Shown here piece by piece: positions 1 to 64,000 of a stretch of 64,000 nucleotides of DNA; positions within the stretch are counted from its first letter, which is position 1, and every line of letters starts with the position of its first letter. The stretch comes from Dechloromonas denitrificans (GTDB lineage Bacteria; Pseudomonadota; Gammaproteobacteria; Burkholderiales; Rhodocyclaceae), in the NCBI RefSeq assembly GCF_001551835.1, contig NZ_LODL01000019.1, positions 90,475-154,474 of the forward strand, given 5' to 3'. A model generated the notes under the pieces. That model had not been told where the DNA came from. It saw only the letters and a program-made list of their open reading frames with translations, and made no database searches. The position numbers were made by a program, and so were the translations under genes.

Positions 1-18
1 CCAGGGAACACGAGAGCC

Positions 19-618
19 ATGAGTGAGCGGGAGATCGATCAGGCACTGGTCGAACGAGCGCAAGGCGGAGATCAACACGCCTTCGACCAGTTGGTAAGCA
101 AATACCAGCGCAAGCTGGGCCGTTTGCTGTCCCGCTTTATCCGCGATTCGGCGGAAGTGGAAGATGTTTCACAAGAGGCTTTCATCAAGGCTTATCGCGC
201 CTTGCCGTCCTTTCGAGGCGATAGCGCCTTTTATACTTGGCTATACCGAATCGGAATTAACACTGCCAAGAATTATCTTGTTTCACAAGGCAGGCGTGCG
301 CCGACCACGACGGAATTCGATAACGACGAAGCCGAAACCTTCGAGGATGCCTCCCAGTTGCGGGATATCAACACGCCGGAAAGCCTGCTTCTCAGCAAGC
401 AGATCGGTCAAACGGTCAATTCGGCAATGGAGGCTCTTCCCGAGGAGTTGCGCACGGCGATCGTGTTGCGCGAAATCGAAGGCATGTCCTACGAAGAGAT
501 CTCCAAAATCATGGATTGCCCGATTGGTACGGTACGTTCCCGAATTTTTCGGGCGCGTGAAGCGGTGGCTGCAAAACTGCGCCCCTTGCTGGATATTGCT
601 CCGGATCGGCGTTGGTAA
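19..618 (+). CDS. rpoE: RNA polymerase sigma-E factor (RpoE/AlgU type)
   Basis: ECF sigma factor of 199 aa that directs RNA polymerase to envelope-stress promoters. Region 2 is visible around residues 25-95 (DVSQEAFIKAYR at 49-60, then the FRGDSAFYTWLYRI -10 recognition segment). Region 4 helix-turn-helix lies around 155-180 (SYEEISKIMDCPIGTVRSRI). The length matches the family. It heads the unit rpoE-rseC-mucD. The usual anti-sigma gene rseA and its partner rseB are not between rpoE and rseC, which is unusual because RseA is normally co-transcribed. The upstream promoter lies outside the window (only 18 bases precede the start). Confidence 0.95.
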   Translation: MSEREIDQALVERAQGGDQHAFDQLVSKYQRKLGRLLSRFIRDSAEVEDVSQEAFIKAYRALPSFRGDSAFYTWLYRIGINTAKNYLVSQGRRAPTTTEFDNDEAETFEDASQLRDINTPESLLLSKQIGQTVNSAMEALPEELRTAIVLREIEGMSYEEISKIMDCPIGTVRSRIFRAREAVAAKLRPLLDIAPDRRW

Positions 619-620
619 TC

Positions 621-1055
621 ATGAGCGCGGATAAAAGCACAGTCCGCGGCGTGGTTCGCGCTGTCGAAGGCTTGGAGGCGGTGGTTGAGATTGAGCACGG
701 CGGTTGTGGTCGTTGCCATGAAGAGGGAGGTTGTGGCGGGCAGCAACTTACCCAGATGTTTTGCAGCGGCCCTAAAACCTATAGTGTTGATAACCGTCTT
801 GGCGCTCTTCTGGGGGAGCAAGTAACGATTGCCATAGCAGATGGCAGTGTTCGCCGGACGGCAAATTTGGCTTATGGCGTACCGTTGACCGCAGCGATTG
901 CCGGTGCAGCCTTGGGAACTCCCTTGGGGGGGGATGCTGGCGCAATATTAGGGGCTGGCGCAGGGCTGGTTTTGTCTTTTTTCTTCATTCGTTTTCGTGC
1001 GCAGGGTGAGGCTGGAAATTACGCCGAACGCCCTCATATCATTTCCCGTTCCTAG
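621..1055 (+). CDS. rseC: RseC/MucC family sigma-E modulator, inner membrane
   Basis: 144-aa membrane protein of the RseC/MucC family. The N-terminal cytoplasmic part has the family's cysteine cluster (Cys29, Cys32, Cys38, Cys48), followed by two hydrophobic helices at about 77-98 and 103-120. RseC proteins modulate sigma-E activity and, in other bacteria, electron-transfer complexes that reset SoxR. ATG at 621 sits two bases after the rpoE stop; an in-frame TTG at 612 would overlap rpoE and is less likely. Position between rpoE and mucD supports the call. It is the only candidate membrane regulator of RpoE in the visible operon. Confidence 0.8.
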   Translation: MSADKSTVRGVVRAVEGLEAVVEIEHGGCGRCHEEGGCGGQQLTQMFCSGPKTYSVDNRLGALLGEQVTIAIADGSVRRTANLAYGVPLTAAIAGAALGTPLGGDAGAILGAGAGLVLSFFFIRFRAQGEAGNYAERPHIISRS

Positions 1056-1078
1056 CTTAATCAGGAGGCGTATTGCTC

Positions 1079-2503
1079 ATGAGACGCTTTGTTGTGCTAT
1101 TTGTTTTCAGCTTTTTCTGCGCATTTTCCTTTGCGCAAACTGTGCGCGGACTACCAGATTTTTCCGAGCTGGCTGAAAAACAGGGACCTGCTGTCGTCAA
1201 TATCAGCACTACGCAGGTGGTGCGTGGTAACAGCCAGGTAATGCCGTTTCCGTTTGACGAGAATGATCCGGCATTTGAATTCTTCAAGCGCTTTATCCCG
1301 CGCCACCCTGGGGGGGTAATCCCTCGTGAGTTTGAAAACAAGTCCCTTGGTTCTGGCTTCATCGTTAGTGCTGATGGTTATATTCTAACCAATGCGCATG
1401 TGGTCGATGGTGCCGATGAGGTAACGGTCCGGCTAACTGACAAGCGGGAATTCAAGGCAAAAACTATTGGAGCCGACAAGCGTACCGATGTCGCGCTGCT
1501 AAAAATTGAGGCAGTCGGCCTGCCGGTGGTCAAGCTTGCCGATACGGCGCAATTGAAAGTCGGTGAGTGGGTGGTTGCCATTGGTTCCCCTTTTGGCTTT
1601 GATAACTCGGTGACCGCCGGCATTGTTTCGGCCAAAGGGCGTTCGTTGCCACAGGAAAGTTACGTTCCCTTTATTCAGACGGATGTTGCAATTAATCCTG
1701 GTAATTCGGGCGGGCCGCTCTTCAATATGCGCGGTGAAGTCGTTGGTATCAATTCCCAGATTTACAGCCGTAGCGGTGGTTATATGGGGGTGTCGTTTGC
1801 CATCCCGATTGATGTGGCCATGGAGGTTCAGCAGCAGTTGAGGGCGACAGGTAAGGTCAGTCGGGGCCGTCTGGGTGTGGTCATTCAGGAGGTCAACAGG
1901 GAACTGGCCGACTCTCTGGGGCTGAGCAAGCCAATGGGGGCCGTGGTCAATGCGGTCGAAAAAGGTGGGCCGGCAGAAAAGGCTGGTCTGGAGGCTGGTG
2001 ATGTCATCTTGAAGTTTGATGGCAAGGCGATTGTCAATTCGGCCGATCTGCCGCGCTTGGTTGGTGCTACCCGGCCCGGAACGCGTTCGCTGGTACAGGT
2101 TTGGCGCAAGGGGAGTACCCGGGAAATAGCTGTTGTGGTTGGTGAAGTTTCGGACGAAAAGCAGGTTGTCAGTCGGCCCGCTCGTGGTGCCAAACCGCCA
2201 GAGCAGATTGCCAACCGTCTTGGCTTGGTGCTCAGTGAACTCACTGCCGAGCAAAAGCGGGAGCTCAAGATGGGCTCCGGGTTGCTCATCGAGGAGGTGC
2301 GTGGCTTGAGTGCGCGCGCCGACCTGCGTCCCGGTGATGTGGTTATTGCGGTAATCAGCAAGGGTGCAACCACCGAACTTCGTTCTGTCGAGCAGTTCAA
2401 CAAGTTACTGGCCCAGTTCGATAAAGGAAGTAGCGTTACCCTGTTAGTACGGCGGGGTGAAATGCAGACTTTTGTCACAATCAAGGGTTTGAATGGAAAT
2501 TGA
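1079..2503 (+). CDS. mucD: Periplasmic serine protease DegP/MucD
   Basis: 474-aa HtrA-family periplasmic protease/chaperone that degrades misfolded envelope proteins. It has an N-terminal signal peptide (MRRFVVLF... cleaved after a FAQ-like site near residue 20), a trypsin-like domain with catalytic His107 (TNAHVV), Asp137 (RTDVALL) and Ser210 (GNSGGPL), then two PDZ domains from about 255 onward. A strong ribosome site (AGGAGG, 1063-1068) precedes it; ATG at 1079 is preferred over TTG at 1073 because of spacing. It follows rseC by 23 bases and overlaps the next gene, so all are likely one sigma-E stress operon. Confidence 0.95.
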   Translation: MRRFVVLFVFSFFCAFSFAQTVRGLPDFSELAEKQGPAVVNISTTQVVRGNSQVMPFPFDENDPAFEFFKRFIPRHPGGVIPREFENKSLGSGFIVSADGYILTNAHVVDGADEVTVRLTDKREFKAKTIGADKRTDVALLKIEAVGLPVVKLADTAQLKVGEWVVAIGSPFGFDNSVTAGIVSAKGRSLPQESYVPFIQTDVAINPGNSGGPLFNMRGEVVGINSQIYSRSGGYMGVSFAIPIDVAMEVQQQLRATGKVSRGRLGVVIQEVNRELADSLGLSKPMGAVVNAVEKGGPAEKAGLEAGDVILKFDGKAIVNSADLPRLVGATRPGTRSLVQVWRKGSTREIAVVVGEVSDEKQVVSRPARGAKPPEQIANRLGLVLSELTAEQKRELKMGSGLLIEEVRGLSARADLRPGDVVIAVISKGATTELRSVEQFNKLLAQFDKGSSVTLLVRRGEMQTFVTIKGLNGN

Positions 2504-2738
2504 ACTGACGCTGATCAGCCGGGGTTATTGCCATCTCTGCCACGACATGGAGAAAGCGCTGCTTCCCTTGGTGTTGGAATATGGTGCTGCCTTGAGTGTT
2601 CTGGATGTCGATGCGGACCCTGTGCTTGAGGCCAAGTACGATGAGCTGGTCCCGGTTTTGCTCCACGGTGAAACGGAACTCTGCCATTACTTCCTGGACG
2701 AGCCTAAAACCCGTGAATATTTGGTCAAAATCCGCTAA
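2493..2738 (+). CDS. Glutaredoxin-like (DUF836) thiol protein
   Basis: 81-aa small thioredoxin-fold protein with a CxxC motif (YCHLC) close to the N-terminus, in a first strand/helix arrangement typical of the glutaredoxin-like DUF836 family. The sequence then runs through a VPVLL cis-proline-type segment, as expected for thioredoxin folds. Substrate unknown. The start overlaps the last 11 bases of mucD, implying translational coupling; in related bacteria this small gene commonly sits between the DegP gene and lepA. A terminator-like hairpin follows it. Confidence 0.8.
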   Translation: MEIELTLISRGYCHLCHDMEKALLPLVLEYGAALSVLDVDADPVLEAKYDELVPVLLHGETELCHYFLDEPKTREYLVKIR

Positions 2739-2761
2739 AATTCAGGGTCTTCTGAACAGGG

Positions 2762-2788
2762 AAGGGCGCCGGATAAGCGCCCTTTTTT
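2762..2788 (+). terminator. Intrinsic terminator-like hairpin before lepA
   Basis: GC-rich stem GGGCGC (2764-2769) pairs with GCGCCC (2777-2782) and is followed by six T residues (2783-2788). It ends the rpoE-rseC-mucD-glutaredoxin unit, but is only 10 bases before the lepA start codon, so it must also be part of, or immediately upstream of, the lepA leader. Confidence 0.75.
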
Positions 2789-2798
2789 ACTAGCATCA

Positions 2799-4589
2799 AT
2801 GGATCACATCCGTAATTTCTCGATCATCGCCCACATCGACCACGGCAAATCAACGCTGGCCGATCGTATCATCCACCTCTGTGGCGGCCTTTCCGACCGT
2901 GAAATGGAGGCGCAGGTGCTTGACTCGATGGATATCGAGCGCGAGCGCGGCATCACCATCAAGGCTCAAACAGCTGCATTGCAATACAAGGCTCGTGACG
3001 GGAAGGTTTACAACCTGAACCTGATCGATACGCCGGGGCACGTCGACTTCTCCTACGAAGTTTCTCGTTCCTTGTCGGCATGCGAAGGCGCGCTGCTTGT
3101 TGTCGATGCTTCGCAAGGGGTTGAGGCACAAACGGTAGCAAATTGCTACACGGCTATCGAACTTGATGTCGAGGTCGTGCCCGTGCTTAATAAGATCGAT
3201 TTGCCGTCAGCCGACCCCGATAGTGCGCGTCAGGAAATTGAAGATGTAATTGGCATTGATGCCACGGATGCGGTGCTGGCTTCGGCCAAGACCGGTCTGG
3301 GCGTTGCCGATATTCTGGAAGCGGTGATTGCCAAGGTGCCACCACCCAAGGGTGATCCCGATGCGCCTTTGAAGGCGCTGATCATCGACTCATGGTTCGA
3401 TAATTACGTCGGCGTAGTTATGCTGGTGCGTGTCGTTGATGGTGTCATGCGCCCGAAGGACAAGCTGTTTTTCATGGCGACCGGCGCCCAGCAGCTTTGC
3501 GAACAAGTCGGTGTTTTCTCGCCAAAGTCCGTCCAGCGCGAAGCGCTGCGTGCTGGTGAGGTCGGTTTCGTCATTTCCGGCATCAAGGAACTGAAAGCTG
3601 CCAAGGTTGGCGACACCATCACCACGGTGGATCGCAAGGCGGCGAGTGCGTTGCCTGGTTTCAAGGAAATCAAACCGCAGGTTTTCGCCGGATTGTATCC
3701 GGTCGAGTCCAACCAGTACGACTCTCTGCGTGAAGCGCTGGAGAAGCTCAAGCTGAATGACGCTTCGTTGCAATATGAACCGGAAGTTTCCCAGGCGCTC
3801 GGTTTTGGCTTTCGTTGCGGCTTCCTTGGGCTGTTGCACATGGAGATCGTGCAGGAGCGACTGGAGCGCGAGTTCGATCAGGATCTGATCACCACCGCGC
3901 CGACGGTGGTGTATGAAGTCGTTCAGCGCGACGGCAGCGTCATCCAGGTTGAAAATCCAGCGAAGTTGCCCGAGCTCAGCAAGGTCGAAGAAGTTCGTGA
4001 GCCAATCATTACGGCGACGATTTTTGTCCCGCAGGATTACCTCGGCAACGTCATCACTCTCTGTAACCAGAAGCGTGGCAATCAGGTCGATATGCATTAT
4101 CACGGCCGCCAGGTAAAGCTGGTTTATGAAATGCCGATGGCTGAAGTGGTGATGGACTTTTTTGACAAGCTGAAATCATGCTCGAAGGGCTACGCTTCGC
4201 TCGACTACGATTTCAAGGAGTACCGGACCGCCGATGTGGTCAAGCTCGATATCCTGATCAATAGCGAAAAGGTCGATGCGTTGTCGTTGATCGTGCATCG
4301 TTCGAATTCCCAGTATCGCGGGCGCGAGCTTGCTTCCAAGATGCGCGAACTGATTCCGCGCCAGATGTACGACGTCGCCATTCAGGCTGCCATTGGCTCG
4401 CACATCATCGCCCGCGAAAACGTCAAGGCCATGCGCAAGGATGTGTTGGCCAAGTGTTACGGCGGTGACATCAGTCGCAAAAAGAAGCTTCTGGAAAAAC
4501 AGAAAGCCGGCAAAAAACGGATGAAGCAGGTTGGTAGCGTCGAAATTCCGCAGGAAGCCTTCCTGGCCGTGCTGCGCGTCGATAACTGA
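2799..4589 (+). CDS. lepA: Translation elongation factor 4 (LepA)
   Basis: 596-aa GTPase that acts on stalled or mistranslocated ribosomes. The G1 loop AHIDHGKST is at 11-19, with DTPGH and NKID motifs following, and the C-terminal LepA-specific domain is rich in Lys ([17 protein letters not shown]). Length and ends match the family. The start has no clear Shine-Dalgarno sequence; the ten bases before it follow a terminator hairpin. It is followed 8 bases later by lepB, the classical lepA-lepB arrangement. Confidence 0.98.
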
Positions 4590-4597
4590 GAGTAGCG

Positions 4598-5386
4598 ATG
4601 AATTTTGCCCTGATTCTTTTTGTGCTTCTGCTCGTGACCGGCGCACTCTATGCGGTCGATGTGCTGAAGTTCCGGAAATTGCGCAGTAAAAATGGACCTG
4701 AGCCGCTTTGGGTGGAGTGGGGCGCCAGCTTTTTCCCGGTAATCCTGATCGTCTTTGTGCTGCGCTCCTTCCTTTTCGAGCCTTTCAAGATCCCGTCAGG
4801 GTCGATGATTCCAACCTTGCTGGTTGGCGACTTCATTCTGGTCAATAAATTTACCTACGGCATTCGCTTGCCGGTGATCAACAAGAAAATCATCAGCATC
4901 AACAATCCGGAACGTGGTGACGTCATGGTCTTTCGCTACCCGGAAGATCCTTCTCTCGATTACATCAAGCGGGTGGTTGGTCTACCAGGCGACACGATTG
5001 CCTATCAAAACAAGCGGCTGACAATCAACGGCAAGCCGGTGGAGATGTCGAAGATCGCCGATTATCTGCATCCGGAGCGCCTTTATTATTCCGAGCAATA
5101 TTCGGCCAAAATGGGCAAGGTGGAGCATCGTCTGCTCAATGATACCGATGCTCCGGCTTTCATTCCCGATGTCGCTCGTTTTCCGTATCGTGAAAACTGC
5201 ACCTACAATGCTGCTGGCGTAACCTGCAAGGTGCCTGACGGTCACTATTTCATGATGGGTGATAATCGCGACAACAGCCGTGACAGTCGGGCCTGGGGTT
5301 TCGTCCCGGAGCAGAATATCGTCGGCAAGGCATTTTTCATCTGGCTGAATTTCAGCGATTTGAGCCGGGTTGGTTCATTCAAGTAA
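4598..5386 (+). CDS. lepB: Signal peptidase I
   Basis: 262-aa membrane peptidase that removes signal peptides from Sec/Tat-exported proteins. Two N-terminal transmembrane segments (about 3-22 and 44-60) precede the catalytic domain. The catalytic Ser69 lies in PSGSM and the general-base Lys124 in YIKRVVGLPGD; box E (GDNRDNSRDSR) is near the C-terminus. The order lepA-lepB-DUF4845-rnc-era is conserved in proteobacteria. The stop codon overlaps the start of the following gene. Confidence 0.98.
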   Translation: MNFALILFVLLLVTGALYAVDVLKFRKLRSKNGPEPLWVEWGASFFPVILIVFVLRSFLFEPFKIPSGSMIPTLLVGDFILVNKFTYGIRLPVINKKIISINNPERGDVMVFRYPEDPSLDYIKRVVGLPGDTIAYQNKRLTINGKPVEMSKIADYLHPERLYYSEQYSAKMGKVEHRLLNDTDAPAFIPDVARFPYRENCTYNAAGVTCKVPDGHYFMMGDNRDNSRDSRAWGFVPEQNIVGKAFFIWLNFSDLSRVGSFK

Positions 5387-5751
5387 TGGGGATGATGATG
5401 AAGCATCAACGTGGCGTTGCCTTGTCCGGGCTGTTGTTCTGGAGCATTGTGCTGGTTCTGGTGGCGGTCCTTGGCATGAAGGTCGCACCGACAGTCATCG
5501 AGTATTACAAGATCAAAAAAGACTGCAAAGGAGCTGTCGCACAAGTCGGCAAGGATGCGACGGTGGCCGATGTGAAAAGGGCGTTTGATCGTTTTGCCGA
5601 AATTGACATGCTCGATTTCAAGGCTGATCAACTGGACATCTCGAAGGAAGGCGGGCAAATCGTTGTTTCCTTCGCCTACGAGAAGCGCATTCCGCTTTTT
5701 GCCAACGTCAGCCTGCTGATCGACTATCAGGGTTCAACCCTTGAGCGTTAA
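5386..5751 (+). CDS. DUF4845 membrane protein
   Basis: 121-aa protein with one N-terminal membrane helix (about 11-33) and a small extracytoplasmic or cytoplasmic domain; matches the DUF4845 family that is typically encoded between lepB and rnc. Function unknown. Start at 5386 overlaps the lepB stop by one base; ATGs at 5392, 5395 and 5398 are equally possible because of the GATGATGATG run. Confidence 0.8.
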   Translation: MGMMMKHQRGVALSGLLFWSIVLVLVAVLGMKVAPTVIEYYKIKKDCKGAVAQVGKDATVADVKRAFDRFAEIDMLDFKADQLDISKEGGQIVVSFAYEKRIPLFANVSLLIDYQGSTLER

Positions 5752-5754
5752 GGA

Positions 5755-6423
5755 ATGAGTGCAGAGGTGCTGGCCAAAAAACTTGGCCATGACTTTTCGG
5801 ACAAAAATCTTCTCCGAACGGCGCTGACGCATCGTAGTTACGGGACGCCCAATAACGAACGCTTGGAATTCCTGGGCGACGGCGTGCTGAATTTCGCCAT
5901 TGCCGCCGCCTTGTTCAAGCGTTTTCCGGAGTTGCCGGAAGGCGATCTTTCGCGACTGCGGGCCAATCTGGTGCGACAGGATGCCTTGCATCAACTTGCA
6001 CTGTCGCTCAATATCGGTAATCTTCTTCGCCTTGGCGAAGGCGAGATGAAAAGTGGCGGCAGTCAGCGACCATCGATCCTGGCTGATGCCTTGGAAGCCC
6101 TGTTCGGCGCGGTTCATCTCGATGCCGGCTTTGAGGCGGCGCAGCGGGTCATTGTTGATCTTTATGCGCCGCTGTTCGATCAGTTGAAACCCGGGCAGGC
6201 CCAGAAAGATGCCAAGACGCGGCTACAGGAATGGCTGCAGGGGCGCAAGAAGCCCTTGCCGCGTTACCAGATGTTAAGCACCAGCGGTGCGGCCCACGAA
6301 CAACGCTTCGAAGTCTCCTGCGAGATCGACAATCCGCCTTTGCGTACTACCGGTCATGGTGCCAGTCGGCGCATCGCCGAACAGGTTGCCGCCGACAATG
6401 CCCTGAAAGCTCTCAACGCATGA
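5755..6423 (+). CDS. rnc: Ribonuclease III
   Basis: 222-aa double-strand-specific endoribonuclease that processes rRNA and mRNA precursors. The signature [12 protein letters not shown] is near residue 38 and the second acidic cluster ([13 protein letters not shown]) near 115; the C-terminal dsRNA-binding domain runs from about 155 to the end. It starts three bases after DUF4845 and overlaps era by four bases, so it is co-translated with era as in most proteobacteria. Confidence 0.98.
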
Positions 6424-7304
6424 AAAAAATTCGCTCCGGTTATATCGCCATTGTCGGTCGTCCCAATGTCGGTAAATCAACGCTGCTCAACCGCCTGATC
6501 GGCGAGAAGATCAGTATCGTGTCGCGCAAGGCGCAGACCACGCGGCACCGGATTACCGGCATTTTGACCAAGGATGATGCCCAGTTCGTCTTTGTCGACA
6601 CGCCGGGCTTCCAGACCAAGTTCTCCAATGCCCTGAACCGCGCGATGAACCGTGGCGTCACCACCACCTTGAATGATGTCGATGTCGTGCTTTTCGTCAT
6701 TGAAGCAGGGCGTTTCGATGCCAAGGATCGGGCGGTGATGAAGTTGCTGCCACCGGACCGGCCGGCCATTCTGGTGGTCAATAAAACCGACCAGTTGAAA
6801 GATCGTTCCGCCTTGCTTCCCTTTCTGGCCAGCGTGGCCGCCGAGCACGACTTTACGGCGGTGGTTCCGGTTAGTGCGGCCAAAGGCAAGCAGACCGACG
6901 AATTGTTGGGCGAAGCGCGCAAGCATCTGCCGAACGAAGGCCTGATGTTCCCGGAAGATGAGTTGACCGACAAGAGCGAACGATTTCTTGCCTCCGAATA
7001 CATCCGCGAAAAGCTTTTCCGGCTATTGGGCGATGAACTGCCCTATGCCACCACCGTAGAAATCGAAAAATTCGAAGTTGAAGGCGATCTACGGCGTATT
7101 TTTGCCGCCATCGTCGTCGACCGCGAGGGTCACAAGGCGATTGTCATCGGCAAGGGCGGCGAATTGCTGAAACGTATCGCCAGCGAGGCGCGCCAGGATA
7201 TGGAGCGGCTCTTCGACGGCAAGGTTTATCTTGAGGTCTGGGTCAAGGTCAAATCAGGCTGGACCGATGATGAGCGGTTGCTGAAGAGCCTCGGTTACGA
7301 ATGA
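6420..7304 (+). CDS. era: GTPase Era
   Basis: 294-aa GTPase needed for 30S ribosome maturation. G1 GRPNVGKST is at about 13-21, G3 DTPGF follows, NKTD is the G4 motif, and a type II KH RNA-binding domain occupies the last 80 residues ([10 protein letters not shown]). ATG at 6420 overlaps the rnc stop; a longer in-frame reading from 6231 would run inside rnc and is rejected. Ends in an ATGA overlap with recO. Confidence 0.97.
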
Positions 7305-8029
7305 TCCAGCGGAGCAAAGTCGACCGCCAGCCGGCCTACGTCTTGCACACCTACCCGTTCAGGGAAACCAGTCTTATTGTTGAAGTATTCTCCCGTGATT
7401 TCGGGAGAGTGTCCTTGCTGGCCAGAGGCGCACGTCGGCCACGTTCAGCCATTCGGGGTTTGCTGATGGCGTTCCAGCCCATTGAGGTGGCGTGGGCCGG
7501 CAAGGGCGAGGTGCTGAATCTGATGAAGGCCGAGTGGCAGGGCGGGCAGCCATTGTTGGCCGGCGAAGCCCTCTTTTGCGGTTACTACCTCAATGAGTTG
7601 TTGATGCACCTGCTGCCCCGTGAGGATGCCCACGAGCATCTTTTCACCTGTTACGGCCAGATGCTTGCCAGGCTGGCCAGCGATCCGGCCGGTAAAGTTC
7701 GTGAAGCCGATCTCCGTGCGTTCGAAAAAGCCCTGCTGCAAGAGCTTGGTTATGGCCTGACCTTGAGTCATGACAGCGCAGGCGAAGCGATTCAGCCTGA
7801 TGCCTGGTATAGCTATGGCATGGAGCAGGGGCCACAACGCCTCGCTCATGCCGAAGCCGCGGCGCAGGTCGTCTGCGGCAAGACCTTGCTTGATCTTGAG
7901 GCAGAAGACTTTTCCGACCCGCGTTCGCGTATTGAAGCCAAGGCCTTGATGCGCGCCCTGATGGCCCATTACCTGGGTGGCACTGAACTTGAAACACGTA
8001 AAATATTCAAGGAGTTGCAGGAATTATGA
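7301..8029 (+). CDS. recO: DNA repair protein RecO
   Basis: 242-aa recombination mediator that helps load RecA with RecR. An N-terminal OB fold (about 8-85: [21 protein letters not shown]) is followed by a helical domain. The family assignment is supported strongly by the era-recO-pdxJ-acpS order. Both ends overlap neighbours by four bases (ATGA), suggesting tight translational coupling. Confidence 0.95.
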
Positions 8030-8781
8030 TTGAACTAGGCGTAAATATCGACCACGTTGCCACCTTGCGTCAGGCGCGCATGACCTACGAGCCGGACCCG
8101 GTCTGGGCCGCGGTCGAGGCGCACCTGGGGGGGGGCGATGGGATTACCGTCCATTTGCGCGAGGATCGCCGGCATATTCAGGATGCCGACGTCCGTCGCC
8201 TGCGCGAACTCACCCAGGTCAAGCTCAACCTGGAAATGGCGGCAACCGACGAAATGGTCGCCATTGCCTGTGGCCTGCAGCCGGAGATGGCCATGCTGGT
8301 TCCGGAAGGTCGCCATGAAGTGACGACCGAAGGTGGTCTGGATGTTTTGGCTCAGGAAGCGCGGCTGAAGGATGTCATTTCGCGATTGGCCGATGCCGGT
8401 ATCGTGACCAGCGTATTTATCGATGCCGAACTGCCGCAGATCGAAGCCGCCGCGCGCATCGGAGCCAAAGTCTGCGAAATTCACACCGGCCCCTATGCCC
8501 ATGCCTTCCACGCCCAAGGGCGTGATGCCGAGGCGCCGGCCGTCTTGGCCGAACTCGAAAAAATCCGTCGCGCCGGGCAGGCCATTCGTCACCTTGGCAT
8601 GCGCTTCAATGCCGGTCACGCCCTCAATTACTACAATGTTCAGCCGGTTGCCCGATTGGCCGGCGTCCGCGAACTGCATATCGGCCATTCGATTGTCAGC
8701 CGTTCGGTGTTTGTCGGCTTGCGCGAGGCTGTGCGCGAGATGAAGCAACTGATGCGGGAAGGGGCCGGGCGCGGCGAATAA
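8026..8781 (+). CDS. pdxJ: Pyridoxine 5'-phosphate synthase
   Basis: 251-aa TIM-barrel enzyme that condenses 1-deoxyxylulose 5-phosphate with 3-amino-2-oxopropyl phosphate in vitamin B6 synthesis. The N-terminal [15 protein letters not shown] and the internal [11 protein letters not shown] segment are diagnostic. Length is typical. It overlaps recO by four bases and acpS by one, the usual pdxJ-acpS pairing. Confidence 0.98.
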
Positions 8782-9158
8782 TGATCTACGGTATTGGCAC
8801 CGACATCGTTGCCATCAAGCGCCTGCAGGGAATGTGGGAGCGCCATGGTGAAAAGGCCCTGGGCCGGCTGCTGGCGCCCGGTGAGTTGGCTGATTTTGCC
8901 GGCGCCACCGACAAGGGGCGCTTTCTTGCCAAGCGTTTTGCCGCCAAGGAAGCCTTCAGCAAGGCGCTCGGCACCGGCGTTCGGCCGCCCGCGGTGTTGA
9001 CGGCGATTGCGGTCGGACACGACGAATTGGGCAAGCCGGTATTCGAGTGCTGCGGTGAACTGGCTGAAATGCTTGAAAAGCAAAAGCTGAAGGCCCATCT
9101 CTCAATCAGCGATGAAGCGGATTACGCCATCGCCTATGTCATTCTGGAGCAAGCATGA
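8781..9158 (+). CDS. acpS: Holo-[acyl-carrier-protein] synthase
   Basis: 125-aa phosphopantetheinyl transferase that activates acyl carrier protein. The metal-binding residues are Asp8 (GIGTDIV) and Glu57 ([11 protein letters not shown]), matching the E. coli positions nearly exactly. It overlaps pdxJ by one base and nagZ by four. Confidence 0.97.
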
Positions 9159-10174
9159 CGCAACTGCCGCTCGGCCCGTTGATGATCGACATCGCGGGGA
9201 CTGCACTGACCGAACTCGATCGCCAGCGCCTGCTTCACCCGCTGGTTGGCGGCATCATCCTGTTCAGCCGGAATTTCGAAAGTCCCAGTCAGCTGGCCGC
9301 GTTGAATGCTGAAATCCATGCCTTGCGGCAGCCGCCGCTGCTGATCGCTGTCGACCATGAGGGGGGCAGGGTGCAGCGTTTTCGCGAAGGTTTTACCCGC
9401 CTGCCGGCCATGGCCACGCTGGGGCGCCTGTGGGATCAAAATCCCGATGCCGCCCAGCGGGCCGCCCACCAGGTCGGTTATGTGCTGGCTGCCGAGTTGC
9501 TGGCGCGCGGCGTCGATTACTCTTTCACGCCGGTGCTCGACCTCGATTACGGTCCGTCCCGGGTCATTGGCGATCGCGCCTTTCACCGCCAAGCTGCCGT
9601 GGTGACAGCCTTGGCTGCGGCGCTGGGCGATGGTTTGCGCCAAGCCGGCATGGGTTCCTGTGGCAAGCATTTTCCCGGGCACGGTTACGTCATCCCCGAT
9701 TCGCATGTCGAGTTGCCGGTTGATGATCGAGCGCTTGATGCCATGCAGGAGGACATCATGCCTTACCGTAACCTGGCGCTCGGCGGGGTGATGGCGGCGC
9801 ATGTGATCTACGAGTGCGTTGACTGCAATACGGCTGTATTTTCAAATAAATGGATAAGTTATTTGAGAAATGACATGAAGTTTGATGGTGCTGTATTTAC
9901 TGATGATTTGTCGATGGCCGGGGCGGGTGTTGTCGGCGATATGTTGAACCGGGTCGATACCGCTTATCGGGCCGGCTGTGACATGTTGCTGGTCTGCAAC
10001 TCGCCGGACGCCGTAGGTGCCGTTCTGGAAAACTGGCAGCCGAAGGTCGATCCGGCCAGAGGCAAGCGGATCGAGGCGCTCATCCCGACCGATGTGGCCC
10101 CCGATTGGGCAAGCCTGCAATCCGATCCGGCGTATCAGGCCGCCTTGCAAACCATCGCCCAACTCGCTCCCTGA
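9155..10174 (+). CDS. nagZ: Beta-N-acetylhexosaminidase NagZ
   Basis: 339-aa cytoplasmic glycoside hydrolase family 3 enzyme that removes GlcNAc from anhydromuropeptides in cell-wall recycling. The catalytic loop GKHFPGHG is at 170-177 and the nucleophile lies in FTDDLSMAG (Asp250/251). Length matches E. coli NagZ. A patch coding for residues about 226-252 (9835-9912) is strikingly AT-rich compared with the rest of the gene although the protein sequence there looks normal. Last gene of the + strand block; converges on efp. Confidence 0.95.
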
Positions 10175-10179
10175 AATGC

Positions 10180-10205
10180 AATCGGGCAGCCGAAGCTGCC
10201 CGATT
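10180..10205. terminator. Bidirectional terminator between nagZ and efp
   Basis: Perfect 11-bp stem (10180-10190 with 10195-10205) closed by a CGAA tetraloop, located in the 54-base gap between the convergent nagZ and efp stops. T-runs on either side are weak, so termination efficiency is uncertain. Confidence 0.7.
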
Positions 10206-10228
10206 TGTCGCACTGCGAAAACCGCTGA

Positions 10229-10786
10229 TTACTTGACGCGGTTCTTGTATTCGTCGGTGCGGGTGTCGATTTCGATCTTGTCGCCGATGCTGACAAAGGC
10301 CGGAACCGGCAGTTCGAAACCGGTCGCCAGTTTGGCCGGCTTCATAACCTTGCCGGAGGTGTCGCCCTTGACGGCCGGCTCGGTGTAAACCACTTCGCGG
10401 ACGACGCTGTTCGGCAGTTCGACGGAAATTGCCTTGCCGTTGTAGAACACAACTTCGCAAGCCAGACCGTCTTCCAGATACTTCAGCGCATCGACCATGT
10501 TTTCGGCTTCAACTTCGTACTGCTCGTAGTCGGCATCCATGAACACATACATCGGGTCGGCGAAGTAGGAGTAGGTCACTTCTTTCTTGTCGAGCATGAC
10601 GACTTCGAACTTGTCGTCGGCCTTGTAAACCGCTTCGGAGGCTGCTGCGGTCAACAGGTTTTTGAGCTTCATTTTCACGACAGCAGCGTTGCGGCCGGAC
10701 TTGTTGTACTCAGTCTTCTGGACAACGAGAGGGTCGGCGCCGACCATGATGACGTTGCCGGAGCGGAGTTCCATTGCGGTTTTCAT
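10229..10786 (-). CDS. efp: Elongation factor P
   Basis: 185-aa three-domain translation factor that relieves ribosome stalling at polyproline stretches. The modified residue at the tip of domain I is Arg32 (NKSGRNAAV), which identifies the rhamnosylated class of EF-P; the cognate rhamnosyltransferase EarP is encoded immediately upstream on the same strand. The family's C-terminal pattern ([26 protein letters not shown]) is intact. The 39-base gap to earP contains a TATAAT, so it may have its own promoter. Confidence 0.97.
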
Positions 10787-10824
10787 ACTGATATTCCCGA
10801 AAGCTGAAAAAAGAAAAACGTTAA

Positions 10825-10830
10825 ATTATA
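10825..10830 (-). promoter_or_regulatory. Possible -10 box for efp
   Basis: TATAAT on the - strand, 39 bases before the efp start and overlapping the earP stop region. No convincing -35 hexamer is seen 16-18 bases further upstream, so this is only a weak promoter call. Confidence 0.35.
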
Positions 10831-11917
10831 CCTTGGACGCACAGAACTTGACGAGTGCTGTCGCCAAGTCATCGCTTTGTGCCAGATATTTTGCCCAGTT
10901 GGCGTTATGGGCGGCTATTTGCTGCCGAGCCGCCAGGAATCCCGCCCAGGCTTGCCCTACGCCTTCGCCGGTATTCCAGGCGTGGAACATGGCATGCAGC
11001 ACCGCTCTGGCATCAGGGGCAAGGTCTGCACAATAGCGCTCCAAAAACGCATCCAGTTTGACGATATGGGCATTCTCGGCCTGCTGGTAGATTTGCCAGA
11101 CAAAGGGGCGTGCAGCCCATTGCGCCCGAACAAAGGAATCTTCGCCGCGGACGAAGTTGATATCGCAGCGCCAGAGCAGGCGGTCGTAATCCTGCTGTGA
11201 CAGGAAATCAATCGGTTCGAGGCGGAGATTGCCGTGTTGCCATGGCCCAGTTCCTCCCAAATGATCGCTAACCGCCGCCAATGGTTTGCCGGGCGGCACA
11301 TAACAGCGCACCGCTTGCTGGCTATTGGCCAGACTCTCCAGCCATTCGCCGAGTGGGGCGCTGTCGTAGCAAAACAAACTGATTTCAAGCGCGCCGCACA
11401 TTTCTTTCTGCGCTATTTCCTGGTTGCGCCTGGCCAGCAAGCCAGCCTCGCGGAGTAGTCCGCCAGTGGCCGGAGAAAACCCCGGGAAGAAAAAGTATTT
11501 GACGAGGGGAAGGGAAGGGTGGGGCGAGGCGAGGCCATGGCAGCTTTCCGCCCAAGGCTCGGCGGTCAGATATTCGAGATTTATCCAGCAGGGCCGGATC
11601 TCGGATTCCGCCATGGCCTGGACGTAGGCCGCAGGTAACTCACAGGCAAATGCCTCGACAATTACGTCCGCCACGCCGTCGACCGCAGCACTTTCGTTCC
11701 AGAGGACTATTTTGACACCTTCGCGGCACTGGCGGAGGGCACGGAGATCGAGTGCGGGGCAAAGGGGCTGCAACGAGGGCAGTTCGTCTACCCAAAGGCG
11801 TACCCGCAGGTGGTGTTCTGAAGCCAGTTGCCGAGCCAGTCGCCAGCAAACGCCGATGTCACCGTAGTTGTCGATAACCCGGCAGAAGATGTCCCAATGA
11901 GGCTGCATGACTGCCAT
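10826..11917 (-). CDS. earP: EF-P arginine 32 rhamnosyltransferase EarP
   Basis: About 363 aa; transfers rhamnose from dTDP-rhamnose to Arg32 of EF-P. The N-terminal HWDIFCRVIDNYGDIGVCWRLA is characteristic of the family (nucleotide-sugar pocket), and FVRGEDSFVRAQWA near residue 265 is the other conserved segment. ATG at 11917 or 11908 is chosen because the family starts just before the HWDIFCRVIDN stretch; the longer open frame back to 12166 would run antisense to the divergent glycosylase gene. Substrate EF-P with Arg32 is the next gene. Confidence 0.93.
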   Translation of the reverse strand: MAVMQPHWDIFCRVIDNYGDIGVCWRLARQLASEHHLRVRLWVDELPSLQPLCPALDLRALRQCREGVKIVLWNESAAVDGVADVIVEAFACELPAAYVQAMAESEIRPCWINLEYLTAEPWAESCHGLASPHPSLPLVKYFFFPGFSPATGGLLREAGLLARRNQEIAQKEMCGALEISLFCYDSAPLGEWLESLANSQQAVRCYVPPGKPLAAVSDHLGGTGPWQHGNLRLEPIDFLSQQDYDRLLWRCDINFVRGEDSFVRAQWAARPFVWQIYQQAENAHIVKLDAFLERYCADLAPDARAVLHAMFHAWNTGEGVGQAWAGFLAARQQIAAHNANWAKYLAQSDDLATALVKFCASKV

Positions 11918-11932
11918 GCTACCATCGCGGCC

Positions 11933-12583
11933 ATGCAGAATTTCGAAGACCCCAAAGACTGTACGGCCTGCCCCCGCCTGGCAGAACACCTTGCCAACAT
12001 TCGCCGGCGCGCCCCGGATTGGCATGCCTTGCCGGTTCCCGCGCTGGGCTCGCTCGATGCCCGCTTGATCGTGGTTGGTCTCGGCCCGGGCGAAAAAGGA
12101 GCCAATCGTACCGGTCGCCCGTTCACCGGTGACGTGGCCGGCGAACTGCTCTATCCGGCCTTGCATCGTTTTGGCTTTGCCAGCGTTCCCGAAGCGCTGG
12201 GCCCGGACAAGTGGGCGAATCCAGCCATGCGGTTAACCGACTGCCGCATCACCAACGCCGTACGTTGCCTGCCGCCGGCCAACAAGCCGACAACGGCGGA
12301 AATCCGGCAATGCAATGGCCACCTGAAGCGCGAATTGGCGGCCATGCCCAATCTGCAGGTCATCGTCGCCCTCGGGGCCATCGCCCATCAGGCCTTGCTG
12401 TGGAGCTACGACCTGAAGTTGAAGAATTATCCGTTTGGCCACAACGTCAAACACCAATTGCCGGATGGGCGCCTGCTGGTCGATAGCTATCATTGCAGCG
12501 GCTACAACTGGCGAACAGGTCGACTCTCGCGGGAAAGTTTCGAGCAGGTATTCGCCGGTATCAAGGCCCACCTCGGCGAGTAA
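11933..12583 (+). CDS. Uracil-DNA glycosylase, family 5 (UDGb-like)
   Basis: 216-aa Fe-S uracil-DNA glycosylase that removes uracil and related deaminated bases. Four cysteines fit the cluster ligands: Cys10 and Cys13 (CTAC), Cys112 and Cys127. Motif A GLGPGEKGANRTGRPFTGD and the segment NAVRCLPPANKPT match family 5 rather than family 1; family 5 enzymes lack the usual Asp in motif A. Chosen start ATG 11933; an in-frame ATG at 11897 would overlap the divergent earP start. Followed closely by uvrC, giving a small DNA-repair pair. Confidence 0.88.
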   Translation: MQNFEDPKDCTACPRLAEHLANIRRRAPDWHALPVPALGSLDARLIVVGLGPGEKGANRTGRPFTGDVAGELLYPALHRFGFASVPEALGPDKWANPAMRLTDCRITNAVRCLPPANKPTTAEIRQCNGHLKRELAAMPNLQVIVALGAIAHQALLWSYDLKLKNYPFGHNVKHQLPDGRLLVDSYHCSGYNWRTGRLSRESFEQVFAGIKAHLGE

Positions 12584-12592
12584 TTCCTCTCC

Positions 12593-14404
12593 ATGAATTT
12601 CGATTCAAAGGCATTTCTCGCGACGCTGACCGAGCTGCCCGGGGTTTATCGGATGCTCGATGCGGGCGGTGTCGTCCTGTACGTCGGCAAGGCCAAAAAC
12701 CTCAAAAAACGCGTTGCATCTTACTTCCGGGACAATCTGGCAAGTCCGCGCATCGCGCACATGGTGAGCCAGATCGCAAGTATCGAAACGACCTCGACGC
12801 GTACCGAAGCCGAAGCGCTGCTGCTTGAAAACAATCTGATCAAGTCGCTGTCGCCGCGCTACAACATCCTGTTTCGCGATGACAAGTCGTATCCCTACAT
12901 CGTTTTGACACGCGGCGACTTTCCCCGGCTTGGCTTCTATCGCGGCAACCCTGACCGGAAGGCTGATTACTTTGGGCCTTACCCGTCCTCTTGGGCGGTG
13001 CGCGACAGCATTCATTTGCTACAGAAAATGTTCCGTCTGCGCACCTGCGAAGATACGGTGTTCGCCAATCGCTCGCGTCCCTGCCTGCTCTATCAGATCA
13101 AACGCTGCAGCGGGCCGTGCGTCGAATACATCTCGACCGAAGACTACGCCCGCGATGTCCAGCTGGCCTCAATGTTCTTGCTCGGCAAACAACAGGAAGT
13201 CACCAAGCGCCTAACGGAATCGATGGAAGCGGCCGCCAGTCGCCTGGCCTTCGAACAAGCGGCGGTTTATCGTGACCAGATTCAATCGTTGCATCAGGTT
13301 CAGGAAAAGCAGTTCGTTTCGAGCAGCAAGGGCGAGGATGTGGACATCGTTGTGGCGCTAAAGGAAGCGGGGCAGTTGTGCGTCAATTTGGCTATGGTTC
13401 GCGGTGGCCGGCATTTGGGTGATCGTCCATTGTTTCCGAGCAATGCTGGCGACTCGTCGGCTAGCGATGCGGCCGCTGCTTTCATTCGCCAGCATTACGC
13501 ACTACACCCGGCCCCGGCACGATTATTGGTTGCACCGATGTTGGCGGCCGAAGAAAAAACCGAAGCCGAGAGCGCTCTCGCTGAATTGGCTGGCCGGCCT
13601 GTGCCGATCCAGGATGGTCGTTCGCTGCTGTACAAGGCCTGGCTGGACATGGCGCTGCAAAATGCAAGGCTCGCCATCCTGGCGCGCAATCAGGCGACGG
13701 CACATCAGGGGCGGCGTCTCGCTGCTCTGCAGGAAGCGCTGCAACTGCCGGAGGCCATTGCTCGCATTGAGTGTTTTGATATCAGCCATACGCAAGGCGA
13801 GGCTACGGTCGCATCTTGTGTCGTTTACCAAGACAACGGGATGAAGAAGGCCGACTATCGTCGTTTCAATATTCGCGACATTCAACCGGGCGACGACTAT
13901 GCCGCGATGCGGCAGGCGGTCACTCGCCGCTACGGCAGTATCGCAGCTGGGGAGGGCAGGGCGCCCGACCTGATCCTTATCGATGGCGGCAAAGGCCAGG
14001 TCAGCTCCGCCTACGCAGCCTTGGCTGACCTTGGTCTGGCGCATCTGCCCATGCTCGGGGTGGCCAAAGGCGAGGAGCGCAAGCCCGGTCTGGAAACGCT
14101 GATTTTCCCGGAGGGCCGGGAGCCGCTACAATTGCCGCCGGAGCATCCAGCGCTGCATCTGATCCAGGAAGTTCGAGACGAGGCTCACCGTTTTGCCATT
14201 ACGGGCCACCGTGCGCAACGCGGCAAGGCCAGAAAAACCTCTAAACTCGAAAGCTTGCCAGGTGTAGGGCCAGCCCGGCGCAAGGCGCTGGTCAATCGTT
14301 TTGGCGGATTGCCCGGCGTGCTCGTCGCCAGTGTGGAACAATTGGCAGAAGTGCCCGGCATCAGCCGGGATTTGGCGGAAAAAATTTACTCAGCGCTTCA
14401 TTGA
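12593..14404 (+). CDS. uvrC: Excinuclease ABC subunit C
   Basis: 603-aa nuclease that makes both incisions in nucleotide excision repair. GIY-YIG domain near residues 15-95 (GVYRMLDAGG, YVGKAKNLKKR), a UVR motif around 205-240, the RNase H-like C-terminal endonuclease domain (ECFDISHTQGE, LILIDGGKGQ), and tandem helix-hairpin-helix motifs at the end (LPGVGPARRKAL, VPGISRDLAEKI). Starts 9 bases after the glycosylase gene; pgsA follows after 3 bases. Confidence 0.98.
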   Translation: MNFDSKAFLATLTELPGVYRMLDAGGVVLYVGKAKNLKKRVASYFRDNLASPRIAHMVSQIASIETTSTRTEAEALLLENNLIKSLSPRYNILFRDDKSYPYIVLTRGDFPRLGFYRGNPDRKADYFGPYPSSWAVRDSIHLLQKMFRLRTCEDTVFANRSRPCLLYQIKRCSGPCVEYISTEDYARDVQLASMFLLGKQQEVTKRLTESMEAAASRLAFEQAAVYRDQIQSLHQVQEKQFVSSSKGEDVDIVVALKEAGQLCVNLAMVRGGRHLGDRPLFPSNAGDSSASDAAAAFIRQHYALHPAPARLLVAPMLAAEEKTEAESALAELAGRPVPIQDGRSLLYKAWLDMALQNARLAILARNQATAHQGRRLAALQEALQLPEAIARIECFDISHTQGEATVASCVVYQDNGMKKADYRRFNIRDIQPGDDYAAMRQAVTRRYGSIAAGEGRAPDLILIDGGKGQVSSAYAALADLGLAHLPMLGVAKGEERKPGLETLIFPEGREPLQLPPEHPALHLIQEVRDEAHRFAITGHRAQRGKARKTSKLESLPGVGPARRKALVNRFGGLPGVLVASVEQLAEVPGISRDLAEKIYSALH

Positions 14405-14407
14405 CCC

Positions 14408-14986
14408 ATGCCATTCAACCTGCCCATCCTGCTCACCTGGCTACGAATCGTCGCCATACCGCTATTGATAGCGCTCTATTACCTGCCAGCCAACTGGGCA
14501 ACCCAGCATGAGCGGGATACGCTGGCCACCTTGATTTTTTGTTTCGCGGCTTTAACGGACTGGGCTGATGGCTATCTGGCCAGAAAGCTCAATCAAACAT
14601 CGGCATTTGGTGCATTTCTTGACCCCGTTGCCGACAAGCTGATGGTTGCTGCCGCATTGATCATCCTGGTTCAGTTAGGGCGGGCAGACGCAATCGTCGC
14701 GATGATCATTATCGGCCGCGAAATCACAATTTCGGCACTGCGTGAGTGGATGGCAAAAATCGGGGCCGCGAAAAGCGTCGCTGTTTCCATGCTCGGCAAA
14801 GTCAAGACTGCGGCACAGATGCTGGCCATACCGCTCCTGCTTTACCACATGCCCTTGCTTGGCATCGATGTCCGGCTCGTCGGCAACTGGCTGATCTGGG
14901 TCGCCGCGCTGCTGACACTGTGGTCAATGGGATATTACTTACGCATGGCCTGGCCGGAGATTGCTAAGCGTAGTGCAGAAAAGTAG
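14408..14986 (+). CDS. pgsA: CDP-diacylglycerol--glycerol-3-phosphate 3-phosphatidyltransferase
   Basis: 192-aa inner-membrane enzyme making phosphatidylglycerol phosphate from CDP-diacylglycerol and glycerol 3-phosphate. The CDP-alcohol phosphotransferase signature is complete, with Asp51, Asp54, Asp72 and Asp76 (DWADGYLAR...FLDPVADK). Several hydrophobic helices follow. Downstream of uvrC, a common arrangement in proteobacteria. Confidence 0.95.
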   Translation: MPFNLPILLTWLRIVAIPLLIALYYLPANWATQHERDTLATLIFCFAALTDWADGYLARKLNQTSAFGAFLDPVADKLMVAAALIILVQLGRADAIVAMIIIGREITISALREWMAKIGAAKSVAVSMLGKVKTAAQMLAIPLLLYHMPLLGIDVRLVGNWLIWVAALLTLWSMGYYLRMAWPEIAKRSAEK

Positions 14987-14996
14987 CTGGCGCTGG

Positions 14997-15024
14997 TTGA
15001 CAACCGTCGTGCATGGCCTATAAT
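14997..15024 (+). promoter_or_regulatory. Consensus sigma-70 promoter for tRNA-Gly
   Basis: TTGACA (14997-15002) and TATAAT (15019-15024) separated by 16 bases, both perfect matches to the sigma-70 consensus. The following discriminator is GC-rich (GCGCGC), as in stable-RNA promoters under stringent control. The tRNA starts 17 bases after the -10 box. Confidence 0.9.
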
Positions 15025-15040
15025 GCGCGCTCTGTTTGAC

Positions 15041-15116
15041 GCGGCAGTAGCTCAGTTGGTAGAGCGATACCTTGCCAAGGTATAGGTCGAGAGTTCGAGA
15101 CTCTTCTGCCGCTCCA
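15041..15116 (+). tRNA. tRNA-Gly (anticodon GCC)
   Basis: 76-nt cloverleaf. Acceptor stem GCGGCAG (15041-15047) pairs with CTGCCGC (15106-15112), followed by discriminator T and an encoded CCA (15114-15116). D arm GCTC..GAGC, anticodon stem ATACC/GGTAT with loop TTGCCAA giving anticodon GCC, T arm GAGAG-TTCGAGA-CTCTT. A consensus promoter lies just upstream and a terminator just downstream, so it is a single-gene transcription unit. Confidence 0.97.
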
Positions 15117-15146
15117 GTTTCTCTGGTGCGATCAGCACTTCCCGGA

Positions 15147-15173
15147 AAGCCCATCCCTGTCGATGGGCTTTTT
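15147..15173 (+). terminator. Intrinsic terminator after tRNA-Gly
   Basis: Stem AAGCCCATC (15147-15155) with GATGGGCTT (15162-15170), 6-nt loop, followed by TTT-G-C-TTTT. Ends the tRNA transcript. Confidence 0.85.
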
Positions 15174-15299
15174 GCTTTTCGGCGCCGGAAAAATGCAGCC
15201 CGGCTGCATCTTTTTTGTCTGTCATGCGTCTCCAGCAGTGAGAGAATTGATTTCGTCGCGGCTGACGGTTCGGTCACGCCGCGCTTCGCGGAGAGCGAG

Positions 15300-16736
15300 A
15301 TGGAACTTCTGCTATCGGTCCTGCAAAACGGTGTGGCCAGCCTGGTTTCCTATCTGGCGGCGCATGTGCTGCTCTGTTTGGTGCCTGCCTTTTTCATTGC
15401 TGGCGCCTTGTCGGCCCTGGTGCCGCAACAGTCGATCATCCGTTTTCTCGGACCGGCGGCGCCGAAATGGGTCTCCTATTCGGCCGCGGCCGGGGCGGGC
15501 AGTTTGCTGGCCGTCTGTTCCTGCACCATCCAGCCGCTGTTCGCCGGCATTTATAAAAAAGGAGCTGGCCTGGGGCCGGCCATCACCTTCCTGTTTTTTG
15601 CGCCGGCTGCCAACATCCTGGCGCTGTCCTACACCGGCGTGGCGCTCGGGGCGGACTTTGCGATTGCCCGTATCGTGCTGGCGCTGTCCTTCGGGGTGGG
15701 GATCGGCATGATCATGGCGATCGTCTTTCGTGAGGGCGATAGCGCCCGCCTGGCCGATCTGGCCTTTGCCGGCGGCGCGAGCATCTCCCGACAGACGCTG
15801 CTCTTCCTCGCTGTTCTCGTCGCCTTGCTGCTGGCCGGAACTTTGAAATTTGATTGGCTGAGCGCCGGCCTGTTCAGCATCGAGTTGCCCTGGGCGAGCG
15901 GGCCGGCCCTGCAGGCGCAGCTCGGGCGCTGGGTGCCGGTCGATGTGGCTACCGGGGCGGAGGGCTTGAGCGTCCAAGGCCTGGTCTTGATCGGCCTGCT
16001 CGGGCTGATCGGCCTTTCCGCCTGGCGTGGCTTGGGCCTGGTCGATAACGGCTTCAACCGGCAGACCTGGCTAACGCTGGGGTTGACCGCGCTGACCCTG
16101 ATCTTTGCCGCGCTCGGCATGCGCCTCACGGAAAACGGCTTTTTGCTGACGTTGACCGGCAGAGGTGTCGTCGTCGCACTGTTGTGCGCCGTGCTGCTGC
16201 CGCTGGCCCGGCGTTTCGAGGCCTGGGACATGCAGCAGTGGCTATGGGAAACCTGGCGTTTCATCCGCCAGATATTCCCCTTGCTGGTGGTCGGTGTTTT
16301 CCTGGTCGGCGTCATCCGCAGTTTCATCCAGCCACAGTGGATTCAGGCGGTGGCCGGCAGCAATAGCCTGCTCGGTAACCTGGCCGGCGTCGTGTTCGGT
16401 GTTTTCATGTATTTCCCGACCCTGGTCGAGGTGCCGATTGCCAAGATGTTCCTGTCGCTCGGCATGCATCCCGGACCCTTGATCGCTTACCTGATGGCCG
16501 ATCCGGAACTGTCTCTGCAAAGCATCCTGATCACCTCGGCGATCATCGGCAAGCTGAAGGCCTGGACCTACGTCGGGCTGGTTGCCCTGTTCTCGACGCT
16601 CTCCGGCCTGGCCTATGGCGCCTGGGTCGATGGTACGCCGCTGCTGCACCTGGCCTTGTTGCTGGCCGGCTTCATGCTGCTGCTGACCGGGAGCCTGCAT
16701 CTGATCGGGCGGGTCAATCGGGCCCCGGCCCACTGA
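15300..16736 (+). CDS. Permease of the PF03773 (ArsP-like, DUF318) family
   Basis: 478-aa polytopic membrane protein. Two similar halves each carry a stretch of hydrophobic helices; the first half has the family motif around a CSC pair (AVCSCTIQPLFAGI) with GLGPAITFLFFAPAANILAL, and the second has FPTLVEVPIAKMFLSLGMHPG. Members include the organoarsenical exporter ArsP and many permeases of unknown substrate. An ATG at 15300 preceded by GGAGAG is chosen; a longer frame from 15072 would begin within the tRNA. It is paired with a small redoxin gene. No ArsR regulator or other ars gene is nearby, so the substrate cannot be named. Confidence 0.82.
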   Translation: MELLLSVLQNGVASLVSYLAAHVLLCLVPAFFIAGALSALVPQQSIIRFLGPAAPKWVSYSAAAGAGSLLAVCSCTIQPLFAGIYKKGAGLGPAITFLFFAPAANILALSYTGVALGADFAIARIVLALSFGVGIGMIMAIVFREGDSARLADLAFAGGASISRQTLLFLAVLVALLLAGTLKFDWLSAGLFSIELPWASGPALQAQLGRWVPVDVATGAEGLSVQGLVLIGLLGLIGLSAWRGLGLVDNGFNRQTWLTLGLTALTLIFAALGMRLTENGFLLTLTGRGVVVALLCAVLLPLARRFEAWDMQQWLWETWRFIRQIFPLLVVGVFLVGVIRSFIQPQWIQAVAGSNSLLGNLAGVVFGVFMYFPTLVEVPIAKMFLSLGMHPGPLIAYLMADPELSLQSILITSAIIGKLKAWTYVGLVALFSTLSGLAYGAWVDGTPLLHLALLLAGFMLLLTGSLHLIGRVNRAPAH

Positions 16737-16750
16737 CAAGGAGAAAGACG

Positions 16751-16984
16751 ATGTTGATCAAGATACTCGGCAGCGGTTGCGCCAAGTGCAATCGCCTGGA
16801 GCAACTGACCCGCGAAGTGGTGGCGGAACTCGGCTTGAGCGCAACTTTCGAGCACGTGACGGAGATGGACAAGATCATGGCCTATCCGATCATGACGACG
16901 CCGGCCCTGGTGATCGACGAGGTGGTCCGGGTGTCAGGCCGGATGCCGGGCAAGGACGAAATTGCCGGCTGGTTGCGGGCGTAA
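16751..16984 (+). CDS. Small thioredoxin-fold redoxin (TM0996-type)
   Basis: 77-aa thioredoxin-like protein with CxxC (GCAKC) at residues 10-13 and a TTPALVID cis-proline loop. These minimal redoxins are found next to PF03773 permeases and are thought to reduce or deliver substrate to them. Good ribosome site (AAGGAGAAAG) 14 bases after the permease stop. The stop codon overlaps the A-run of the hairpin that terminates the opposite-strand EF-hand gene. Confidence 0.85.
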   Translation: MLIKILGSGCAKCNRLEQLTREVVAELGLSATFEHVTEMDKIMAYPIMTTPALVIDEVVRVSGRMPGKDEIAGWLRA

Positions 16985-17007
16985 AAAAGCCAGCCCGCAG
17001 GCTGGCT
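16983..17007 (-). terminator. Intrinsic terminator of the EF-hand gene
   Basis: On the - strand: AGCCAGCC / GGCTGGCT stem (17000-17007 with 16988-16995), CGCA/TGCG loop, then six T residues (16988-16983). Located 18 bases past the EF-hand stop codon. On the + strand there is no T-run, so it acts for the - strand gene. Confidence 0.85.
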
Positions 17008-17024
17008 CCGGGCGTGCCGCGAGT

Positions 17025-17696
17025 TTAGGCCGAGACGGAGAGCAGGCTGCTCAGGCTGCTGGTCTGGTCATCCTGGCTGGTCGTGCCATAGGCGTGCATT
17101 AGTTGCATGATCTTCATCATCAGTGCGTTATCGCTGTTGGCGCTGCTGCTGGCCGTGCTGGTCGAGGTGCTGTCGCTGGTGGTGGTGCTTGAGCTAGTCT
17201 TCGACTCGCTGTCGTAGGTTTGCGCTTCGGCAAAGCTGACCTTGCCGTCGCCATCGGTGTCAGCTGCTTCGAAGTTGGCGACGATGTTGGAAATCAGGCT
17301 GGCGCGCTCGCTGTCGGTGCTGCCGATTTCCTCCAGCTGGCTGCTCAGTTCGTCCTTGGTGAAGCCGCTGTCGTTTTCCGGCGGCGGGGGCGGTGGCATG
17401 CCGGCCATGCCGCCGGCGCCTTGGGCGCCGCTGAATCCTTCCATGCGCATGCTGTCGAATTGGCTGTCGAGTTCTTCCTGCAGCTTGCTGAGCGTGGTCG
17501 AGAACTCGCTTTCGGTGACCTTGCCGTCGCTGTCGCTGTCGAGCGCGGCAAAAACGCCTTCGGCTTCGGTGCTGTCGGTGCTGATCTGGCTGAAGGCCGA
17601 AACGAGATCGCTTTTCTCGATGTAGCCCTGGCTCTTGCTGTCCAGCTTGGCGAATAGCTGGCTGATCGATGAGGTGCTGCTAATGCTGCTGATCAT
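17025..17696 (-). CDS. EF-hand calcium-binding protein, Ser/Thr-rich
   Basis: 223-aa protein with two canonical EF-hand loops, DSDSDGKVTESE (about 52-63) and DTDGDGKVSFAE (about 145-156), plus degenerate loops near residue 19 (DSKSQGYIEKSD) and 110. A short Met/Pro-rich linker with six consecutive prolines separates the two pairs; residues about 165-200 are almost only Ser/Thr/Asp. No signal peptide is visible, so it is either cytoplasmic or exported by a non-Sec route. AGGAGG ribosome site directly before ATG 17696. A triple direct-repeat operator lies 100 bases upstream and a CpxRA-like pair is divergently encoded, suggesting that it belongs to that regulon. Physiological role unknown. Confidence 0.8.
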   Translation of the reverse strand: MISSISSTSSISQLFAKLDSKSQGYIEKSDLVSAFSQISTDSTEAEGVFAALDSDSDGKVTESEFSTTLSKLQEELDSQFDSMRMEGFSGAQGAGGMAGMPPPPPPENDSGFTKDELSSQLEEIGSTDSERASLISNIVANFEAADTDGDGKVSFAEAQTYDSESKTSSSTTTSDSTSTSTASSSANSDNALMMKIMQLMHAYGTTSQDDQTSSLSSLLSVSA

Positions 17697-17799
17697 GATT
17701 ACCTCCTGATGTTGACGTCGAAAATGGCTTACCCGCGAGCGGGCTGCTGCCTTTGAGCAAGTTATCGGCCAAAACGTGTCGAAAATGGCGGTGGTTTAC

Positions 17800-17825
17800 G
17801 TTAAGCGGGGTAAAGCTTTGTTAAG
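17800..17825 (+). promoter_or_regulatory. Triple CpxR-like direct repeat upstream of EF-hand gene
   Basis: GTTAAG (17800), GTAAAG (17810) and GTTAAG (17820) lie exactly 10 bp apart, one helical turn, on the same face of the DNA. OmpR-family regulators bind such tandem direct repeats, and the CpxR consensus is GTAAA-N5-GTAAA. If the EF-hand -10 is the GATAAC at 17766-17761 (- strand), the repeats sit at about -46 to -71, an activator position. Confidence 0.6.
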
Positions 17826-17972
17826 AAAATGGCAAGGTCGGCGTGTTTTGGTGAAAAAGCTGGTTATTTTTGGCGAAAAGCGGCAAATTTTCCGGTCCGG
17901 CAATTTGTGCCGGCCACCCAAAATGCACGTCGCCGGCATGAATGGATGGCGCTGCATTTTTGCTGCCGGCGA

Positions 17973-17992
17973 CCGGTCGACCGCCGGACTCG
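17973..17992. repeat. 20-bp exact repeat, copy 1
   Basis: Identical over 20 bases to 22139-22158 and contains a SalI-type GTCGAC core. Both copies are intergenic and flank the two response-regulator genes. Meaning unknown; could be chance similarity in GC-rich spacer. Confidence 0.4.
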
Positions 17993-18055
17993 TGAGCGGC
18001 AGCCCGCAGCGGGCGCCCGCTTGGCCAGGGCCAGCTTCCTGCCCTGAAGTGCCCG

Positions 18056-18070
18056 GTAAAAGTCTGTAAA
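18056..18070 (+). promoter_or_regulatory. CpxR-type box GTAAA-N5-GTAAA upstream of the regulator gene
   Basis: GTAAA (18056-18060), five bases, GTAAA (18066-18070): an exact match to the enterobacterial CpxR consensus. It lies 73 bases before the CpxR-like start codon, which suggests autoregulation as known for cpxRA. Confidence 0.6.
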
Positions 18071-18142
18071 TTCCGGTGCTTGCGGCTGGTTGGCCGGGAG
18101 CCGCTTGGTTATCATCGGCCCTTCCCTATCCATGAGTCTGCA

Positions 18143-18838
18143 ATGAATCCAAGCCCTCACATCCTGCTGGTCGACGACGATGTCGAACTGGCCGGCATGT
18201 TGCGCGACTACCTGATCCAGGAAGGTTTTGCCGCAACCGCCGTGCACGACGGCGAAGCGGGCGTCGCCGAGGCCTTGTCCGGCCACTACGCCATCGTCGT
18301 GCTTGATGTGATGATGCCGAGGATCAGCGGCATCGAAGCGCTGCGCCGAATCCGTGCGGCGAGCAGTGTGCCGGTGCTGATGCTGACGGCGAAGGGCGAC
18401 GACATGGATCGTATCGTCGGCCTCGAATTGGGCGCCGACGACTATGTGCCGAAGCCCTGCCTGCCGCGCGAACTGGCCGCCCGGTTGCGTGCCATCCTGC
18501 GCCGGACGCAACAGAGTGGCGAAACGACGGGCGGGGCGCCGCTGGTGATCGGCGCCCTCAATGTCCTGCCCGAGCAGCGGCGGGTCGAGTGGGCCGGCGC
18601 CCCGGTCGACCTGACCAGCACCGAATTCAACCTGCTCGAGATCCTGGCCCGCAACGCCGGGCGCCCGGTCAGCAAGAGCGATCTTTCCGAGCTGGCGCTG
18701 GGGCGGCCGCTGGCCCGCTTCGACCGGAGCATCGACGTCCATCTGTCGAGCATTCGCCACAAGCTGGGCTGCCTGGCCGATGGCCGCTCGTGCATCCAGA
18801 CCGTCTACCGGCAGGGTTACCAGTTGATTAGGGAGTAG
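18143..18838 (+). CDS. CpxR-like OmpR-family response regulator
   Basis: 231-aa transcription regulator. The receiver domain (1-120) has the acidic pocket DDD at 11-13, phospho-acceptor Asp55 (VLDVMMP), and the DDYVPKP Lys; the winged-helix output domain covers about 135-228. The receiver is strongly CpxR-like (LELGADDYVPKPC, RELAARLRAILRR). Start at 18143 is chosen over an in-frame ATG at 18080 because ILLVDDD should be near the N-terminus. The kinase gene starts one base after its stop. CpxR-type boxes lie upstream of this gene, its divergent neighbour and the following tolC-like gene. Confidence 0.9.
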   Translation: MNPSPHILLVDDDVELAGMLRDYLIQEGFAATAVHDGEAGVAEALSGHYAIVVLDVMMPRISGIEALRRIRAASSVPVLMLTAKGDDMDRIVGLELGADDYVPKPCLPRELAARLRAILRRTQQSGETTGGAPLVIGALNVLPEQRRVEWAGAPVDLTSTEFNLLEILARNAGRPVSKSDLSELALGRPLARFDRSIDVHLSSIRHKLGCLADGRSCIQTVYRQGYQLIRE

Positions 18839-18839
18839 C

Positions 18840-20003
18840 GTGGGCCGGCTGTTCTGGAAGTTCTTCCTGTTCATCTGGCTGCTGCAACTGGCCGGTGTCG
18901 GCGGGGTCAGCCTGCTGTTCTGGCTGGAGCGCCAGCAGGCCGAGGCCCAGTGGCGCGCGCAACTGGCCGCTTCGGGCCTGCCGCCCGAGGCGCGGCCGCC
19001 ATTCGACTGGGCGCGCGGCGGCCCGCCCGGACCACCGCCGGGTTTGACCGGTGAACGCCCGCCCGAGCCGGCGCATTTTTCCCGCCCGCCGCCGCCCGAG
19101 ATGCGGCACGGCCCGCGCCTGCCGCTGATTCCCCTGCTCGCTGCCTTGCTGGTCAGTCTGCTCAGCGCCTTCGGCCTGGCCTGGTACTTTGCCAAGCCGA
19201 TCCGCCAGTTGCGGCGCGCCTTCGATGCCGCGGCCGACGGTGATCTGGCGGTCCGCATCGGTGATGGCATGGGCGGGCGGCGGGATGAACTGGCCGATCT
19301 CGGTCGCGATTTCGACCGGATGACCGAACGCCTGGCGGCGCTGGTCGATGGCCAGAAAAAGCTGCTGCACGATGTGTCGCACGAGATGCGCTCGCCGCTG
19401 GCCCGCCTGCAGGCGGCGATCGGCCTGGCCCGGCAGCAGCCGGCGCGGATGGAGGATTCGCTGGGCCGCATCGAGCGCGAGGGGGAGCGGATGAATCTGC
19501 TGGTCGGCGAACTGCTCACCCTGTCACGCCTGGAAGCCGGTGTCAGCGGTGTGCTCGAAGAGGTCGAGATGGGCGAACTGCTCGACGACATCGTCGAGGA
19601 TGCGCGTTTCGAAGGGGCGGCACGCCAGGTCGCGGTCGACTTCGTGGCCGGCGAGATGCCGGAAATTCGCGCCAATGGCGAACTGCTGCATCGCGCCATC
19701 GAAAATATCGTGCGCAACGCGCTGCGCTATTCGCCGGACGGCGGCATGGTCCGCCTCGAGGCCGGGTGCCAGGGCAGTTGCTTCCGGCTGGTGGTCAGCG
19801 ATCACGGACCGGGCGTGGCCGAGGATGAGCTGGCGGCGATTTTTACGCCATTCTTCCGGGGCGGCGGCCAAGGTAGCGGTGGCGGCTATGGTTTGGGGCT
19901 GGCGATTGCCAAACGGGTGGTTGCTGCGGTCAACGGCCAAATACAGGCAAAAAATGCGGACACCGGCCATGGCCTGATCGTTGAAATTGAGCTGCCTGTG
20001 TAA
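18840..20003 (+). CDS. CpxA-like sensor histidine kinase
   Basis: 387-aa membrane kinase, GTG start. Transmembrane helices at about 8-28 and 96-117 enclose an unusual periplasmic loop of about 65 residues rich in Pro, Arg and Gly (PPGPPPGL, RPPPPEMRHGP) instead of the normal CpxA sensor fold. HAMP at about 117-170, phospho-acceptor His181 (HDVSHEMRSPLARLQ), then an HATPase domain with N (NIVRNALRYSP), DHGPGV and GLGLAI boxes. Partner is the adjacent CpxR-like regulator. The loop composition suggests sensing of cations or envelope charge, but this is only inference. Confidence 0.88.
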   Translation: MGRLFWKFFLFIWLLQLAGVGGVSLLFWLERQQAEAQWRAQLAASGLPPEARPPFDWARGGPPGPPPGLTGERPPEPAHFSRPPPPEMRHGPRLPLIPLLAALLVSLLSAFGLAWYFAKPIRQLRRAFDAAADGDLAVRIGDGMGGRRDELADLGRDFDRMTERLAALVDGQKKLLHDVSHEMRSPLARLQAAIGLARQQPARMEDSLGRIEREGERMNLLVGELLTLSRLEAGVSGVLEEVEMGELLDDIVEDARFEGAARQVAVDFVAGEMPEIRANGELLHRAIENIVRNALRYSPDGGMVRLEAGCQGSCFRLVVSDHGPGVAEDELAAIFTPFFRGGGQGSGGGYGLGLAIAKRVVAAVNGQIQAKNADTGHGLIVEIELPV

Positions 20004-20009
20004 GGAAAT

Positions 20010-20024
20010 CTTACAAAAACTTAC
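20010..20024 (-). promoter_or_regulatory. CpxR-like direct repeat upstream of the TolC-family gene
   Basis: CTTAC-AAAAA-CTTAC on the + strand, which reads GTAAG-TTTTT-GTAAG on the - strand: two half-sites 10 bp apart with the same core as the sites at 17800 and 18056. It abuts a -35/-10 pair for the following gene. Confidence 0.55.
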
Positions 20025-20051
20025 ATAAACATCTGTTGTGTTTTCTATAAT
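20021..20051 (+). promoter_or_regulatory. Promoter for the TolC-family gene
   Basis: TTACAT (20021-20026) and a perfect TATAAT (20046-20051), spacer 19 bases. The region is AT-rich in a GC-rich background. It follows the kinase stop by 17 bases and overlaps the CpxR-like repeat, so the TolC-family gene has its own regulated promoter in addition to read-through. Confidence 0.6.
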
Positions 20052-20172
20052 TGGCGGGCTTCAGATTTGAAGTTGTATCAGTAATTCCTTATCCCGCTAA
20101 TTTCTGCCCTGTTTTTTGCATTTGGCGGGCTGATTGTCTGGCTGACCGACAGCCGATTTCGATTGACCGCCC

Positions 20173-22014
20173 ATGAAACAGAACGCCATTCTCGTCCTTC
20201 TTCTCGCTACCGTTTTCCCCGCCCTTGCCCAGACGTCGCTGCCGGCGACGCTGAAGGAGGTGGCGCAGCAAGCGGTGCTGAACAGCCCGGAAGTGACCTC
20301 GAAATGGCACAACTACAAGGCGGCGGAAGAAGAAATCGGGGTGGCTCGCGGCGGCTTCCTGCCGCGCGTTGACCTGACCGCCGGCGGTGGCCGGGAAACC
20401 CTGCAACAACCGCCGCTGCGCGACCGTAACGACTACAGTCGGAGCAGCTACCTGCTCAGCCTCAACCAGATGCTCTTCGACGGCTTCGCCACCCACAACG
20501 AAGTCCGTCGCCTCGACAAAGCCCGCCTCGTTCGCTACTACGAACTGCTCGACGCCTCCGAAAACGTCGCCCTCGAAGCCGCCCGCGCCTACCTCGACGT
20601 CCTCCGTTACCGCTTCCTGGTCAATCTCGCCGAAGACAACTACGTCCAGCACAAAGCCACCCACGAACAACTCATCCGGCGCACCCAAAGCGGCGTCGGT
20701 CGTCGCGTCGACCTCGAACAAGCCGGCAGCCGCCTCGCCCTCGCCGAAATCAACCTGACCACCGAAACCGCCAACCTGCACGACGTCACCGCCCGCTACC
20801 AGCGCCTGATCAACAGCCAGCCCCCCGGCACCGTGCTCCCCCCCAGCCAGCTCGGCAACCAACTGCCGGCCAGCCAAAAAGCCGCCCTCGACACCCTCTA
20901 CCAAAAAAACCCGGCCCTCCTCGCCGCCGTTGAAAACATCGAAGCCGCCGAACGCGACATCGACGTCCGCCGTGCCGCCTACAGCCCCAAACTCGACTTC
21001 CGGGCCCGCACCGACAACACCAACAACTACCTCGGCGTCGACGGTCAACGCAACTACAACGTCGCCGAACTCGTCGTCAGCTGGAATATCTTCAACGGCG
21101 GCAGCGACCGCGCCCGCGAAAAGCAATACATCGAACGCAAGCACCTCGCCGTCGATCTACGCGAAAAAGCCTGCCGCGACACCCGGCAAACCCTCGCCAT
21201 CGCCTACAACGACGTCCAGCGCCTGAAAGAACAAAGCACCTACCTCGCCACCCAGGTCAGCCTGCTCGAAAAAACCCGCGACGCCTACCGCGACCAATTC
21301 AACGTCGGCCAACGCACCCTGCTCGACCTGCTCGACACCGAAAACGAACTGCTCAGCGCCCGCCGCAACGCCGTCAACGCCGACACCGACTTGAGCCTCG
21401 CCTACCTGCGCACCTACGCCGGCATGGGCACCCTGCTCGAAGTCCTCGGCCTGCAAAAACTCGACGCCCGCGACCCGGCCGCCAACGAACTCGCCGGCAG
21501 CGACGCCCGCCAATTCTGCCCGGCTGAAGCCATCACCCAAGTCGCCAGCAACCGCGAAACCCTCAACGCCCGCGCCATGGCCCAACTCGACAGCAAGCCG
21601 GCGCTCCCTGCCGCCGCCGTGCCGCCGGCCAGCCTCGACGGCGAACTGCAAGCCCAGGTCAACGCCTGGGCCGCCGCCTGGGCCGCCAAGAACTACAACG
21701 ACTACCTCGCCTTCTACGCCCCCAGCTTCACCCCGGACGGCGGCCTGAGCCGCGAAGACTGGGCGCAACTACGGCGCAGCCGGATCGCGACCCGTGACAA
21801 CATCGGCGTCGAGCTGCACGACATCAAGATCCGGCTGGACGGCCCGGACCGTGCCTTCGCCGAATTCCGCCAGGTCTATCAGTCGAATCAGTACAAGGAC
21901 ACGACGCAGAAGAGCCTGGAGCTGATCAAGGTCGGCGGCAAGTGGCTGATCAACCGGGAAAGCTCGGTGCCTTGTACTGGGAATACCGTCGGCGGGTGTA
22001 AGGTCAGCCGCTAG
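20173..22014 (+). CDS. TolC-family outer-membrane protein with C-terminal Cds6-like domain
   Basis: 613 aa. A signal peptide (MKQNAILVLLLATVFPALAQ) leads into a TolC-type outer-membrane channel, about 25-450: LKEVAQQAVLNSPEV, two coiled-coil/beta repeats, and FNVGQRTLLDLLDTENELLSAR in the second. Residues about 495-605 form an NTF2-like domain of the Cds6 type (AWAAKNYNDYLAFYAPSF, WLINRES) normally seen in L,D-transpeptidase or cell-envelope proteins. Such fusions are known in type I secretion outer-membrane components, but no ABC transporter or HlyD-like adaptor is adjacent. From about 20430 to 21770 codon choice is unlike the neighbours (Leu CTC, Lys AAA, Gln CAA, Glu GAA), giving a strong C-over-G skew. 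Confidence 0.82.
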   Translation: MKQNAILVLLLATVFPALAQTSLPATLKEVAQQAVLNSPEVTSKWHNYKAAEEEIGVARGGFLPRVDLTAGGGRETLQQPPLRDRNDYSRSSYLLSLNQMLFDGFATHNEVRRLDKARLVRYYELLDASENVALEAARAYLDVLRYRFLVNLAEDNYVQHKATHEQLIRRTQSGVGRRVDLEQAGSRLALAEINLTTETANLHDVTARYQRLINSQPPGTVLPPSQLGNQLPASQKAALDTLYQKNPALLAAVENIEAAERDIDVRRAAYSPKLDFRARTDNTNNYLGVDGQRNYNVAELVVSWNIFNGGSDRAREKQYIERKHLAVDLREKACRDTRQTLAIAYNDVQRLKEQSTYLATQVSLLEKTRDAYRDQFNVGQRTLLDLLDTENELLSARRNAVNADTDLSLAYLRTYAGMGTLLEVLGLQKLDARDPAANELAGSDARQFCPAEAITQVASNRETLNARAMAQLDSKPALPAAAVPPASLDGELQAQVNAWAAAWAAKNYNDYLAFYAPSFTPDGGLSREDWAQLRRSRIATRDNIGVELHDIKIRLDGPDRAFAEFRQVYQSNQYKDTTQKSLELIKVGGKWLINRESSVPCTGNTVGGCKVSR

Positions 22015-22035
22015 TCGCCAAGCAATGAAAAACCG

Positions 22036-22045
22036 CCCTTCGGGG
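22036..22045. repeat. Left copy of 10-bp target duplication (CCCTTCGGGG)
   Basis: Identical to 22110-22119. The two copies flank the 64-bp inverted-repeat element exactly, as expected for a target-site duplication. The base-pairing stem with UUCG loop was probably part of a single terminator before insertion. Confidence 0.6.
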
Positions 22046-22109
22046 CTAATACCGTTCAGTTAAGCGTCATTCCCGCGAAAGCGGGAATCCAGGAGCCGAG
22101 CGTTATTAG
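22046..22109. mobile_element. 64-bp MITE-like element with internal ATTCCCGC palindrome
   Basis: Ends CTAATAcCG and, inverted, CTAATAaCG (8 of 9 match). The interior contains a perfect 8-bp hairpin ATTCCCGC-GAAA-GCGGGAAT (22069-22088). The core is the widely dispersed proteobacterial repeat that, translated on the - strand, reads WIPAFAGMT, a familiar spurious peptide. It is flanked by a 10-bp direct duplication. No transposase is encoded, so mobilisation would need one in trans. No other copy was seen in this window. Confidence 0.65.
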
Positions 22110-22127
22110 CCCTTCGGGGCGGTTTTT
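22110..22127 (+). terminator. UUCG-loop terminator after the TolC-family gene
   Basis: GCCC-TTCG-GGGC stem with a T-run (TTTTT) at about 22123-22127. The matching left half at 22030-22045 reads as a T-run hairpin on the - strand, for the convergent response-regulator gene. Together they look like one bidirectional terminator split by the MITE-like element. Confidence 0.7.
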
Positions 22128-22138
22128 GCTTGTTTTGG

Positions 22139-22158
22139 CCGGTCGACCGCCGGACTCG
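22139..22158. repeat. 20-bp exact repeat, copy 2
   Basis: Same 20 bases as 17973-17992, just downstream of the response regulator stop at 22171. Confidence 0.4.
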
Positions 22159-22170
22159 GCGGCGGGCGAA

Positions 22171-22881
22171 CTACTGGGCGTTCTGGACGTCGGCGATGAA
22201 GACGTAGCCCTGCGAGCGCAAGGTCTTGATGAAAGCGTTGCCGTCGGCCTGCTTGCCGAGAATGCGGCGGATCTGGCTGACGTGGACATCGATGATGCGA
22301 TCGTAGGCGACATATTCGCGCTTCAGGACGCGCGACAGTTGTTCGCGGGAAAGCGGCGCGAACGGGTTTTCCAGGAAGGCGCTGAGCAGCGCAAAGGCAG
22401 AAACGCCGAGCGGGCTGGACAGGCCTTCGTTGTGGGTCAGTTCGCGCGAGGCGGTGTTGAGCGTCCATGGGCCGAACTGGATGTTGCGTGCTTCGCCGCG
22501 CAGGACCGGCGGGTTGCGCCCTTGGCTGCGGCGCAGCAGGCCGCGGGTGCGGGCGAGCAGTTCGCGCAGGTTGCACGGTTTGGGCAGGAAATCGTCGGCG
22601 CCGATTTCGATGCCGATGATGCGCTCGATTTCATCGGAGCGGGTGGAGTGGATGAGCACCGGCACTTCGGATTGCTGGCGCAATTGGCGCAGCAACTCGA
22701 GGCCGTCGGCATCGGGCAGGCTGAGATCAAGAATGATGACGTCGGGGTTTTCGCCAAGCTGGCGCCACATGGCGGCGCCATTTTCGGCGTAGATCGCGCC
22801 GATGCCTGCAGTGGCCAGGGTGGTGCCAAGGATATGGCGGGTGGCGGGATCGTCTTCAACGATAAGTGCAGTCTGGCGCAT
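22171..22881 (-). CDS. OmpR-family response regulator (TorR-like)
   Basis: 236-aa regulator. Receiver domain 1-120 with DD at 10-11, Asp52 as phospho-acceptor (IILDLSLPDADG) and the KP switch Lys (DDFLPKPCN); winged-helix output domain about 140-230 (RIIDVHVSQIRRILG). ATG 22881 is chosen because the receiver fold starts at its TALIVEDD; an upstream ATG at 22926 is possible. No kinase gene is on the same strand; the divergent Hpt/hybrid-kinase genes across the 166-bp gap are the likely phosphate donors. Confidence 0.88.
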   Translation of the reverse strand: MRQTALIVEDDPATRHILGTTLATAGIGAIYAENGAAMWRQLGENPDVIILDLSLPDADGLELLRQLRQQSEVPVLIHSTRSDEIERIIGIEIGADDFLPKPCNLRELLARTRGLLRRSQGRNPPVLRGEARNIQFGPWTLNTASRELTHNEGLSSPLGVSAFALLSAFLENPFAPLSREQLSRVLKREYVAYDRIIDVHVSQIRRILGKQADGNAFIKTLRSQGYVFIADVQNAQ

Positions 22882-23047
22882 GGGGCTGAATGCTTGAAAA
22901 GCCTGAAGGAACGAATTGTAATCCAAGGTAAAAAAACCGGGCTTGATTTACCATGCTGGCATGTTCAAATTCCCGTTTGCTGCAACAATTAGCCGATGAA
23001 CCAATTGCTACGACTGCTTCGCTGTTTTTCCGCAAGGTCGGCCTGAA

Positions 23048-23437
23048 ATGGCGGTTCCGACTTCACTGAACGGTTTCGATGTCGCGCCGGCGGTCGACCG
23101 CATGCTCGGACAGCCTGAACTCTGGTGGCAGGCAGTCGGCCTGTTTGTCGACCACTTTGCCGGCTGGGAACCAGTCTGGTTGGCGACGCGCGGCGACGAT
23201 GCGGCCGAATGCCGGCAGGTACATGCCTTGCGCAGCGCGGCCGCCAATGTCGGGGCCAGCCACCTGTCCTGCGTCGCCACCGTGCTCGAAGAGTTGCTGA
23301 GCATTCGCCTGGCGGGGCGGCCGGTGCCGGTGCCGGCCAGCCTGCGCTGGTATTTGCAGGATTGTTTTCGCGAGGTCTGGCAGGCGGCCGCCGAGGCCCG
23401 CTGGAGTGACGGACTGCCGGCCGCGAGGGCGGCGTGA
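23048..23437 (+). CDS. Hpt-domain phosphotransfer protein
   Basis: 129-aa helical protein. The segment [16 protein letters not shown] around residues 58-73 matches the histidine phosphotransfer motif (HxLKSxxxNxGA), with His59 as the phospho-acceptor. The rest lacks recognisable domains. Its stop overlaps the start of the hybrid kinase by four bases, so they are translationally coupled and presumably act in one phosphorelay. It is divergent from a TorR-like regulator, a plausible final target. Confidence 0.65.
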
Positions 23438-25875
23438 TCGGCGATCCCCGGGCATCTTTGCGGGCCCGGCTGGCTCGCCTCAACCGCTGCGTCTTGCTGA
23501 TGACCCTTGGCTTGTTCAGCGTACTTGTTCTGTGTCTGGCGGTCGGGTTGCGCATTCGGGGCCAACTCGACCCGGCGGAGTTCGATCAACAACTGCTCTG
23601 GCTGGTCGGGCTGCTTCTGCTGGCGGGCGGGCTGGCATTGCGGCTAGTGCTGCGCTGGCAGCAGCGGCAAATCGAGCTATTGCTGGCGCCGATGCAGGAC
23701 GTTGCCCGGCAGATGGCCGAGGTGTCGGCCGGGCAGTTCGACCGCCGGGTCACGCCGAGCGGCGTCGCCGAACTCGATCAACTGGGCGATGGGTTCAACG
23801 CGATGATCGATCAGGTGCGCGAACGCGACCGCTGGCTGGCCTCGCATCTCGGCAGCCTGGAGCAGATGGTCGAGCAGCGGACCCGCGAGTTGCGCCAGGC
23901 GAAGGATGCGGCCGAAGCCGGCAGCCGGGCGAAAAGCGAGTTTCTGGCGACGATGAGCCACGAGATCCGGACGCCGATGAACGGTGTGCTCGGCATGACC
24001 GAATTGTTGCTCGACACCCGGCTCGAACCCAGCCAGCGGCAATTCGTCGAGGCCGTCGAGCGTTCCGGGCGGCATCTGCTGGGCATCATCAACGACATCC
24101 TTGATTTTTCGAAGATCGAGTCCGGCAAGCTGGTGCTGGAAGATGAAGATTTCGATTTACGGACGCTGCTCGAGGAATCGCTCGAGCTGTTCGCCCAGCC
24201 GGCCCACAAGAAAGGGCTTGAGCTGCTGGCCGACCTGCCGACCGGTCAATCGCTGGTGGTGCGCAGCGACGCCTTGCGGCTGCGCCAGATCATTACCAAT
24301 TTGCTGGGCAACGCCGTCAAATTCACCGAACACGGTGAAATCGTGCTCGCTCTCGCCGTGCACCGCGCCGATGAAAACGGCCTGGCCTTCACGCTGACCG
24401 TCCGCGATAGCGGGATCGGCATTGCCGCCGAGGCGCAGCAGAAAGTGTTCGAGCACTTCGCCCAGGCCGACGGTTCGACGACCCGCAAATATGGCGGGAC
24501 CGGCCTTGGCTTGGCCATCTGCCACAGCCTGGTCGGCATGCTGGGCGGTAGCATGCGGCTGGACAGCCGCCCCGGGGCCGGCTCCAGTTTCCATGTCGAG
24601 CTGTGCCTGCCGCACGGCCAGGCGGCAAACTGCACTCCGCCCGCCAGCCCGCTGACGACCGGGGCTCGCCTGTTGATCGTCGATGACAGCCAGACCAACC
24701 GCGACATCCTGCTCGCCCAGGTCGAGAGCCGGGGCTTCGAAGCAGAAACCGCGGCCTCCGGTCGGGAGGGCCTGGATCGGCTGCGGGCCGCAGCCGAAGC
24801 CGGTGAGCCCTTCGCCTTGCTGCTGCTCGACATGCAGATGCCGGGCTTGAGCGGCCTGCAGGTGGCGACCGAGATTCGCAACGATCCGCGTCTGGCGGCT
24901 CTGCGCTTGCTCGTGCTCTCTTCGGCGATCGAGTCGATCGAGGCCACGGAGCGGGCCCGGCTCGGCATTGCCGACTGCCTGACCAAGCCGGTGCTGCAGG
25001 CCGAATTGTTCGCGGCCATCGCCCAGGCCCTGGCGCGGCATCCGCAGCCGGCGGGGCGGCCTGCCGTCGTCGCCCGCCCGCGCTTGCGCGGCCGGGTGCT
25101 GGTGGCGGAAGACAATGAAAGCAACCTGATTGTCGCCCAGGCCCATTTGGAGCGGCTCGGCCTGGCCGCCGGCATTGCAGCTAACGGCCGCCAGGCGCTG
25201 GAGATGTTGGCTGCCGAGCCTTTCGATCTGGTGCTGATGGATTGCCAGATGCCGGTGCTCGACGGTTTCGCGGCGACCCGCCTGCTGCGCGAGCGGGAGG
25301 CGGACAGCGGCCGGCATCTGCCGGTGGTCGCCTTGACTGCCAATGCCATGCAGGGCGACCGCGAGCGCTGCCTGGCCGCCGGCATGGACGATTACCTGGC
25401 CAAGCCGTTTTCCGGCGATGAAATGTTCGCCGTGCTGCAGCGCTGGCTGCCGGCCGAACGGCGGGAAGCGGTCGCCAGTGTCGCCAGCCCGGCCTTGCCG
25501 CCGGCCCCAGCGGCGCTCGATCCGGCCGCGCTCGACAAGATCCGGGCCCTGTCGCCGGACAAGGCCGATGAACTGGTCGGCCAGTTGCTGACCGCCTACC
25601 TGAAAGCGGCCAGCCGCGAAATGCAGAATATCGAAGCGGCCTGGCAGGTTGGCGATCTGAAACAAATGGCCCAGGCGGCGCATGCCCTGAAGTCGAGTTC
25701 GTTCAATGTCGGCGCCAATGTCTTCGGCGAAGGCCTGCGCGAACTCGAAAGCCTGAGCCTGGCCGGCGACCAGTCGGCGGTTCGGCGGCGCCTGTTCGCC
25801 ATCCACGAAGAGTGGCAGCGGGTCAGGGACGGCCTGGCTGCCCTGGAGGAGGAAAAGAAACGTGACTCAGCCTGA
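23434..25875 (+). CDS. Hybrid histidine kinase (HAMP-HisKA-HATPase-REC-REC-Hpt)
   Basis: 813 aa, GTG start. Two transmembrane helices (about 20-42 and 53-73) with almost no periplasmic loop, HAMP, a coiled-coil linker, phospho-acceptor His176 ([13 protein letters not shown]), ATPase domain ending in GTGLGLAI, first receiver with Asp466 (LLDMQMP), second receiver with Asp603 ([19 protein letters not shown]), and a C-terminal Hpt with His750 ([13 protein letters not shown]). BarA-like architecture, with one extra receiver. The short sensor region suggests that the signal is membrane or cytoplasmic. Flanked by a separate Hpt gene and a single-REC gene. Confidence 0.92.
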
Positions 25876-26236
25876 ATACCGGGTCCTCGTCGCTGACGAT
25901 GATCCCACCGTCGGCCTGCTGATGCCGGCCGCCCTCGCCGGCCAGGGCTTTGCCGTGACCGTGGTCGACAACGGCAAGGCCGCCCTCAATGAATTCGAAC
26001 GGACGCCGTTCGACATCATCCTGCTCGATGTCGAAATGCCGGAAATGGACGGTTTTGCGGTGTGCTCGGCGATTCGCCAGCGCCGCGGCGGCGAGATTCC
26101 GGTGGTGCTGGTTACCGGTCACACCGAGCCGGCCTTCATCCAGCGTGCCTACGATCTGGGGGCGGATTACATCGCCAAGCCGCTCGACTGGAGCCTGCTC
26201 GGCGGCTTGCTGCGCAATTTGCTGCAGACGGTCTGA
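25862..26236 (+). CDS. Single-domain response regulator
   Basis: 124-aa CheY-like receiver with acidic pocket DDD at 12-14, phospho-acceptor Asp56 ([11 protein letters not shown]) and Lys in YIAKPLDW. No output domain, so it acts by protein interaction or as a phosphate sink. GTG start overlaps the end of the hybrid kinase by 14 bases, pointing to co-translation. Confidence 0.85.
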
Positions 26237-26339
26237 AGTGTCGAATCGGCCGGCAGGCGCCGCGGGCGGCGCGGAGCAGGTATGATTTCCCTCTGTCCGG
26301 ACCGGCGCTGACGTCGCATCGGTGGCAACAGGGGGAATC

Positions 26340-26837
26340 ATGAAACAAATGAAAAATATGCGCACCGGCTTGTTCGCTCTGGTTTTTTGCCTTTGCGGCC
26401 TGTCCACCGCCGGCATCGCCCAGGAGGCGCGGCCGCTGAGCAAGGGGCAGAGCGTCTATCTGCCGATCTATTCGCACATGCTCTACGGCAACCTGGGGCG
26501 GAGTGGCAAGGCTTCGTTCGTCCAGCTCTCGGCGTTGGTCAGCATCCGCAATACGGATAGCAAGCGGCCGTTGCGCATCCTCTCCGCCAAGTATTTCGAT
26601 ACCCAGGGCAAGCTGCTCGGCGAACGGGTCAGTGGCCCGGCCGTACTGCCGCCGCTCGGTACGCTTGAACTGTTCGTCGAACTGAACGACGCCTCCGGCG
26701 GCTCCGGCGCCAACTTCGTCGTCAAGTGGGAAGCCGATGCCGCGATCAACCCGCCGCTGGTCGAAGCCCTGCATGCCAACATGGATGGCGGCAAGGCGGT
26801 GATCTTCACGACCCAGTCCGTGCCCGTGGCCGACTAA
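26340..26837 (+). CDS. DUF3124 exported protein
   Basis: 165 aa with a signal peptide (MKQMKNMRTGLFALVFCLCGLS..., cleavage near AQEA or a Cys in the hydrophobic core). The mature part matches DUF3124 (SVYLPIYSHMLYG, RNTDSKRPL, FVVKWEA), probably a periplasmic beta domain. Start ATG 26340 follows GGGGGAATC. Between the signalling genes and a K+ channel, a combination that suggests envelope or ion sensing, but nothing in the sequence gives a function. Confidence 0.75.
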   Translation: MKQMKNMRTGLFALVFCLCGLSTAGIAQEARPLSKGQSVYLPIYSHMLYGNLGRSGKASFVQLSALVSIRNTDSKRPLRILSAKYFDTQGKLLGERVSGPAVLPPLGTLELFVELNDASGGSGANFVVKWEADAAINPPLVEALHANMDGGKAVIFTTQSVPVAD

Positions 26838-26849
26838 GCGGGCCTGGCC

Positions 26850-27893
26850 GTGTCATCAACCGTCAAGGCCGCGCAGGTCAGCTACATCTTTCGCCTGCTC
26901 TACATCGCGCTGGCCGGCCTGGTCGTCGTCCATGTGTTGGGCACGGCTGGCTACTATTACCTGACCGAGGGCAAGTATTCGTGGTTTGACTGCTTTTACA
27001 TGACCTTCATCACCGTCGCTACCATCGGCTACGGTGAAATCATCGACATGTCGAGCAACCAGCCGGCCCGAGTGCTGACCGTCGTCATCGGCATCCTCGG
27101 CGCCGGCAACCTGTCGATGTTGTTTTCGGTGGTGACGGTGGCGCTGCTCGAAACCGACCTCAATGGAACCCTGCAGAGAAAACGCATGGAAAAGACAATC
27201 AAGAAACTCAAAGGTCATTACATCCTGTGCGGCTTCGGCCGGGTCGGCCGGAACATCGCCCACGAACTGGAGGCGACCAATCGCCATTACGTTGCTATCG
27301 ACGAGGAGATGGCGAACCTGCAGGAGTACAAGGAAAAGAACCCCGGCCTGCTTTACCTGCATGGCGATGCCAGCGACGACGATGTCCTGAATGCCGCCGA
27401 CCTGGCCGATGCCAAGGGTGTCTTCGCGGTGACCGGCGACGATTCGCGCAACCTGATGATCGTCATCACCGCCAAGCAGTTGAAGCCGGAAGTGCGCATC
27501 GTCGCCCGCTGCCAGGAAACCCGCAATATCGAGAAAATGCGCAAAGCCGGCGCCGATGCCATCGTGTCGCCCGATTTCACCGGCGGCATGCGCATCGCCT
27601 CGGCGATGATCCGGCCGCATGTCGTCTCCTTCCTCGATGAAATGCTCAAGTCGGAGAAAAATCTGCGGGTCGAGGAAGTCACCGTGCCGGCCGGCTTCAT
27701 TCCCAAGGCTCTGGGGGCGCTCAAGCTGCGCAGCGCCAACTATGTGCTGCTCGCCGTGCGCGAGCGCAATGGCGAATGGCAATTCAATCCCGATCACGAA
27801 TTCCTGCTCAAGCCCGGCTTTACGCTGATCGCCATGGCCGGCCCGGTCGGCCGCCTGGAAATCGAAACCCTGTTGATCGAAATGGCGGCCTGA
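26850..27893 (+). CDS. Potassium channel with RCK (TrkA-N/TrkA-C) domains
   Basis: 347 aa, GTG start. Two transmembrane helices (about 13-35, 76-98) flank a pore loop with the K+ selectivity filter TIGYG at 58-62. A Rossmann-type TrkA-N domain begins with GFGRVGRN at 128-135 and a TrkA-C regulatory domain follows after about 250. MthK/Kch-like architecture with a single pore per chain, likely a tetramer gated by ligand binding. 12 bases after the DUF3124 gene, so likely co-transcribed. Confidence 0.9.
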
Positions 27894-27991
27894 GGCAGGC
27901 TTGCTTCCGCCTGCCGGCGGCGTAGTATTCAGCTTGAGTAGTGAGATGGCTTGGGCTGGAAAAACAATAGATTGCCGGTCGGGAGGCTTGC

Positions 27992-28300
27992 ATGAAAATC
28001 GATTGCCTGAAAGCGGATGACGGCACCCCCGTCATGCATCTGGCGGGTCGCCTCGATTTCACCAAACGGGAAGCATTTGTCGAGGCGCTCGATCATTTCC
28101 TGGGCCGGGTGACGGTCCCCGAGGTCCGGGTCAATTGCGCCTGCCTCGATTACCTCGACAGTTCGGGGCTGGGCATGCTGCTCATCCTGCGCGACCGGGC
28201 CAGTCAGCTCGGTTGCACGGTTGCCCTCGTCGAGTGCCCGCCGGCAGTCCGCGATGTTCTGACCACGGTCCAGTTCGGTCGCCTGTTCCGCGTCGCCTGA
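27992..28300 (+). CDS. STAS-domain anti-sigma-factor antagonist
   Basis: 102-aa SpoIIAA-like STAS protein. The phosphorylatable Ser lies in CLDYLDSSGLGMLL (about 47-60), the conserved site for HPr-like/RsbW-type kinases. No cognate anti-sigma kinase or SpoIIE phosphatase is in the neighbourhood, so its partner must be encoded elsewhere. Start after GGGAGGC. Confidence 0.85.
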   Translation: MKIDCLKADDGTPVMHLAGRLDFTKREAFVEALDHFLGRVTVPEVRVNCACLDYLDSSGLGMLLILRDRASQLGCTVALVECPPAVRDVLTTVQFGRLFRVA

Positions 28301-28406
28301 GCCGGTTTGCAGCGTGGCCCTGGGGCTAGGCTGCATTTTCGGCGCGGGTTAGACTGCACCTGAAAACCGGCATCCTGACCGGTTCGTCACGACTCGGAGG
28401 AAAAAA

Positions 28407-28709
28407 ATGAAGAAAAACTTCGCCCTGCTGCTGGTCGCCGGTCTCGTCGCCGGCTCCGCCCTGGCTTCGGAAGATCTGGCCAAGGCCAAGAACTGCATGA
28501 CCTGCCATGCGTTCGACAAGAAGATCGTCGGCCCCAGCTACAAGGATGTGATCGCCAAGCGGGCCAGCGAAAAGGGGGCCGAGGCGGCGCTGGCGGCCAA
28601 GATCAAGAACGGCAGCAAGAACGAGTGGGGCGCCGTGCCGATGCCGCCGAACAATGTCACCGAGGCCGAAGCGGCAACGCTGGCCAAGTGGGTGCTGAGC
28701 CACAAGTAA
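28407..28709 (+). CDS. Class I cytochrome c (c8/c551 type)
   Basis: 100-aa small periplasmic electron carrier with signal peptide (MKKNFALLLVAGLVAGSALA). Haem-binding CMTCH at residues 30-34 and axial Met79 in VPMPPNN. Length after processing (~80 aa) matches cytochrome c551/c8, donors to nitrite reductase or cytochrome oxidase. Good AGGAGG ribosome site. Confidence 0.9.
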   Translation: MKKNFALLLVAGLVAGSALASEDLAKAKNCMTCHAFDKKIVGPSYKDVIAKRASEKGAEAALAAKIKNGSKNEWGAVPMPPNNVTEAEAATLAKWVLSHK

Positions 28710-28727
28710 GACCTGGTTTGACCCGGA

Positions 28728-28745
28728 GCGCCCTGCACAGGGCGC
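28728..28745. other. Stem-loop after the cytochrome c gene
   Basis: Perfect 7-8 bp GC stem GCGCCCT/AGGGCGC with a 4-nt loop, 19 bases past the stop. It is followed by an A-rich stretch and no T-run, so it may stabilise the 3' end rather than terminate. Confidence 0.4.
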
Positions 28746-28777
28746 CAAAATAAAATAAATCCCCAGAGAGAGTCGGT

Positions 28778-30061
28778 ATGGACACCCTTGGTCCGGAGCA
28801 GCGGCGCCGCCGCTGGCTCATCCTGGCCGTCGTTGCGGCGGCCTATGTCCTGTCATTTTTCCAGCGCTTCGCGCCGGCCGGCATCGCCCAGGATCTGGCG
28901 GCCGCCTTCCAGACATCGGCCGCCTCGCTCGGCGTGCTGGCCGCGACCTATTTCTACGTCTATACGATCATGCAGGTGCCGACCGGCATCCTGGCCGACA
29001 CCCTCGGGCCGCGACGGATTCTGGCTCTCGGTGGCATCGTCGGCGGGCTCGGCAGTTTCCTGTTCGGCTTCGCGCCGAGCCTCGATGTGGCGCTGGTCGG
29101 GCGGACGCTGATCGGCCTCGGCGTCTCTGTCACCTTCATCGCCATGCTCAAGCTGATTGCCGTCTGGTTCGAGGAGCGGCGCTTTGCCACCATCGTCGGG
29201 ATCTGCATGCTGGTCGGCAATCTCGGCTCGGTGCTGGCCGGCGCACCGCTTTCGGCGCTCGCCCAGGCCACCGGCTGGCGGGGCGTCTTCCTCGGCGTCG
29301 GCGGCTTGTCGATGACGCTCGGCGTGCTGTGCTGGCTGCTCGTCCGTGATCGCCCGGCCAGCTTGGTGGCGGGCGGCATCGAGGCGCCGCGCGTCGACCG
29401 GACGGTGGTGCTCAACGGTTTGCGGACGGTCCTGAAAAACCGGGCGACCTGGCCGGCCGCGCTGCTCAATACCGGCATGTGCGGTGCCTTTTTTACTTTT
29501 GCCGGCCTGTGGGCGACGCCGTATCTGATGCAGGTGCATGGTTTGAGCCGCAACGTGGCGGCCTCCCATCTGTCGCTGTGGTTCGGCGGCTTTGCCGTCG
29601 GCTGCTTTTTCGTCGGCACGCTGTCCGACCGCCTCGGCCGGCGCAAGCCGGTGTTGCTGGTGACTTCGCATCTGCTGGTGCTGATCTTCCTGGTCTTCCT
29701 GTCCTGCATCAAGATGCCGCTGGCCGTTTCCTATGCGCTGTTTGCGTTGACCGGGCTGACCACTGCCGGCATGAGCCTGAGTTGGGCCTGCGCCAAGGAG
29801 GTGAATCCGCCGCTGTTGTCGGGGATGTCGACCAGCGTCACCAATATGGGCAGTTTTCTCGCTGCCGCGCTGCTGCAGCCGACGGTGGGCTGGGTGATGG
29901 ATTTGAGCTGGCAGGGCGAAATGCTGGGCGGCACCCGTTTTTACGATGTCGCCTCATGGCGGGCCGGCCTGCTGGTGGTCACGCTGTGCGCGGCGCTGGG
30001 CGCGTTGTGCAGCTGGTGGATTCATGAAACGCGATGCAGGAACATCTGGCAAGCCAGTTGA
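28778..30061 (+). CDS. Major facilitator superfamily transporter
   Basis: 427 aa with about 12 hydrophobic helices and the MFS loop 2-3 motif GILADTLGPRR plus the equivalent in the second half (GTLSDRLGRRKP). N-terminal half FFQRFAPAGIAQDL resembles anion:cation symporter-type carriers. Substrate cannot be told from the sequence. Starts 68 bases after the cytochrome gene. Confidence 0.85.
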   Translation: MDTLGPEQRRRRWLILAVVAAAYVLSFFQRFAPAGIAQDLAAAFQTSAASLGVLAATYFYVYTIMQVPTGILADTLGPRRILALGGIVGGLGSFLFGFAPSLDVALVGRTLIGLGVSVTFIAMLKLIAVWFEERRFATIVGICMLVGNLGSVLAGAPLSALAQATGWRGVFLGVGGLSMTLGVLCWLLVRDRPASLVAGGIEAPRVDRTVVLNGLRTVLKNRATWPAALLNTGMCGAFFTFAGLWATPYLMQVHGLSRNVAASHLSLWFGGFAVGCFFVGTLSDRLGRRKPVLLVTSHLLVLIFLVFLSCIKMPLAVSYALFALTGLTTAGMSLSWACAKEVNPPLLSGMSTSVTNMGSFLAAALLQPTVGWVMDLSWQGEMLGGTRFYDVASWRAGLLVVTLCAALGALCSWWIHETRCRNIWQAS

Positions 30062-30096
30062 AGTTGTGGTGACATAGGGGTCAGAGGAGGGCGAAT

Positions 30097-32283
30097 ATGT
30101 CCTTGCAAGCGGGTGGTTTCGATGACCGGGCGCATCAGGAGCGACGCTGGGCCTTGCTCGGCGCCTTACTCGCTTTCATCGTCGCCGGCCTGCTCGCTGC
30201 CCTCGGCGCCTACAGCATCGAGCACGCCCGGCGCCAGCAGAGCGAGATCCAGGCTCGCCAGCTGGCCTCGGCCGTCGCCCATGACCTCGGCGAGCGCCTC
30301 GATCGTTCGCTGTCCGCTTCCAATGCACTGATTGCCGTATTGCGCCAGGGCGGCGGACAAATCGACGACTTTTCGACGCTGGCCAAGGAGTTGATCAATC
30401 TGTTCGGCGGCATTACTGCCTTGCAACTGGCACCGGGCGGCACCATCAGCCGCATCGAGCCGTTGCCCGGCAATGAACGGGTGATCGGTTTCAGCCCGCT
30501 GAAAGACCCGATTCAGGGGCCGGAAACCCGGCTGGTGATCGAGAATCGCCGGCTCGGGCTGACCGGACCCTTCGAATTGCGCCAGGGCGGCGTTGGCGTC
30601 ATCGGCCGGAATCCGGTCTTCCTCAAGGGCAAGGATGGCGAGGAAACGTTCTGGGGGCTGGTTCAGGTCCTGATCCGGGTGCCTGACTTGCTGGTGGCGA
30701 CGCCCTTGAACGGCCTTGAGGAAGCGGGCTTCCACTACGAGTTGTGGCGCATTCCACCGGGTGCCAAGCAGCGCCAGGTCTTTGCCCGCTCGTCGGATCT
30801 GCCCTTGCACGACCCGGTCGAGGTCAGCATCCCGGTGCCGAATGGCGAGTGGGTGCTCAGCGTCGGGCCGGAGCGCGGCTGGTATGGGCGCGGCAATCTG
30901 CTGCTCGATGCGGCGGGAAGTTTGCTCATCGCTTCGCTGGTGGCGTTGGCTGCCTACCTCAGCCTGCGCCAGCCGCAATTGTTGCGCCGCGAGGTGGCGC
31001 TGCGCACCCGTGAATTGCAGGCCAGCGAGGAGAAATACCGCGAACTGGTCGATTCGGCAGCGAGCATCCTGCTCAAGTGGGATAACCACGGCACGGTGCT
31101 TTTCCTCAATGAGTACGGGCAGAACTTCTTCGGTTTTCACGGCGATGAAATCATCGGCCGGTCGGTCGTCGGCACCATCGTGCCGCCGCTCGAATCGGAC
31201 GGTCGCGATCTGGCCGATCTGATGGCGGAAATCTTCCGGCATCCGGAGGCCTACGAGATCAACCTCAACGAGAACATCAAGAAGAATGGCGAGCGGGTCT
31301 GGGTCTCCTGGCACAACCGGGTGGTGCGCAATGCGGCGGGGCAGCCGGTCGGCATGTTCAGCGTCGGCGTCGATGTCACCGAACGGCGGCGGGTCGAGGT
31401 TGCCTTGCAGGCGGCCAACCAGCGCTACGAGCAGTTGAATGCCGAGCTGGAAGCACGGGTCTTCGAGCGGACGCGGCAGCTGGAAAGCGAGATTCAGGAA
31501 CGGCGGGCGACCGAGAGAGTGCTGGCCCGCAACGAGCGGATGGCGGCACTCGGCAGCCTGGTGGCCGGGGTGGCGCATGAGATCAATACGCCGATCGGCA
31601 ATGCGCTGATGGTGGCGACGACGGCTCGCCAGCACATCAAGGATTTTGAAGCGGCGCTGGCCGCCGGACCGCTCAGTCGTTCGCGGCTCGACGCCTTCGT
31701 CGTCGCGATGCGCGATTCTGGTGCGATGCTGGAGCGCAATCTGCACCGGGCCGCCGACCTGATCCACAATTTCAAGCAGGTGGCGGTCGATCAGACCAGT
31801 GATCGCCGGCGCAGCTTCGATCTGGCGACCACCCTCGAAGAAATCCGGATGACGCTGGAGCCGCTGTTCAAACATGTGCCTTACCGGCTGGAACTGGCGG
31901 CCGAGGCGGGGCTGACGATGGACAGCTACCCCGGCGGGCTCGGCCAGATTGTCGTCAATCTGGTCGAAAACGCACTGCAGCATGCCTTCGTCGGCCAGGC
32001 CGCCGGCTGCATCCGGATCGGCGCGCGCAGCCTGGCCGATGGTCAGATCGAGATCCGTTTTGTCGATGACGGTGTCGGTATCCCTGCCGAGATTTTGCCG
32101 CGCATTTTTGATCCCTTCTTTACGACCCGTCTGGGTCAGGGCGGCAGCGGCCTCGGCCTCTCCATCGTCCTCAACCTGGCGCAGCGGCTGCTTGGCGGCG
32201 AGTTGACGGTGGATAGCGAAGCGGGGCGTGGCACCGCATTTACCTTGACCCTGCCCAGGCAGGCACCGATCCAGGAAAACTGA
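30097..32283 (+). CDS. Orphan sensor histidine kinase with CHASE-like and PAS domains
   Basis: 728 aa. TM helices about 19-41 and 272-292 bound a periplasmic CHASE-type domain (SASNALIAVLRQGG, VIGRNPVFLKGK). A PAS domain (about 312-435: YRELVDSAASILLKW, GRSVVGTIVPP), coiled coil, His494 in GVAHEINTPIGN, and an HATPase with VVNLVENALQHAF, DDGVGI and GSGLGLSI boxes. No response regulator is adjacent; the next gene is in a different transcription unit. Confidence 0.85.
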   Translation: MSLQAGGFDDRAHQERRWALLGALLAFIVAGLLAALGAYSIEHARRQQSEIQARQLASAVAHDLGERLDRSLSASNALIAVLRQGGGQIDDFSTLAKELINLFGGITALQLAPGGTISRIEPLPGNERVIGFSPLKDPIQGPETRLVIENRRLGLTGPFELRQGGVGVIGRNPVFLKGKDGEETFWGLVQVLIRVPDLLVATPLNGLEEAGFHYELWRIPPGAKQRQVFARSSDLPLHDPVEVSIPVPNGEWVLSVGPERGWYGRGNLLLDAAGSLLIASLVALAAYLSLRQPQLLRREVALRTRELQASEEKYRELVDSAASILLKWDNHGTVLFLNEYGQNFFGFHGDEIIGRSVVGTIVPPLESDGRDLADLMAEIFRHPEAYEINLNENIKKNGERVWVSWHNRVVRNAAGQPVGMFSVGVDVTERRRVEVALQAANQRYEQLNAELEARVFERTRQLESEIQERRATERVLARNERMAALGSLVAGVAHEINTPIGNALMVATTARQHIKDFEAALAAGPLSRSRLDAFVVAMRDSGAMLERNLHRAADLIHNFKQVAVDQTSDRRRSFDLATTLEEIRMTLEPLFKHVPYRLELAAEAGLTMDSYPGGLGQIVVNLVENALQHAFVGQAAGCIRIGARSLADGQIEIRFVDDGVGIPAEILPRIFDPFFTTRLGQGGSGLGLSIVLNLAQRLLGGELTVDSEAGRGTAFTLTLPRQAPIQEN

Positions 32284-32320
32284 AGGAAATCAAGGCCCCG
32301 GCCGGGCTTGCCTTGCTTTA

Positions 32321-32334
32321 CTGATCTAAATCAG
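32321..32334. promoter_or_regulatory. FNR/ANR-like palindrome
   Basis: Perfect inverted repeat CTGAT-CTAA-ATCAG, one base per half-site off the FNR/ANR/DNR consensus TTGAT-N4-ATCAA. Centre is only 22 bases before the RND adaptor start, near a TTGCTT (32313) and an AT-rich -10 region (TATTCT 32337, TATATA further on). That position fits repression or an unusually short leader better than class II activation. Confidence 0.45.
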
Positions 32335-32349
32335 AGTATTCTTATATAT

Positions 32350-33348
32350 ATGAATACAAAACTGTTTTCCCGGCTGGTTTTTGCCCTTTTCATGGTGTCG
32401 ACCGCAGCCCTTGCCGCCGACGGGCTGCCGCTGGTCGTCGTCAAGCCGCACGCGGTCGATTTGACCTTTCCCGCCGAATCGCTGGTCGAGGCGGTGCAGC
32501 AGGCGACGGTCGGCGCTCAGGTGGCCGGCCGGGTCCTCGAAGTGAAGGCCGATGCCGGGCAGAGCGTCAAAAAAGGCGAGTTGCTGATGCGCATCGACGC
32601 GCGTGAAGCCGAAGAAGCGGCTCGGGCCGCCGAGGCGCAATACGCCAACGCCAAGGTCAGTTACGAGCGGACGAAAAACCTGGTTGCCCAGAAATTCATG
32701 AGTTCGGCCGCGCTCGACAAGGCCCGCGCCGACTTCGATGCGGCCGGTGCCAATCGCGCCGCGGCCGGGGCCAGCCAGAGCCACGCCAATATCGTTTCGC
32801 CGATGAACGGCATCGTCGCCCGGCGGCATGCCGAAATGGGCGACATGGCGACGCCGGGCAAGCCGCTGTTCACCATTTATGAACCGGGCGGCCTGCGCGT
32901 CACGGCCAGCGTGCCGCAATACCGGTTGCAGGAAATGCGCCGGGTGACGACGGCGCGCGTCGAATTTCCGGAACTCGGCAAGTGGGTGGCGGCGACGGCG
33001 GTCAAACTGTTGCCGACGGCCGATGCGACGACCCATGTCTCGCAGGTGCGGGTCAGCTTGCCGGAAGTGCCGGAAGCGACGCCGGGCATGTTCGCCCGCG
33101 TCCATTTCGTCATCGGCCAGGCCGAGAAGCTGACCGTGCCGGCCGCTGCCGTGCTGCGCCGCGGCGAAGTCGCCGCCGTCTATGTGCAAACCGCCGACGG
33201 CCGCCTGAGTCTGCGCCAGCTGCGTCTGGGCGATGCCGTCGGGCAGGGCGAGATCGAAGTGCTGGCCGGGCTGGCCGCCGGCGACCAGGTGGTGACCGAC
33301 CCGATCAAGGCAGGTATTTCGCTCAAGGACCTGTCAGGAAAAAAATAA
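32350..33348 (+). CDS. RND efflux periplasmic adaptor (membrane-fusion protein)
   Basis: 332 aa with signal peptide (MNTKLFSRLVFALFMVSTAALAAD). Biotinyl-lipoyl-like segment with VAGRVLEVKADAGQSVKKGE, the hairpin coiled-coil (AQKFMSSAALDKARAD), the second lipoyl half ANIVSPMNGIVARRHAEMGD, and beta-barrel/MP domains. Connects an inner-membrane RND pump (two genes on) to an outer-membrane channel; none is adjacent. In an apparent operon with an SQR-like flavoprotein, the RND pump and a DUF2892 protein. Confidence 0.9.
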   Translation: MNTKLFSRLVFALFMVSTAALAADGLPLVVVKPHAVDLTFPAESLVEAVQQATVGAQVAGRVLEVKADAGQSVKKGELLMRIDAREAEEAARAAEAQYANAKVSYERTKNLVAQKFMSSAALDKARADFDAAGANRAAAGASQSHANIVSPMNGIVARRHAEMGDMATPGKPLFTIYEPGGLRVTASVPQYRLQEMRRVTTARVEFPELGKWVAATAVKLLPTADATTHVSQVRVSLPEVPEATPGMFARVHFVIGQAEKLTVPAAAVLRRGEVAAVYVQTADGRLSLRQLRLGDAVGQGEIEVLAGLAAGDQVVTDPIKAGISLKDLSGKK

Positions 33349-33414
33349 ACCGGCACACCCGGCGAGCGCAGTCAGGCGTTGCCCCGAACGGGGTCGAAAC
33401 TTGGAGGAGGTTGT

Positions 33415-34689
33415 ATGGCTCATATCGTGATTGTCGGTGCTGGGCTGGGTGGAATGCCAATGGCTTACGAGATGCGTGAGGCAGCACACCCGGGCGATCG
33501 GATTACCGTGATCGCCAATACGGCGAAATTCCATTTCGTTCCTTCGAACCCCTGGGTGGCGGTCAACTGGCGCCAGCGCGAGGAAATCGAGCTGGAGATC
33601 GAGCCGCTGCTCAAAAAGCACAATATCGATTTCATCCCGGTCGGGGCCAAGCGCCTGCACCCGGATGAGAATTCGCTGGAACTGGAAGACGGCCGCCGTA
33701 TCGCCTATGACTTCCTGGTCATGGCGACCGGCCCCAAGCTCGCTTTCGACGAAATCGAAGGGCTGGGGCCGCAGGGGCATACCCAGTCGATCTGCCACGT
33801 CGAGCATGCGACCCATGCCGCCGAGGCCTGGGCGAAGTTCGTTGCCGAGCCGGGGCCGATTGTCGTCGGTGCGGTGCAGGGCTCTTCGTGCTTCGGGCCA
33901 GCCTACGAGTTCGCGATGATCATGGAGACCGACCTGCGGCGGCGCAAGATTCGCGACCAGGTGCCGATGACCTTCGTCACGGCCGAACCCTACATCGGCC
34001 ATCTCGGCCTGGGCGGGGTCGGCGATTCCAAGGGCCTGATGGAGTCGATCTTCCGCGACAAGCACGTCAAGTGGATCTGCAATGCCAAGGTCAGCCGCGT
34101 CGAGGCCGGCAAGATGTTCGTCACCGAACACGATGAGGATGGCAAGCCGAAGAAGGAGCACGAATTGCCCTTCAAGTATTCGATGATGCTGCCGGCCTTC
34201 AAGGGGGTCGATGCGGTGTTCGGCATCGAGGGGCTGACCAATCCGCGCGGCTTCGTGCTGATCGATCCCTACCAGCGCAACCCGAAGTACCCGAACATCT
34301 ACGCCATCGGCGTCTGTGTCGCGATCCCGCCGGTCGAGGCGACACCGATCCCGACCGGGACGCCGAAGACCGGCTACATGATCGAATCGATGGTGACGGC
34401 CACCGCCAGGAATATCCGGGCCGTGCTCGATGGCCGGGAACCGACCGAAAAGGCGACCTGGAATGCGGTCTGTCTGGCCGATTTCGGCGACAACGGGGCG
34501 GCCTTCGTCGCCCTGCCGCAAATTCCGCCGCGCAACGTCAACTGGTTCTCGCATGGCAAGTGGGTGCATCTGGCCAAGGTCGGCTTCGAGAAATATTTCA
34601 TGCACAAGATGAAGAAAGGCACGACCGAGACGGTCTATGAAAAGATCGTCATGGAAGCGCTCGGCATCATGAAACTGAAAGGCAAGTAA
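33415..34689 (+). CDS. Sulfide:quinone oxidoreductase-like flavoprotein
   Basis: 424-aa FAD-dependent protein with N-terminal Rossmann motif GAGLGG (8-13). Three cysteines in positions used by sulfide:quinone oxidoreductases are present: Cys127, Cys159 (SSCFGPAYE) and Cys301 (GVCVAIPP). The C-terminal amphipathic segment (KVGFEKYFMHKMKKG) matches the membrane-anchoring end of Acidithiobacillus-type SQR. Expected reaction: oxidation of sulfide to polysulfide with electrons to quinone. Unusually it sits between an RND adaptor and its pump. AGGAGG ribosome site before ATG 33415. A flavocytochrome-like role cannot be excluded. Confidence 0.78.
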   Translation: MAHIVIVGAGLGGMPMAYEMREAAHPGDRITVIANTAKFHFVPSNPWVAVNWRQREEIELEIEPLLKKHNIDFIPVGAKRLHPDENSLELEDGRRIAYDFLVMATGPKLAFDEIEGLGPQGHTQSICHVEHATHAAEAWAKFVAEPGPIVVGAVQGSSCFGPAYEFAMIMETDLRRRKIRDQVPMTFVTAEPYIGHLGLGGVGDSKGLMESIFRDKHVKWICNAKVSRVEAGKMFVTEHDEDGKPKKEHELPFKYSMMLPAFKGVDAVFGIEGLTNPRGFVLIDPYQRNPKYPNIYAIGVCVAIPPVEATPIPTGTPKTGYMIESMVTATARNIRAVLDGREPTEKATWNAVCLADFGDNGAAFVALPQIPPRNVNWFSHGKWVHLAKVGFEKYFMHKMKKGTTETVYEKIVMEALGIMKLKGK

Positions 34690-34696
34690 GCCGTTT

Positions 34697-37600
34697 ATGA
34701 GCAGTAGTAAGGATCTCGGTATTTCCGGACGCATCGCGCGGGCTTTCCAGGCCTCGCGCATGACGCCCTTGCTGGCGCTGGTCGCCTTTCTGCTCGGCCT
34801 GTTCGCGACGCTGGTGACGCCGCGCGAGGAAGAGCCGCAGATCGACGTGACGATGGCCGATGTGCTGGTGGCCTTCCCCGGCGCCTCGGCCAAGGATGTC
34901 GAAAACCTCGTCGCCCGCCCGGCCGAGCAGGTGCTGTCGCGCATGCACGGGGTCGAGCACGTGTACTCGATGGCGCGCCCCGGTATGGCGGTGATTACCG
35001 TGCAGTTCGACGTCGGCGTCAAATACAACGATGCGGTGCTCCGCCTGTACGACACCGTGCATTCGCACCGCGACTGGCTGCCGCCCAATCTCGGTGTCCA
35101 GGAGCCGGTCGTCAAGCCGCGCGGCATCGACGATGTGCCGATCGTTTCGCTGACTTTCTGGACGCGTGATCCGGCCCGCTCGGCCTTCGACCTGCAGCAG
35201 GTGGCGCGCGCCGTCGAGATCGAACTGAAGCGGATCAAGGGGACGCGCGACGTGTCCACCATCGGCGGGCCGGCGCACGCCATCCGCGTGCTGATGGATG
35301 CCGAGCGGATGAATGCTTACGCGGTGACGCCGCAGGACATCGCCGGCGCGCTGAAAGTGTCGAATGCGCTGCAGTCGTCCGGCAGCCTGACCGCCGGCAA
35401 TCGCGAGGTACTGGTCCAGACCGGCAGCTATCTCGAATCGGCCAGCGACGTCAAGCAACTGGTCGTCGCCGTGCGCGGCGAGGCCGGCAACCGCAAGCCG
35501 GTTTTCCTCAGCGACCTGGCGACGGTGCAGGACGGCCCGGACCAGCCCAAGGCCTATGCCTGGTTCGGCAGCAAGGACGGCGAATTCCCGGCGGTGACCA
35601 TGCAGCTGTCGAAGCAGCCGGGCGTCAATGCGGCCGATGTGGCGAGTGCTGCGGTGGACCGCATCGAAAGCCTGAAAAACACCGTGATCCCGGACGGCAT
35701 CGAAGTCACGGTGACCCGCAACTACGGCGAGACGGCGACTGAAAAGGCGCAGAAGCTGATCGGCAAGCTGATCTTCGCCACCGCTTTCGTCGTGCTGCTC
35801 GTCTTCTTCGCGCTTGGCAAGCGCGAGGCGGTGATCGTCGGCGTCGCCGTGACCCTGACCCTGGCGGCGACGCTGTTCGCCTCCTGGGCCTGGGGCTTCA
35901 CGCTGAACCGGGTGTCGCTGTTCGCACTGATCTTCTCGATCGGTATCCTGGTCGATGACGCCATCGTCGTCGTCGAGAACATTCATCGCTGGCAGGGCTT
36001 GTATCCGGACAAGACGTTGCTTGAAATCATTCCCGGTGCCGTCGATGAAGTCGGCGGCCCGACTATCCTGGCGACACTGACGGTGATCGCCGCGCTGTTG
36101 CCGATGGCCTTCGTCAGCGGCCTGATGGGGCCGTACATGAGCCCGATCCCGATCAATTCGTCGATGGGCATGGCCATTTCGTTGGCCGTCGCCTTCATCG
36201 TTACGCCGTGGCTGGCTGCGAAGCTGATGAAATCCCATGGCCAGGCCAGTGGCGAGCCGAAGGTGTCGAAGCTCGACACCCGCCTCGACTCAACCTTTCG
36301 CAAGCTGCTGACGCCCTTCCTCGACCCGCTCAGGGGCGGCGCCATGCGTTTTCGGCTGGCCATCGCCGTCGTCCTGTTGATCCTCGGTTCGGTGTCGCTG
36401 GCTTACTTCCAGTTGGTCGTGCTGAAGATGCTGCCCTTCGACAACAAGAGCGAATTCCAGATCATCGTCGACATGCCGGTCGGCACGCCGCTCGAGGAAA
36501 CGGCGCGGGTGCTGCATGAAATCGGCAGCGAGCTGGCCGGCGAGGCCGATGTTGTTAACTACCAGGCCTATGCCGGCACGGCCAGCCCGATCAATTTCAA
36601 CGGCCTGGTCCGCCAGTACTATTTGCGCGCCGCGCCGGAAAAGGGCGACATCCAGGTCAATCTGGCCGACAAGCATCACCGTTCGCGGCAGAGCCACCAG
36701 ATCGCTGTCTCGCTGCGCCAGCGGATCGAGGCCATCGGCCAGCGCAACGGCGGCGTCGCCAAGGTCGTCGAAGTACCGCCGGGTCCGCCGGTGATTTCGC
36801 CGATCGTCGCCGAAATCTATGGTCCGGACATGAAGGGCCAGATGGCAGTCGGCAAGCAGGTGCGGGCCGCCTTCGCGAAAACGGCCGACATCGTGGCGGT
36901 CGACGACTATATCGAGGCCGATTCGCGCAAGGCCGTGCTGCACGTGCTGCAAAGCAAGGCGGCGTTGCTCGGCGTGGCGCAGAGCGACATCGTCGAAGTG
37001 GTCAGCATGGGCCTGGCCGGCCAGGATGTGACGCCGGCCCGCAATACCGAAGCGAAGTTCGAAATCCCGGTCCGTATCACGCTGCCGGCCGAGAAGCAGT
37101 CGTCGCTCGACGCCTTGCTGAAATTACGGGTCCGGGCCCGTGACGGCCAGTTGATCCCGGTGTCGGAAGTGGTCGAAGTGCGCGATCTGGCCCGCGAGAA
37201 AGCGATCTACCACAAGGATCTGCTGCCGGTCGTCTATGTCGTCGGCGACATGGGCGGCCAGCTCGATTCGCCGCTCTACGGCATGTTCGACATCCGCCGC
37301 CAGATCAACGGCATGGCGCTGCCGGAGGGCGGCAGGCTCGGCGAATGGTTCATCCGCCAGCCGCCAGATCCCTATGCCGGCTACAGCGTCAAATGGGATG
37401 GCGAGTGGCAGGTCACCTACGAAACCTTCCGCGACATGGGTATCGCCTACGCGGTCGGCCTGATCCTGATTTACCTGCTGGTCGTCGCCCACTTCGGCAG
37501 CTATCTGGTACCGCTGATCATCATGGCGCCGATCCCGCTGACCATCATCGGCGTCATGCCCGGCCATGCGCTGTTCGGTTCGCAATTCACCGCCACCTCG

Positions 37601-37912
37601 ATGATCGGCATGATCGCGCTGGCCGGCATCATCGTCCGCAACTCGATTCTGCTGGTCGATTTCATCAAGCAACAGGTCGCCGCCGGCATGGACTTTCACG
37701 ATGCGGTGATCCAGTCGGCCGCCGTCCGCGCCAAGCCGATCGCGCTGACCGCGTTGGCCGCCATGCTCGGCGCGCTGTTCATTCTCGACGACCCGATCTT
37801 CAACGGGCTGGCCCTCAGCCTGATCTTCGGCATCCTGGTGTCGACCCTGCTGACGTTGGTCGTCATCCCCGTGCTCTATTTCTCAGCTTTCCGGAAGGAA
37901 CATCAATCATGA
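34697..37912 (+). CDS. RND-family efflux pump, inner-membrane subunit
   Basis: 1071-aa proton-driven transporter with the RND topology: TM1 about 22-42, large periplasmic porter loop, six helices from about 350, second loop and six final helices. The proton-relay Asp pair is present in GILVDDAIVVVENIH. Follows the SQR-like gene by seven bases and overlaps the DUF2892 start by four, so the whole unit is one operon. Substrate unknown; the loop carries no metal-binding Met-rich motif that would indicate heavy-metal efflux. Confidence 0.9.
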   Translation: MSSSKDLGISGRIARAFQASRMTPLLALVAFLLGLFATLVTPREEEPQIDVTMADVLVAFPGASAKDVENLVARPAEQVLSRMHGVEHVYSMARPGMAVITVQFDVGVKYNDAVLRLYDTVHSHRDWLPPNLGVQEPVVKPRGIDDVPIVSLTFWTRDPARSAFDLQQVARAVEIELKRIKGTRDVSTIGGPAHAIRVLMDAERMNAYAVTPQDIAGALKVSNALQSSGSLTAGNREVLVQTGSYLESASDVKQLVVAVRGEAGNRKPVFLSDLATVQDGPDQPKAYAWFGSKDGEFPAVTMQLSKQPGVNAADVASAAVDRIESLKNTVIPDGIEVTVTRNYGETATEKAQKLIGKLIFATAFVVLLVFFALGKREAVIVGVAVTLTLAATLFASWAWGFTLNRVSLFALIFSIGILVDDAIVVVENIHRWQGLYPDKTLLEIIPGAVDEVGGPTILATLTVIAALLPMAFVSGLMGPYMSPIPINSSMGMAISLAVAFIVTPWLAAKLMKSHGQASGEPKVSKLDTRLDSTFRKLLTPFLDPLRGGAMRFRLAIAVVLLILGSVSLAYFQLVVLKMLPFDNKSEFQIIVDMPVGTPLEETARVLHEIGSELAGEADVVNYQAYAGTASPINFNGLVRQYYLRAAPEKGDIQVNLADKHHRSRQSHQIAVSLRQRIEAIGQRNGGVAKVVEVPPGPPVISPIVAEIYGPDMKGQMAVGKQVRAAFAKTADIVAVDDYIEADSRKAVLHVLQSKAALLGVAQSDIVEVVSMGLAGQDVTPARNTEAKFEIPVRITLPAEKQSSLDALLKLRVRARDGQLIPVSEVVEVRDLAREKAIYHKDLLPVVYVVGDMGGQLDSPLYGMFDIRRQINGMALPEGGRLGEWFIRQPPDPYAGYSVKWDGEWQVTYETFRDMGIAYAVGLILIYLLVVAHFGSYLVPLIIMAPIPLTIIGVMPGHALFGSQFTATSMIGMIALAGIIVRNSILLVDFIKQQVAAGMDFHDAVIQSAAVRAKPIALTALAAMLGALFILDDPIFNGLALSLIFGILVSTLLTLVVIPVLYFSAFRKEHQS

Positions 37913-38136
37913 CCACCGAACGCATCATCCGCATCATGGCCGGCACTTTTGTCCTGATCTCACTGGCACTGGGCATCGAGGAGAGTCCGATATTCATTTC
38001 GAAGTGGTTTCTCGCGTTTACCGCTTTTGTCGGTTTCAATTTACTGCAAAGCGGCTTCACCGGGTTTTGCCCGCCGGAAAAACTGTTGGCCAAAATGGGC
38101 GTCAAGAAGAGCGATGGCGGTGGGTGTTGCAGCTAG
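37909..38136 (+). CDS. DUF2892 small inner-membrane protein
   Basis: 75-aa protein with two hydrophobic segments (about 8-24 and 31-47) and a C-terminal Cys tail (GGGCCS), matching the DUF2892/YgaP transmembrane module that is often fused or linked to rhodanese domains in sulfur handling. Starts in an ATGA overlap with the RND pump. Supports a sulfur connection for the operon. Confidence 0.78.
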   Translation: MTTERIIRIMAGTFVLISLALGIEESPIFISKWFLAFTAFVGFNLLQSGFTGFCPPEKLLAKMGVKKSDGGGCCS

Positions 38137-38190
38137 GCAATTGGTGAAAAATTGCTTTTTATCAGTCGCTTGTGATGATTGCTTGTGCCT

Positions 38191-38222
38191 GTTGCATATG
38201 ACCAGAGGTTATTCCATGCAAC
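38191..38222. promoter_or_regulatory. Inverted repeat upstream of the GGDEF-EAL gene
   Basis: GTTGCAT (38191-38197) and ATGCAAC (38216-38222), 18-base spacer, in the 179-bp gap before the diguanylate cyclase/phosphodiesterase gene. Possible operator; no known regulator assigned. Confidence 0.3.
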
Positions 38223-38315
38223 TGTGAATTTTTACACTGAAACATTGTTGTGCCTCAGTTACACTCCCGGCCCACAAATTCGAATTTAGCAGTTTTTGGG
38301 GTCGTTTCAATCTTG

Positions 38316-40241
38316 ATGCACAACCCGGCTGTCGCTGGCCGAAAACTCGTTATGGTGGCGCTGGGCGCAATTGCGCTGGTCTGGTCGGTGGTCGCCTATG
38401 GCCTGCTGACCGCCGTTCCGCCGGCCGCTCAGTCGGGCCTCGATACCGGGGCAGCGATGCCGGCCATCTCCTGGTTGCCGCTGCTCACCGCCGGCCTGTT
38501 TTCCTGCCTCGTCCTGTTCGGCCTGCAGACCTTGCGGCGCAGCCTGCGCCTGGCCGGCGAGCAGATCGAACTGCATCGCAAAATCATTCATCATGCCTCC
38601 GAAGCGGTGCTGGTGATCGATGCCGATCAGCGCATCCTGGCGGTCAACCCGGCGTTCGAGCAGGTTTCCGGTTACACCACGGCCGAAATCATCGGCCAGT
38701 CTTCCGAACTGCTGTGCTCCGAGCGCAATGGCCCGGATTTCTATCAGAAGCTATGGTCCGGCCTGCGCGATACCGGCCAATGGGAAGGCGAAATCTGGGG
38801 GCGCAGCAAGAGCGGCGAGCTGTTTCCCCGCCTGCTCAGGCTGAACGCGGTCTGCGAAGGCGATGTACCGACCCATTACGTCGCCGTCTTCTCCGACATC
38901 AGTGCCCAGAAGGCACAGGAAGCGCGCATTGAATATCTGGCCCATCACGACCCACTGACCGGCCTGCCCAACCGCGTTGCGCTCGGCAACTACTTCGAGC
39001 GGGCGCTGAGTGCGGCACGCGACAACGGCAGCCAACTGGCCGTGCTGATCATCGACCTCGACAACTTCAAGATGGTCAACGATTCGCTCGGCCATCATGC
39101 CGGCGACCGCCTGCTGTGCGAAGTGGCCCGCCGCCTGCTGCAGGTGGCCGGCGAATTCGACCAGGTGATCCGGCTGGGCGGCGACGAGTTCGTGCTGCTG
39201 CTGGAAAACGTTCCCAATACCGATGTCGTGCTGACCAATGTCCAGGCGCTGATGAAGGCGGTCAGCGAGACCTGCGAGATCGACGGCCACCCGCTGCATA
39301 CCAGCCTGTCGATCGGCATCAGCCTGTTCCCGGGCGACGGTGATACGCCGGAAGCGCTGATGCGCAATGCCGATACCGCGATGTATTACGCCAAGGCCAA
39401 CGGCCGCAACAAATACCAGTTCTTCGCGGCGCCGATGAACGCGGCTGCCAACAAGCGGCTGCATCTGGAAAGCGAGTTGTGGGAGGCGCTGGCCAATAAC
39501 GAACTGCTGCTGCATTACCAGCCGCAGCTCGATCTGCCGAGCGGCCGCATCGTCGGCGTCGAGGCGCTGGTCCGCTGGCAGCATCCCAAGCTGGGCATGA
39601 TTCCGCCGGCCGACTTCATCCCGGTCGCCGAAGACAGCGGCCTGATCCTGCCGCTTGGCCACTGGGTGCTGCTCACCGCCTGCCGGCAGGCCAAGGCCTG
39701 GCTCGACGCCGGCATCGACATGGGCGAAATTGCCGTCAATATTTCTGCCTACCAGTTTCGCCAGCCTGAGTTCGCCCAGTCGGTGCGCGCCGTGCTGGCC
39801 GAGTCCGGTTTGCCGGCCGAGCGCCTGGAACTGGAAATTACCGAAAGCACCATCATGCACAGCGCCGATTCGTCGGTGACGACGCTGGAAGAATTGAAGG
39901 CGATGGGCGTCAAGCTGGCGGTGGACGATTTCGGTACCGGTTATTCCTCGCTGTCCTATCTGCGCCGTTTCCCGATCGATCGCCTGAAAATCGACCGCAG
40001 CTTCGTCGCCGACATGGAATCCGATGCCGATGCCGCGTCGCTGGTCGCCTCGATCATCGCCCTCGGCGGCTCGCTCGGCCTGCGCCTGGTCGCCGAAGGC
40101 GTCGAGAACTCGGCGCAAGTCAGTTCGCTGCGCGAGATGGCATGCGAGCGTGTCCAGGGCTTCCATTTCTGCCGGCCGATGCCGGCCGAAGGGGTGGTCG
40201 ACATGCTCAATTCACTGCGCCCGGGAATTGCGCCGGACTGA
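38316..40241 (+). CDS. PAS-GGDEF-EAL cyclic-di-GMP turnover protein
   Basis: 641 aa. Two N-terminal membrane helices (about 12-32, 52-72), a PAS domain (about 85-205), then a GGDEF domain with intact RLGGDEF (288-292) and an EAL domain with intact EAL (416-418) plus TESTIMHS and DDFGTGYSS motifs. Both catalytic sites look complete, so it may make or degrade c-di-GMP depending on signal. Start ATG 38316 chosen over an upstream GTG/ATG at 38250 because it directly precedes the first membrane helix. Confidence 0.9.
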   Translation: MHNPAVAGRKLVMVALGAIALVWSVVAYGLLTAVPPAAQSGLDTGAAMPAISWLPLLTAGLFSCLVLFGLQTLRRSLRLAGEQIELHRKIIHHASEAVLVIDADQRILAVNPAFEQVSGYTTAEIIGQSSELLCSERNGPDFYQKLWSGLRDTGQWEGEIWGRSKSGELFPRLLRLNAVCEGDVPTHYVAVFSDISAQKAQEARIEYLAHHDPLTGLPNRVALGNYFERALSAARDNGSQLAVLIIDLDNFKMVNDSLGHHAGDRLLCEVARRLLQVAGEFDQVIRLGGDEFVLLLENVPNTDVVLTNVQALMKAVSETCEIDGHPLHTSLSIGISLFPGDGDTPEALMRNADTAMYYAKANGRNKYQFFAAPMNAAANKRLHLESELWEALANNELLLHYQPQLDLPSGRIVGVEALVRWQHPKLGMIPPADFIPVAEDSGLILPLGHWVLLTACRQAKAWLDAGIDMGEIAVNISAYQFRQPEFAQSVRAVLAESGLPAERLELEITESTIMHSADSSVTTLEELKAMGVKLAVDDFGTGYSSLSYLRRFPIDRLKIDRSFVADMESDADAASLVASIIALGGSLGLRLVAEGVENSAQVSSLREMACERVQGFHFCRPMPAEGVVDMLNSLRPGIAPD

Positions 40242-40312
40242 TCCGGTCGGCCGGACTTGACCGCCGCTCGGGGCAGCCCGAGAATTTCAAGCTCATCGAC
40301 TTGGAGTCCAGC

Positions 40313-41179
40313 ATGAAAATCGCTTTTCTCGGCCTCGGCATCATGGGGCGCCCGATGGCGCTCAATCTTCTCAAGGGTGGCCATGATGTCACCGTCTGGG
40401 CGCGCCGCGCCGAATCCATGCTGCCCTTGCAGGAAGCCGGCGCCGACACGGCGACCAGCCCGGCCGAAGCCGTGCGCGGCGCTGAACTGGTCATCTCGAT
40501 GGTGGCGGATGCCCCCGACGTGCTCGACGTGCTGCGCCAGGCCGCGCCGGGAGCATCAGCCGGGCTGGTTGCGGTCGATATGAGCACCATCGCGCCGGCC
40601 GCCGCCCGCAATATCCACGACGAACTGGCCTCGGTCGGGATCGACTTCATGGACGCCCCGGTTTCCGGCGGCGAGGTCGGGGCGATTGCCGGCACGCTGT
40701 CGATCATGGCCGGCGGCAGCGAGGCAGCCTTTGCCCGCGCCAAGCCGGCCTTCGAGTGCATGGGCAAGAACATCGTCCATGTCGGCGGCAGCGGCGCCGG
40801 CCAGGTCACCAAGGCGGCCAACCAGATCGTCACCGGCATGGGCGTGCTGGCGGTGGCCGAAGCCTTTGCTTTTGCCGCCAAAAACGGGGTCGACCGCAGC
40901 AAGGTGCGCGAGGCACTGCTCGGCGGCTTCGCCTACTCGAAAATTCTCGAAAACCACGGCCAGCGCATGCTCGACCGTAATTTCAAGCCGGGCTTCAAGA
41001 GCTGGATGCACGAGAAGGACCTGAATATCGTGATGCAGACGGCGCACGAACTCGGCCTCTGCCTGCCCGGTTCGGCGGCGACGGCGCAGATGTTCAACGC
41101 CATGGTCGGCTCCGGGATGGGCGAGGAAGACTCGATCGCCGTCCTCAAGCTGCTCGAACGGCTGTCGGGACAGGCATGA
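40313..41179 (+). CDS. Beta-hydroxyacid dehydrogenase (GarR/HIBADH family), copy 1
   Basis: 288-aa NAD(P)-dependent dehydrogenase. Rossmann motif FLGLGIMGRPMA (5-16), substrate-binding FMDAPVSGGEVGA, and catalytic Lys in GAGQVTKAANQ. Family reduces tartronate semialdehyde or oxidises 3-hydroxyisobutyrate and related acids. ATG 40313; an open frame extends upstream but runs out of the family's sequence. Overlaps the next, related gene by four bases. Confidence 0.88.
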   Translation: MKIAFLGLGIMGRPMALNLLKGGHDVTVWARRAESMLPLQEAGADTATSPAEAVRGAELVISMVADAPDVLDVLRQAAPGASAGLVAVDMSTIAPAAARNIHDELASVGIDFMDAPVSGGEVGAIAGTLSIMAGGSEAAFARAKPAFECMGKNIVHVGGSGAGQVTKAANQIVTGMGVLAVAEAFAFAAKNGVDRSKVREALLGGFAYSKILENHGQRMLDRNFKPGFKSWMHEKDLNIVMQTAHELGLCLPGSAATAQMFNAMVGSGMGEEDSIAVLKLLERLSGQA

Positions 41180-42030
41180 AAGTCGGCTTCATCGGTCTGG
41201 GCGTGATGGGGCGGCCGATGGCGCTGCACCTGCAGCGGGCCGGCCACCAACTGCACGTCTGGGCCCGCCGTCCGGCCAGCCTGGAAGGTCTGGCCGCCAC
41301 GATCTGTGCAACGCCGGCTGAACTCGGCCGGCAATGTGAGGTGGTGTTCACGGTCATTACTTCGAGCGCCGATGTCGAGGCCGTCGCCTTGGGACCGGAT
41401 GGCCTGTGCGAGGGCATGGCGGCGGGCAGCGTGCTGGTCGACTGTTCGACCATCGCGCCGGACGTGGCGCGGCGGATCGCCGCCCGCCTGGGCGAGCAGG
41501 GGATTCACATGCTCGATGCGCCGGTCTCCGGCGGCGCCCAGGGCGCCATCGAGGCGACGCTGGCGATCATGGCTGGTGGCGAGGCGGCGGTGCTGGAGCG
41601 GGTGCGGCCCTTGCTCGATTGCCTGGGCCAGCGCATCGTCCACATCGGCCCGAACGGGGCTGGCCAGGTCGCCAAGGCCTGCAACCAGATGATCATGGTC
41701 GCTGCCATCCAGGCCACGGCCGAGGCCATGCGCCTGGCCGCCGCGGCCGGCGTCGACTGCGCCAAGGTCAAGCAGGCCCTGGCTGGCGGCTCGGCCGCCT
41801 CCCGCGTGCTCGACGTGATGGGTGAGCGCATGGTAAAACGCGATTTTGCGGCGGGCATCGAAGCCCGCCTGCATCACAAGGATTTCGGCCTGGTGCGCGA
41901 AGCGGCGCGCCAAAGCGGGGTGCCGATGCCGTTGACCGCCGCGGTCGACCAACAGTTGAATTCATTGATGGCGCAGGGCTGGGGGCGGGATGATACGGCC
42001 TCCTTGCTGCGCGTGCTGGAACTTGCATGA
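41176..42030 (+). CDS. Beta-hydroxyacid dehydrogenase (GarR/HIBADH family), copy 2
   Basis: 284 aa, same family as the preceding gene (FIGLGVMGRPMA, MLDAPVSGGAQGAIEA, GAGQVAKACNQ) but clearly diverged, so an old tandem duplication or recruitment. Catalytic Lys is present. ATGA overlap with copy 1 and with the PilZ gene downstream implies co-translation of three genes. Their substrates are unknown. Confidence 0.88.
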   Translation: MKVGFIGLGVMGRPMALHLQRAGHQLHVWARRPASLEGLAATICATPAELGRQCEVVFTVITSSADVEAVALGPDGLCEGMAAGSVLVDCSTIAPDVARRIAARLGEQGIHMLDAPVSGGAQGAIEATLAIMAGGEAAVLERVRPLLDCLGQRIVHIGPNGAGQVAKACNQMIMVAAIQATAEAMRLAAAAGVDCAKVKQALAGGSAASRVLDVMGERMVKRDFAAGIEARLHHKDFGLVREAARQSGVPMPLTAAVDQQLNSLMAQGWGRDDTASLLRVLELA

Positions 42031-42770
42031 GCCAGATTGCCCAGCTCTCCGAAGCTGAAATCGAAGAACGTTTTCACATTGCCGGCCGGATTCCGATCCA
42101 GTTCATGCTGCTTAGTTTTGCCAAGGAGCGCGATTCGTTCGCGCTGCAGTTCAACGCCGGCAAAGAGTCTTTCCTGACCACGCTGCTCGCCGTCGAACCG
42201 GCCAGCGGGCGGCTCGTCTTCGACTGCAGCGGCAGCAGCGAAACCAACCGGCGCCTGCTGACCAGCGAGCGCACGGTCTTTGTCGGTCGGCCGGGTGGCA
42301 TCCAGGTGCAGTTCTCGAGCGGCCCGGCCCGCGAGATCAATTACGAGGGCGGCAAGGCCTTTGCCGTCGATTTGCCGAAGACTCTGGTCCGTTTGCAGCG
42401 GCGCGAGTATTTCCGCATCGAGACGCCGCGCGTCAAGCCGCTGCAATGTATCGCCAGCCGGCCGGGCAGTGCGGCGCTCAATCTGTCGGCGCACGACATT
42501 TCGGTATCCGGCATCGGCCTCAGCGTCGCCAGCCTGCCCGAGGGCCTGCAACTCGGCGACGAATTGCCCAGTTGCCGTTGCAAGCTGCCGGATGACACCA
42601 ACGAGCTTTCCTTCGCGGCCAGCGTGCACCACATGACCGAACTGGAAGCGCGCAGCGGCAGCCGCCACTGGCGCATCGGCCTGGCCTTCAAGAACCTGCC
42701 GGCCGGCGCCGAAAACCGCATCCAGCGCTATATCGCCCGCATCGAGCGCGAACGGCACGAATTGAGCTGA
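42027..42770 (+). CDS. Flagellar brake protein YcgR-like (PilZ domain)
   Basis: 247-aa protein with YcgR N-terminal domain (about 10-115) and C-terminal PilZ domain. The c-di-GMP contacts are visible: RRxxxR-type LQRREYFRI and DISVSGIGL (DxSxxG). YcgR-type proteins slow flagellar motors when c-di-GMP is high. Located one gene block downstream of a GGDEF-EAL protein. Start overlaps copy 2 of the dehydrogenase by four bases. Confidence 0.85.
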   Translation: MSQIAQLSEAEIEERFHIAGRIPIQFMLLSFAKERDSFALQFNAGKESFLTTLLAVEPASGRLVFDCSGSSETNRRLLTSERTVFVGRPGGIQVQFSSGPAREINYEGGKAFAVDLPKTLVRLQRREYFRIETPRVKPLQCIASRPGSAALNLSAHDISVSGIGLSVASLPEGLQLGDELPSCRCKLPDDTNELSFAASVHHMTELEARSGSRHWRIGLAFKNLPAGAENRIQRYIARIERERHELS

Positions 42771-42779
42771 GGCGCCGGC

Positions 42780-43832
42780 TCAGCCGGCCCGGGCGATACG
42801 CTTGAGCGGCTTTTCCCGCAGTGTTGTCCCGTCTGCTGCCGTAGCGCGGGCCCGCAACTGGCCGCAGCCGCCATCGACATCCTGCCCGGCCGAGTTGCGC
42901 AGGCGGGCGAGGATGCCGCTCTGGTGCAGGCGGCCGGCCAGCTGGCTGGCGCGCTCCCAGGACGGGCGCTCGAATCCCAGGCCTTCGTTGCTGTTGTAGG
43001 GAATGAAATTCATCATCGCGTACTTGCCCTTGAGCAGCCGGATGATGCCTTCGATTTCCTCGTCGCTGTCGTTGATGCCGGCGAGCAGCGTCCATTGGTA
43101 CTGGATCGGGTAGCCGGTAGTGCGCGCGTAGTGCTCGCCTAGGTCGACCAGTTCGTCGGGGTCGATGCGCGGCGCTTTCGGCAACAACTTGGTGCGCAGC
43201 TCGGCCTTGGTCGTGTGCAGCGACAGCGCCAGCGCCGGCTTGACCGGACCTTGCGGCAGCCGTTCGAAGGCGCGGCGGTCGCCGACCGTCGAGAAGACCA
43301 GGTTCTTGTGGCCGATGCCGGCCACCGTGCCGAGCGTTTCGATCGCTTCCATCACGTTGTCGAGATTGTGCGAGGGTTCGCCCATGCCCATGAAGACAAC
43401 GCGCGTCACCTTGCGCCGACGGCGGGCCAGCACCACCTGGGCGACGATTTCGGCGCTGCCGACCTGGCGCAGCAGGCCTTCCTGGCCGGTCATGCAGAAC
43501 AGGCAGCCGACCGCGCAGCCGACCTGGGTCGAGACGCAGAGGCCGTCGCGTGGCAGCAGCACGCTTTCGACCGTCTGGCCGTCGGCCAGTTCGACGAGCA
43601 GGCGGGCCGAACCGTCTTCGCCTGGGTGTTCCGAGCGCAGGCGGGCCAGGCCGTCGAGCTGGCCGGTCAGCGCCGGCAGTAGCTGGCGCACGGCGCGTGG
43701 CAGGAAGTCTTCGGCCTTGCGGTGGCGGGTGTCGAGGCCGACGTTCTGGGTCCAGGCGCGCAGCACGCGCTCTTCATGGCAGGTCTTGGCGCCGGCGGCG
43801 CGTAGCTGCTGGCGGATTTCTTCGAGGCGCAT
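42780..43832 (-). CDS. RlmN/Cfr-family radical SAM RNA methyltransferase (paralog)
   Basis: 350 aa. The radical SAM motif CxxxCxxC (CAVGCLFC) is preceded by the Cys of LCVSTQVG, and the methyl-donor Cys is in DVDGGCGQLRA, so all five catalytic cysteines of RlmN are present. FMGMGEPSHN and LSLHTT are the SAM-binding motifs. Shorter than E. coli RlmN and lacks its FNRNL-like motif, so target may not be 23S A2503. Last gene of the overlapping mtnA operon (TGATG overlap with the CDF gene). Canonical rlmN is usually elsewhere, beside ndk/pilF, which suggests that this is a second copy. Confidence 0.8.
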   Translation of the reverse strand: MRLEEIRQQLRAAGAKTCHEERVLRAWTQNVGLDTRHRKAEDFLPRAVRQLLPALTGQLDGLARLRSEHPGEDGSARLLVELADGQTVESVLLPRDGLCVSTQVGCAVGCLFCMTGQEGLLRQVGSAEIVAQVVLARRRRKVTRVVFMGMGEPSHNLDNVMEAIETLGTVAGIGHKNLVFSTVGDRRAFERLPQGPVKPALALSLHTTKAELRTKLLPKAPRIDPDELVDLGEHYARTTGYPIQYQWTLLAGINDSDEEIEGIIRLLKGKYAMMNFIPYNSNEGLGFERPSWERASQLAGRLHQSGILARLRNSAGQDVDGGCGQLRARATAADGTTLREKPLKRIARAG

Positions 43833-44818
43833 CAGGCTTCTGGCGGTATGTCGCTGCAGGTGTCGCAGCGGTGGATCTCGATCGTCGCATGGACGATCTC
43901 TTCGTGAATGGCGAGTTGCTGGCGGATGTCGAGCGGCTGCAGGCCCTCGTCGTGGGTCAGCACGCTGAGGGCGCAGGCATAGGCGCCGCCGCCGACGCGC
44001 CAGACGTGCAGGTCGGTCAGTTCGGTCTGGCCGGCGGCCGGCAACTGGGCGATGACCTCGCGGATTTCCTCGACCACCGGGTGGTCCATCTCGCGGTCGA
44101 GCAGCACGCGGCCGGATTGCAGCAGCAGGTTCTTCGCCCACAGCGCGACCAGTACGGCGCCGACCAGGCCCATCGCCGGATCGAGCCAGGCCCAGCCATA
44201 GAACCAGCCGCCGAGCAGGGCGACGATGGCGAGCACCGAGGTCGCGGCATCGGTGATGACGTGGATGTAGGCCGCCTTCAGGTTGAGGTCTTCGTGGGCG
44301 TGCGCATGCTCGTGGTCGTGGTCGTGATGGTGGTGGGCATGACCATGGTCGTGCCCGTGGCCTTCATGCGAATGGCCAAGAATCAGGGCGCAGGCCAGGT
44401 TGACCGCCAGACCGAGCACCGCCACCGCAATCGCTTCCGGGTAGTGGATGGTTTGCGGCGACCACAGGCGTTCGAGCGAGCCGACGACCATCATGCCGGC
44501 GACGCCGAGCAAGGCGATGGCGCTGGTGTAGCTGGCCAGGATCTCGATTTTCCAGGTGCCGAAGGCGAAGCTCGGGTCGGCCGCGTACTTGCGCGCCGCG
44601 CCGTAGGCGAAGGCGGCGAGGCCGATGGCCAGCGCGTGCGAGCTCATGTGCCAGCCATCGGCGAGCAGGGCCATCGAGTTGTACCACCAACCGGCAACGA
44701 TCTCGACCAGCATGGTGGCGACGGTGATCCACATGACCAGGCGGGTGCCGCGCTCGGCGGCCGGATTGCCGGCACTGAATTGATGGTTGTGCAGCCAGCG
44801 GGAAAGGTCGTGTTTCAT
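43832..44818 (-). CDS. dmeF: Cation diffusion facilitator (DmeF-type divalent metal exporter)
   Basis: 328 aa, six TM helices, CDF signature residues (LLADGWHMSSHALA and HVITDAATSVLA), and a long His-rich cytoplasmic loop between helices 4 and 5 (about 150-175, mostly H/D/E/G). That loop and the NHQF-type N-terminus match DmeF-like Co/Ni/Zn exporters. Start overlaps the aldolase stop by four bases; stop overlaps the radical SAM start by one base. Gene symbol is by similarity. Confidence 0.8.
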   Translation of the reverse strand: MKHDLSRWLHNHQFSAGNPAAERGTRLVMWITVATMLVEIVAGWWYNSMALLADGWHMSSHALAIGLAAFAYGAARKYAADPSFAFGTWKIEILASYTSAIALLGVAGMMVVGSLERLWSPQTIHYPEAIAVAVLGLAVNLACALILGHSHEGHGHDHGHAHHHHDHDHEHAHAHEDLNLKAAYIHVITDAATSVLAIVALLGGWFYGWAWLDPAMGLVGAVLVALWAKNLLLQSGRVLLDREMDHPVVEEIREVIAQLPAAGQTELTDLHVWRVGGGAYACALSVLTHDEGLQPLDIRQQLAIHEEIVHATIEIHRCDTCSDIPPEA

Positions 44819-45444
44819 TGTTGGCCGTAGCTGGCGAATTTTTGCAGTACGGCCGCCATCTCATCGGCCGACAACAGTACCGGCTGGCCGAGCTGGCAGG
44901 CGCGCCAGTATTGCTCGCACAGTTCTTCGAGTTCGACGGCCAGGGCCAGCGCCTCGTCGAGGTCGCGACCGGCGACGAGCAGGCCGTGGTTGGCGAGCAG
45001 GCAGGCCTTGCGTTGTTGCATGGCGCTCATTGCTGCGGTGGACAGTTCCGCGGAGCCAAAAATGGCGTAGTCGGCGCAGCGGATGCTGTCGCCGCCGAAG
45101 CGGGCGATCATGTAGTGGAAGGCCGGAATATCGCGGCGCAGGCAGGCTAGGCTGACGGCAAACGGCGAATGGGCGTGCAGCACGGCGCCGACTTCCGGCC
45201 GGGCGGCGTACAGATCGCGATGGAAGCGCCATTCCGAGGAGGGCTTGCGCCGGCCCTGGTGCGAACCGTCGAGTGCCATCAGCGGGATGTCGTCGGCGAC
45301 CAGTTGTTCATAGCGCATGCCGGTCGGCGTGATGTAGAAGCCGTCGCCGCTGCGCACGCTGACATTGCCCGAGGTGCCGCGATTGAGGCCGGCCGGACCC
45401 ATCGCGCAGGCGGTGGCGATCAGTTGCTGGCGGGGCTCAGACAC
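44815..45444 (-). CDS. Class II aldolase (fuculose-phosphate/Ald2-like)
   Basis: 209 aa, GTG start at 45444. Glu71, His90, His92 and His153 align in spacing with E. coli FucA Glu73, His92, His94 and His155 (SSEWRFHRDLY, HAHSPFAVSLA, ANHGLLVAG), so it is a metal-dependent aldolase rather than the MtnB dehydratase, whose catalytic Glu lies after the His pair. Directly coupled to mtnA (8-base overlap). Together these two match the MtnA-Ald2 steps of the DHAP shunt: cleavage of 5-(methylthio)ribulose or 5-deoxyribulose 1-phosphate to DHAP and an aldehyde. Confidence in that substrate is moderate. Confidence 0.75.
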   Translation of the reverse strand: MSEPRQQLIATACAMGPAGLNRGTSGNVSVRSGDGFYITPTGMRYEQLVADDIPLMALDGSHQGRRKPSSEWRFHRDLYAARPEVGAVLHAHSPFAVSLACLRRDIPAFHYMIARFGGDSIRCADYAIFGSAELSTAAMSAMQQRKACLLANHGLLVAGRDLDEALALAVELEELCEQYWRACQLGQPVLLSADEMAAVLQKFASYGQQ

Positions 45445-46525
45445 CGGCTTCTTCCGGGTAGAGGCCGAGCAGGCCGTCGCGGCTGGCCGGGCAGACGCCA
45501 CGTTCGGTGATCAGCGCGGTAATGAGGCGGGCCGGGGTGACGTCGAAGGCCGGATTGACCACGGCCTCCTTGGCTGGCAACTGGTGCAGCGCCGACGGCA
45601 CGCCGCGCGAGTCGAGGCCATGGACGAGGCGGAATTCGTCGCCGTCGCGTTCCTCGATCGGGATGTGCTGGCCGCCGGGTAGGTCGAAATCGACGGTCGA
45701 GCGCGGTGCGGCGACGTAGAAAGGGACGCCGTTATCGGCACAGGCCAGACCCTTGAGGTAAGTGCCCACTTTGTTGGCGGCATCGCCATTGCTGGCGATG
45801 CGGTCGGCGCCGACGATCACGGCATCGACCTTGCCTTGCTGGAGGAGGATGCCGGCCGCGTTGTCGGCAATCAGCGTGTGCGGCACGCCGTGCTGGGCCA
45901 GTTCCCAGGCGGTGAGCAGGCCCTGGTTGCGCGGCCGGGTTTCCGAGACCCAGACATGGACCGGCAGGCCGGCGTCGTAGGCGGCATAGACCGGGGCGAG
46001 CGCGGTGCCGCCATCGACGGTGGCCAGCCAGCCGGCGTTGCAGTGGGTCATGATGTTCAGCGTCGTACCGTGGCGGCGCGTCACCTGGCGGAGCAGGCCC
46101 AGGCCGTGCTGGCCGATGGCGGCGTTCTGCGCGACATCCTCCTCGGCAATCGCCGCAGCTTCGGCCCAGGCCGCAGCGCAACGCTGCTCGGCGGGGAGTT
46201 CGCTCAACAAGCGGGACATCCGGGTCAGCGCCCAGTGCAGGTTGACGGCAGTCGGCCGGGTTTTCCACAGCAGGTCGACCGCGGCATTCAGCCGGGCGTC
46301 GTCGGCCTGCTCGTTCAAGGCGATGGCCAGTCCGTAGGCGGCGGTGGCGCCGATCAGCGGCGCACCACGGACCTGCATGGCGCGAATGGCGTGCGCCGCT
46401 TCGTCGAGCGTGCTGACGCGCGCCCAGTGCAGCACGTGCGGCAGGCGGGCCTGGTCGATGATGTCGATACAGCGCTGCGCCGGGTGGGCGCGCAGGCTGC
46501 GGGTGGGAATGCCGTCAATGTTCAT
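45437..46525 (-). CDS. mtnA: S-methyl-5-thioribose-1-phosphate isomerase
   Basis: 362 aa. Isomerises methylthioribose 1-phosphate (and 5-deoxyribose 1-phosphate) to the ribulose form in nucleoside salvage. The catalytic Cys162 (MTHCNAG) and Asp241 (VGADRIASNGD) match B. subtilis Cys160/Asp240. ATG 46525 gives the family length; an open frame extends upstream only as spurious sequence. Heads the operon mtnA-aldolase-CDF-radical SAM. No mtnB, mtnC or mtnD is in the window, so the universal methionine salvage set is incomplete locally. Confidence 0.92.
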   Translation of the reverse strand: MNIDGIPTRSLRAHPAQRCIDIIDQARLPHVLHWARVSTLDEAAHAIRAMQVRGAPLIGATAAYGLAIALNEQADDARLNAAVDLLWKTRPTAVNLHWALTRMSRLLSELPAEQRCAAAWAEAAAIAEEDVAQNAAIGQHGLGLLRQVTRRHGTTLNIMTHCNAGWLATVDGGTALAPVYAAYDAGLPVHVWVSETRPRNQGLLTAWELAQHGVPHTLIADNAAGILLQQGKVDAVIVGADRIASNGDAANKVGTYLKGLACADNGVPFYVAAPRSTVDFDLPGGQHIPIEERDGDEFRLVHGLDSRGVPSALHQLPAKEAVVNPAFDVTPARLITALITERGVCPASRDGLLGLYPEEAGV

Positions 46526-46740
46526 GTCTGGTGGGGCGAGGAAGCCATCAATGGAAGGGGCGCGGCGGCGCCATGCCCGACATTTTACCGCCCGGCGCAG
46601 CCAAGGAAGCACGAACTCGATGATTGGGGCTGCCGCCTGGTACGGGATTTGCACCGCAGGGCCGGGGTAAGACGCCCGCTAGTCAAAAATCAATAATGTC
46701 TGCGGCGCTGGCCGCCGGCAGCCAATCAGGAGGCAGCAGC

Positions 46741-48714
46741 ATGTTTTCATTCTTTCGTTCGCCGGCACAGGCAGCGACGCACCAGTCGCTCCCGGCCGCC
46801 GTACGCGGCCGTTTCAATGCCGAGCGTTTGCCGGCCGGTGCCGCCCAACTGGGCCTGCCGGCCGGCGCCGGCGGCCTGTTCATCGGCTTCGTGCCGCCTT
46901 ACGCCAATTTTCAGGGGGTTGCCGAAGGCCTCCAGCGGGTGCTGGGCAGTGGGCCGACCTTTGCTGCGCTTTCGTCCACCGGCGCCCTGTGCAGCGGCGG
47001 CGCCTCGACCTATTGCGGCGCCGGGGCGCATGACCGCGAAGGCAGTTTTCTGTGGCTTTCCGATGAAATCGTCGAGCGCAGCGAAGTGTTCACTATCGAT
47101 TTAAAGGTCGGGCAGGGGACAACCGTCGGCGAGCGGGTGAGCAGAATTGCGCAGGAATTGAACAGTGTTCAACCGTCCTTCCCGATCAGTGCACAGGACT
47201 GCTTCGCGCTGGTCTTCTGTGATGGGTTGTCGGCCTCGGAAGGTTTCCTGATGCGCGCCTGGTACGAGAGCCAGCGCTTTCCCTGTCTGGCGGTCGGCGG
47301 CTCGGCCGGCGGCAAGCTTGATTTTTCGGCGACCTACATGCACGACGGCCAACGCGTGCTGAGCGGGCGGGCGATGCTGGTCTTCTGCAAGGTGCGCAAG
47401 GGCATTCGCTTTTCACCGTTCAAGACCCAGAATTTCGTGCCGGCCGGCAAGAGCTGGCTGGTCGCCGAGGCCGACCCGGTGGCCCGTACCGTGAGCAGCG
47501 TGTTCACGGCGGACGGCCGGACGCAAAGGTTCATGCCGGCGCTGGCGGCGCATTTCCGTTGCACCGAAGGCGAGGTCGAGAAACACCTGGCCGGCCACAC
47601 CTTCGCCGTTTCGGTCAATGACGAGATGTTCATCCGCTCGGTCGCCGCGCTCGGTGCCGACAAGACCAGCTTCTTCTGCGATATCGAGTTCGGCGACTGC
47701 CTGCATCTGCTCAAAGTGACCGACTTCATCGCCACCACGCAGCGCGACTGGCAGCAATTCCTGGTCGGCAAGGGGGCGCCACTGGCGATGCTGCTCAACG
47801 ACTGCGTGCTGCGCCGGCTGGGCAATCCGGAACTGCTCGGGCGGGCCGATTTCTTCGCCGAAACGCCGGCCGCCGGCTTTTCGACCTTTGGCGAAATTCT
47901 CGGCATCCCGATCAACCAGACGCTGTCGGCGCTGGTCTTCTTTCGCGAAAGCGATGGCTACGGCGATCCCTTCATGAGCGCCTTCCCGGTGCACTACGCC
48001 GGTTTTGCGACCCATTACGCGCAACGCGCGCTGCAACGCTGGGTCACGCTGAACGGCATGCAGCGCGGCATGGTCGAGCAGGTGCTGGTCTATGAGCGCA
48101 CCGTGCAGCCGGTGGTCGATACGCTGCCCTCGCTTGCCGCCGGCTTCCGCCAGCAGGCCGAGACGCTGAGCCGGGCGCTGGCGCTGATGGCCGATGTCGG
48201 TGCCGCGGCGAAAGATTCGCAGCATTCGCAGGCCAGCCTGGGCAGCGGGCTCGACGATCTGGAACGGCTGTCGAAGGCGATCGGCTCGATTACCGGCGGC
48301 ATCAGCGCCATTGCCGACCAGACCAACCTGCTCGCCCTCAATGCGGCGATCGAGGCGGCGCGGGCCGGCGAGGCCGGGCGTGGCTTCGCGGTGGTCGCCG
48401 ACGAAGTGCGCAAGCTGGCGCAGTCGGCCAAGCATCAGGCCGACGCAACGGCGTCGAGCATTCAGGAAGCGGTGCGCACGATCAGCGGCATCCGCCAGAT
48501 CGCCCATGCCACGCTGGCTTCGATCGACGGCCTGATCGCCAAGAGCGAGCAGGCTGCCGGTCAGATCGAGCAGATGACCAGCGATGCGGCGCGCGAGCAT
48601 CGCCAGGTGACGAACAGCCTGAGCAATGTCGATGAACTGAGCCGCGGCATGGCAACGCTGAACGAACTGCTCGGCCGGCTGGAGCATTTGCAGGGGATGG
48701 CGGCCAAGCTCTGA
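46741..48714 (+). CDS. Soluble FIST-domain methyl-accepting chemoreceptor
   Basis: 657 aa, no transmembrane segment. FIST_N (about 25-210) and FIST_C (about 215-370), a sensory pair for small cytoplasmic ligands, are followed by an MCP signalling domain with the conserved tip [36 protein letters not shown] (split here by residue numbering at about 525-560). No C-terminal CheR pentapeptide. Good ribosome site (AGGAGGCAGCAGC) before ATG 46741. Divergent from mtnA with a 215-bp gap. FIST domains are thought to bind amino acids; ligand unknown. Confidence 0.88.
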
Positions 48715-48790
48715 GCGGGGTTTCGCGGGGGCTTGTCCGGCGGCCGGCGATGCCGCAAGATTTGCCTCTTTTGACAGGTCGACCGCCGCC

Positions 48791-49960
48791 ATGGACAGCT
48801 CAATCCGCATCGCTTCCCGTTTTCCCGAGATGGGGACGACCATCTTCACCGTCATGTCGCGGCTGGCCGCCGAGTGCGGTGCGGTGAACCTGTCGCAGGG
48901 CTTCCCCGATTTTCAGGCCGAGCCGGTGCTGTTCGAAGCCATGCACCGCCAGATGCTGGCCGGGCGCAACCAGTACGCGCCGATGGCCGGTCTGCCGGAA
49001 CTGCGCCAGGCCATCGTCGACAAGGTGGCGGCGCTCTACGGTCCGCGTTTCGATGTCGAGTCCGAAGTGACGGTGACGGCCGGCGCGACGCAGGCCATCT
49101 TCACGGCGATTGCCGCCTTCGTCCGGCCGGGCGACGAAGTCATCGTCTTCGAGCCGGTCTATGACTCCTATGTGCCGGCCATCGAGACGGTTGGTGGCAA
49201 GGCGGTACATGCCCAGTTGCAGTTCCCCGACTACGCACCGGACTGGGCGCGGGTCAAGGCGCTGATTTCGCCGCAGACGCGGATGATCATCGTCAATTCG
49301 CCGCACAACCCGACCGGCAGCCTGCTGAGCGCGGCCGATCTCGACCAGCTGGCCGAACTGGTCCGTGGCACCGATATCGTGATTCTGTCCGACGAGGTCT
49401 ACGAGCACATCCTGTTCGATGGCGAACAGCACGCCAGCCTGTGCGGCCACCCCGAACTGGCGCAGCGCAGCATCGTCGTTTCCAGCTTCGGCAAGACCTA
49501 CCACATCACCGGCTGGAAGATCGGTTACGTCGTCGGCCCGGCGGCGCTGATGGCCGAGTTCCGCAAGGTGCACCAGTTCAACGTCTTCACGGTGCATGCA
49601 CCGTCGCAACTGGCGCTGGCCGAATACATGCAGGATGCTTCGCGCCATCTCGGCCTGGCCGCCTTCTATCAGGAAAAGCGTGACTTCTTCCGTCGCCTGC
49701 TGGCCGACACGCCGTTCGAACTGCTGCCCTGTCGCGGCACCTATTTCCAGCTGGCCAGCTATGCCGGGCTGTCCGACCTGCCGGATCGCCAGTTCGCCGA
49801 ATGGATGACGCGCGAAGTCGGCGTCGCGGTGATCCCGGTCTCGGTGTTCTATGCCGATGGGCGCGACGACCGCGTCGTCCGTTTCTGCTTCGCCAAGCAG
49901 GAGGCGACCTTGCGCGCCGCCGCCGAGCGCTTGTGTAAAGCTTTTGTGAAGCCGCGATAA
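48791..49960 (+). CDS. PLP-dependent aminotransferase (methionine aminotransferase, YbdL-like)
   Basis: 389-aa fold-type I aminotransferase. PLP Lys235 in SSFGKTYHITGWKIG; NSPHNPTGS and SDEVYEHI are the cofactor contacts. Start sequence SRFPEMGTTIFTVMSRLA and NLSQGFPDF match YbdL-type enzymes that transaminate methionine and other residues; that reaction is the last step of methionine salvage (keto-methylthiobutyrate to methionine), interesting because mtnA lies 2.3 kb away, although on the other strand. Confidence 0.85.
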   Translation: MDSSIRIASRFPEMGTTIFTVMSRLAAECGAVNLSQGFPDFQAEPVLFEAMHRQMLAGRNQYAPMAGLPELRQAIVDKVAALYGPRFDVESEVTVTAGATQAIFTAIAAFVRPGDEVIVFEPVYDSYVPAIETVGGKAVHAQLQFPDYAPDWARVKALISPQTRMIIVNSPHNPTGSLLSAADLDQLAELVRGTDIVILSDEVYEHILFDGEQHASLCGHPELAQRSIVVSSFGKTYHITGWKIGYVVGPAALMAEFRKVHQFNVFTVHAPSQLALAEYMQDASRHLGLAAFYQEKRDFFRRLLADTPFELLPCRGTYFQLASYAGLSDLPDRQFAEWMTREVGVAVIPVSVFYADGRDDRVVRFCFAKQEATLRAAAERLCKAFVKPR

Positions 49961-49975
49961 AAAATGAATGCCAGC

Positions 49976-50005
49976 TTGACGCTGGCGTATGCCGGCGCGA
50001 ATAAT
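49976..50005 (+). promoter_or_regulatory. Probable mscL promoter
   Basis: TTGACG (49976-49981) and AATAAT (50000-50005), 18-base spacer, 35 bases before mscL. The flanking small inverted repeat (GCCAGC/GCTGGC) overlaps the -35. Confidence 0.4.
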
Positions 50006-50040
50006 TCCCCCACTTAATAACAGTCAACAGAGGAACCATC

Positions 50041-50466
50041 ATGAGCATGCTGCAGGAATTCAAGGAATTTGCCGTCAAGGGCAACGCAATGGATCTGGCG
50101 GTCGGCGTCATCATCGGCGGCGCCTTCGGCAAGATCGTCGATTCCATCGTCGGCGACCTGATCATGCCGCTGGTCAGCCGCATCGTCGGCAAGCTCGATT
50201 TCTCCAACCTCTTCGTCATCCTCGGCGACAACCCGGGCAACCTGACGGCGCTGGCCGAACTGAAGAAGGCCGGCATCCCGGTCTTCGCCTACGGCTCCTT
50301 CCTGACCATCCTGGTCAATTTCGTCATTCTCGCCTTCATCATCTTCATGATCATCAAGCAGATGAACCGCCTGCGCACGCCGGCCCCGGCCGCCGCCCCG
50401 GAAGTCCCGCCGACGCCGGAAGACATCACGCTGCTGCGCGAGATCCGCGATTCGCTGAAGAAGTAA
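50041..50466 (+). CDS. mscL: Large-conductance mechanosensitive channel
   Basis: 141-aa pentameric membrane channel that opens on hypo-osmotic shock. The TM1 sequence [20 protein letters not shown] and the LPLV-type pore region follow the family closely; TM2 about 76-100; C-terminal helix ([16 protein letters not shown]). AGAGGAACC ribosome site. A terminator follows. Confidence 0.97.
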
Positions 50467-50487
50467 GTTTTCTGCCAACCACCCACA

Positions 50488-50513
50488 AAGCCGCTGTTCA
50501 GCGGCTTTTTTTA
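50488..50513 (+). terminator. Intrinsic terminator after mscL
   Basis: Stem AAGCCGCT (50488-50495) with AGCGGCTT (50500-50507), GTTC loop, followed by seven T residues. Confidence 0.88.
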
Positions 50514-50658
50514 CGCTCGGTACGCTATCGGCAGTGGTTGAGCCAGGCCACAAAAAATCACCAACAAAAGCCAATGCCCGAGGCTCCTTGGGGGCTCTTT
50601 GGATTCGTGGCCGAGTTCGCAAGAAGCTTGCTACCCGACTCGATCGATCCTGGCCGGT

Positions 50659-51612
50659 TCAGTGACCGTAGTTCGGCCCGAGTTCGGCGCGCAGCCATTG
50701 CCGAAAAGCAAGAACCACGGGTTGTGCGGCTACCGCTTTCGACATGACCAGGAAATAGGCATAGGCCGAAGGCATGCTGATCGGAAAGGGGGTGACGAGA
50801 CGGCCGGCGGCCACATCGCTTTCGATCTGCTGCTTCAGGGCCAGCGCGACGCCCTGGCCTTCGAGGACGGCCTCCAGCGCCAGGATGGAGTTGGAAAAGC
50901 GCGGGCCACGCTCGCTGTCGATGCCGGTAACGCCCGCCAGCCTCAGCCATTCGCCCCAGTTGGGGCGCTTGTCGATGGCGGGGACCGATTCGTCGTGAAT
51001 CAATACGTGGCGAGCCAGATCCTGCGGTGCGTGCAGCGGCGGCTCGCCATCGATCAGGCGTGGGCTGCAAACCAGCACGTAGTCGGGGATCAACATCATT
51101 TCGACCTGATAGCCGGGGTACAGTCCGCTGCCGTAACGGATTTCGACCTCGCTGGTCTCGCTGCGCGGGTCGATCAACGACTTCGGCGGGTTGGGCTGGC
51201 TCGACGGACCATCGATGTTGTCGGGATTGCTGGATATCCTGATCGCCACTTCCGGGTGGGCGGCGGCAAAGCGGGCCAGACGCGGCACCAGCCAGCGCGT
51301 CGCAAACGCGGGCGGCGCGACGACGTTCAGCGCCTGGGCCCGTTTGTGCCGGGTTGCCTCGACGCCAGCTGCGAACGAGTCCAGACCGTCGCGGATTTTT
51401 GGGTACATCGCCAAGCCGTCTTCCGACAGGCGCAGCACGTTCGGGCGACGCACGAACAACGGCAGACCAAGATAGGTTTCCAGGGCCTTGATCTGCTGGC
51501 TGACGGCGGCCGGCGTGACATGCAGTTCCTCTGCTGCCATCTTGAAACTGAGATGGCGGGCCGCGGCCTCGAAGGTGCGAAAGGTGGAAAGCGGAGGAAG
51601 ACGATAGCCCAC
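50659..51612 (-). CDS. LysR-family transcriptional regulator (GcvA-like)
   Basis: 317 aa, GTG start at 51612 preceded by GGGAG. Winged helix-turn-helix LPPLSTFRTFEAAARHLSFKMAAEELHVTPAAVSQQIKALE (described in two parts: HTH about 7-47) and a C-terminal substrate-binding domain (about 95-305). GcvA-like members respond to amino acids. The operator probably lies in the 138-bp gap to the divergent small gene. A longer frame with ATG at 51669 would overlap the palindromes and is rejected. Confidence 0.88.
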   Translation of the reverse strand: MGYRLPPLSTFRTFEAAARHLSFKMAAEELHVTPAAVSQQIKALETYLGLPLFVRRPNVLRLSEDGLAMYPKIRDGLDSFAAGVEATRHKRAQALNVVAPPAFATRWLVPRLARFAAAHPEVAIRISSNPDNIDGPSSQPNPPKSLIDPRSETSEVEIRYGSGLYPGYQVEMMLIPDYVLVCSPRLIDGEPPLHAPQDLARHVLIHDESVPAIDKRPNWGEWLRLAGVTGIDSERGPRFSNSILALEAVLEGQGVALALKQQIESDVAAGRLVTPFPISMPSAYAYFLVMSKAVAAQPVVLAFRQWLRAELGPNYGH

Positions 51613-51666
51613 GATGAACTCCCGCCGTATTGGCTGCCAGTTAAGTATTTCTAATGTCGGACATAA

Positions 51667-51693
51667 CAAACCATTGTTTGCTGCACTGCAGCA
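51667..51693. promoter_or_regulatory. Two palindromes in the LysR/small-gene gap
   Basis: CAAAC-CATT-GTTTG (51667-51680) and the perfect TGCTGCA-C-TGCAGCA (51679-51693). Both lie between the LysR gene and a divergent small gene, where LysR regulators normally bind. Candidate LysR-controlled operator. Confidence 0.5.
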
Positions 51694-51750
51694 TCATCAC
51701 TATATTGACTCCAGCAGTTCAAATCAATAGGCCATAAAAGGAGTCCAGCA

Positions 51751-51960
51751 ATGTCTCTCAAATCCTTTCTCTCCCGTGTTACCAGGGTTCATAACGGCAA
51801 GTCTGCTGAAACCGTTAGCTACGATGCCATCTTCAAGGGCGAGTCGATTGTTCCGGCAGCGAATGCCGGTGATTCGGGCAATTACCTGCCTGGTCTTCGC
51901 CACCTGGAAAACGATGTCGATGTCTATTTCAAGGAGGTTTTCGTCGGCCCGGTGTTCTGA
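51751..51960 (+). CDS. Small protein of unknown function (69 aa)
   Basis: 69 aa, mostly polar, no membrane segment, no recognised domain. Good ribosome site (AAAGGAG, 51736-51742). Reads smoothly and is followed 30 bases on by another small gene on the same strand. It is divergent from a LysR regulator with palindromes in the gap, so probably its target. I do not recognise the family. Confidence 0.6.
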   Translation: MSLKSFLSRVTRVHNGKSAETVSYDAIFKGESIVPAANAGDSGNYLPGLRHLENDVDVYFKEVFVGPVF

Positions 51961-51990
51961 ACCGAAGTTCTGATTGCCGGGGTTCTCGAC

Positions 51991-52188
51991 ATGAATGTTC
52001 CCAAGTTGCTGCCCTGGATTGCCCGCAAGGCCGGTATCGACGACGAGCTGGCCCGATCTTTGTGGCAAGCCGCAGCGGGTGAGTCGGAGCGCATGTACGG
52101 TGGTCGTGACAGTGCCGCTTTCTGCGCGACTGCCATGAACCGCTTTATCGAATTGATCAAGAACGAAGCGCCGCACCTGGCAGCATAG
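51991..52188 (+). CDS. Small protein of unknown function (65 aa)
   Basis: 65-aa basic/acidic protein (VPKLLPWIARKAGIDDELARSLWQ...), predicted mostly helical, no known motif. The gene is 30 bases downstream of the 69-aa gene, likely co-transcribed. No clear ribosome site directly upstream. Unknown function. Confidence 0.55.
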   Translation: MNVPKLLPWIARKAGIDDELARSLWQAAAGESERMYGGRDSAAFCATAMNRFIELIKNEAPHLAA

Positions 52189-52249
52189 CGCTGCTCTATG
52201 CGGCACCTCATGCTGCCGGTAGAAATCGCCAGCTCGCCGGTCGGCTGGC

Positions 52250-54958
52250 TCAGCCGGGGAAAACTGCCTCCCACAGGCGGTTGACCGCAGCAATGTGCTG
52301 TTCGACGCCTTCCCGCGGGATCGGCGCCTTGGGCGTTGCGCTCAGGCGCTTGGCGTGTTGCAGGCGGCGGTATTCGCGGTAGGCGTTGCCGGCGGCGGCC
52401 GCCTGTTGCGGGTCGATCAGCCCGAGTTCGCCGGCCATGCGGAGCAGGGCGATGTTGCCGAGGTTGCCGGTCAGGCTGGGGTGCTGGTGGGCGTAGCCGA
52501 GGACTAGGTACTGGACGATGAACTCGACGTCGACGATGCCGCCCTGGTCGTGCTTGAGAGCGAACTCGGTGGCGCTGTTCAGGGCATGCGCGTCGTACAT
52601 CTTCTGGCGCATGGCGACGACTTCGGCCTTCAGCTTGGCGAGATCGCGCGGCTGGCAGAGGATTTCGCAGCGGATCGCTTCGAAGCGGGCGCCGACCGCC
52701 GGATCGCCGGCGCAGAAGCGGGCCCGGGTCAGCGCCTGGTGTTCCCAGACCCAGGCATTCTTCAGTTCGTAGTCGCGGAAGGCGTCGACCGAAACGGCGA
52801 GCAGGCCGGCGTCGCCGTTCGGGCGCAGGCGGAGGTCGGTTTCGAACAGCATGCCGGCCGAAGTCTGGCTCGACAGCCAGGTGTTCAGGCGCTGACCGAG
52901 GCGGGTGTAGTTTTCCGCGGCATCCTGATCGTCATCGTCGTAGAGGTAAACGAGGTCGAGGTCGGAGGCGTAGCCGAGTTCCTTGCCGCCCATCTTGCCG
53001 TAGCCGATGACGGCGAATTTCGGTATTGGGCAATGCCGGTTCTTGATCTTGCTCCAGGCCAGCGGCAGCGTTTCCTGAACGATGATGTCGGCCAGTTCGG
53101 TCAGGTGGTCGGAGAGGTGTTCGATGGTCTGCAGGCCGGCGATGTCCTGGGCGAGCAGGCGGAAAACCTGGGCGTGGTGCGTTTCGCGCAGGATGTCCAT
53201 CTCGCGCTCGGTGTCGCCGGCGTGGTCGGTCAGATTGCGCCGCAGGCTGTCGCGGAAGCCGGCCCAGTCGGTGGCGCTGTCGTAGAGTCGGGGGTCGAGC
53301 AGTTCGTCGAGCAGCAGCGGGTGGCGGTTCAGGTATTCGGTCGCCCAGTTCGAGGCGCAGACCATGTCGGCGACGCGGCGCAGCGCCATCGGGTACTGCT
53401 GCAGCAGGGCCAGGTAGGAACCGCGGCGGGCGATGCCTTCGAGGAACTGCAGGCCGCGGACCAGCGTCGTGTCCGGGTCGTGGGTGGCGCCAGCCGCTTC
53501 GATCAGGCGCGGGCCGACCGCGTCGAGGCGGGCCCGGTTGGTTGCCGGCAATTGCTGGTAGCGGCTGGAGGCGCGCAGGTCGGCGAGACGGGCGATGGCG
53601 TCCTTCGGGTGGCGGAAGCCGAGATTGCCGAGGCCTTCGATGGCGGTATCTTCGTCGAGCTGGCTGAGCCAGAGGCCGGTCAGCGGGTGTTCGCCGGCTT
53701 CGGGGTCGGAGAAGACTTCGCCGAAGTGGCGGCTGACTTTTTCGCGGTGGCCGTTGAGGACGGCGAGCATCGCCGCCCAGTCCGGGAAATCCATGCTCTG
53801 CGCGATTTTTGCCTGTTCTGAGGCGTCGACCGGCAGCATGTGGGTCTGCTTGTCCTCGACGTACTGCAGCCGGTGTTCGAGGCGGCGCAGGAAGACGTAG
53901 GCTTCGCGCAGCTCCTGTTCGGTTTCGGCCGGGATCAGCTTGCGTTCGACGAGCAGCTTGAGCACCGACAGCGTCGGCCGGATCTGTAGTGCCGGGTCGC
54001 GGCCGCCGCGAATCAGCTGGAAGACCTGGGCGATGAATTCGACTTCGCGGATACCGCCCGGGCCGAGCTTGACGTGGTCGGCCATGTCCTTGCGCGCCAC
54101 TTCGCGGCGGATCTGGGCGTGCAGGTCGCGCATGGCGTTGATGGCACCAAAATCGAGATACTTGCGGAAGACGAAGGGCCGGGAGATCCGGCGCAGCGCC
54201 GTCATCCAGTCGCCGAGCGCGGCGCCGTCGGCATTCGGGCCGGCATTCATGACGCGCGACTTGATCCAGGCGTAGCGTTCCCACTCGCGGCCCTGGGTGA
54301 TGAAATAGTTTTCCAGCGAATCGAGCGAGCAGACCAGTGGCCCGGAGTCGCCGTTCGGGCGCAGCCGCATGTCGACGCGGAAGACCTGGCCGTCGGCGGT
54401 CAGGTCGCCCAAGGCGCCGATCACCCGCTTGCCGAGACGGGTGAAAAAATCGTAGTTCTCGATGCTCTTCTTGCCGTCGGTGTCGCCTTCTTCCGGGTAA
54501 ACGAAGATGTAGTCGACATCGGAGGAGACGTTCAGCTCGCGGCCGCCCAGTTTGCCCATGCCGATGATCAGCAGGCGCTGCGGCTGGCCGGCCTTGTCGA
54601 GCGGCTCGCCATAGGTCGCGGCGAGCTGGCGGTGATAATAGTCGAGCGCGAAATTGGTCGTCACGTCGGCCAGCATGGTCATGCTTTCGACGACCTCGGC
54701 GAGCGGTGCCAGACCGCACAGGTCGCGCAGCGCAATATGCGCCATCGCCCGGTGACGCAGGCGGCGCAGTGCCGAGCGGACTGCTTCGTCGTCGGTGAAC
54801 TCCTGGTGCAACGGTGTCAGCAGCAGGTCTTCGCTGAGCGGCTGCAGCCAGGTCGCGGCCAGTTCCGGGATCAGCGCCGGGCGCGCCTGCAGCAGGTTGG
54901 CCAGGTAGCGGCTGTGGCCGAGCGCGGTCTGCCAGCGGGGGTCGAGAGTGTTGTCCAT
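52250..54958 (-). CDS. glnE: Glutamine synthetase adenylyltransferase/adenylyl-removing enzyme
   Basis: 902 aa. Bifunctional regulator of glutamine synthetase. Two nucleotidyltransferase cores: N-terminal adenylyl-removing (GMGKLGGRELNVSSDVDYIF, about 132-152) and C-terminal adenylyltransferase (GYGKMGGKELGYASDLDLVY, about 640-660), with PII-binding regions between. Slightly shorter than E. coli GlnE (946). Start ATG 54958. Divergent from yhdP. Confidence 0.96.
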   Translation of the reverse strand: MDNTLDPRWQTALGHSRYLANLLQARPALIPELAATWLQPLSEDLLLTPLHQEFTDDEAVRSALRRLRHRAMAHIALRDLCGLAPLAEVVESMTMLADVTTNFALDYYHRQLAATYGEPLDKAGQPQRLLIIGMGKLGGRELNVSSDVDYIFVYPEEGDTDGKKSIENYDFFTRLGKRVIGALGDLTADGQVFRVDMRLRPNGDSGPLVCSLDSLENYFITQGREWERYAWIKSRVMNAGPNADGAALGDWMTALRRISRPFVFRKYLDFGAINAMRDLHAQIRREVARKDMADHVKLGPGGIREVEFIAQVFQLIRGGRDPALQIRPTLSVLKLLVERKLIPAETEQELREAYVFLRRLEHRLQYVEDKQTHMLPVDASEQAKIAQSMDFPDWAAMLAVLNGHREKVSRHFGEVFSDPEAGEHPLTGLWLSQLDEDTAIEGLGNLGFRHPKDAIARLADLRASSRYQQLPATNRARLDAVGPRLIEAAGATHDPDTTLVRGLQFLEGIARRGSYLALLQQYPMALRRVADMVCASNWATEYLNRHPLLLDELLDPRLYDSATDWAGFRDSLRRNLTDHAGDTEREMDILRETHHAQVFRLLAQDIAGLQTIEHLSDHLTELADIIVQETLPLAWSKIKNRHCPIPKFAVIGYGKMGGKELGYASDLDLVYLYDDDDQDAAENYTRLGQRLNTWLSSQTSAGMLFETDLRLRPNGDAGLLAVSVDAFRDYELKNAWVWEHQALTRARFCAGDPAVGARFEAIRCEILCQPRDLAKLKAEVVAMRQKMYDAHALNSATEFALKHDQGGIVDVEFIVQYLVLGYAHQHPSLTGNLGNIALLRMAGELGLIDPQQAAAAGNAYREYRRLQHAKRLSATPKAPIPREGVEQHIAAVNRLWEAVFPG

Positions 54959-55060
54959 GATTGCTCAATCGGCAGCTTTGCCGAAAAGGATAGAATGCCG
55001 GTTTTGGCGAGCATTTGATTGTAGTGACCTATCACCCCTTCTGGCAAAACGGTTTGACGC

Positions 55061-58000
55061 GTGAATAGCCCGGTCTCCCGGCAGGAAATCCGTTCGGCTG
55101 TCTATTACCGCTTGCACTGGCTGTGGCCGATCCTGGCCCGGCCGGCCGTCCAGCGCGGCCTGCGCCTGCTCGGCTGGGGGATGTTCGCCACCTGGCTGCT
55201 CTTCGCCATGCTGGTGCTGGTCCTGCGTTACGCGGTGCTGCCCAAGGTCGGCGACTACCAGGCCGAGATCGAGCAGGCCGCCTCGCGCGCCGTCGGTCAA
55301 CCGGTCAAGATCGGCAACATCGAGGCCCGCTGGCAGGGGCTGAATCCCGATCTGGTCCTTGATAATGTGCAGGTCTTCGATCGTCAGGGACAACCGGCCT
55401 TTTCGCTGCAGCGGGTGGAGAGCGTGCTCTCCTGGCAGACCCTGTGGCGCCTGCGTCCGATGCTGTCGCTGCTTGCCTTCGATGGCACGGTGCTGCACGT
55501 GCGGCGCGAAGCCAGCGGCAAGATCACCGTCGCCGGCATGGATACCGAGGGCGAGAGCGACCCCGCCTTCGCCGAATGGGTGCTGGCGCAAAGCCATATC
55601 CGCATCCGCGATGCGACCATCGTCTGGGAAGACCGCCTTCGCCAGGCGCCGCCGCTGGTCCTCGAAGACCTCCAGTTCGGCCTCGACAACAGCGGCCGCC
55701 GGCATCGTTTCGGCCTGTCGGCGGTGCCGCCGGCCGAACTGGCGGCGCGCATCGACATCCGTGGCGAAGTGAAGGGCGATATCGGCGAGGCGCTCGAGCA
55801 TCTCTCCGGCAAGATTTTTGTCGAACTGGACTACGCCGACCTCGCCGGCTGGCGTAGCTGGGTCGATTACCCGCTGCAGTTGCCGCAGGGCCGCGGCGCC
55901 TTGCGCCTGTGGGGCGACTTCGAGGAGGGTGGTGGCAAGCTGACGGCCGACGTCGCGCTGGAAGAGGTCCGCCTGCGTCTGGGCCGCAAGCTGCCCGAAC
56001 TCGCTCTGGCCAGCATGCGCGGCCGGCTGGAAGGGCGCTACAAACCGAATGAATGGGCCGTGATCGGCCGCAAGGTGGAATTGCTGAGCGAAGACGGGAC
56101 GCGCGTCGCACCGACCGATTTCCAGGCCGACTGGCGGCAGAATCCGCAGAGCGGTGCGATCAGCGGCAGCGCCAGCGCCAGCTTCCTCGATCTCGGCATT
56201 CTCGCCCGGCTGGCCGCTTACATGCCGCTCGATGCGCGCAGCCGCGAACTGTTGCAGACGCACCAGCCGCAGGGTCGGATCAGCGAATTGCGGGCCAGTT
56301 GGGGGCTGGAGGGCGACGCCTTGAAGCGTTACGCCCTGAAAGCCTCGTTCGCCGAACTGGGGATCGAGGCCGGCGGTTACTTTCCTGGCGCCAACGGCCT
56401 GTCCGGCCTGATCGACCTCAGTGAAAAGGGCGGCGACCTGATCCTCGACTCAGCCACTTCCAGCCTGTCGCTGCCGGCCGTTTTTCCCGAGCCGGAGATT
56501 GCGCTCGATACGCTGAAGGCGCGGGCGAGCTGGAAAAATTCGCCGACGGCGACCGACGTCAAGCTGGACAAGCTCGAATTCGCCGGCCCGGAGGCGGCTG
56601 GCTCGGCGCGCGGCACCTATCGTTACACTGGCGAGGGGCCGGGTGAAATCGACCTCACGGCGGCGGTCGACCGCGCCGATGGCCGAGCTGTCTGGCGTTA
56701 CATGCCGCACGCGGTCAATGCCGATGCCCGTGCCTGGCTGCGTCGCGGCATCGTCGCCGGCCGCGGCTACGACGGCCGCCTGACGCTGAAGGGCAATTTG
56801 CGCGACTTCCCGTTCCGCGACGGCAAGGGTGGTCTGTTCATCGTCACCGCCAAGGCGGCCGACGCCAAGGTCGACTACGCGCCGGGCTGGCCGACCATCG
56901 AGCACATCGACGCCGACATGAGTTTCGGCATCGGCATGAAGATCCAGGCGAGCCAGGGGAGCATCCTCGGCGCCAAGCTGTCGGACGTGACGGTTGAAAT
57001 TCCCGATTTCGAATCGCACGAGGAAATGCTGCTCGTGCGCGGCGAGGCACAGGGGCCGACCAGCGAGTTCTTCCGCTTCATCGACCAGAGCCCGGTCGCC
57101 AACAAGATCGACCGCTTTACCGAGGGCATGAAGGCGGTCGGCAATGGCCGGCTCGATCTCGAACTCGACATTCCCTTGCGCCATGCGCTCGATACCAAAA
57201 TGCGCGGCGATTACCATTTTCTCGGCAACCAGTTGCAGCCGCTGGCCGGTCTGCCGCCGCTGACCCAGGTCAATGGCCGCCTGCGGCTGACCGAAAACAC
57301 CGTCGCCGCCCAGGACATCACCGGCAAGGTCTTCGGCGGCCCGCTCAAGGTGCTGGTCAAGAGCAACGGCGACAAGGTCGGCGTGCTGGCCAGCGGCACG
57401 GCCAATGTCGGTGAGGTGAGCGCGCACTTCGGCTGGCCGCTGATCAACCACCTGTCCGGTCGCGCCGACTGGAAGGCCGATATCGCCATTCGCAAGCGCA
57501 ATGCCGATGTCGTCATCGAGTCCGACCTGCTCGGCGTCAGTTCGCCCTTGCCGGAGCCCTTGAACAAGAGCGCGACGATGGCCTTGCCGCTGCGTATCGA
57601 ACGGACGGCGCCGGACCCGACGCGCGAACAGTACCGGATCACGCTCGGTCGGGTGGCGCAGGGGCTGGTCGTCCGCCGCGGCGAGTCGTGGGAACGCGGC
57701 GTTCTGGCCGTTGGCGAAGCCGAGCCGCGCCTGCCCGAGAAGGGGCTGGCGGTGCGGGTGGTGACGCCACGGATCGATGCCGATGCCTGGCGCAACTTCC
57801 TGCCGGACGGTGCGGCGGGCGAGGCCGGTAGCAACGCTAACGGCGCCGCGAATGGCGGCTTGGCGCTCAGTCTGGTCAGCCTTAAGACGCCGCAGTTGCG
57901 CCTCTTCGGCCGCGACTACAACCAGGTCGAAAGCAGCCTGCGGCCGCGTGATGGCGGCTGGCAGATCGGCCTCAATACGCGCGAGGCGGTCGGCGATATT

Positions 58001-58963
58001 TTCTGGCGCAGCGCCGGCGAAGGCTGGGTCGAGGGCTATTTCAAGCGCCTGGTCATCCGGCCGGCGAGCGAGATGGGTGACGGCAATGCGACGCTGATCA
58101 ATTCCTTGCCCGGGATGAGTCTGCAGGTCGAGGATTTCCAGATCGGCGAGAAGGCCCTGGGCCGGCTGGACTTGAAGGCGCGCAACGACAAAGGCGCCTG
58201 GTACCTCGATTCGCTCAGTTTGCAGAATCCGGACGGCGGTCTGAAGGGCAAGGCGATCTGGGCCAATGTCGGGCGCCATCAGACGCGGCTCGATTTCGAA
58301 CTGGTCGCCAAGGATGCTGGCAAGCTGCTCGACCGCCTCGGCTTTGCCGATGCCGTCCGGCGCGGCACGGCGACGCTGGGCGGCGAACTGCAATGGGCCG
58401 GGCCGCTGACCTCGATTCACTATCCCTCGCTGACCGGCCAGATGTCGGTCAATGCCGAAAAGGGGCAGTTCAACAAGCTGGAGCCGGGGGTCGGCAAACT
58501 GCTCGGCCTGATTTCCCTGCAATCGCTGCCGCGCCGCCTGACCCTCGATTTTCGCGATATTTTCAGCGATGGCCTGGCTTTCGACAGCATCGAAGGCAAG
58601 CTGGCGATCCGCAAGGGCATCATGCGGACCACCGAGCCGTTGCGCATTTACGGGCCGGCGGCACAGATCGAAATGCAGGGCGAAACCGATTTGCAGCGCG
58701 AAACGCAGGACCTGCAAGTCGTCGTCCGCCCGGAAATCGGCGGCCTGGCCGCAGTCGGTACTGCCGCCCTGATCAATCCGGTGGTCGGCGCGGCGGCGCT
58801 GGTCGCCAACACCGTGCTGCAGAAACCGCTCAATCGCCTGTTCAGCTATCGTTATCATGTCACCGGCAGCTGGAGCGACCCGCAGGTCGACAAGGCTGGC
58901 GAAACCCGGCTGGACGTGCCGGCCGGGGCGGCGCCGAAGCCGGAAGAGGAGAACAAGCAGTGA
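55061..58963 (+). CDS. yhdP: YhdP-family AsmA-like protein
   Basis: 1300 aa, GTG start. One N-terminal membrane helix (about 37-57) and a very long beta-rich periplasmic region typical of DUF3971/AsmA-like proteins. E. coli YhdP, TamB and YdbH form a bridge for phospholipid transport to the outer membrane. Long runs with charged and Gly-rich repeats fit. Overlaps the next gene by four bases and is followed by tldD, a common order. Confidence 0.9.
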   Translation: MNSPVSRQEIRSAVYYRLHWLWPILARPAVQRGLRLLGWGMFATWLLFAMLVLVLRYAVLPKVGDYQAEIEQAASRAVGQPVKIGNIEARWQGLNPDLVLDNVQVFDRQGQPAFSLQRVESVLSWQTLWRLRPMLSLLAFDGTVLHVRREASGKITVAGMDTEGESDPAFAEWVLAQSHIRIRDATIVWEDRLRQAPPLVLEDLQFGLDNSGRRHRFGLSAVPPAELAARIDIRGEVKGDIGEALEHLSGKIFVELDYADLAGWRSWVDYPLQLPQGRGALRLWGDFEEGGGKLTADVALEEVRLRLGRKLPELALASMRGRLEGRYKPNEWAVIGRKVELLSEDGTRVAPTDFQADWRQNPQSGAISGSASASFLDLGILARLAAYMPLDARSRELLQTHQPQGRISELRASWGLEGDALKRYALKASFAELGIEAGGYFPGANGLSGLIDLSEKGGDLILDSATSSLSLPAVFPEPEIALDTLKARASWKNSPTATDVKLDKLEFAGPEAAGSARGTYRYTGEGPGEIDLTAAVDRADGRAVWRYMPHAVNADARAWLRRGIVAGRGYDGRLTLKGNLRDFPFRDGKGGLFIVTAKAADAKVDYAPGWPTIEHIDADMSFGIGMKIQASQGSILGAKLSDVTVEIPDFESHEEMLLVRGEAQGPTSEFFRFIDQSPVANKIDRFTEGMKAVGNGRLDLELDIPLRHALDTKMRGDYHFLGNQLQPLAGLPPLTQVNGRLRLTENTVAAQDITGKVFGGPLKVLVKSNGDKVGVLASGTANVGEVSAHFGWPLINHLSGRADWKADIAIRKRNADVVIESDLLGVSSPLPEPLNKSATMALPLRIERTAPDPTREQYRITLGRVAQGLVVRRGESWERGVLAVGEAEPRLPEKGLAVRVVTPRIDADAWRNFLPDGAAGEAGSNANGAANGGLALSLVSLKTPQLRLFGRDYNQVESSLRPRDGGWQIGLNTREAVGDIFWRSAGEGWVEGYFKRLVIRPASEMGDGNATLINSLPGMSLQVEDFQIGEKALGRLDLKARNDKGAWYLDSLSLQNPDGGLKGKAIWANVGRHQTRLDFELVAKDAGKLLDRLGFADAVRRGTATLGGELQWAGPLTSIHYPSLTGQMSVNAEKGQFNKLEPGVGKLLGLISLQSLPRRLTLDFRDIFSDGLAFDSIEGKLAIRKGIMRTTEPLRIYGPAAQIEMQGETDLQRETQDLQVVVRPEIGGLAAVGTAALINPVVGAAALVANTVLQKPLNRLFSYRYHVTGSWSDPQVDKAGETRLDVPAGAAPKPEEENKQ

Positions 58964-59769
58964 GCCAACAGAATTGCCGTATCGCCGCCTTGCAGATGGT
59001 TTCCGGGCCGCGCGTCGCCGACAACCTGGCGCTGGCCGGCCGGCTGGTCGACGAGGCGGTGGCGCAGGGCGCCCAACTGGTCGCGCTGCCCGAATATTTT
59101 CCGATCATCGGCGCGGCCGATGCCGACCGGGTCCGGGCGCGCGAGGATTTCGGCCACGGCCCGATCCAGGACTGGCTGGCGGCAACGGCGCAAAAGCACG
59201 GCATCTGGGTTTTTGCCGGTTCCATCCCGTTGACCGCAAGCCTGCCCGACAAGATGCGGAATTCCAGCCTGGCCTACAACCCGGCCGGCGAATGCGTCGC
59301 CCGTTACGACAAGATGCACCTGTTCGGCTTCAGCAAGGGCGAGGAGTCCTACGACGAGGCCGCCTTCATCGAGGCCGGCAGCCAGCCGGTCGCCGTCGAT
59401 ACGCCGTTCGGCCGCATCGCGCTGTCGATCTGCTACGACCTGCGTTTCCCGGAACTTTACCGGGCGCAGGGGGCGGTCGACCTGATCCTGATGCCGGCCG
59501 CCTTCACCGACACCACCGGCCGCGCGCACTGGGAAATCCTGCTCCGTGCCCGCGCCATCGAGAACCAATGCTACCTGCTGGCAGTCGGACAGGGGGGACG
59601 CCATGAAAACGGCCGCCTGACGCACGGCAACAGCATGATCGTCGACCCCTGGGGCGAAATTCTCGACCGCAAACAGAAAGGGCCGGGCGTCGTCATTGCC
59701 GACCTCGACCACGCCCGCATTGCCGAAATCCGCGAGAGCCTGCCGGCTCTCGCCCACCGTATTCTCTGA
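58960..59769 (+). CDS. Carbon-nitrogen hydrolase (nitrilase superfamily, Nit-like)
   Basis: 269 aa, GTG start. Catalytic triad Glu45 (LPEYF), Lys118 (YDKMHLF) and Cys158 ([11 protein letters not shown]). Closest to Nit1/Nit2-type omega-amidases and deaminated-glutathione amidases, which repair metabolites. Overlaps yhdP by four bases and precedes tldD. Exact substrate not assigned. Confidence 0.88.
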
Positions 59770-59779
59770 CGGAGTTTCA

Positions 59780-61225
59780 ATGAATCCTAACAGCGCCCTG
59801 GCCCAAGCCGAATCCCTGTTGCTCGCGCCCTTCTCGCTGACCGAAGGCGATCTGTCGCGCACCTTCGGCCAGATCCTGACGCATCAGGTCGATTACGCCG
59901 ATCTCTATTTCCAGTATTCCCGTTCCGAGGCCTGGAGCCTCGACGAAGGCATCGTCAAGTCGGGTAGCTTCAACATCGATCAGGGCGTCGGTGTGCGCGC
60001 CATCTCCGGCGAAAAGACGGCCTTTGCCTACTCCGACGACATCAGTTCGCATGCCCTCGGCGATGCCGCCAATGCCGTGCGCGCGATTGCCGCGGCCGGC
60101 CAGAGCGGCAAGCTGCCAGCGCTGAAGCACGGCGCCGCAGCGCGCAACCTGTACGTGCCGCACGACCCGATCGCCTCGCTGCCGGCCGAGGCCAAGGTCA
60201 AGCTGCTCGAACGCCTGGAGAATTTCGCCCGTGCCCTCGATCCGCGAGTGCTGCAGGTCATGGCCTCGCTGGCCGGTGAGTACGAAGTGATCCTCGTTGC
60301 CGGCTCCGATGGACGGCTGGCTGCCGACATCCGGCCGCTGGTCCGCTGTTCGATCTCGGTCATCGTCGAGGAAAACGGCAAGCGCGAGCAGGGCAGCGCC
60401 GGCGGTGGCGGACGTTTCGATTTCGGCTATTTCGACGACGAAATCCTCCAGCGCTACGCCAAGGAAGCCGTCCATCAGGCAGTCACCAACCTGCACGCCG
60501 AGCCGGCCCCGGCCGGCCAGATGACCGTCGTGCTCGGTGCCGGCTGGCCCGGCATCCTGCTCCACGAAGCGGTCGGCCACGGCCTCGAAGGCGACTTCAA
60601 CCGCAAGGGCAGTTCCGCCTTCAGCGGCCGCCTCGGCCAGCGCGTCGCGGCCGAAGGCGTCACCGTGATCGACGACGGCACGATCGCCGACCGTCGCGGT
60701 TCGCTCAACATCGACGACGAAGGCAACACCACCCAGCGCACCGTGCTGATCGAGGACGGTATTCTCAAGGGCTACATGCAGGACAGCCTGAATGCCCGCC
60801 TGATGGGCGTCGCTCCGACCGGCAACGGCCGCCGCGAATCCTTCGCCCACCTGCCCCTGCCGCGCATGACCAACACCATGATGCTGGCCGGCAAGCACGA
60901 TCCGCAGGAGATCATCCAGTCGGTCAAGAAAGGCATCTACGCTGCCAATTTCGGTGGCGGCCAGGTCGATATCACCAGCGGCAAGTTCGTTTTCTCGATG
61001 AGCGAGGCCTACCTGATCGAGGACGGCAAGGTGACGCGGCCGATCAAGGGAGCGACGCTGATCGGCAACGGACCGGACGCGCTGACCCGGGTTTCGATGA
61101 TCGGTAACGACCTCCAGCTCGACCCCGGTGTCGGCACCTGCGGCAAGGACGGGCAGAGCGTGCCGGTCGGCGTTGGCCAGCCAACGCTGCGTATTGATGG
61201 ACTGACGGTGGGCGGAACGGCATAA
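59780..61225 (+). CDS. tldD: Metalloprotease TldD
   Basis: 481 aa. Catalytic subunit of the TldD-TldE protease. Zinc motif [11 protein letters not shown] at about 262-272. Begins with [15 protein letters not shown] 59780 (family start). The partner TldE (PmbA) is not in the window. Confidence 0.95.
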
Positions 61226-61252
61226 TTCCATATTCTTGTCATGGGATTGCCG

Positions 61253-61870
61253 ATGAAAACACTCCTTGCTCTCGCCGCCTGGCTGCTCTGCGGCGCCGCT
61301 CTGGCCCAGCCGGCCGCCCAGGATCGTCTGAAGGCCATCCAGGCCGACCCGGCGGCACTCAAGGCCGCCGTCGAAGCCGGTAAAAAAGCTTCCTTCTTCT
61401 GTGCCAATTGCCACGGTGAAGACGGTGTCAGCAAGTCGCCGGAAATTCCCAACCTGGCTGGCCAGAACCCGGCCTACCTGCTCGAACAGGTGCGCAAGTT
61501 CGGTAGCGGCGAGCGCAAGGACCCGTTCATGCAGGGCCTGATCAAGGTTCTGAAGGACGAGGAGCGGGTACAGATCGCGCTGTTCTATGCCAGCACCACG
61601 GTGCTGCCGTCGCGCAGCGATGCGGCGCAGGCGGCGCAGGGCAAGGTGCTGTTCGGCAAGCTGTGCTCCCGCTGTCATGGCGAACAGGCGCATGGCAACG
61701 AGACCTTTCCCCGGCTGGCCGGCCAGAAGCAGCCCTACCTGCGGACCTCGATCATGCGCTATCGCGACGGCACCGGCGAACGCAACAACCAGCTGATGTC
61801 GATTGCCACGGCGAGCTTGAAAAACGAGGACATCACGGCGCTGACCAATTATCTGGGCCAGTTGCCTTAA
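61253..61870 (+). CDS. Dihaem cytochrome c (c4-like)
   Basis: 205 aa with signal peptide (MKTLLALAAWLLCGAALAQ). Two haem sites: CANCH at 50-54 and CSRCH at 138-142. Each half carries a c-type fold, as in cytochrome c4, a periplasmic electron carrier to oxidases. ATG 61253 is preferred over 61241 because it begins directly with a Lys-containing signal peptide. Confidence 0.88.
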   Translation: MKTLLALAAWLLCGAALAQPAAQDRLKAIQADPAALKAAVEAGKKASFFCANCHGEDGVSKSPEIPNLAGQNPAYLLEQVRKFGSGERKDPFMQGLIKVLKDEERVQIALFYASTTVLPSRSDAAQAAQGKVLFGKLCSRCHGEQAHGNETFPRLAGQKQPYLRTSIMRYRDGTGERNNQLMSIATASLKNEDITALTNYLGQLP

Positions 61871-61874
61871 TCTT

Positions 61875-61894
61875 TTGTCATTGTTGTGACAATG
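61875..61894. promoter_or_regulatory. Inverted repeat before the PilJ-domain gene
   Basis: TTGTCA...TGACAA and overlapping CATTGT-TGTG-ACAATG palindromes, directly after the cytochrome stop and 80 bases before the next start. Possible operator or attenuator; no T-run. Confidence 0.3.
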
Positions 61895-61973
61895 TTGATG
61901 GACATCATGGATAGCCGCTAGGGCGGCCGCTACATTGTTAGGCCTTGAAAACGCCTGACATTGCGGAGATGCC

Positions 61974-62756
61974 ATGAAGTCCTTGTGCAAATTTGTGTTG
62001 GCGGCCTGTATTTTTGCCGCCGGCGGCGAAGCACTGGCCCAGATCGGCGATCTCCATTCGGCAATCAACAAGGCGGGCCGCGAGCGCATGCTGTCGCAGC
62101 GCATGGCCAAGGCCTATTTCCAGATCGGCCAGCAGATCGAAGTCGAGCGCTCGAGCAAGCTGCTCGACGCCTCGATCGCCCAGTTCGACCGCCAGCTGGT
62201 CGAATTGAAGAACTACGCACCGACCGCGGAAATCAAGGACACCTACCTGAAGCTGGAAAAAGTCTGGCTGGCCTACAAGGACGTCCTGCTCGGCACGACG
62301 CCGTCGGTGGCGAACGGTCGCAAGGTGCTGGAAATTTCCGAACAGGTACTGGCCCTGGCGCACCAGGGCACTGTCCAACTGGAAAAGCTGTCGGCCAGCC
62401 AGTCCGGGCGGCTGGTCAATGTTTCCGGCCGGCAGCGCATGCTGTCGCAACGCATGGCCAAGTTCTATCAGGCGATGGCCTGGGGCATCGGCGACATGAA
62501 CAGCGCCGCCGAACTGGACAAGGCGCGCAAGGAGTTTGCCGCGGCCCAGCAGGAACTCTCGGCGGCCCCGGTCAATACGCAGCAGATCAAGGATGCGCTG
62601 GAACTGGTCCGCCAGCAGTGGTTCTTCTTTGAAAATGCGCTGAACCAGAAATCGGCCGGCGACAAGCGGGCGCAGACTGCGGTGGCGACGACCAGCGAAC
62701 GTATCCTCGACGAAATGGAAAGCACGGTCGGGCTGTACGAAAAGCTCGGCCGCTGA
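61974..62756 (+). CDS. Periplasmic protein with two PilJ-type (PF13675) domains
   Basis: 260 aa with signal peptide (MKSLCKFVLAACIFAAGGEALAQ). Two copies of a helical module, each with the signature GR-R-RMLSQRMAK (first at about 34-46, second at about 151-163), the ligand-binding fold found in PilJ and nitrate sensors NarX/NarQ. Here it has no membrane or signalling domain, so it is likely a free periplasmic binding protein. No partner is obvious; flanked by a dihaem cytochrome. Confidence 0.75.
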   Translation: MKSLCKFVLAACIFAAGGEALAQIGDLHSAINKAGRERMLSQRMAKAYFQIGQQIEVERSSKLLDASIAQFDRQLVELKNYAPTAEIKDTYLKLEKVWLAYKDVLLGTTPSVANGRKVLEISEQVLALAHQGTVQLEKLSASQSGRLVNVSGRQRMLSQRMAKFYQAMAWGIGDMNSAAELDKARKEFAAAQQELSAAPVNTQQIKDALELVRQQWFFFENALNQKSAGDKRAQTAVATTSERILDEMESTVGLYEKLGR

Positions 62757-62803
62757 GGCGCCGCACCGGGGCGGGCTCGAAATCCGGGCCGCGCATCCGG
62801 TAG

Positions 62804-62825
62804 AATGCTGGGTTTTCAGCATTTT
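62804..62825 (+). terminator. Hairpin between the PilJ-domain gene and aroG
   Basis: AATGCTG (62804-62810) / CAGCATT (62817-62823), loop GGTTTT, then TT. A TAGAAT -10-like sequence lies just before (62801-62806). Weak terminator or leader hairpin for the aroG transcript. Confidence 0.4.
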
Positions 62826-62841
62826 CTGATTGGGGCTGGCC

Positions 62842-63921
62842 ATGACGCCGCAGAACAAACCGAATACCGACGACGTTCGCATCAAGGAAATCAAGGAACT
62901 GGTCCCGCCAGCGCACGTCTTCCGCGAATATCCGGTATCGAACCGTGCGGCGCAGACGACCTACACCGCCCGCCAAGCCATCCATCGCATCCTGCACGGC
63001 GCCGACGACCGTCTGCTGGTCGTCATCGGCCCCTGCTCGATCCACGACTACGACGTGGCGATGGACTACGCCAAGAAACTGGCCCGCGAAGCCGAGAAGT
63101 ATGCCGACGACCTAGTCGTCGTCATGCGCGTCTATTTCGAAAAACCGCGCACCACGGTCGGCTGGAAAGGCCTGATCAACGATCCGCGCCTCGACAACAC
63201 CTTCCGCATCAACGAAGGCCTGCGCCTGGCCCGTCGCATCCTGCTCGAAATCAACGAGATGGACCTGCCCTGCGCCACCGAATTCCTCGACACCATCACC
63301 CCGCAATACACCGCCGACCTGATCGCCTGGGGCGCCATCGGCGCCCGCACCACCGAGTCGCAGGTGCACCGCGAACTGGCCTCCGGCCTGTCCTGCCCGG
63401 TCGGCTTCAAGAACGGCACCGACGGCAACATGCGGATCGCGGTGGACGCCATCCGCGCCGCCAATTCGCCGCACCACTTCCTGTCGGTGACCAAGTCCGG
63501 CCACACCGCCATCGTATCGACGGTCGGCAACGAGGACTGCCACGTCATCCTGCGCGGCGGCAAGGAACCGAACTACGACCCAGCCAGCGTCGATGCCGCC
63601 GGCCAGGAAATCGCCAAGGCCGGCCTCGCCGCCCGCCTGATGGTCGATTTCTCGCACGGCAACAGCCGCAAGCAATACAAGCTGCAGATGGAAGTCAGCG
63701 ACAGCGTCGCCGCCCAGATGGCGGCCGGTGAAGAGCGCATCGTCGGCGTCATGGTCGAATCCCACCTCGTCGAAGGCCGCCAGGACCTGTCGCCGGACAA
63801 GGACCTGACCTACGGCCAGAGCGTCACCGACGCCTGCATCGGCTGGGACGACAGCCTGAAAGTGCTCGACCAGCTGGCCGCCGCCGTCCGCGCCCGGCGG
63901 GTGGCGGAAGCCGCGGACTGA
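62842..63921 (+). CDS. aroG: 3-Deoxy-7-phosphoheptulonate synthase (DAHP synthase, class I)
   Basis: 359 aa. First enzyme of aromatic amino acid synthesis (PEP + erythrose 4-phosphate). IGPCSIHDYDVAMDYA, MRVYFEKPRTTVGWKGL, SHGNSRKQ and other family motifs are intact. ATG 62842 chosen over TTG 62830. Feedback class (Phe versus Tyr) cannot be told without alignment. Confidence 0.95.
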   Translation: MTPQNKPNTDDVRIKEIKELVPPAHVFREYPVSNRAAQTTYTARQAIHRILHGADDRLLVVIGPCSIHDYDVAMDYAKKLAREAEKYADDLVVVMRVYFEKPRTTVGWKGLINDPRLDNTFRINEGLRLARRILLEINEMDLPCATEFLDTITPQYTADLIAWGAIGARTTESQVHRELASGLSCPVGFKNGTDGNMRIAVDAIRAANSPHHFLSVTKSGHTAIVSTVGNEDCHVILRGGKEPNYDPASVDAAGQEIAKAGLAARLMVDFSHGNSRKQYKLQMEVSDSVAAQMAAGEERIVGVMVESHLVEGRQDLSPDKDLTYGQSVTDACIGWDDSLKVLDQLAAAVRARRVAEAAD

Positions 63922-63950
63922 GCGCCGGTTTTCCTTGCCGCAGTAAAAAA

Positions 63951-63978
63951 GGCCCGACATTGTCGGGCCTTTGTTTTT
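63951..63978 (+). terminator. Intrinsic terminator after aroG
   Basis: Stem GGCCCGAC (63951-63958) with GTCGGGCC (63962-63969), 3-nt loop extendable to 5, then TTTGTTTTT. Confidence 0.85.
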
Positions 63979-64000
63979 GCCTTTTCTGCACAGTCGACCG

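Follow-up and report, generated by a model that had tools for sequence, protein, structure and literature searches.

A CpxRA-like system in Dechloromonas denitrificans and its probable regulon of EF-hand, TolC-family, LTXXQ and efflux genes behind tandem 10-bp half-sites

The DNA analysed here, a stretch of 64,000 nucleotides from Dechloromonas denitrificans (the window), contains an OmpR-family response regulator gene followed by a sensor kinase gene, with an EF-hand protein gene divergent from the pair on one side and a TolC-family gene after the kinase on the other. Direct repeats resembling CpxR sites precede three of these four genes, and further promoter elements lie at characteristic distances from them (Table 1).

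Table 1 Coordinates of genes and putative regulatory elements in the window
Feature	Position	Strand	Remarks
EF-hand protein gene, 223 aa	17025..17696	-	Pfam EF-hand_7 at 11-66, EF-hand_5 at 142-157
Sigma54-like -24/-12 element of EF-hand gene, TGGCCGATAACTTGCT	17756..17771	-	fixed offset from operator
Triple half-site operator of EF-hand gene	17800..17825	+	conserved in relatives' promoters
Dyad, candidate upstream activator site, CCGGCAATTTGTGCCGG	17897..17913	.	GGCA-N3..7-TGCC
CpxR-type box of regulator gene (putative autoregulation)	18056..18070	+	72/80 loci
TATCAT, likely regulator -10, 39 bp after box	18110..18115	+	helically phased spacing in relatives
CpxR-like OmpR-family response regulator, 231 aa	18143..18838	+	Pfam Response_reg, Trans_reg_C
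CpxA-like sensor kinase	18840..20003	+	HAMP, HisKA, HATPase_c
CpxR-type box of TolC-family gene	20010..20024	-	constant distance to TATAAT in 5 loci
TATAAT, likely -10 of TolC-family gene, 21 bp after box	20046..20051	+	
TolC-family outer-membrane protein, C-terminal Cds6_C (NTF2-like) domain	20173..22014	+	Pfam OEP, Cds6_C

The regulator has the receiver and winged-helix architecture of the OmpR family (Response_reg and Trans_reg_C); the CpxR receiver structure 4uhj matches its residues 6-127 with 121.9 bits, and its best NCBIfam model is CpxR, at 202.5 bits with a cut-off of 341. The best models for the kinase are likewise those of CpxA, again below their cut-offs (248.9 against 800 and 210.9 against 486 bits). 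The sequence-only reading had described a CpxRA-like locus, and this wording is appropriate in that CpxR and CpxA are the best-scoring models; as both scores fall short of the NCBI cut-offs, "CpxRA" would be too strong. Between two hydrophobic segments, whose borders were set by eye, the kinase carries a loop of 68 aa with 18 prolines, and Pfam recognises no folded periplasmic sensor domain beside the three domains listed. In an alignment of 15 relatives, the EF-hand protein shows a proline run, conserved ends and a C-terminal LSVSA; inspection by eye revealed neither a hydrophobic N-terminal stretch nor a recognisable signal peptide, and Pfam gave no match to LTXXQ. Its residues 8-70 match the XopAW-family model of NCBIfam with 42.6 bits, the cut-off being 120. 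The TolC-family protein scores 263.1 bits with TIGR01844, above the cut-off of 225.15.

Re-reading the sequence at each position bore out all three repeats that the sequence-only reading had listed: GTTAAGCGGGGTAAAGCTTTGTTAAG before the EF-hand gene, with three half-sites at 10-bp steps (CTTAAC, CTTTAC and CTTAAC when read towards that gene); GTAAAAGTCTGTAAA before the regulator gene; and, on the minus strand before the TolC-family gene, GTAAGTTTTTGTAAG. With up to one mismatch allowed, GTAAA-N5-GTAAA has four matches in the window against 0.37 expected, a number reached in none of 100 shuffles; the fourth of these matches lies at 22918-22932. A genome scan for the motif, suggested as a check, spoke for the position of the sites and not for their number. 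The three exact copies in the genome are the window box, a copy 64 bp ahead of an efflux operon (an outer-membrane efflux protein and an HlyD-type protein) and another 96 bp ahead of a gene for an LTXXQ protein, all of them 5' of the genes concerned; yet the whole genome of 4,238,526 bp holds these three against six of the reversed motif, and thus no genome-wide enrichment, and the exact motif is also rarer than its reverse across 40 genus genomes (120 against 219 in total). The degenerate motif GTWARN5GTWAR occurs at 17 sites in the same genome against 80 for the reversed control, with seven of the 17 in two clusters, one in the window (four) and one at the LTXXQ and efflux genes (three). Of nine other sites of this kind, seen in a context view, some fall within ORFs and the rest 5' of ORFs, examples of the latter being L140, L149 and L150. 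Given that the motif lacks overall enrichment, the case for operators rests on position and conservation, from which the three repeats are likely operators.

Conservation was assessed in two samples, one of 27 relatives' loci, of which 21 belong to the same genus, and one of 80 named loci out of 574 relatives; the samples overlap, as three of the 27 loci share regulator DNA with a named locus of the 80. The closest locus among the matches listed is that of Dechloromonas hortensis, whose regulator is 98% identical. The exact motif GTAAA-N5-GTAAA stands no more than 300 bp before the regulator in 22 of the 27 loci; in three of the five misses, an LTXXQ gene lies directly upstream of the regulator and the box precedes the LTXXQ gene. 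In the larger sample, 72 of the 80 loci have a GTWARN5GTWAR site in the 350 bp that precede the regulator, compared with 29 of 2021 other 350-bp tiles; the density is 4.69 sites per kb there against 0.058 elsewhere in the same loci. Among the eight loci without a box, one has just 2 bp of upstream DNA, another (L063) has boxes at -754 and -733, separated from the regulator by an LTXXQ gene (57% identical), and six are plain misses. A 5-bp spacer is specific to the box: across the 80 loci there are 148 matches at this spacing, 37 at 15 bp (three half-sites), 20 at 6 bp and between zero and four at any other, and the reversed motif yields six matches at 5 bp and 0-11 at other spacers.

The distance between the box and the presumptive -10 of the regulator gene shows a further regularity. 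In a set of 76 non-redundant regulator promoters, 67 matches to TA(T/A)NAT were found 10-60 bp after the box, and they fall at 17-19 bp (3), 26-28 bp (22), 38-40 bp (34) and 47-52 bp (8). These steps of about one helical turn each amount to helical phasing (Rayleigh R = 0.88 at a period of 10.5, n = 67), which is expected if a protein bound at the box must face RNA polymerase. The loci are related by descent, such that neither the counts nor the Rayleigh statistic represent independent observations, and shared ancestry means that Rayleigh p-values should not be read literally.

The EF-hand gene, which was found in 20 of the 40 genus genomes searched (E up to 1e-15), has a similarly conserved operator. 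Upstream of each of the 20 best genus matches, the window's among them, stands one GTWARN5GTWAR pair or more, and by this pattern the full triple is present in 16; at a distant paralogue (42% identity) the operator is absent. It stays with the EF-hand gene where that gene lies about 750 bp from the regulator (four loci) and even at about 4 kb (one locus). The sequence-only reading had held that such repeats should be kept upstream of orthologues and be rare in coding DNA; the former proved true of regulator and EF-hand gene alike, and the latter agrees with a single site in 139,954 bp of coding DNA (1.8 kb from each regulator start). A strict link between the EF-hand gene and flagella found no support: flagellin (PF00669) is found in 31 of the 40 genus genomes and three genomes lack both genes, but two carry the EF-hand gene without flagellin (one of these, G012, is 85% complete) and several show the converse.

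The EF-hand promoter itself has an elaborate layout. A conserved GGCCGATAAcTTGCtCA follows the operator in 30 EF-hand-type promoters; GG-N10-GC with TTGC is in general the signature of sigma54. Removal of similar sequences left 25 non-redundant promoters of 45 entered (one of them, L089, counted though its gene has no detectable EF-hand), and 17 of the 25, or 37 of all 45, have GG[CAT]N7TTGC, at a constant offset of 54 from the operator start, with eight of the 25 lacking it; this count omits the ten order-level loci that have no operator, five loci in which no sigma54-like element was seen, one (L192) in which the third half-site departs from the triple pattern and the sigma54-like element is degraded, and one (L127) in which the element is present 20 bp further away. 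Elsewhere in the same loci the pattern occurs 35 times in 128,908 bp. On the other side of the operator, a GGCA-N3..7-TGCC dyad is found within 150 bp upstream in 16 of the 25 promoters, compared with 11 of 122 control windows, at a variable distance of 42-134 bp.

The same stretch can be read differently. In the window, CCGATAA, which resembles a FliA -10, overlaps the sigma54-like element, and we would give somewhat less than an even chance to the reading that the EF-hand promoter is FliA-like or dependent on sigma70, where the regulator would activate in the conventional way from a fixed distance. CGAT does occupy one fixed place in 14 of the 25 promoters; 12 of these belong to the 17 that have the sigma54-like pattern and 2 to the 8 that lack it, among which the count rises to 5 by eye if a one-base shift is allowed and to 7 anywhere in a 45-bp stretch; taking CGATAA as the -10 would give a box distance of 32, one turn more than the 21 of the TolC promoter; and CTAAAG precedes a -10 of GCCG(A/T) type in 6 of 24 flagellin upstream regions. 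Against this, the 17 promoters share GG[CAT]N7TTGC at the offset of 54, five of them without CGAT, no conserved TAAA was seen by eye at the FliA distance, and the EF-hand gene does not track flagellin across genomes, two having the former and not the latter. If the sigma54-like element is instead the functional one, the regulator could not open the promoter on its own, as OmpR/CpxR-family regulators have no AAA+ domain for this purpose. It is possible, if doubtful, that a CpxR-family regulator without AAA+ domain gates RpoN-dependent expression of the EF-hand gene, by assisting a loop or by blocking, from a triple half-site operator that lies at an invariant distance upstream of a sigma54 promoter and downstream of a candidate enhancer dyad; envelope stress and a second, sigma54-type signal would then be combined at this promoter, and the EF-hand protein would be the functional counterpart of CpxP in these bacteria. 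A promoter whose operator keeps an invariant spacing to a sigma54-like element would be of unusual design.

Support for the TolC-family gene as a target is moderate. All five readable loci (the window, L060, L061, L034 and L036) have exactly 21 bp between the repeat and the TATAAT that follows it, and the repeat fits the box pattern in three of them; in L034 and L036 one half-site deviates, and the match there was made with a pattern loosened after inspection. We grade this support as moderate on account of these deviant half-sites and since L060 is nearly the same species. The TolC-family gene follows the kinase in 2 of the 27 relatives' loci (a further one, L035, ends before that point) and, judged by sequence, in L060 and L061. 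The gene adjoins the kinase in just a few species. The LTXXQ gene (PF07813) of the window's own genome (L032, 7574-8098) is not adjacent to the regulator and has two boxes upstream. A box precedes the LTXXQ gene in 23 of 29 genus loci and is missing from six, and 11 of the 23 have two pairs 21 bp apart. The compact regulon of three genes initially envisaged is supported in its members, each of which has a box, and too narrow in its extent, as the LTXXQ gene and the efflux operon are boxed as well. Among the more remote loci, several have an EF-hand, LTXXQ or efflux gene in divergent orientation to the regulator, and others have a different gene there, these families having been named mostly by eye from protein starts and in part by domain scan. 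In E. coli, cpxP is divergent from the regulator; the EF-hand gene can occupy this slot. One further candidate, the gene of another protein containing calcium-loop-like segments (L146:1568-2629; C19 of the same genome), with a box 53 bp upstream, was rejected as a member: the box recurs in just 7 of 30 loci, a count in which three loci are incomplete on one side and some represent a paralogue that is further removed. The element conserved at this gene, TTAACTTT-N11-GCCGTTAA, read against the FliA consensus and also compared with flagellin promoters, looks like a FliA promoter instead.

We consider it highly probable, from the comparison of these loci, that the window encodes an autoregulated CpxRA-like system which controls the EF-hand, TolC-family and LTXXQ genes and the efflux operon through tandem half-sites in 10-bp register. 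The existence, positions, conservation and phasing of the sites follow from sequence comparison; we infer that this regulator binds the boxes and activates from them, that envelope stress would be the signal, and likewise the role of the EF-hand protein. Once phosphorylated, the regulator would occupy tandem GTAAA/GTTAA half-sites at 10-bp spacing; at its own promoter it would act as an activator, from a box in helical phase with the -10; the EF-hand gene, the TolC-family gene where present and the LTXXQ gene would be controlled through boxes that read opposite to those genes, as would the efflux operon in the genome of the window.

GTAAA-like direct repeats serve more than one regulator of the OmpR family, and the boxes could thus be real and be bound, also or instead, by another such regulator, which appears improbable to us. 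Linkage at the level of the order bears on this point. The EF-hand gene was found in 25 of 250 genomes of the order, and 14 of the 24 loci besides the window have the operator; it is present in all 11 loci with the regulator (at least 59% identity) in the flanks and in 3 of the 13 without, as tallied by hand from fetched flanks of about 1.5 kb. The three loci that have the operator and no linked regulator within these flanks would suit another regulator, but the association in the remainder, together with the box before this very regulator in most of the loci sampled, argues for the regulator encoded here. Among the ten loci without the operator, one lies at a contig start and another has two forward pairs further upstream. 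That the repeats are chance AT-rich promoter sequence, with which the lack of genome-wide over-representation of the exact motif would agree, is scarcely credible, since the repeats keep their position across loci, are specific for one spacer, show helical phasing and move together with the EF-hand gene.

The proposed autoregulated CpxRA-like regulon matches published systems in its regulator, its box and its LTXXQ and efflux targets, and is therefore of a known kind. In P. aeruginosa, CpxR recognises GTAAA-N4-8-GTAAA sites and activates the LTXXQ gene cpxP and efflux operons (muxA, mexA); an OmpR-family regulator, boxes of this type and LTXXQ and efflux targets are thus common to the E. coli and P. 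aeruginosa systems and to that of the window (PMC5063474). A CpxRA-type box also stands at the regulator's own promoter, exact in the window and in degenerate form in most relatives. Unlike these CpxRA systems, the window has an EF-hand gene rather than cpxP as divergent neighbour, a kinase with HAMP, HisKA and HATPase domains only and a proline-rich loop, and a pair whose family scores lie under the CpxR and CpxA cut-offs. Neisseria MisR/MisS, a CpxRA-like betaproteobacterial system, is called similar to CpxR/CpxA in the parts of two sources available, which give KWWWTGTAARGNNWH as the consensus of MisR sites and name no EF-hand target there; the likeness to the window is one of description (PMC7286886, PMC12697260). 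The XopAW-family match of the EF-hand protein lies under the cut-off, and we do not count it a member of that family. With respect to the CpxP/Spy LTXXQ proteins, some relatives have an LTXXQ gene as neighbour of the regulator, preceded by the same kind of box, but the EF-hand protein of the window has no LTXXQ match and, by eye, no recognisable signal peptide. Searches of open-access papers found none joining CpxR with EF-hand or calcium-binding proteins and none on CpxR and GTAAA boxes in Betaproteobacteria. Sequence comparison alone indicates that many Betaproteobacteria share Cpx-like autoregulation through a box of the enterobacterial type, and it puts forward a conserved calcium-binding protein as a target of such a system; should calcium binding act back on the envelope-stress response, the result would be a small, testable circuit. 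Relative to the known systems, the novelty lies in a conserved target that is an EF-hand protein lacking a recognisable signal peptide, and in the design of its promoter.

Boxes, the CpxR-type direct repeats regarded as putative operators, also precede the genes of Ser-rich proteins at L083, L100, L127, L089 and L079. No more than one EF-hand loop can be seen in any of these proteins, which apparently resemble one another at their N- and C-terminal ends and may form a family that is sister to the EF-hand protein. Separately, the EF-hand gene of genome G031 (L202/L203, G031:C2:301061-301906) appears to carry an internal duplication; two consecutive matches were found there, with an internal stop reported for one.

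Relatives of the 353-aa protein of the same genome as the window are present in 31 of the 40 genomes of the genus, and Pfam gave no match to it at E up to 0.01. Its gene has a putative FliA-like promoter, TTAACTTT-N11-GCCGTTAA.

Features discussed in the text
Feature	Location	Remark
Ser-rich proteins	L083:280-909, L100:2529-3182, L127:3151-3918, L089:3410-4030, L079:6902-7855	
353-aa protein	L146:1568-2629 (C19:361760-362818)	calcium-binding-loop-like stretches (by eye)
TolC-family protein	window 20173-22014	C-terminal Cds6_C (NTF2-like) domain, residues 492-596
Near-identical repeat	window about 22048-22100; L032 (LTXXQ-gene locus, same genome) about 7000-7060	intergenic
Second OmpR-family regulator (-) and hybrid sensor kinase	window 22171-25875	beyond TolC-family gene

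Within the window, a box with one mismatch (22918-22932) overlaps the start of the second OmpR-family regulator. Two intergenic regions of the genome share a near-identical repeat, ccgttcagttaagcgtcattcccgcg...gcgggaatccaggag. The Cds6_C domain of the TolC-family protein seems unusual for an outer-membrane channel.
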